Part shown: positions 1 to 64,000 of the stretch, piece by piece
How positions within the stretch are numbered: the first letter of the stretch is position 1
Layout of the letters: every line of letters starts with the position of its first letter
NCBI RefSeq assembly: GCF_042242105.1
Contig: NC_092021.1
Span: 7,428,355-7,492,354, forward strand
Origin: Pempheris klunzingeri
Lineage: Eukaryota; Chordata; Actinopteri; Acropomatiformes; Pempheridae
Length of the DNA stretch: 64,000 nucleotides
Reading direction: 5' to 3'
Notes under the pieces: generated by a model
Told to the model about the DNA's origin: nothing
The model's input: only the letters and a program-made list of their open reading frames with translations
The model's database searches: none
Translations under genes and position numbers: made by a program

Positions 1-809
1 ATGTATGTCAATAGAGATGTGATGTATGTAATGGAAAGAATAATTCAATGAAGTATGTTGCTACTATATATAAAGCTATTATTCTTCCACCACTCATTGT
101 AAACCAGTTCACTTGACTTACATTGTACCTTTGAGACTGCTTTTACCATAAATATGGTAATATTTACCATTCATTACTATCACCTTTCCATGTACACATT
201 TCTTACATTGGCTACGATAAATATCCAGAAAATGTGGAGTGGACATATGGACCAGCATAAAGTCCTACAGCCTGGTCAGATGGCAGCTGCACATGCACAG
301 AGTCTCCTTGTCATCACGGGAGTACAGCGATCCCAGATGCCTGATCCAGCAAGCCCTTTTTGTGTTCATCATATGTGTACATTACTGGCTCGTTGTTCTT
401 CATCGGGGCCACCCACACATCACCTCCTTTGGGATGCATTTCCTTACATTTGATTGGGTCCTTGCACCGCTTGGTGCTCGGGCCCTAATAAAATCTCACA
501 GTGGGTCAAAAGTGAGTTAAGCCAAAGCCAAGCTGATCTGATCCTCCCATTTACAGAGTTTGCACTTAAAAAGGAGACAACTTATTGTTGTATAGTTCTG
601 ATTGGTTGTTTAACCGATTTGGTCAGCTGTCCTGTTGTCCTGCTCTTCAGTGGACTTACGCCACAGAAGTAAGTGATAAAAGCCTTTTCTGTTAGTAAGA
701 AGAGGCCTGTTACTTGTTAATTGTTGCTGCACAGGTGCTCTTATAATGTATAATCTTATAATGTAGTTAGAGATGATAAGACAGCATTTCTTCCAGGATC
801 ATTATTATT
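1..809. other. Intergenic stretch, no gene recognised
   Basis: AT-rich sequence without a convincing exon. The short open frames here (for example 154-453 and 454-672) have no recognisable domain and no splice context, so I treat them as chance. Confidence 0.6.
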
Positions 810-821
810 TAAATACATCAT

Positions 822-1196
822 CTCATCTCATCTCATTTTCTATACCGCTTATCCGTCAGGGTCGCGGGGGAGCTGGAGCCTATCCCAGCTGACATTGGGC
901 GAGAGGCGGGGTCACCCTGGACTGGTCACCAGCCAATCATAGGGCCACATACAGAGACAGACAACCATTCACACTCACACTCACACCTACGGACAATTTA
1001 GAGTTACCAATTATCCTAATGTGCATGTCTTTGGATTGTGGGAGGAAGCCGGAGTACCCGGAGAGAACCCACGCTAGCATAGGGAGAACATGCAAACTCC
1101 ACACAGAAAGACCCCGGGTTCAAACCGGGATTTGAACCCAGAACCTTCTTGCTGTGAGGCAACAGTGCTAACCACCACAGCACCACCACGCTGCCC
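822..1196 (-). mobile_element. tRNA-like SINE-type repeat with intact target duplication
   Basis: This belongs to a repeat I recognise as very abundant in teleost genomes. Read on the minus strand it starts with a GC-rich head holding an A-box-like stretch (about 1160-1173) and a Pol III B-box-like GGTTCAAATCC (1128-1138). It ends in a short ATGAG-type tail (822-835). The 12 bases TAAATACATCAT flank it exactly on both sides (810-821 and 1197-1208), a target-site duplication as left by LINE-driven insertion. The perfect duplication suggests a fairly recent insertion. The repeat name is not assigned. Confidence 0.8.
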
Positions 1197-1388
1197 TAAA
1201 TACATCATATAAATTGATATTCACTTTTCTGTGTGATATCAGGTCCATTATTACACATCTTTTAATGCATGGCAGCAACAAAGGAACAGTGCAGGTGAGA
1301 ATGACACACAGTGCATAACACATATAGAATAAACCACCCAACAGTATATAAAGTAGCTGAATACCCCCAACATGAAACTCACTGCTTA

Positions 1389-1395
<7 letters not shown>

Positions 1396-1443
<48 letters not shown>
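1396..1443. repeat. (CA)n microsatellite
   Basis: Uninterrupted CA repeat of about 24 units just downstream of the SINE. Open frames over it encode only Cys-Val or Thr-His runs and are not genes. Confidence 0.95.
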
Positions 1444-1447
<4 letters not shown>

Positions 1448-1599
1448 ATCAGTAATAATGATATAGACATAAAATGTTAAAAACAAAGCACAATTAGTGT
1501 TTTTATTTACTGTATTAGTTTTCTGGTAACAGCTTTTCTATATGTAATAATTTGAATGCACAACTTTGTTAGTTTTACTGAAGTAAAGATGTCTGTTTT

Positions 1600-2208
1600 T
1601 TGATGCAGTGTTTGAGTGTCGCCGCCAGATGGCAGTGTTGCTCCAGGCCGCGGCGGTGCGCAGCGCCCGGACCCGCTCTCCTCCTCCTCCTCCTCCTCCC
1701 CCTCACCCCCTTCCTCCTCCTCCTCCTCCTCCCTCTCCTCCTCAGCACCGCCGCTGCAGCTCGCTGACTGCCGCGGAGCGTCGTTTCGCTGAAGTCAGTC
1801 CAGACCTCTGATTTCCTGTCTGCCGGAGGAGCTCCACTCGGAGCTGACCTACGTGAAGCCAACAGGGAAGCCGCCTGCTGCTCCACCAGCACTCGGATTT
1901 TTTTATTCTCTCCTCCTCAGATGATTTGGAAATGTGGTGCGGAGCGCTTCATCCTGCAGCCAAAACCTGCGATCAGCTGCAGCAGCAACTTGGGAGATAA
2001 TTGTGTTTCTTTGCACGGTGCATCCAGTCAATGACGGCCAAGTTCGAGTCGCTCGGATGCTGTTTGAGGCGCTGAGCAGAGGGCAGGACACCAGATGATG
2101 TCCGGATTATTCTTTACTTGAACGACCTTGGGTTTATTTCTTTTCTCGCCGGATTGTTTGTCGGTGGAATGGAGAAAAACCTGCAGCTTTTGGCACACTC
2201 TGTTAAAA
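1600..2208 (+). promoter_or_regulatory. CpG-rich promoter and probable 5' non-coding exon of the smAKAP gene
   Basis: GC- and CpG-rich block (densest at 1620-1790) with CTC/CCT runs, standing out from AT-rich surroundings. It lies about 1 kb upstream of the smAKAP coding exon on the same strand. A donor-like AAAA|GTATGT at 2208/2209 could join it to the acceptor at 3080. The start site cannot be read from sequence alone; exon limits are inferred. Confidence 0.5.
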
Positions 2209-3080
2209 GTATGTACAGCTCTGCAGGAGCACAGCACATGTTCATTTAAATGTCATGTTTGCAGAGAGATTCCCACTGAGGCTCAGGGCAGGTTTGCACT
2301 AAAGATCCGCGCTGTGTTGCTCCAATAAGTCAGTTATCAGGTTTAATCCAAATCCCATGTGTGTGTCTGTCTGAAAGCTAATGGATGCTCCCACAGTTTG
2401 GTGCACATTAACCTTAAGACACGTTTACAGCCGTTTAAGCTCATTAACATAATATGAGATCAGGCTGAGGGCTTCTGTGACAGTCCTCACAGACTCCTTT
2501 GTTGCACCTCCAAATGTTGTTTTACTCACAGGGAGACTCCCCGCTCCGCGTGAATCATTCATGGCCTGCGTGTTGTGTGGACTACAGCATGCAGCTTTCT
2601 GAATGGAGCACATGAGCGCCAAGGCCTGTAGTCCTCGACAAGGAGCTGTCAGTGTGAATCAGGCGAGGGGCGGCTAGTGGAGCAGATGGGAGACACAGGC
2701 TTACAACAAAACAGCATCAGCGCGCACAAGCCACAGACAGACGTCCCCATGTCATGCAATACAAAATAGGCCGGGGGATTGAGTCATAAAACACTCCGAG
2801 GTAGGGGAGGGAGGGAGGGAGGGAGGGAGGGGGGTGAATGAGTAACACACTTGATGTGCAGAGGAGCAGAGAATGCTTAAACATGACCCTGCAGAGGTGA
2901 GCCACGTAGAGGCCTTGACCTCCAGCCAGACACTGGAGGGCTACATAGGCGCCACAGCCACTGCTCCCAGTCCTTCCCTCGCTCCCACTGGCTGGTATTT
3001 GTAGGTTGTCTCTGATGGACAATAAATCACTGAAATCCTCCCTCTCCCCTTGTCTCTTTCCACTCTCTTTCTCTCTGCAG
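2209..3080 (+). other. Probable first intron of the smAKAP gene
   Basis: Stretch between the candidate donor at 2209 and a strong acceptor (pyrimidine tract then CTGCAG) ending at 3080. It holds a (GGGA)n tract at 2804-2833. I see no exon in it. A 186-codon minus-strand frame (2717-3277) overlaps the true gene and resembles no family. Confidence 0.45.
2804..2833 (+). repeat. (GGGA)n tract, possible G-quadruplex
   Basis: About six GGGA units run into a six-G stretch. Many closely spaced G-triplets could form a G-quadruplex in the plus-strand (transcript-sense) orientation of the smAKAP intron. Confidence 0.85.
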
Positions 3081-3422
3081 TTGAGGAAGAGATGAGTTCT
3101 AGTCTGCAAGGGACCACCAGACCCACACAGGGATGGACCTCCTAGCCGGTCGCCCCCCCAGCGGCCTCTGAAGCACCACCCTCTCACTGTGTAATACTTG
3201 ACCGTCACACGTGTTGGCACTGAGCAGACATGGATGAGAGCGGGAGTGGATGACAGGAGCGCAAAGGCGACTGCCACGGAGAGAAGTCGAGGGGAAGCAG
3301 AGAGTTGTCTCTGGGATGTACTGACCGCTCACCGTTCGAAATCTAACCAAAGACTCCGTCGCACCTTACTGCCAGCGCACATCTGCCACCCTAAAGTAAA
3401 TCAATGGTACATCCTCCAGAGC

Positions 3423-3698
3423 ATGGGGTGTGTTAAATCCAAGAGGAGCAACTGTGCTGGACAAAATGCAAACTCCACAGAGAAGGTGGAAGGCAAAGCC
3501 AAGGGGTCGAGGGGCGAGAAAGCGTACTTGGTTCACTCAGAGATGGGCTCGCCGGAGAGCTCCCCTCAGGTCAACCCAGTGCTGCTGGAGTACGCCCAGA
3601 GGCTCTCCGAGGAGATCGTGGCCCGGGCCGTGCAGCAGTGGATGGAGGTAGACCGTCGCTACAGCGACATCCCCTACATTGAGTGTGATGTGCCGTGA
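3423..3698 (+). CDS. Small membrane A-kinase anchor protein (smAKAP, C2orf88 family)
   Basis: Encodes 91 aa in one exon that follows an acceptor at 3080. The protein starts MGCVKSK: Gly2 fits N-myristoylation and Cys3 palmitoylation, with a basic stretch for membrane binding, as in known smAKAP. Residues 53-75 (VLLEYAQRLSEEIVARAVQQW) form the amphipathic helix expected to bind the type I regulatory subunit of PKA, and the end DIPYIE is the family's hallmark. Family members are about 95 aa, so the length fits. The ATG has a strong context (A at -3, G at +4) and is the only start that exposes MGC. The frame stays open upstream, with another ATG at 3234 in a weak context that would bury the lipid signal. 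Role: tethering PKA type I at the plasma membrane and cell contacts. The neighbour HIBCH is convergent, as in human. No transfer or damage is seen. Confidence 0.85.
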   Translation: MGCVKSKRSNCAGQNANSTEKVEGKAKGSRGEKAYLVHSEMGSPESSPQVNPVLLEYAQRLSEEIVARAVQQWMEVDRRYSDIPYIECDVP

Positions 3699-6436
3699 CA
3701 TGGGGAGGGCTGTCGCAGTGGAAAGGCCAAGCTGAGACTGCCTTGACCTTTGATTCCGGAGGCTCTACGTGTGATTAGGTCAGTAGTCTCAAACACCTTC
3801 ATTCAGAATGCATTCTTCAAGCATCTACCATGATGTGAGCAGGAATGTGAATGGGCTGTCAGTAATTCAGTTTTGACCCACTTTTGGATTGGATTATATG
3901 TGGATTGAGCCTAAAAACCCTGTTCTAAAGCGACCAAAGCACTCTGATCCCGTCCATGTCTCTGTGATTATCTGTATCAAAGCTGGAGCCTTGCTGAAGC
4001 AGAGTGTCTTCAGCTGGATATCATCTGTCTCAGACCTTATTTGTCCCCACTCCCAGTAGGTGTTGGCTCTCTGTGGCTGCAAGAAAGTAAGAAATCCTAT
4101 CAGATATTGCCTGGAATTGTAATGCCAGCGAAAGTTTATCCTGTCCGTTGACGCTGTCCGAGGGCCAAGAATCGTTCCTCTTATGGAGGAAGTTATTAAT
4201 AGATCCCTTCATTCTGTGACGGCTCTCACTTGAAAACCTTCCCTGGTATCGTCAGGTCACAAACACACCCAGCTGTCCGGCCCCTTCTGGTTGGACTACA
4301 GGCTCCACTGGTTGAAGTTCTCCCTTAATGGCCCCCCCTGAGACCCAGTGGCTGAGCCACAGCGAAGAGCATCTTCCTCCGCCCTACTTATCTCACTGCC
4401 ATTAGGCAGCCTCCACCGCAGCCCTCCACCCAGCAGGGAGGGTCCTCAAAATGGGTCCAGGAAATTATGTGTACAAGTTGTGTGTTTCCTGTTCTCCAGG
4501 ATATTCTGTATACACAAGCCACAGTATGGGAACTTTGACATGAGGATCCAGATCACTGGGGGCCTGCTGGTCTCTCAACCACAAAGAAACCAGGCCATCA
4601 GAAAGGATTGACACACTTTTGAAAAAGGATTTGGCTCGTCAACAGAACTGGAGTTAAAAATCAAAACAAAACACGTGATTTTGGCTAAAATGTTGTAGGC
4701 CTAGGTTTTTTTTGTCAACATTGTGTCATTGTACAACATCTATTTGACAAATACTGCCATCTGCCCAATAGAGGACGACAGCACAAATATGCAAACCTCG
4801 AAATCCATGACACCTCAGTCCAGCACACGGCTTCTGAAAAAGGTGGGGTGCTGCTCCGCATCGATGCATTAAGTACCGGCACAGAGTAGGTATATTTGGA
4901 ATAGAGGTTCACAACTGCCAAAGTCCTTAATGAATGTTACTTCGGGCCCAACACAGCTAAGGTGAATTCTTTTATACTGTATGATTTCTATCAGTGGGGC
5001 TATTATACACGTCCGGTCTTTGTTCAAGTGGAGCTGCAGGCCGAGGCCTCTGAAGTCAACAGCTAATAACTGATGTCATTGGGATTTACCCAAAATTGAA
5101 GTTGCATCTCCAGTTAGGCTCCACTGAAAAACATCGAAGAAACCTAAACTGCCACACAACTATTTGCAGTGATAAAAGCTTGGAATAGTGTCGTAGCAAA
5201 GAAAGGAAAACCATGACAGTAGTGGCTGCACGTATACTTCAGCACATGCTGATAAGCCATATGAAACAGTGGCAGGGTGCTCTGCCCACTTGCCTTCTCC
5301 CCATGTCCTTTCTTATAGTGTGACAGTGTTTCTGTGTCTAAAGCTGGACATTACCAAGACAATACAGCTGATGTCAGTCACATTCTATTGGGAAATATAA
5401 CCAATACAGATGCTGCAAAATGTGCCCATTTTAGTGAAAATTGATCAACAAGTCATTGTGAATGGCATTGCTTAGGAGAGCGGGGTTCGTTATAAAACAC
5501 TGCCCCAAACCCTGCAAATCAACACTGAAAACAGAATTTGCACTAATCCGTGCGGACAGATGAATCTCTGGGGGTCCTCCCAGACATGTTGTGAACACAC
5601 TAAAATTAGAGATGACATATTTCTCCTCACACCATATTCCTGATTCTTCTTCCTCTGATGCCACTTGTTTAGCTTCAGATAGAACAATAATAATCTCACT
5701 GCGGTGCTGGGAAACTCTTCTCTGTGAACGTTGGGATTCGAAAGACCAGAAGGCCTGTTTGAATAGAACGAGACAGAGCTGACAGCAGTTTGGTCAGTCC
5801 ACGCACATTTTCTTTACAGTTCACCAACCGGAGGATGAGTCATTCTGTTTCACATTTAGAATAGTGACACTAAACCGAGTGATGGCAATCTGTTTCTTAG
5901 GTTATACGTCAGAGATGTTGCCATAATGCTGATGTCAGGCTTGACTGTGCAAAATGTTCAACATCACAGAGAAAAGTTAAGTTTTGACAAATTGTCTTCT
6001 GTGTTTACATATTTCCAAGAGATTGAGTTATTTTTAACTCTGGCAAAGATCAGGTCTTGTGGTTGTCTGAGAGAAAAGCAGTGAGTCGGATTTCCCCTCT
6101 TCAGACAGCCACGAAGGGGCCGAGTCTGCACCACAAGCGGTTAAAAATGCGATCCAGTGTGAACGCCTGTCTTCATTCAAACATCTGTGTCTTCCAGTTG
6201 ATGCTTTTACCACTGACTGAAAGGCTGCCAACGCTTCCATCTGGAAACAGTGATTTGTGGTTTTTAAAGGTCACCCATTTTAAACTATTTCATTACTCCA
6301 GGTGTTTGACAGAGATGGGAGGTGCTGCTATATTGGCCAGACTCACCGGACACTTTTCGTAGGATTTATTCATCACAGGAGGGGTAGACCCCCTGAGGAG
6401 CAGGAATATGTAGTGTCCTTTGGTACGGTTCACATT
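3699..6436 (+). other. Probable smAKAP 3' UTR and intergenic sequence
   Basis: No further coding exon is recognised after the smAKAP stop. I found no AATAAA on the plus strand before 7241, so the 3' UTR may be long. Short open frames in this region show no family resemblance. Confidence 0.4.
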
Positions 6437-6743
6437 CGGGCTGCAACTAACGATGATTTTCATCATCAGTTAATTTGTCACTTATTTTCTTGATTAACTG
6501 CTTTGTGTATAAAATGTCAGAAAATACTAAAAAATTTCTTTCCACAGCTCAAAGTGATTCTTTATTCAACCAGCAGTCCACAAACCCAAAGATGTTCAGT
6601 TTACACATGTAATGTGCATGTCATCAGATGGCAGAGAAAGGCATCAAATCCTGACATTTGCTGAAGCCACAAAATTATTTATCAATTTATCGATGATCAA
6701 AAATACCTGATTCGACTATCAATTAATTTCTACAGCTCCTGTT
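6437..6743 (+). mobile_element. MITE-like non-autonomous DNA transposon
   Basis: Starts GGGCTGCAACTAACGAT, passes through TATAAAATGTCAGAAAAT, and ends with an imperfect inverted counterpart of the start (CTACAGCTCCT). I recognise this layout as a common teleost MITE-like repeat, usually derived from DNA transposons. Related pieces lie at 21657-21750 and 49497-49580. The superfamily is not assigned. Confidence 0.65.
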
Positions 6744-7240
6744 TAAATGAGTTACGAGTTCTGCTGCAGCCTGAGCTGAACCTGCCTGTCCATAGGTCCC
6801 TTCACTACAGATCTTATGCTGCTTGGACCATCCAGTTGATCCAATAACGCACTACCTACAGCTGGTCAATCTCAGCTCATCATTGCCAACGGTATCACAG
6901 GGTTGCACCCAAAATGCCTCTGATGTATCAGTGTTTTACAACAGTCAAAGTGACCCACGGATGAAACAGCTGTCAGGGAGCTGAAGCGAAAAAAGATGAG
7001 CGGACTAGACTGTAAAGTGAAACACAAGAAGCCATTTGATGAGCGGTTCCCTTCATTTGTCTGTTGCCAAATATGTGAGTAACAGCCTCTGGGAAGCAGC
7101 TCCGCAAGAAGGTTCATGTCAGCCTGTGAACACATCGTCGTAAAAAATAACTTAAAATGTGTGACCTTTTGCATATTCTTATACAATATTCATATAACTT
7201 GCAAACTGTACATACAGTGTGTGTAAAAACTGATGCTGCC

Positions 7241-7246
7241 AATAAA
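7241..7246 (+). terminator. Candidate poly(A) signal for the smAKAP transcript
   Basis: AATAAA on the plus strand, the first I found after the stop at 3698. Another lies at 7516-7521. Use by this gene is inferred only from order and strand. Confidence 0.25.
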
Positions 7247-7371
7247 TCAGACTTCTGCCTTCTATCATTACTGAAATATTACATCGTTTTAGTTCTGAAA
7301 TGCGTTGAAGTACACACACACACACACACACTCCTTTCAAGATATTAGTGGCACACACCGACTCAACAGTG

Positions 7372-7377
7372 TTTATT
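7372..7377 (-). terminator. Candidate poly(A) signal for HIBCH
   Basis: TTTATT on the plus strand reads AATAAA on the minus strand. It lies about 1.7 kb beyond the HIBCH stop. A weaker ATTAAA form at 8159-8164 is closer. If 7372 is used, the HIBCH and smAKAP 3' ends nearly meet. Confidence 0.25.
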
Positions 7378-9094
7378 TAAAACAAGACAGGTGGAGATGC
7401 TGCATCCTGGACAAGAGTGAGCACACGGCAGGTTAGAAGTTCAGCTGCACCAAGGACAAATAAAAGGATCTAGAAATGACTGCTGGCCAGCGTTGTTTGA
7501 AGAGCAAATGGGAGCAATAAAGCATGAGTGTCTACCTGTGACGTGGGGAGAAATACTCGGACTGTGCTCTCAGTAATTATGGTGCTTTATAGTCTACAGT
7601 ATGTGGGAGGTCGTCCTGTCTGCCTATTGAGCCGCTGTGAAGGCTGAAAGAGCCTCGGACTGCATGTGGCACCGCCGGTGGTGCTTTAGGAACGTGACGC
7701 ACAGATTATAAGAGGCAACTACTGAAATGAGACCTGTGTTACTCAGACAGACTGTGAACGTGCAGGACGAGAGGATGGGGAAAATAAAGGTGTTTGCTCG
7801 GGTTTCAAAAATCACAGAAAAAGTGGTGAAACCCGATTCGTGTGATTCATTCGAAGCAGACTGTGGCCTCAGATAAAATGTGCAAGACTTCTTGCCAATA
7901 CTGCAGGTGTAGCAGACCCATCTGTAACCGGACACGCATTAAAATAAGTGTGTTTACTTTCTAGACTTCATATCTGAGCAGCTTGGTGCTTTCATGCTGA
8001 TAACAAAGGCACTTTATACGGGCCGGTCGCTGTTTTACAAGGACACTTCATAAACAGGTCATAACAGATCCTGTTCTCAATAACTGGACTTCTTTTAAAC
8101 ACAAGCAGTTTCTTCGCTTACCAAGAACACAACATTTGAGATGACGTTACCTTCTCTCTTTAATCTGGCCATCTGTTCCAGCATTGATGCCTAATTTGAC
8201 TGGCTGTCGCATTAATAATGCAGCTACTGATTTATGGAGGTGATTTGATTCCAGCTGAAAAACAGTGACGTATCCATCAGAAGAAGTTGGAAAGAGATAT
8301 GCACTTGATCACACACGTTTGAGACTGCTGAAAACACATTTGTTTTGTAAAATGCAATGTGACAATCAGATTCAGAACAAATGTATATTGATATATTTCT
8401 AATCCTGCCATTTGTCTTGGGAATGTTGCTTGGATGTGTCCATTTAACGTGAAAAAGCCAACACCAATAAAAAGAAAAAGACTGGAAAAAAGAAAGAAAC
8501 TACAGTAATGGAGAGAGCATATGATTGGTATTAGAACAAATGACCACACTGCAGAAATATGGATGATACTGATCCATGTCACATCAACAAACACCCACAG
8601 GAAATGTAATAAAGCACTCAGCAGTGAGATCCTTTTCTCCTCCCATGTCCTCGTGTTAATGCTGCTGTGCAGCAGATTCTTTGAATTTGCAGTGGAAGAG
8701 AGTTACCTCTGTACTGCTTATGTAAAAAGGACTCTGCTTCCACTGCAGAGCAGGTTTACACTACGCATTTCTCATGTGTGACACACAGGGCATCTGCTAG
8801 CTACCTCTTCTGCTACTATTTTCGATTTCTGGCTGCCAACATGAATCAGAGCTTCTCCTCCTCAGTTGCAGAGGGGCAGCCTGGATCTTCCTGTAAAATG
8901 CTCCCACAGTGTTAAATGGTACAGCCTGACTATTAACTACATGACCTATGTATGTACTCGACTTTCCCCCATCCTCAACAGTACAGTCCTCTCACATGAG
9001 TGACCCTAAAGGGGTGTGAGGAAAGGAGGTGTGGCGAAGGGTTCGAAGGATGGTTCGTGTCTGAAGGTGGGAAGCAGCTGCCGGCTGGTAGACG

Positions 9095-31848
<22,754 letters not shown>

Positions 31849-32110
31849 TATTATCTTTGACTTGTGTCGTCTGTCCAGTTGCTGCACTTTTAGGCACAGC
31901 TTCCCAACTTTGCTCTCTGTCTGTAGTCTCTGCGTTTACTTCCTGAAAGAGGCACCGAGCTACTCCTGATTGGTTGCTTTGGTGGCGTCACGGTGGGCGT
32001 ACGCACCACCGAGGGAGATTCAGTCCGCGGCGTGTCTCCGCCACACTGCCACCTGCTGTAGGGAGGCAGCGCGGCCACTCCTGGGGTCTAAACGATGAAA
32101 GACATTTATT
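31849..32110 (-). promoter_or_regulatory. HIBCH promoter and 5' UTR region
   Basis: Just upstream of the HIBCH start codon the minus strand reads CAGGAAGTAAAC (ETS-type GGAAGT core, about 31936-31945), then AACCAATC (NF-Y/CCAAT box, about 31967-31974), in a CpG-richer block to about 32070. There is no TATA box. This fits a housekeeping mitochondrial gene. Site calls are by motif only. Confidence 0.5.
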
Positions 32111-32679
32111 TGGCTATTTAACCTTTTTGTCCACTCATGGCAGCGATGAAATAGTGAAAAGAACTAGTAAACCAGTAGTTAAACAGTATGGCAGTTCTGT
32201 TTGGGCTATAGGTAGACATAACACGTAACATAGAGTTTACTGCATTTACTCTGTGACTACTGCGCTTGAGTATTCACTTCCTCTATATTAACTTTCACAG
32301 GGAAAGATTGTACTTTTCATTTCATGCATTTCAAAATTCAAGTTTTGCGACAAACCGTATAAGGAACTTATGATGAAAATATGATGCATTGTGATAGACT
32401 AGACTTCCCAACAGTGTATAAAGAAGTTACAATCAGCTTTTGCCTCCAGCTACAATATTAAAATGCTGCTTACACAGTGATGCATCAGTGATAACAATCC
32501 AGTAATATAATATAATGTATAATATGATAATAACGCTGCCGGGGGCCATTGCATGTAATAAGTCCTGCTAATACTATACTATATTATACTTTTACCAGAG
32601 TTTAGTTGTGAATGTAGGGCTTTTAGTATTTTCATTTGCGTATTTTATACAGTCTGTGATTAGTAGGCTACCAGTGTTT

Positions 32680-33500
32680 AGTAATAAACAAAAAAACAGA
32701 ATATGTTTTATATTTTACATTCTTCAAAGTAGCCACCTTTAGCTTTGATGACAGCTTTGCACACTCTTGGCATTTTCTCAGTCACCTGGAATGGTTTTCA
32801 ATTTAACACGTTTGCCTTGTCAAGGGTTAATTTGTGAAATTTTTTGCATTCTTAATGTGTTTGAGACCATCAGTTGTGTTGTGCAGAGGTGGGGTTGGTA
32901 CACAGATCTATACAGTGAATAGCCCTATTCATCTACTGTTCTAATCTATATTATGGCAAGAACCACTCAACTAGGAGAATTGACAGCCCATCATTATTTT
33001 AAGACATGATAGTCAATCAGTCTGTAAAATTTCAGGATTTGAATGTATCCTCAAGTGCAGTCTCCGTCCATCAAACACTATGATGAAACTGGCTCTTGTG
33101 AGGACCGCCCCAAGAAAGGAAGACCCAGAGTTACCTCTGCTGCAGAAGAAAAGTGCATTAGAGTTACCAGCCTCACAAACCGCAAATTACACCTCAGATT
33201 AGAGCCACATAAATGCTTCACAGATTCAAGTAGCAGAAACATTTCAACATCAGCTCTTCAGAGTAGACTGTGTGAATCAGGCATTCATGGTCGAATTGCT
33301 GCAAAGAAGCCACTGCTGATGAAGACCAAGAAGAAGAGGAGAGCTGATTGGGACAAGGAACACAAGGATTGGACATTAGACACCAGTGCAAATCTATATC
33401 TATAGTCCAAATTTGAGATTTTTGGTTCCACCTGCTGTGTCTTTGTGAGATGCAGAAAAGGCGAGCGGATGGTTTCTACATGTGTGTTCCACTTGTCTGG
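32680..33500 (+). pseudogene. Tc1-type DNA transposon relic
   Basis: The left part (32700-32800) carries the CTTCAAAGTAGCCACCTTTA stretch of a known fish Tc1 subfamily. From ATGGCAAGAACCACTCAACT (32954) a transposase reading begins, frameshifted near 33010-33045 and continuing in the frame of 33043-33405. Recognisable parts are RPKKGRPRVTSAAEEK, LTNRKLHLR, GIHGRIAAKKPLL and HKDWTLD. The frame breaks again, and SKFEIFGS-like sequence follows at about 33410. The catalytic DDE region and the right end are absent. It is a dead, 3'-truncated copy between HIBCH and the PRR13-like genes. Confidence 0.8.
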
Positions 33501-34200
33501 CGCACAATATTTAAATGTCACCTTTCCCAGGACCAAATAGCCCTGGGTCCTAGCACAGTGTGAAAATAGTCTGTAGTTAAAAAGATGTGTGAGATCCCTT
33601 TGGAGTTTGCCAAGAAATGCTTTGTAAATAAACAGAATGAACCTAACTTTCTATACATACATCTTCCACCACTGGCTATAAACACTGTTGTGTGTCCCTC
33701 AAAGACTGGTGAACTTGTGCTGTAAAGTGTTTGATTACACAGGCTATCACAGTGAGATTAGGGTGACTGCACTGGCAGCTCCAGGGTGTGATGTACTGCA
33801 GTGACCAAGGTGGGGCTGAGGAAACCTTCAACCTTCCCTGAGCAAATAAAGAGCACACCTTGGTTACATTAGCCAGGGCAATAAATTAATGCATTAAGTG
33901 GCATGGAGACAAAATCAATAAAAAAGACAGACATTGAATAGTTTCTAGCTTTTCTCATGTGCAGACAGCACTTTTAATTTTTCTCTCCCAAACACAATCA
34001 TGGATACAACGGTGCCTGCATAATTCTGAAATATTACGGAAAGATTACAGTTCATCATAGCAGACAACAAATGTTCAAACATCCAGAATTGGTGGATGCT
34101 GTGGAGTGAGTCATGTAAAACCTAAAATGTTTTTCATATAATATGTTTTGGCATTTTGGGGTACCGTTTTGTAAAAAAAAAACAAAAAGCATTTTCATTA
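33500..34200. other. Intergenic stretch, nothing recognised
   Basis: AT-rich sequence between the Tc1 relic and the 3' end of the first PRR13-like gene. No exon or named repeat is seen. Confidence 0.6.
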
Positions 34201-34202
34201 CA

Positions 34203-34208
34203 TTTAAT
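34203..34208 (-). terminator. Candidate poly(A) signal, PRR13-like copy A
   Basis: ATTAAA on the minus strand, 132 bases beyond the stop codon of copy A. The distance resembles that in copies B (about 127) and C (about 79). Confidence 0.35.
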
Positions 34209-34339
34209 TGTTTAAAGATGTGACCATCGATGTGGAGAAACATTCAGGCAGTAAAATAGTGATTATAATATAAGGTAGGAGGATGAAGGTTTCCAGGTAG
34301 CACCTCGTCCTGCTTCTCTTCCCATTTGGGAGTCTTCAT

Positions 34340-35139
34340 CTAGTCGGAGTCGCTGCTGCAGGAGCTGCTGGAGGACTACAGCAAGGATGAACGAAGCACA
34401 CAGACATTCGCGTTAGGTTGTATTGCAAAACGTTTTTATGCTCGATATTTCACTGTTTGAACTCTGATTCTAATTTCTGGAGAAAATAAAACCGGTGCAA
34501 TGCCTCATATATGAGAAAATGACCTTAAATGAACTTACCCCATGACAGTCCTTTCCTTTCTTATGACATTTGCCATGCTTGTGACCATGCTTGTGCTTGT
34601 GCCCATGTCCGTGGCCGTGCCCATGACCCTGTCCATGTCCGTGTCCATGTCCGTGTCCATGTCCGTGTCCATGTCCATGTCCATGTCCATGTTCCTGTCC
34701 ATGTCCCTGTCCGTGGCCACAACCAGGTCCAGGTCCATATCCGTGCTGGCCTCCTTGTGGGCCATGGGGTTGAGGAGGGTAGTTTGGTGGTGGGACGGTG
34801 CCTGGAGGATGGTGAGGGTATCCCCCTGGCATCTGCTGAGGATGGTGAGGGTATCCCCCTGGCATCTGCTGAGGATGGTTAGGGTATCCCCCTGGCATCT
34901 GCTGAGGATGGTTTGGGTATCCCCCTGGCATCTGCTGAGGATGGTTAGGGTATCCCCCTGGCATCTGCTGAGGATGGTTTGGGTAACCAGGAGGGTACTG
35001 GTTTCCTAAATACAACAAGAAAAGGATCAATCAAATCAACCATAAGTTAGTACTCAGCAAACGTGATTATCTATCTTGTAATGTACATTCAATATATTTG
35101 AAAGTAGTTGTCTTACTTACCTTGGTTGTGTCCGTACAT
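34340..35139 (-). CDS. PRR13-like His/Gly-rich protein, copy A (Pro-rich repeats plus GH domain)
   Basis: Coding exons: 35121-35139, 34539-35005, 34340-34375 (173 aa), with a non-coding first exon ending at 35281. The protein starts MYGHNQGNQYPPGY. Residues 13-67 are five tandem 11-residue units GY(P)(N/H)HPQQMPG, then a PPNYPPQPHGP linker. A long His-Gly alternation follows (about 98-150), then HKHGKCHKKGKDCHG, and a last exon coding only SSSSSCSSDSD. The Ser tail ending SDSD after a His/Lys-rich stretch, the Pro/Gly/Tyr-rich front and the exon plan resemble PRR13. PRR13's function is poorly known. The His-Gly run and paired Cys could bind Zn, Cu or Ni, but this is inference. No signal peptide or membrane segment is seen. 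It is the first of three tandem copies on the same strand. Copy-number change in its 33-base repeat is likely. It may instead be a distinct fish family sharing only the tail. Confidence 0.7.
34824..34988 (-). repeat. 33-bp coding minisatellite (five units)
   Basis: Five tandem 33-base units, each coding the 11 residues GYPNHPQQMPG (the last has HH for NH). The units are nearly identical in DNA, showing recent spread by unequal crossing over or slippage inside copy A. Confidence 0.9.
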
Positions 35140-35280
35140 TTTCAAACTTCAGATGAAACTACAGTTCCTGAAAGCGAAAAACACAAACACAGTTAAAACA
35201 AATCTGTTTGTCTTTTCACTCGTTGTTTAAGAACCGCAGAGAGCTACAGATCGCCAGCAGAGTTCTCGAGGTGAACCTAC

Positions 35281-35340
35281 CGTGTTCTGGAGAGCAAATC
35301 CACAGATGCAGTCGTACCTGCTGCACCTATTTATATGCAT
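35281..35340 (-). promoter_or_regulatory. TATA promoter and first exon of PRR13-like copy A
   Basis: The minus strand has ATATAAATAG (35327-35336). About 30 bases on comes a short leader with CTCCAGAACACG ending at donor ACG|GTAGGTT (exon end 35281). The same leader and donor appear at copies B and C, so this is a real first exon. TATA boxes suggest regulated, tissue-limited expression. Confidence 0.65.
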
Positions 35341-35344
35341 TCCA

Positions 35345-36360
35345 CTTCCCATCATTAGGGGCAGTGCCTGGACTCTCATCAGAACATTTTTGCTGTATGA
35401 CCTAAATGGGTGGGTGTGTATAATCTTTAACACACAGTCAATATGGACCATGCACAGTCTGATATATGAATCCACACACCCACATACACATTTTTGAAAT
35501 GTTGTGCTCTTGTAATCTTTTTGTCTGGTAACACTTCAATATATTTTGATTTACAGCCTCTTTTGTCATTGCCCAACACTTAAGAAGTAGATAGTGTTTG
35601 GATGACTCAGACATGAGAACATGATATTTCTTTGTTCAAACATGACATCAGTTAATGTGTCACGTGCACTGCACAGTACACTTTTTTATCAGCGGACAAA
35701 CACAAAATCCACTGATTGGGGTTGGGCCAGAGGTGCGACATGTTTGAAGGTTTCGGTCCATGGAAGGCAGCACAGGAGCACAAGCAGCAGCTGCCTGCTT
35801 ACTGAGGATTTGTAGTATTTCATAGGTACAGTTTACATGGCTTGCAAAAAACGGCACTGAACTACTCTTCCATACTGTTATGCACTAAAAAGAGGGACTG
35901 TGCTGGTTTGACCATAACACAGTAATCTATGTGTCAGAGATTAAATGGTGTTATTACAAGACTAAAAATAGCAAAAACATTTGATTATGCAAGTGATTGG
36001 AATTGTATACAAGTGGATGTGCTGGGGAATGGCAGGGTGTGTAACTATTAGAGAAGAACACTGCTGAACAAAGGTCTTAATTCAACGTTCCCTGAGTAAA
36101 TACAGATAATATAAATGCACACTGATAGATAACACAAGGTCAAATGTAAAAGAGAATAAAGAGGTAATGCAATGTAGATTAACTTGCTTTTATTAAAAAC
36201 AGGAACCAGTTTTATGCTGTTTATCAAAGGGGATCAAAGGGTCAATCAAATTAAAAGCAAACTGTGTGAACATTTAATTCTCACTTTGAAATGTGCTGGC
36301 TTGACATTTGATACAAAGCAATACAGTTTATTATGTGACAGCAGATTTAAAATAAAAAAA
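35345..36360. other. Spacer between PRR13-like copies A and B
   Basis: About 1 kb of AT-rich sequence without a recognised exon or named repeat. It probably holds upstream control elements of copy A. Confidence 0.5.
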
Positions 36361-36365
36361 ATGTA

Positions 36366-36371
36366 TTTATT
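36366..36371 (-). terminator. Candidate poly(A) signal, PRR13-like copy B
   Basis: AATAAA on the minus strand, about 127 bases past the stop of copy B. Another AATAAA lies further on at 36189-36194. Confidence 0.4.
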
Positions 36372-36497
36372 GGTCGAATATCTATTAAAGAACAAATGCT
36401 TTGACATTAATGTTGTTATTATCATATAAGCTATCGATGAAGGTTTCCAAGTGATGTTGACGTTGTCTTGCTTCTCTTCCCATCCAGACATCTGCAT

Positions 36498-37663
36498 CTA
36501 GTCAGAGTCACTGCTGCAGGAGCTGCTGGAGGACTATGGAAAGGATAAACATAGTCACTTTATACAGTAATGACATGTTATTCAGTTCATTCATTAAGTA
36601 TGAATTCATAGTTGAATGCCATAATCAGCAACAAATATATGAAATAAAGTGTTGTATTGTTATAATAATAATATTAACTAAATAACAGAAATGTAATGCA
36701 AAGCAGTTCAACAGCACCACAAACTACATTCTCCAATATGTTGGTACAGTTGAGTCAAGACCTCTCTGGAGCGTTCTATCTTTCCTGAAGAAAGATTTAT
36801 TACAGGACTGCTCTATTAAACTGCACTAGTTTTAGCAAGGCGTACCTAATAAACTAGCATCTTAGTGTATTGCCTACATTAAAAAAGACAAAATTAAATT
36901 TCTTAGTATGATGATTTGTGTATGAGCTGTTTCTAATAGTATTTTTTACTTTTACTTATTGCCAGTGGACAGTGGTACAATATCTGTTCTGCACAAAAGA
37001 GACACAATAATTCATAAAATCAACTGGATCGTACCCCGTGACAATTCCTTCCTTTCTTGTGGCAATGGCCATGCATGTGGCCATGTTTGTGCCTATGACC
37101 ATGTCCATGTCCATGTCCATGTCCATGATGTCCATGTCCATGACCATGACCATGATGTCCATGTCCATGACCATGATGTCCACGACCATGTCCATGACCA
37201 TGATCGTGATGACCATGTCCATGACCATGACCGTGATGACCATGGCCGTGTCCATGACTGTGATGGCCATGGCCGTGACCATGTCCGGGCTCACAACCAG
37301 GTCCTGGTCCATAACCATGGCCTCCATGCCCACCACAAGGTGGGGGTACAGGATCACACACAGGAGGACCACAGGGCTGAGGAGGGTAGGGTTGGGGTGG
37401 GGCAGTGCCTGGTGGATATTGAGGGAATCCTCCTGGCATTGGCTGAGGGTGATAGGGATACTGGTTTCCTGGTCAAACGAAATGGGTGGAGCTCATCATT
37501 TCTCTTTCTCTTACACTTGATGTCAATGTCTCTTCTTAAAATTCAGCAAAGAAAGATTAAGAAAAAGGACAGGAGTGGGGTTTCATTAAAAGTGAAAAAG
37601 ACTGAGAATGAGCAGAAGACAGTCACAAGAAGTGAGTTATTTACCTCTGTTTTGCCCGTACAT
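36498..37663 (-). CDS. PRR13-like His/Gly-rich protein, copy B
   Basis: Coding exons: 37645-37663, 37035-37468, 36498-36533 (162 aa), with a non-coding first exon ending at 38018. The start MYGQNRGNQYPYHPQPMPGG matches copy A, but it has only one Pro-rich unit. Next come a PPYPPQPCGPP-type linker with Cys residues and GYGPGPGCEPG. The His-Gly stretch is longer, with GHH steps, then HMHGHCHKKGRNCHG and the same SSSSSCSSDSD last exon. Exon phases equal those of A and C, showing tandem duplication. The second exon's donor is CAC GGG|GTACG, less standard than GTAAG in the other copies. Function is unknown; metal binding or a low-complexity scaffold role are guesses from composition. The plus strand is also open for 257 codons here, which follows from the repeat and is not a gene. 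Confidence 0.68.
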
Positions 37664-38017
37664 TTTGATATCTCAGATCCTGAAACTGAAAAAAGACACT
37701 TAAATGCACACAAATTGCCTTTTTTAACATGAATATAAATTACTTTTGGGAAAATGTAGATAAACCTAAAATGCATGTTGTGTAGAAAGAAAGCAACGGC
37801 AGTTCACTGTGGAAAAGACAGTGTGCTGTGATAAATGTTGCAAAACGTCTGACTTGCAGTGGTCAGAGGTATTACATCATGCGATCTGTAATAAATACAT
37901 CATTAAGCCTCTCATGACTGATTAATCTTACTGATTAAGACACGAGGACACAATAATCAGTCTAAAAACACATACACTTTATGGTAACTATGCATAGAAA
38001 GCTACTAGTGAACCTAC

Positions 38018-38080
38018 CGTGTGCTGGAGTGCAGATCTACAGACACGGCAGCCAGTTGGTTTGCTTTTATGTGAAGCCAC
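38018..38080 (-). promoter_or_regulatory. TATA-like promoter and first exon of PRR13-like copy B
   Basis: The minus strand reads GGCTTCACATAAAAG (38064-38078), identical to the same element at copy C. A leader with CTCCAGCACACG then ends at donor ACG|GTAGGTT (exon end 38018). Confidence 0.62.
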
Positions 38081-38109
38081 GCCTCCGCTGGAAACAATGC
38101 CCACCATCA

Positions 38110-38530
38110 GAGGCAGAGCCTGAACTCCAATGACTCCAACCTACTTTTAATTTTTGGGTTTTTTAGTTTTTTGTGAGGTGTGTAAACATTTTTCAGATTT
38201 TATACCATGATACTAACCCACAATACTAATAACATGATTATTTATATGTTTTTGTCACCATATAGCACCACATGAGCAAGAATGGCAAGAGTGCAGGGCA
38301 AACTCATACCATCATAGGTTGGCGTGGCATTTTTAAATTTACATACATTAATATAAATTTTTTAAATAAAATAATTAACAATGTTTCTTTCCAGTCAAAC
38401 ACAGATGTAGCTAACTGAAGCCATAAAATGTCTTTCTCTATTAGAGCCTTATGTCTTATTTTGGCACCATCTGTGGGTCATATCAACAATGACACTGTGG
38501 CAGACAGCAATACACACCATTATCACATCC
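38110..38530. other. Spacer, nothing recognised
   Basis: AT-rich sequence upstream of copy B, before the LINE relic. No exon is seen. Confidence 0.5.
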
Positions 38531-38539
38531 AAACCCACC

Positions 38540-39860
38540 ACCCCTTCCCTCACAGATCCCAGTTGGAAAAACACGTGTGTAGGGAGGAGTTTGTTGAGGC
38601 TGTGGAGAAGGACTTTTAGAGGGCCTCAAGCACGTGCAAACTGTTTGGTGGTTCAGGAAAGGAAAGAAGAGCTTGGACCGGGCTGTGTTTAGCTGTGTTT
38701 AGAGGAGTGAGGATACCGCTGGCCAGTGGAAACAACAATTTAAAGAACTCCTGTATTCAACCAACGTGTGCTCTGTGGAGAGGGCAGGGTCTAAAGACTC
38801 GTTGGAAGTCTCACCCATATACTTGGCAGAGGTCTCTAACGTAGTTAAGAAGCCACTCAATGGAATGGTGATGCCCATGTGATGCCAGGTGAGGATGGGA
38901 TTTGGCCTGAGATGCTGGAGGTTCTGGGCATCGTTGTGCTGTCTTGTCTGACACCTGACTACCTGTGGAGTGGCAGACCAGCGTGGTGGTTCCCATTTTC
39001 CTGGGACCGGTCACACTGCCCAGCCTCCAGAGAAAATTGTGTTTCAGAGTGCTGGAAAGGAGGCTCTGGCTGATTGTCAAACCTCAGATTCAGGAGGAGC
39101 AATGTGGATTATGTCCTGGCTGTGGAACAATGGCTCAGCTCTTTACCACTGCAAGGTTGTATGAGTGGTCATGGGAGTTTGCTCATCGAGTCTACATGTG
39201 TTTTGCAGAGGCCTAAGACCATGTTGCTAGGGGAATTCTGCAGGGGGTACCGCAGGACTATGGTGTGCCCTGACATGCTACAAGTCATCCGGCCCCTTTC
39301 TAATTAAAGTCAGGGCTGTGTCCATATTCTAAACACAGAGTCAAATGTGTTCTCAGAAGGTGTTGCACTCTGCTAAAGTTGTCTCTTGTACCGATTTGGT
39401 TTGTGATACCCATGGACAGGATTTCAAGGTGCAACTGAGGTTTAGAGAGTGTCCAGTCTGGAAAACTCAGAACTGCATTTCTGCTTTTTGTAGTTGGCTT
39501 TTTCAGATTGTGACCCCCAGCATGCACTGGGGCAGCTGAGTGTGAAGCGGCTAGGATAAGAGTCAGCAAGAGTTGCTCCCTCTGGGTTGGAGGTGAGTTG
39601 CTGCAACCAGGCGACAGAATCCAAGTATCCCAGTGTCTTGTTCACAAGTGAGGGTAAAAATGATGTACCCCTGGCAGTAATGTGGGTACCCTACTGGACC
39701 ATTGTGATAAAGAGGGGTCTGAGCTGGAAGGCAAAGCTCTATTTACCATCAGTCTATGTTCCAACCCTCACCTGTGGTCATGAGCTTTGCATAGTGACCA
39801 AAAGAACAAGACTGTGGATACAAGTAGCCTGAACAGGGCGCCTCATCCTGGTTTCACGGT
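38540..39860 (+). pseudogene. Broken LINE reverse-transcriptase relic between PRR13-like copies B and C
   Basis: Plus-strand pieces, in several frames with stops, look like the reverse transcriptase region of a fish non-LTR retrotransposon: a RGGSHFPGTG-like stretch, DSGGAMWIMSW, RGLRPCC.GNSAG, THGQDFKVQLRF, then EVSCCNQ, YPSVLFTSEGK and VYVPTLTCGHEL.IVTKRTR. Many stops mean it is dead. The clade cannot be set by eye. Its insertion separates copies B and C. Confidence 0.65.
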
Positions 39861-40439
39861 CAGCTTGGTTTTTTGGAGCCAGAAGTGACGTTCATTTCAC
39901 GAAGAAAAAGAAAAACACAGTCCCGCCCTAAAGCATACCCTGCTGTATTGGCTGTTTTACTCTAAGTGGGACCACAATTTACAAAATGAACACCACGCTG
40001 GATTGAAGAAGTCTTGAAACTAGCTACTGAGACCATAAGCTCATTAGGAAAATTTTAACTGAGGTGATAAATCAATTGAAAAGTCGCCTAATTTTATCAT
40101 AGACTTCCATTCATTCGGACCCCTTTTTGCAACTAGTAGAGCAGTTTAATGTCAGTTTAATTAATATGAATGGTTTAAAGCTGAGGGTTTTAATTGATAA
40201 GGTCAAGAGTTAAAATGACATTCATAACTTAATTTCTCATATATGATAATACAGGGCATGACACTAATAAGGGAAACGCAAGCGACAGTATAGTGTGATT
40301 TATTATGTTAGTATTTGATTCAAAGCCATACAATAAGTGAAAGATTTCTGTTTTGTATGTGTATTCCACATGTTTAGTAAAAGCTTGTTTACATTTGTTG
40401 GGTCAAGAAAATACATGCTTTTAACTTACAAAGAACGTC

Positions 40440-40445
40440 TTTATT
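40440..40445 (-). terminator. Candidate poly(A) signal, PRR13-like copy C
   Basis: AATAAA on the minus strand, about 79 bases beyond the stop of copy C. Confidence 0.5.
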
Positions 40446-40523
40446 TACATGATTCTTGTATAAGGAAAGAGGTTGAAGGTTTTCAGGTGGTGACTTGCCT
40501 TGTTTCTTTTCCCATTCAGGAAT

Positions 40524-41312
40524 TTAGTCAGAGTCACTGCTGCAGGAGCTGCTAGAGGACTACAGCAGGGATGCACATAGAAGAAAAAACAAACAGATAA
40601 CAGTTTCATCATTCAGTTCCTGCCAAAAGAGTTGGAATGAGTCATAAATCAATGTATCCCTGTGTTCAGTCTTCATTAGAAAGGATTCTACAAACATTTT
40701 ATGATTCATGTTTCTCTGAACTCTGAACAAAATCCACTTTCTGGTGTGAATGATCTGAACGCTTCAAATGTTGAATCTTACCCCATGACAGTCCTTCCCT
40801 TTCTTGTGACACTTGCCATGCTTGTGGCCACCCTTGTGCCTGTGCCTGCGCTTGTGCCCATGTCCATGTCCATGTCCATGTCCATGTCCATGTCCATGTC
40901 CGTGGCAATGGCCACAACCATGTTTATCTCCATGACCGTGTCCACGACCGTGTCCATGACCATGTCCATGACCGTGTCCGTGTCCATGGCCATGGCCTCC
41001 TTGACAACAGTGTCCTCCTGTAATTAGTCATAAATCAATATCTAGTAAGATATTGAGACCCCTCCATCATGGTTGAAAGTAGAGGTAAATTTGTTGTTTG
41101 TTCTGAATTACAATAGCTATACGTTATTGAATGTATGACTGTAATTGCTGCTTTTATATGTAAAATTCAATAAACAGAATTGACAAAAAAATAAATAAAT
41201 AAATCAATATCTAGTAAATGTGAAGGCCAATTATATTAAATATGTTCAATACATATGGAATAGATGAGGACGAACCAAAAGCTAGTTATTTACCTTTGTG
41301 TGAGTTGTCCAT
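40524..41312 (-). CDS. PRR13-like His/Gly-rich protein, copy C (short, no Pro-rich region)
   Basis: Coding exons: 41294-41312, 40782-41017, 40524-40559 (96 aa), with a non-coding first exon ending at 41550. It starts MDNSHKGGHCCQGGHGHG, so the Tyr/Pro-rich front of copies A and B is gone and a Cys pair follows the first exon. His-Gly repeats run with GDKHGCGHCHG in the middle, then a basic KRRHRHKGGHKHGKCHKKGKDCHG end (split here by 20-residue limits into KRRHRHKGG and HKHGKCHKKGKDCHG), and the shared SSSSSCSSDSD exon. The stop is TAA, not TAG as in A and B. With six Cys and dense His it is the strongest metal-binding candidate of the three, by composition only. Exon phases and promoter match the other copies. 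Confidence 0.65.
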
Positions 41313-41549
41313 TTCAAAACGTCAAACCCTAAAATCAAAGAAAATAAAATGATTTGAATGAATCCACACAGATCCCCAATGAGCAAATCAATGCTTTTTC
41401 ACATTAAAAAAAAACAAACACCTGAGATGGCAATGAACTTTACAAAACCTTCCAAACCTTCCAAAGCATTCAAAAACAGGCAATTGCAGCCGATATGTAC
41501 AAAAGTGTTAGTGCTACAGATCATCAGCTGAGTTTGAAAGAGAACTTAC

Positions 41550-41614
41550 TTTGTGCTGGAGAGGAAAATTCACAGACACAGCTGTCACCTGCTGCTCCTT
41601 TTATGTGAAGCCAC
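41550..41614 (-). promoter_or_regulatory. TATA-like promoter and first exon of PRR13-like copy C
   Basis: GGCTTCACATAAAAG on the minus strand (41598-41612), identical to copy B. The leader CTCCAGCACAAA then ends at donor AAA|GTAAGT (exon end 41550), a changed form of the donor in A and B. Confidence 0.62.
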
Positions 41615-41619
41615 ACCTG

Positions 41620-43085
41620 AACCTGGATCAGTACATCAGGGGCAATGCCCACATGCTCCTCACAAAACCTTTGTTTTCATGAGGCTACAGGATGTGACCC
41701 GTAGTGTGTTTAATCTGTACCATCCAGTACATGTAACTAAGTACACACTAACAATATTACAACTTTGATAAAATAGCATTGTCGTGCTATTTGTAATACT
41801 CATACTGGTGTTATGAACATTGTGAAAATAAAAATGTATAAATAAATAAATAAAAGATCTACACATAGATCTAACGAACACAAACACACATCATTTAACA
41901 CCTGAATCAGTGCGTTCATTCAGAGGTATTTTTGTCTTCTGCATGACTGACAGGCTTTTGATAGACCTTTTCCTCATAGCTGTCCGCAGTGTTATCAGGA
42001 AACAAAACATGCATTGTCTCCTCTGAAGAGTGAGTCACGACCTGTGGCAGTCAAGTCATAGCTAAAATCTTTGGGGATTCACGTCTCAAGTCAAGCCTTT
42101 GGGAGATTAGTCTCAAACCTAATCCAGTCTTCTGTTTAGGGAGTCATGCCTTGAGTAAGTCAAATCTGAAGTCCTTATTTTTGAGTTGAGTACAATAATG
42201 GTGAAAAAAAAAATCTTACATCTGCTGTTTTTGACTAAACCACAGGAATACTTGAATATACAATTTTACCGTGAAATGTAATCTTAACTCTTGCTGAGGG
42301 GAGTATTCAGCATTCAGCCGCCACCCTCCTCCCTTTCGTCTAAAAAATGTGGGGGAAACAAAACCAGCTTCCTTATCAGCGTGTGGTCATGCTTAAGACT
42401 CTGAACAAACAGTGGAAAGCCGTGTGCTTTTGCAGTCACCTGAGCTACACAAATAAACACGCTTTTATTGACAAGACGTTCCCGTGGCATTCGAAGACTG
42501 TCATGCTCATTATGCTGTGTGAGCATTCACAGACCTTTACACTCACCTTTTAACTGTTAAAGCATCTCAAAACAGTCACAACCACACCTGTAAATCCACT
42601 TCAAAAATTCAGGTGTCAGAGACTTATCAGTTCTCCTCAGAGTTTGTATCTATGTTTAAAGTGACAAAACGTACAGATTCTGCTCCTGAGGGTTCGAGAG
42701 GCAGGCTTATGACTGGAAGATTGCAGCTTTGAATCCGCCAGCTTCTTTTCTCAATATTCTGACAGTAAAACCAATGCCAGAGCATGTTCCCACGTGCAGT
42801 AGGAGGTGGTGCTGAAAAAAATGTGTCTGCTCTGCCAAATCTCTTACTCTGATAAAGGTTAAAACATCATGGGAAATCACTGTCCATTAAACTGTTGTCA
42901 CATTGTCACATAAGGGTAACATTTGGTCTCATCAAAACAATTAAAAATCATGATAGATCAGCATCGTGTCTTGTGAGAATTAAGTTTTAAATAGAAGAAC
43001 TGCCATATGTACACTTTGATATTTGGCTGCGTACATTCCAGTGATAAGTACACTGAAGACACAGGCAAGATAATACCATAGAAAA
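41620..43085. other. Intergenic stretch between copy C and LSS
   Basis: No exon is recognised. Small open frames at 41553-41768 and 42347-42553 match nothing. It may contain upstream control of copy C. Confidence 0.55.
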
Positions 43086-43088
43086 TTG

Positions 43089-43094
43089 TTTATT
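43089..43094 (-). terminator. Candidate poly(A) signal for LSS
   Basis: AATAAA on the minus strand, about 440 bases after the LSS stop codon, the first such signal I found in the right orientation. Confidence 0.45.
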
Positions 43095-43535
43095 CTAAAT
43101 TCAACTTGTAAAGAATGGGCAGGGATATAAGGCAACATGGGAATAAATGCTTTTATACGCGTCCTAAACCAGTGCACATGAACATGGAGGGCGTCTTAGG
43201 TAGCAGCAGATCACAGAATGTTTTGAAGGAGTAGCTCTGATGGATGAGCCATCCTGTAATGTCAACATGGAGAGAAATTCAAAGAATGAAGTGTGTTTAT
43301 CTGATGGGTTCAACTCTGAAAACACAGCTGAAAGGCCAATACGCCCATGGTCTACACTCAGGCACTAAAAGAGCAACACATACACTTACTCCATCAGGAC
43401 AGCTCTGGTGGAACATGTCACTTACACAATATGTACATTTTCCACTGATTGTCTGAAGTTTGTGGCTGTTTTTTTTTTTTGCCTTAGTTGAAGACGTTTT
43501 GTTTCTTCATCCCGGCACAGTCCGATGATCCGTCC

Positions 43536-53571
<10,036 letters not shown>

Positions 53572-53880
53572 ATCTGTTAGTGGTAGGTACACAGTTGAAT
53601 CCTCCGCTGAACCATATGTATAAATTTCTCTTCAGCTACCTCTGAAGTCTCTGCCCCTTTTGCTCTTATCATGGGAATTGTAGTTCTTTAAGACAAGCGT
53701 AGGTCACTGTTCAAGTACAGTTTAGACTGCAGTACCCAGCGGGCTTCGCGGTACCGTCCGAGCAGTTCTCCTCATTGGGGAGACATGAGCAGAGACTGAG
53801 CTGTCCAATCACAAATCAGCAAGGCGGAGAAATGGGCGGGTTTACCGTGAAGTCATCCAATCAGAGACGACAAACCTTAC
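53572..53880 (-). promoter_or_regulatory. LSS promoter with CCAAT, GC box and ZNF143-like motifs
   Basis: Upstream of the LSS start lie two CCAATC boxes on the plus strand (about 53804 and 53858), a GGGCGGG Sp1-type box (about 53834), and two stretches like the ZNF143/Staf site. These are ACTACAATTCCCAT on the minus strand (53671-53684) and ACTGCAGTACCCAGCGGGC on the plus strand (53726-53744). There is no TATA box. NF-Y plus Sp1 sites are usual at sterol genes, where they help SREBP; I did not find a clear SRE. Motif matches are by eye. Confidence 0.55.
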
Positions 53881-53961
53881 ACATGTGCTCACGCATTGAT
53901 TATCATGACCCAGTGAAATGACAACAGGGCTGAACGGGAGGTTCATATGAAAAATATTACT

Positions 53962-53967
53962 TTTATT
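53962..53967 (-). terminator. Candidate poly(A) signal for MCM3AP
   Basis: AATAAA on the minus strand, about 520 bases past the MCM3AP stop and only about 100 bases before the CCAAT boxes of the LSS promoter. Confidence 0.45.
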
Positions 53968-54482
53968 CAATATTTAACTAGTAGCTTCCATAACAACAGT
54001 ACAAAAATTGGTAAGAAGGAATTCTATGAATTGTAGCTGGTTTTCCAAATACAACCCAAATAATTCAATCTGTTAAAGACAAGCAAGAAAATAGCTGATT
54101 TTAACACACTGAGAATCAGCGTCTTACAGGTGTGTGCACAAACCAACACAGCTTTCAACACATATGTGCTGAAATGCAAATTCAATGGCCCAAAATTCTA
54201 TCAGTAAAAATCTTGATTTTCCTTTCAAATTCTACAAACCCATACATTAACACAAACAAAAAAATAAGACACACTGTTGCAATCAGTGGATGTGACCTCA
54301 ACGGACTACAAGATGAGAAATGTTCACAGCAGAGTGAACTCAGTGTGTCACAGGCTGCCGTGAGTTCAGCAAATAAATCAAAGTAGTCTGTTGCTGCAGG
54401 CAGATAGTTTGTCTGTCTTCAGTTTGGTGGCATTTGCATAGCTGCAGAGTCCTTTGTTGGAAGATATTCCTTCAGCGGTTCA

Positions 54483-57400
54483 TCAGTCATCAACAATGGT
54501 CAGCAGACCGCTCAGCTTCAGTCTGCAGGCCAGTTCCTCCTCTTGGCTCGCCAAAATCTGCTGCTCAAGCTGCGTCAGTCGCCATGCCATAGATACAGGC
54601 AGGCTTTTAGGCAAGTCTGCTTTATCTGACAGATCACCGGTCTCTGGCTCCTTCAAAAAACATGAAAATGCATGATTAGTGCAAATGGTGACTTTTAGAG
54701 AACATCGTAGATGAATCTCCTTTAATTTGCTGTGACATATCACTAAAATTACTACTTTTGTCGTGAAAAAGGACGTGACTTGTCACAGGATCACTGAGTC
54801 AGGTGACGGAACGTGACTTACCTGAGTGGGAGTGACATCCTGAGCCTTGGCTGTGGGTGCCTGTATTATGGTTGTGGACATGGACAACAGAGTGGAGGAT
54901 GGAATGAAAAGCGGAGTGGACAAGTGGTCCACGGGGTCACCATCCAGCCAGCGCTGAAGCTGCTCCATGCTCCTGTAGGCAGTAGTGTGTGTGTTAGACG
55001 TGACACACACACATTGCAATGATTGCAATAGTGTCAAAACTCCAAATTCATTAACACCAATTCACCAACTAGATCTTTTTTTTTTTTTAATCAATAATTA
55101 ATATTCTATAAACATGAATTCTAGAGGCAATGAAAACCTCTGACTGATCAGTGTTGGAGCTCTACCTTTTGCTTTCAGCCTTCTCCTCCTCTAAGCTCTG
55201 GAGGACTTTGTGGGCCAGTAGCTCTTGTGCTGTTGGAGTGCGTGTGACGTCCAGCGTGGCCGTCTGCGCCTCGAGAGGCTCCACCAGACTGTGGAACAAC
55301 CTCTGTCTTAGGGGCAGACTGGTGGGTGAGGCACAAACCGCAGCACTCCCCCTGAGGATGGAAGAACAGGAGGAGTATGGTGATTGTGTAGCTGCAAAGT
55401 CGTGATGATTCGTACTTGCTTACATGTTCTTTGAAAATTGTATGTCTCTTTCAAGGGAAAGGAAGTCAAAATTGGTTTATACGTGCAAATCTGCAATTAT
55501 TAGTACATGTCCGTCTATAATGATGCCACAGCGTGTATTAATTTGACACCCAGCAGCAGATTTAACTTGGCCAATTAAAGTGACAAGTTGCATATAGCAG
55601 TGTTCATACCCTTCCTTCTCTTGATGTTTCTCCCTGTGGGTCTGTCTGGTGGCCTGGGTCCACTCCTCAGGGGGCTGGAAACTCTTCAACGACTCGGTGG
55701 GCCAGTAAACCAGGATCTCCCCATCCTCCGTCACAGCATCTTCAACCACAAAACAAACTAATCATTCCATTTTGTACTGAATGTCATACACCATCAGTAG
55801 GTTCATGTAGAAGTTGTGGATTGGATCTTATTCTAAATCAATGTCAGCGCACCTTCACAGGCAGGTGGTCCAGGGATCTGCCAGTCCTTCAGCTTGTGGT
55901 CAATGCAAATCACCAGTATATCGTCCCAGGGAATCTGACTGAAGACAGGACATACGTTCTCGTTTCCGTTGCCCCAGTCGCTCATGGCTACCTTGGATCT
56001 GGGGGTGCGGGGACGCTGACCCTTTAGCTTGACCCTCTCCAGAAGGTTTTCCAGCCGTGACATCAGGAGAGGCTGACTGCGGCGCGAGACCGGGATCTGA
56101 GCAGCGTAGCAAAAGATGGAGGAGCAGAGCTCAGACCACGAGTCTAAAGGAAGTGAGGAGGGAGAAGGAAGTGTAATGCATGGATTATTGGTGTCTTGTT
56201 CATATCTTTGCGTTTTTTCTTTTGTACTCAAGAGGATTTCGTACAGTAATGGAACCATTAATAAACCTAATTCCTCAATCACTGACCTGTGGGAGACAAA
56301 TCCTTCCACAGTGGCAGCTGCAGGCTGAGGATGGCTTTGCGTAGCCAGGCCAGATGTTGGGTAGAGTTCCAACCCAGATGAGGGACAAAGTCGCGGGTAT
56401 CAGGCAGGCAGAACTCCACTGGCGGCCACGAGAGTCTGCTGAGATCGTGGGACGACACTGTGTCGGCAATGTGAGCCAGGATGGCATTGTACAGCTGGAT
56501 AATAGGCGCAGGGTGCTGGGAGGGAAGACGTGCAGCGGCCCGTTGCTGGCGTTGGGCCTCGACTCGGGGACTGAACTCATGACTCAAACTGCCCTCTACG
56601 AGCTGCACCAGGGTCAGGCAGGAGAGTGGGGATGGTGGTGGAGCACGGGCCAGCAGCCAAAGCAAAGCCTGGCTTAGCTAGAAACACACAACAGTAATTA
56701 ATATGATGAGTTAGGACAAATGTTTGAAAAACACAACCTATATAACACAGGAGATAATTCTCTGTAAGTTCATCACTTGGTGTGATCTCTTTCACATTGT
56801 CACATTGCTACTATAAAAATATCAGCTGCATCTGCCTCAGCCCAAACACAACATCTCTATCTCTATCAAATCTCAACACAGTCGTGCTTGTGAAAGTGAA
56901 GGTCACTCAACACAAATGATGAAAGTTGTTCTGGTGTCTGTGCATGAATGTGTGTGGTACCTGTTTGGATCCCTGCAGATCACTTGTGGTCTCTGGTATG
57001 AAGAAGAATGTGTACTCTGATAACAGGCCTTCCTCGACTAGTGTGTGCAGCATCAGGGCTGAGGAACAAGGCACCATCAGAAGAATGGTTCAGGAAGTAG
57101 TCACTTTTAATCTGGAATCATTCAACTACTAATTCTGACATACAGCACAACTTTTTTATGAACAGCCATTTGAATATCCTACATTACGTCTGACCAGGAA
57201 CCTTTTTATGTTAATATTACTGTTATTAATTACCGTCTTCAAGTTTCTGTGTGTCACCAGTATCAGGCCCTGGCACCATTATGACCAGAGGCAGCGGGCA
57301 GTGCCAGGTGCTGGCCTGCTGTAGTTGTTTGAGCTGAAGCAGGGCTGACAGCAGAGGTACATCCTGCTCGTCGTGCCCGGGCTCAACGGTGGGCATGGCA

Positions 57401-60400
57401 GGAAGCAACATGATCAGGGCTCCTGCCCCGTGAAGCTCACAGCACTCTTCCATTTTGGACAGGCCGTCCTCGGTCAGAGGGCCTCGGGACGCCTGGAGAC
57501 ACCACCGAGAAGAAAACCGTGTGTTACACAGTCGGTCAAGGAACGGCCAGTAATATTTATATCTACCTATATAACAAAAAACATGCATGTATGTAAACTG
57601 GTGACCAATGTGGGTTATTAATAAGTGTAGATACATAGTGAACCGTATATAGTGTTGAATGGCCTTGCTGATGAATACCACCGACCGAACAAACTCACTT
57701 CACAAAGCTTTTAAATGAACCTATTGATATTTAACAAATCAAATTAACAAAACACTCAAATGAAAAAAGAATTGTAATTGTGTCCAAGCAGTAACCACAT
57801 GTTACATGTTTGTTATCCTTTATATTTCTTTTTCTAATTGTAATTTTTACTTTATTCTAATGATTATTCTGTATTGCCCAGTAGCCTTTTAGCTCAGCTT
57901 TAAGAGAGACACGCTGCATTTTACCGCACTGATGTTGGAAATCATTCGTACAGGCTGCAGTTTGATCTGACCTTGACGCTGATGTGGACTTTGTGAATAT
58001 GTTGTTCTCTCTCCTGGAGTGTCGTGGTGACACAGAGTGTCTGCAGTGCGCCGTCTAGCTGCCCGTCATCCACCTCTGCCACCCTGCCACCACCGAGCTT
58101 CACCTCCAGCCAGTCTGACAGGATCCTGAGGACACCAGACAGGAGAGGACACACCAAATGAAATGTTCGATGATAAATGAAGAAGATCTTAGATATGATC
58201 AAACATTCGGCTGCTCACCTGTCTGCTAGGCTGGCTACGCTCTCGTGGTCGTTAGGTAAGAGGAGAACAGCTTTCCAGAATATTCGGTGAGGTGGGTTGG
58301 GGGTGTTTTCTGTCACCAGAGCAGGCAGATCGAGTGGCGCCCACACTTTATCACTAGGAGAGAGAGAGAGAAAAAAAAAAAAAAAGAGGTCAAAATGCTG
58401 CTTTGCGACATGGACCATTGACTGAAGAAACACACTCGTGACTTACTCAAGCAGCTGCTGATAGTAGAAGTGGACTCTCATCTGGTGGATCACTTCTTGT
58501 CTCATCTTTAACAACCTTAAAATACAAAACAGGTCATGTTTTTCTGGAGCAGTAAAGTGGCATTCACCTCAAAGCTGACAAAGATAGTAGACTAAAAACA
58601 AAAGTGATATAGATGGCATGCCTCACACATCATGTCCTGTAAAATTATATAATAATGCAGTGACAAATACACTAATGTGAAACCAGAACATTAACCAGTT
58701 TCTCACTCAATCCGTCCTCATGCAAATTCCAAACGAACACTTTGAGAACACCACCAAATGAACACACCTGGTGCTGGAGAGGGCCAGGGTGCCGGCGTTT
58801 CCCAGATTGACCAGCCCACGGGCAAGGTCTGCTATGGAGGGCTGCTCAGGGGCGCTGGGAGCCAGAGCCTTCAGTTTGAATCGAGGGTCCACACAGCAGG
58901 GTGCGGCAGGGAAACCTCTCATCTGTCTCTTCAGCTGCCGACGTACTGCTACCACGTCACGCCACCTGGAGGTACAGATGACAGGAGGAATGACAAAGAG
59001 ACATAAATTGTAAAAGGAAATTGCTGGTGGGTCAGTATAACTGATTAATGTTTGCCTGTTATCAAATAATTGATAATGGCCGGGCAAAGAACTGTTACAT
59101 GGTAGTCTGAATATTTCTGTGGCTTCCCTCATTTGCTCCGTTTGTTACCTTTTGATGTACTTGTGGATGCGTTGCAGCTCAGCTTCAAGGATATCCTCAA
59201 CCAGCAGAGCGATGTCTGCATTCAGTGTCTCCTCCAGTAGACTGCTACAGACCTGCTCTGTGCATTTAGCCACACGGTCTGCTTTCTCATTCATCGCCTG
59301 TCTGAAGAAGGAATTAAAAAGAGCCACTTTACATTTTGTTAAACTCGACTGTGCCACTCAAAGACTTTCTACTTAATGATATTATTATTATAGCATTTTA
59401 AGCAGTCTTGTTAATTGTGTAACTTGACATCAGACCAGGTTAGGATTTAGATTTAAAGCCTTACTGGATCTCAGACGTGGCAGTCTCCCTTATGGTCTCG
59501 TCTAAAACTTCATGGACGAGCTCTGTGCAGAGAGAGGCGCTCAACTGAGCCAGGAAGGCTTCGTGCTCCTGCCTCCTCCTGACACCGACAGACATGGACA
59601 AGGAAAAGGGGGTGAAATGTGGCAAATAAAGCTACTTTGAGAATTGCTTTATGCCTGCTTGAATAAAAGGACGAATAAGACTTGAGTGTAATGTGATGTG
59701 CTATAATCAACAGAACATCATCAGGCTGCCCTCATCGGTCAGCAGACCAACCTGGCTTCTTCAAGCTTGCGTTTCTCTTCAGCGACACGCTCCTGTTCCA
59801 GCTTGATCTCGGCGGAGGACACCTCCTGCAGCATCTGTCCCAACACCTCGCTCACCAGTGACTCCACCTGCACAGTGCTCTCGCTGCAGAACCAAAGGCA
59901 GCAGGTCAGCAAAAAAACAACAACACTAGTTTCTATACAAATAAACAAATTATAACCGTGACAAAGTCAATTAAAGGTCATGTATGATTTAAATGTATCA
60001 GACGGAAAAGCTGGATGGATGCATCACTTGAACTTACGCAAGAGCTGTTGTGACATAGCTGGCACCAGCATCGGCTGCCTCCCTCACTGCTGCTTCCACC
60101 AGCTCCTCAATCACACAGTCTAGTACAGCCATGACGTCCTGCAGGAGGGAGCAAAAACATTTACTGTGATGCACAAAATAAAAAACTAGGAATAAAAACT
60201 AAGGATGGTTAAAATATACATATCAAATAAATATTTGGCATTTTTGCAAGAAAATGTAATTAATCATCAAAATAATGAATAATAAAGACAAACAGGTGCG
60301 CAGATCTGTTATTTCAGTAAAAGTAACAATGTAGTATGTAAGTATGTAATTTAAATATGAAAGGCTGCATTTTTACGTGTTCTGTTACACTACTGGATTA

Positions 60401-63400
60401 TGACTACAGAATCATTCATGTGTGAGCAGCATTTTAATGAGGTAGCTGATCTGTAAAGTAACTCCGGCTGTCAGGAAAGGGTAAAAATAAACAAATATTC
60501 ATGTTCAAGTACCTCATGAAGCTTCTAAATGTACTGTTATTTCCCACATCATCAGATTTACAAGCCCATCAGTAAGGAATACAAGGATCAGAAAAGAGTG
60601 TTGTAACTATGTTATTGTGGCGCACACTACTGAAATGCTCAATTAGTTCTTCTGGTCTCACAGTTCTAATTTCTGAAATTATGAGCCGAGAGATCTTGCC
60701 CACCTCGTTGCTGTACGCGGGCCGAGGTTTGGGTGGGGGCGATGGTGGTTTGACAGGCTGAGGCTGAGGTATCGGCTGGAACAGCTGCTGGCCGTCTGCT
60801 GGGTGGGCCGAGCTGTGGTACGGATCACTTGGCTCTCCTGTCTCGTCTAAAACAGCTGGAGGCAGGCCAAACCCAGTGGGCACGTCTGGGGCCTTCGCCG
60901 GCTCGACCTGCGTCAGCAACTCAGTGCTCGGTGGTGACTTCACCTCTGCCCTGGTGGCTGAGACAATAAAGGAACATTTCAGCTGTTATTAATGAGATGC
61001 ACTCCCTGTGGTAAGATTACACACTTATACCTTAGAATTAATTTTTTTGTGTGGTGAGACGGAGCAAATACCTTTAAATTGGCTTTGAGTGGGCTCGGCC
61101 AGAAAGCCTTCTCCGCGGTACTTGTTCTGGGAGTCAAAGCTGCAGATGGGGGCGTGCTGTAGAGGGCTTGGGAGAGGGCCTCCGTTCACCACCTCTCCAA
61201 TCAACACTGTTTTCTTTGCGAGGATGACCTCCGACTTCTTCTGGGCCAGAGGCAGGTCTGGCTCCTGATAGGATATCCGGCTCAGCTCTACCACTCTGTG
61301 AACAATGTTTTATGAAATTTTCAATGGACCTTTGCACAAAATACTCTGCGTTGATCAATGCCAGTGACTCAGTTACTGTTAACTCAGTTGATTACATTAT
61401 ATTTTTTAGTTTGTTAGCGGGATAGCTTAAAAACAAATTCAATGTATTCATTGAAACATGCCAATAGCACCATCACGCAGCTTTCTAAGAAGATATTTAC
61501 ATTTTTCCTCATACCTATTTAACTCTGAGGTATAGAATTGTCTTGTGTTGCATAATGGCGCTATGATCAGGTATCATCCAATTTAATAAGCATCTATCAC
61601 CAGTGACACTCACCCATCGTTGACAGTGAGGCCGTACTGCTGGATGAAGTCAGTTGCCTCTGCAGTGTCACGGAACATTAACATCCGAACTATGTCCTCA
61701 ACTGGAAAGGCAGTCGATCGTGGACCCACAGTGTGAGCCATGTTCAAGGTCTTCAAGGCCTTAGCTCTGACCTGTGTAGACACACACACACACACACACT
61801 TTGTAAGATCATCCATTATGAACAACACAAACTTCTGTCTGCCGCTTTAATGCTAGCAGTTACAACGGCTGTGTGTGGTGCCAAAAGGCACAAATAGCTT
61901 TATATATATTAGAACAGACTTGTGTTACACAAACCATGTTTCAATTGTGACAACCCTTCTCTCACTCTTCTATTATTCCTGTTCTTTTTCATCTCTTTAT
62001 CTCTTTAAAATACAAATACAGGAAAAAGGACAGTGGCTATTGGCTGGATTCACCTCATGCACTAAATGAAAACAATACATGCTAATACAGTATTATTATA
62101 GTATATAGTAGTAATATAGTATTTTCTCATTCATAGTTCCAAACTTTAGGAGAACCTACACATTATTGAAAATGTTTCAGGCAAGTTCAGGGTTTTCTCA
62201 GTCTCCACCATCAACAAGGAAAACCATTCCTAACCTGGTTGAAGTATCTGTGCAGGAGGCAGCTGCCGAGGTAGGAGGCTCCTTTCACCAGCTTGAAGAA
62301 GCGCACAAAGTTGTTGCTGTTGACTGCAGCGAATGCGTGCACGGCAAACTTCACCTCGGGGGAATTGCGCACCTCGTCACGGAATTGCTGCACTTCACTG
62401 TGTGGACATAAAGTGCGAGGAAGCATTTCATTACCACAGAGCGAGGTACAAAATGTACTGAATGCAAACAAGCACGCCCCAAAAAGTGAAGTCTCAACTG
62501 ACATTGTATAAAATGATTTTACAAAGCTAATGTGTGTGTCAGTGGACCTACCGTAGGATGTCACCGTCGTTCAGTTTTAGCAGCACGTTGTACTGGCGAA
62601 ACTCAGCCTCCCGGGAACAGTAGATCTGACGCGTGGCCAGGTCCTGGTACATTTCTTTGAGGCTCTGGAGGCACTTTGTCATGTTCTCGTTGTTAATCTT
62701 GGCGTCGAAAGATGAGATGTGCTCCTCGCAGAGGTGGTGGGCGCAGTGCACGTGGAAGCGTGTGCACTTCTCTATCAGTGACACCGTGTGCGGGCAGCAC
62801 AGGTGCTGCTGGGTGATGTCCTGTTGGCATTACAGAGCTGCGGTTTGAACTCAGTCTACAAAAGATGGGTCACATTTCTTCTTCCTGATGTGGTGAATTT
62901 GGGATTTAAAGTACAGGATTCCTTGACTTTTTATGGTGAACTGATCAGTTTGGAGCCCTTGGGTGTAAAGAGCAGCAGAGTCCTGTTTGTATTTACTATC
63001 CACACGTATACATAAGTACTTTAAACACGCATAAGACAGCATCGCACAATCCAACAAAACCTACACAGGCTGTATTTGTCTATGTAAAATAGTTGCCTAG
63101 TACTTTTCAAAGCTGTGGGCTCTCCCTTCCACCTCATGAATAACTGTAAAAAAAGATTCACACAAGATTTAGGCGTGATTACAGCTGACATTTGAAGGAG
63201 CAGCTCACCTACGGCAGGCCCTTACCTTGCGGATGCCTCGCGTCCTGTTCCAGACAAAGTCGTACCAGTCCCGGTAGTTGTCGTGGCCCTGGTCCATGAT
63301 CTGAGTCACCAGATAGTCCATGGTCATGCTGAGCACAGGCAGGGGTCGCAACTCGTGGGGCAGGGGCTCCTCCTGGTCGGCTGACGAGCGGCTGTACTCC

Positions 63401-64000
63401 TTGATGGCTGCTGTGTGATCCACCTTGTTGGGGACAGGAAGTGGTGGTTTTATTTGTTTGTCTACATTGTTCCTCCTGTGTTTAAGTACCTGCAAGCTCT
63501 TAACTTGCAATTACATTATTTGTCATTATCCTTTGAGCTACATATATTTATACATCCAGTATGCTGAGATAACAGGCATATCTACAATGTAATCTTATTC
63601 CAATTGTATACATATGCTGATGTACCCAAATAACCACTAAATACAGATAATAAATAGTAAAAAACTTTACTAAGCATTCCTAAATTAAAGGGGGGTATAG
63701 CAAATGACCTATGTTGCAAAAACAAGAGATAAAATTAAGAAGAGATCTAAGAGAAACTTCTCGCGATACCAGAAACCTGATTTAACATCTCACAGTACAG
63801 TCGCAGCTAAACAAGCCTATATTCTTCAGTCTGAAAGTGGATCACAAATATTAAGGCCGTTACCATCTCAGTGTCCGGGAAGACCTCAAATATGCTCAGT
63901 TGGTTCCGTGTTTCCCTCATGTACCTCTCCTTCTCTGGACACATGTCAGGACACGTCCCCACAAACACCTTGGACATGTCCAGGTCCGTCCTCTTGGGCC
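54483..64000 (-). CDS. mcm3ap: MCM3AP / GANP (germinal-centre associated nuclear protein), 3' 23 coding exons; 5' end beyond the window
   Basis: Exons in order: 63864-64000 (cut), 63226-63423, 62552-62820, 62235-62397, 61614-61771, 61072-61295, 60704-60957, 60038-60138, 59752-59883, 59465-59578, 59149-59301, 58768-58965, 58447-58515, 58219-58353, 57972-58125, 57234-57492, 56961-57058, 56287-56677, 55853-56143, 55610-55739, 55166-55351, 54822-54972, 54483-54650. They give 1376 aa in frame. As human GANP is about 1980 aa, some 600 N-terminal residues (FG-repeat and primase-type regions) lie past 64000. GANP is the animal Sac3: it scaffolds the TREX-2 mRNA export complex at nuclear pores. The Sac3 domain starts with [16 protein letters not shown] (14-29) and includes [34 protein letters not shown] and [21 protein letters not shown] Pro-rich linker follows (about 430-465). 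The helical stretch 468-585, rich in Glu, Arg and Lys, fits the ENY2/centrin-binding CID. The rest matches the MCM3-binding, acetyltransferase-like part. No lesion was seen. Confidence 0.95.
61781..61799. repeat. Short (CA)n at an MCM3AP acceptor
   Basis: On the transcript strand this reads (TG)n and sits about 10 bases before the acceptor CTACACAG of the exon at 61614-61771, in place of a normal pyrimidine tract. Confidence 0.9.

Follow-up and report, generated by a model that had tools for sequence, protein, structure and literature searches.

The window (the whole stretch of 64,000 nucleotides from Pempheris klunzingeri that was analysed) carries three small genes rich in histidine and glycine on its minus strand between 34.2 and 41.6 kb, and the question that this locus raises is from which family they come and what their products could do. 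The nearest recognised genes flanking the array are smAKAP and LSS/MCM3AP. Three genes on one strand with identical exon phases and the same tail had been predicted, and all of this is present in the sequence, from which exons and phases were read: in each gene a non-coding exon 1 is followed by an exon 2 with 19 coding nucleotides that ends in phase 1, an exon 3 (467, 434, and 236 nt in genes 1, 2, and 3) that ends in phase 0, and a 36-nt tail exon encoding SSSSSCSSDSD and the stop codon. The features are as follows (^ marks a splice junction).

34265..34339, minus strand, gene 1, conserved start of the 3'UTR
34340..34375, minus strand, gene 1, tail exon, SSSSSCSSDSD and stop, 36 nt
34539..35005, minus strand, gene 1, exon 3: 33-nt Pro/Tyr-rich repeats, (Gly-His)n tract, CHKKGKDCHG end, phase 0 donor
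35121..35167, minus strand, gene 1, exon 2 (coding 19 nt, 35121-35139, MYGHNQ^G, phase 1); 5' end a choice between two AGs
35281..35305, minus strand, gene 1, non-coding exon 1; 5' end placed from the TATA box at 35330-35335
35353..35363, minus strand, gene 1, promoter element TGCC(C/T)CT(A/G)ATG, upstream of the TATA box
36423-36497, minus strand, gene 2, conserved start of the 3'UTR
36498..36533, minus strand, gene 2, tail exon, 36 nt
37035..37468, minus strand, gene 2, exon 3: Pro-rich start, GHGHGHGHH-type repeats, CHKKGRNCHG end
37645..37679, minus strand, gene 2, exon 2 (coding 19 nt, 37645-37663, MYGQNR^G, phase 1); 5' end chosen by eye between two AGs
38018..38041, minus strand, gene 2, non-coding exon 1; putative 5' end, CATAAA box at 38066-38071
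38105-38115, minus strand, gene 2, copy of the promoter element
40449-40523, minus strand, gene 3, conserved start of the 3'UTR
40524..40559, minus strand, gene 3, tail exon, 36 nt
40782..41017, minus strand, gene 3, exon 3: no Pro, (Gly-His)n with extra Cys, CHKKGKDCHG end
41294..41328, minus strand, gene 3, exon 2 (coding 19 nt, 41294-41312, MDNSHK^G, phase 1)
41550..41575, minus strand, gene 3, non-coding exon 1; putative 5' end, CATAAA box at 41600-41605
41634-41644, minus strand, gene 3, copy of the promoter element

The introns have GT donors and AG acceptors, assigned by consensus and by comparison between the copies; the exon 3 donor of gene 2 (GGG^GTACGA) looks weaker than those of genes 1 and 3. 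In the non-coding exon 1 the 3' boundary is clear, and the putative 5' boundary was placed by means of a TATA-like box that precedes the donor by about 55 nt. All three frames are open across the spliced exons and give products of 173, 162, and 96 amino acids (His 20-30%, Gly 25-31%; Pro 16.8% in gene 1, 13.6% in gene 2, and none in gene 3) that have in common the core H-G-(K/H)-C-H-K-K-G-(K/R)-(D/N)-C-H-G; the motif originally proposed agrees with it except at its start, which had been given as H-K-G-K-C.

Conservation between the copies follows the gene model. When blocks of the three genes were compared in pairs against 200 mononucleotide shuffles per comparison, exon 1 (as a 64-nt block including the TATA region), the last 69 nt of exon 3, the tail exon, and the first 75 nt of the 3'UTR scored above every shuffle in all three pairs; exon 2 did so in one pair only, the introns in one of nine comparisons (with one tie), and the next 75 nt of the 3'UTR in none of the three. 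Over the 34 C-terminal codons dN/dS is 0.07, 0.10, and 0.18 (Fisher P = 1e-5, 2e-4, and 3e-3), and the C-terminal ends are under purifying selection. Within the Gly-His tract, differences at a two-codon lag fall on third positions in 21 of 23 cases in gene 1, 26 of 53 in gene 2, and 22 of 36 in gene 3, a count that took dicodons unpicked (counting dicodons picked by residue is no test of selection); the third-position excess is clear in gene 1 only, moderate in gene 3, and slight in gene 2, whose tract is put out of register by HH insertions. The three genes are probably conserved coding paralogues, and a coding function appears close to certain. An in-frame WE(E/K)KQ follows the stop codon in all three genes; stop-codon readthrough was rejected because gene 2 differs in length from the other two by 4 nt, which puts it out of frame with them.

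The same 646-Mb genome contains a PRR13 gene on C2, located via pcbp2 synteny and adjoining pcbp2 and a receptor kinase, and it offers a direct comparison. Its exon 2 has 16 coding nucleotides (MWPNQ^G, phase 1; the first-exon donor was picked by eye), its exon 3 of 449 nt ends in phase 0, and its 36-nt tail exon encodes SSSSSSSSSSD and the stop; the Ser-run tail expected of PRR13 is there, and it closes in SSD instead of the SDSD that had been predicted. PRR13 and the array are alike in exon order with phase 1 and then phase 0 introns (all four genes), in a His/Lys-rich stretch before the tail that ends in phase 0, and in a 36-nt Ser-run tail exon ending in Asp (again all four); the coding part of exon 2 reads M..NQ^G in both PRR13 and gene 1, and the long exon starts rich in Pro/Tyr in PRR13 and genes 1 and 2, whereas gene 3 has no Pro. 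The acceptor and tail start AG^TCCTCCAGCAGC is common to PRR13, gene 1, and gene 2, with gene 3 one base off. A 27-nt acceptor/tail pattern, drawn from all four of these sequences, has four exact matches in 646 Mb, namely PRR13 and the three array genes only (its reversed control has none). At up to two mismatches it finds 20 places: the four genes, two places at one mismatch, which on reading are not such tails, and 14 at two mismatches, which judged from the matched letters alone are mostly AGC repeats.

Against 1000 dinucleotide shuffles, the score of the PRR13 tail block with the array was reached by none for any of the three genes, and that of the DNA end of PRR13 exon 3 by 4, 34, and 8 (gene 2 being the weakest). 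In the exon 3 alignment an HKHG-HKHGK stretch lines up, and the array exons extend 30 nt past the point of PRR13's splice donor into the Cys-His end CHKKG[K/R][D/N]CHG. At the protein level, scores with fish PRR13 were reached by 0, 0, and 3 of 1000 whole shuffles but by 111, 354, and 163 of 1000 shuffles in 25-aa blocks, so that the similarity need not go beyond layered composition; a human PRR13 sequence gave 0, 8, and 0 of 1000 against whole shuffles versus 93, 415, and 5 against block shuffles. For exon 2, the scores of 499, 38, and 439 of 1000 shuffles equal or exceed the real ones. Promoter likeness to PRR13 (GGCGTGGCTTC in gene 2) was also considered, but we do not rely on it because 105, 20, and 289 of 1000 shuffles match the scores of genes 1-3. 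Differences are equally plain: a hydrophobic Gly/Met stretch and KKMKKKMKKAHK are found in PRR13 and not in the array, the Gly-His tract and Cys-His end in the array and not in PRR13, and the exon 2 coding part is 16 versus 19 nt. The locus typical of PRR13 is beside PCBP2 and AMHR2, the array lies elsewhere (smAKAP, LSS/MCM3AP), and since the locus differs the array genes are paralogues and not PRR13 itself. The predicted PRR13-family origin is supported by exon order, two phases, the 36-nt Ser tail, and the acceptor/tail start, and the locus and the middle part differ; on this sequence comparison the array genes are very probably distant tandem PRR13-family paralogues.

Searches for further relatives added little. 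A profile search based on the three copies recovers no further copy in the window, Rfam and tRNA scans of which were empty, and the array tail pattern occurs at three places in the genome at up to three mismatches. Gene 1 as a genome query gave 10 rows, three in the array and seven elsewhere at six places (150 of 6665 candidates were scored); five of the outside places (L003-L006 and L008) are dinucleotide repeats on reading, and the sixth is on C2. PRR13 exon 3 as a query found itself and one weak match (E = 0.44) and did not recover the array (four candidates), and the human PRR13 protein gave one weak genome match, a repeat (E = 0.26; 18 candidates). Among the matches listed for five stretches near the pcbp2-like locus on C11 there was no second PRR13. 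With gene 2 as the query, a viral collection gave 81 pattern matches and a prokaryote collection 587, none confirmed as a relative; Pfam matches of the array products all fall below the cut-off, and PDB matches are weak for gene 1 (E = 0.003-0.036) and absent for exon 3 of genes 2 and 3. Among the matches listed from the open-access literature, the available text holds no description of such an array, nor any link to it under "Histidine-rich glycoprotein-like". Gene databases may carry the array genes under automatic names.

The array promoters are TATA-type and CpG-poor, and with their common proximal element they suggest strong, tissue-restricted expression, unlike PRR13. The element was derived from an alignment of the three promoters, so its presence in all three is by construction; the 1 kb upstream of this genome's PRR13 does not contain it. 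Scans of the 1 kb upstream of genes 1, 2, and 3 with consensus sequences found 1, 1, and 0 MREs (about shuffle level; means 0.43, 0.55, and 0.51), one GRHL motif (gene 1), one antioxidant motif (gene 2), and no heat-shock, KLF, or p63 motif. None of these was present in all three regions, and metal-responsive or stress regulation of the array was set aside.

What would such proteins do? The structure model of the gene 1 exon 3 product has a mean pLDDT of 49.7 and a pTM of 0.12, a very low confidence as expected of disorder. Mean hydropathy over 11 residues peaks at -0.38, 0.25, and -0.38 in genes 1, 2, and 3; by hydropathy no hydrophobic leader is seen in the three products, which for this reason would stay inside the cell. 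That they are intracellular disordered proteins is likely. After duplication, the copies would have gained the (Gly-His)n tract and the Cys-His end and would remain in the cell, unfolded; the alternating His could bind several Zn(II) or Cu(II) ions, the Cys-His end would bind most tightly, crosslinking of His tracts that depends on metal or pH could lead to condensation, and the Ser-Asp tail, which we take to be a CK2-type phosphorylation motif, might act as a switch. We put the reading as a whole (PRR13 paralogues with a Gly-His tract and Cys-His end, unfolded, and metal-binding or condensing) at about even chances, and metal binding or condensation as the main activity is a tentative proposal.

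Other His-rich systems offer partial likenesses. Plasma histidine-rich glycoprotein, which is secreted and has folded domains before its His-rich region, resembles the array in that region, but the array products have neither a Pfam match above the cut-off nor a hydrophobic leader. GroEL1 of some mycobacteria has GHGHGH-type tails, and related His-rich model peptides bind Cu(II), according to the available text (PMC10170517); there a short His tail sits on a chaperonin-type protein, whereas the tract makes up much of each array protein. Squid beak proteins share Gly/His-rich repeats and disorder (modelled for the array), and no gene kinship with them is suggested.

How do the alternatives fare? 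That slippage-grown minisatellites in decaying duplicated PRR13 copies explain the locus is most improbable: the 33-nt repeats and the Gly-His hexamer do expand by slippage, and gene 2 has both a weak-looking donor and little third-position excess, but all three frames are open, dN/dS at the ends is 0.07-0.18, and the exon blocks are conserved while eight of nine intron comparisons do not exceed shuffles. Descent from an unrelated gene whose Ser tail, His-rich end, and PRR13 plan arose by coincidence is also very unlikely. Protein similarity that need not go beyond layered composition, weak or absent exon 2 and promoter similarity, and an unlike locus and middle part would fit it, yet two phases and the tail exon length are identical to PRR13's, the tail start is the same to the base in genes 1 and 2, the joint pattern matches four places in the genome, and the tail and exon 3 end align with PRR13.

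The functional alternatives and the metal-binding or condensing reading are not mutually exclusive. The array proteins may be nuclear regulators that keep PRR13's reported transcription-linked role, the His tract altering localisation only (for instance, to speckles), which is possible though doubtful. The gene plan and basic His/Lys end are as in PRR13, which is described as nuclear and likely a transcriptional regulator, with down-regulation of THBS1 (TSP-1) reported (PMC11936294); a His tract that a protein acquires after duplication can redirect it to speckles, and interrupted tracts also occur in half of the poly-His proteins examined (PMC2644819). Against this, the available text of the latter study sets a threshold of at least six consecutive His (GFP with five His behaved as GFP, and with six it concentrated weakly), which the longest exon 3 runs of 2, 2, and 1 (genes 1-3) do not reach, and the available text of the former reports that Prr13 is dispensable for CD4 T-cell responses in mouse blood-stage malaria, so that PRR13's own role is unsettled. 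Abundant low-complexity epithelial proteins, condensing or crosslinked through Cys/His like cornified-cell or squid beak proteins, are unlikely: CpG-poor TATA-type promoters, a tandem array, and small repetitive His/Gly/Cys products would suit them, and the disordered His-rich squid proteins phase-separate, but in the available text these need GHGxY with its essential Tyr (PMC6884462), which is absent from exon 3 in all three array genes, and secretion would call for a hydrophobic leader. The array is on the chromosome with LSS and MCM3AP, and a PCBP-like gene lies 0.97 Mb away from it, as PRR13 has pcbp2 for a neighbour. It could be a whole-genome-duplication sister of PRR13 lost by mammals, forming a dosage-flexible His-Gly-Cys set for metal buffering and condensation under tissue-restricted promoters, but we consider this improbable.

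In our reading the array genes are paralogues within the PRR13 family whose products have a (Gly-His)n tract and a Cys-His end and whose promoters are TATA-type; metal binding or condensation is proposed for the products. PRR13 is a poorly understood vertebrate gene, and these relatives keep its gene frame with a Gly-His tract in the middle; the array is hence a natural experiment on the role of the conserved PRR13-type ends and, if the proposed activity is correct, would provide a small, expressible system in which to study His-based metal binding or condensation within the cells of vertebrates.

Three predicted genes, all on the minus strand, occupy 34.2-41.6 kb of the window and share one exon plan (a non-coding exon 1, an exon 2, an exon 3 carrying the Gly-His repeat tract and a tail exon), with intron phases of 1 and then 0 in each. 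Exon reading thereby recovered, in all three, the same-strand genes with identical phases and a common SSSSSCSSDSD tail that the original prediction had described. The coding part of exon 2 is uniformly 19 nt (MYGHNQ/G, MYGQNR/G and MDNSHK/G in genes 1-3, the slash marking the splice junction), exon 3 measures 467, 434 and 236 nt, respectively, and the 36-nt tail exon encodes SSSSSCSSDSD and a stop. The predicted products (173, 162 and 96 aa) are composed of 20-30% His and 25-31% Gly; a Pro/Tyr-rich unit is encoded by 33-nt repeats in gene 1, and the Pro-rich part is missing from gene 3. Exon 3 terminates in H-G-(K/H)-C-H-K-K-G-(K/R)-(D/N)-C-H-G in every gene, such that the pre-tail motif proposed earlier holds for its CHKKG(K/R)(D/N)CHG portion (the Cys-His end), but the residues preceding it are H-G-(K/H) and not H-K-G-K. 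Profiles of four exon blocks, each built from the three copies, recovered these copies strongly in nhmmer searches, and the other three matches were weak (E 1.2-5.4), came from the exon 3 end profile and fell within the genes' own repeats. The surrounding features were assigned from a Pfam scan of ten open frames and from PDB searches, with 4-33 kb examined by open-frame list only:

3195-3695, open frame of smAKAP (small membrane A-kinase anchor protein; Pfam, 109.7 bits)
33043-33402, remains of a Tc1-like transposase next to gene 1 (Pfam, 29.9 bits against a cut-off of 31.5)
43716-43985, minus strand, lanosterol synthase exon (PDB search)
56-63.5 kb, minus strand, MCM3AP/GANP exons (Pfam)

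The proline-rich protein 13 (PRR13) gene of the same genome (646 Mb, 439 contigs) was not recovered with human PRR13 as the query. A PCBP2 query placed pcbp2 at 16.057-16.059 Mb of contig C2, directly downstream of a gene whose exon 3 is rich in Pro and in His/Lys and whose Ser run occupies an exon of its own. A kinase exon adjoining this gene (8344-8700 of L025, a stretch taken from C2), which matches activin and TGF-beta receptors best in the PDB, is read as amhr2, and the kinase-pcbp2 neighbourhood fits the synteny of ayu amhr2, for which a figure legend names prr13, pcbp2 and map3k12 (PMC8389408). With its first exon chosen by eye, the spliced PRR13 frame reads MWPNQ/G..HKHGHHKHGK/SSSSSSSSSSD, comprising 16 coding nt of exon 2 (phase 1), an exon 3 of 449 nt (phase 0) and a tail exon of 36 nt.

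The array carries the PRR13 exon plan, as had been proposed: both phases and the 36-nt Ser tail recur in the PRR13 gene of this genome. The tail begins TCC TCC AGC AGC in PRR13 and in genes 1 and 2, and TCC TCT AGC AGC in gene 3, and its alignment between PRR13 and each of the three genes beats 1000 of 1000 dinucleotide shuffles. A joint acceptor/tail pattern, written to cover PRR13 and the three array genes, matches the genome at exactly four places, and the reversed control pattern matches nowhere in the same 646 Mb; because the pattern was drawn from the four sequences themselves, these counts show rarity and are not an independent prediction. Genome-wide, the tail is confined, at the sensitivity of these searches, to the three array loci and PRR13. 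The end of PRR13 exon 3 also aligns with HKHG-HKHGK of the array, at scores reached by 4, 34 and 8 of 1000 dinucleotide shuffles (genes 1, 2 and 3). By this alignment, array exon 3 (ending at 34539, 37035 and 40782 of the window) runs 30 nt past the PRR13 donor, where PRR13 reads CATGGCAAG followed by gtaag and gene 3 reads CATGGCAAGTGTCAC, and these further 30 nt encode the Cys-His end.

Elsewhere the likeness to PRR13 is weak. Whole-sequence shuffles reach the score of the protein alignment to fish PRR13 in 0, 0 and 3 of 1000 cases, and shuffles within 25-aa blocks in 111, 354 and 163; against human PRR13, the two kinds of shuffle reach it in 0, 8 and 0 and in 93, 415 and 5 of 1000 cases. 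The exon 2 score is reached by 499, 38 and 439 of 1000 shuffles and the promoter score by 105, 20 and 289, and PRR13 exon 3 as a genome query did not find the array, which sits outside the PRR13 locus and whose proteins differ in being devoid of the PRR13 hydrophobic stretch. The case for paralogy therefore comes from the gene architecture, the tail and the end of exon 3, and not from the overall protein; on these features, the array genes are very probably PRR13 paralogues.

Pairwise comparison of genes 1-3 by block (200 mononucleotide shuffles per pair and block) placed the 64-nt exon 1 block with its TATA region, the exon 3 end, the tail and the initial 75 nt of the 3'UTR above all shuffles in three of three pairs. 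The same was true of one of three pairs for exon 2, one of three (with one tie) for the upstream block, one of nine intron comparisons (with one further tie) and none of three for the next 75 nt of the 3'UTR. Across the 34 codons compared at the ends (23 from exon 3 and 11 from the tail), dS is high (0.64-1.01) and amino-acid change low, with dN/dS of 0.07, 0.10 and 0.18 in the three pairs; as judged from these codons, the C-terminal ends are old, selected coding sequence. Comparison of each Gly-His tract codon with the codon two before it gave 23, 53 and 36 differences in genes 1, 2 and 3, of which 21, 26 and 22, respectively, fall in third positions; on this comparison the case for coding selection on the tracts is clear in gene 1 only. 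The alike 3'UTR starts lie at 34265-34339, 36423-36497 and 40449-40523 of the window. This conserved segment may be a regulatory RNA element.

A TATA-like box, which reads TATAAA in gene 1 and CATAAA in the other two genes, stands some 55 nt ahead of the exon 1 donor in each gene and is preceded in all three by a TGCC(C/T)CT(A/G)ATG element, written from their own alignment and not found in the 1 kb upstream of PRR13. The CpG observed/expected ratios of the array (0.41, 0.40 and 0.26 for genes 1-3) are lower than that at PRR13 (0.61). Metal-response elements upstream of genes 1, 2 and 3 (1, 1 and 0) are at shuffle level, a point against the metal-binding reading given below.

A whole-genome duplication is a possible origin of the array. 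On the same chromosome, 0.97 Mb away, is a PCBP-like gene; with seven PCBP-like loci counted among 36 PCBP2-query matches, the chance of one falling within 1 Mb is about 2%, a post hoc figure. PCBP3, LSS and MCM3AP lie together in human 21q22.3, as does FTCD. Here FTCD is on contig C24 and not on C10, and C24 holds a PCBP-like locus too.

The array proteins matched no Pfam domain above cut-off; in PDB searches gene 1 gave four weak matches only (E 0.003-0.036), and for genes 2 and 3 the exon 3 product had no match at E 0.1. Hydropathy revealed no hydrophobic leader, and the structure modelled for the exon 3 product of gene 1, using three sequences, had a mean pLDDT of 49.7, a pTM of 0.12 and an empty DSSP output. 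We therefore infer that the proteins are probably intracellular and disordered. His-rich disordered proteins can phase-separate (PMC6884462), and speckle targeting by poly-His begins at six consecutive His (PMC2644819). By likeness to squid-type proteins, the array products might phase-separate; however, the known droplet motif GHGxY requires Tyr (PMC6884462) and is absent from array exon 3, and the His runs are at most two, in contrast to at least six in poly-His speckle proteins. The alternating Gly-His residues, together with two Cys-His pairs, suggest that these PRR13-like proteins could bind zinc or copper at multiple sites.
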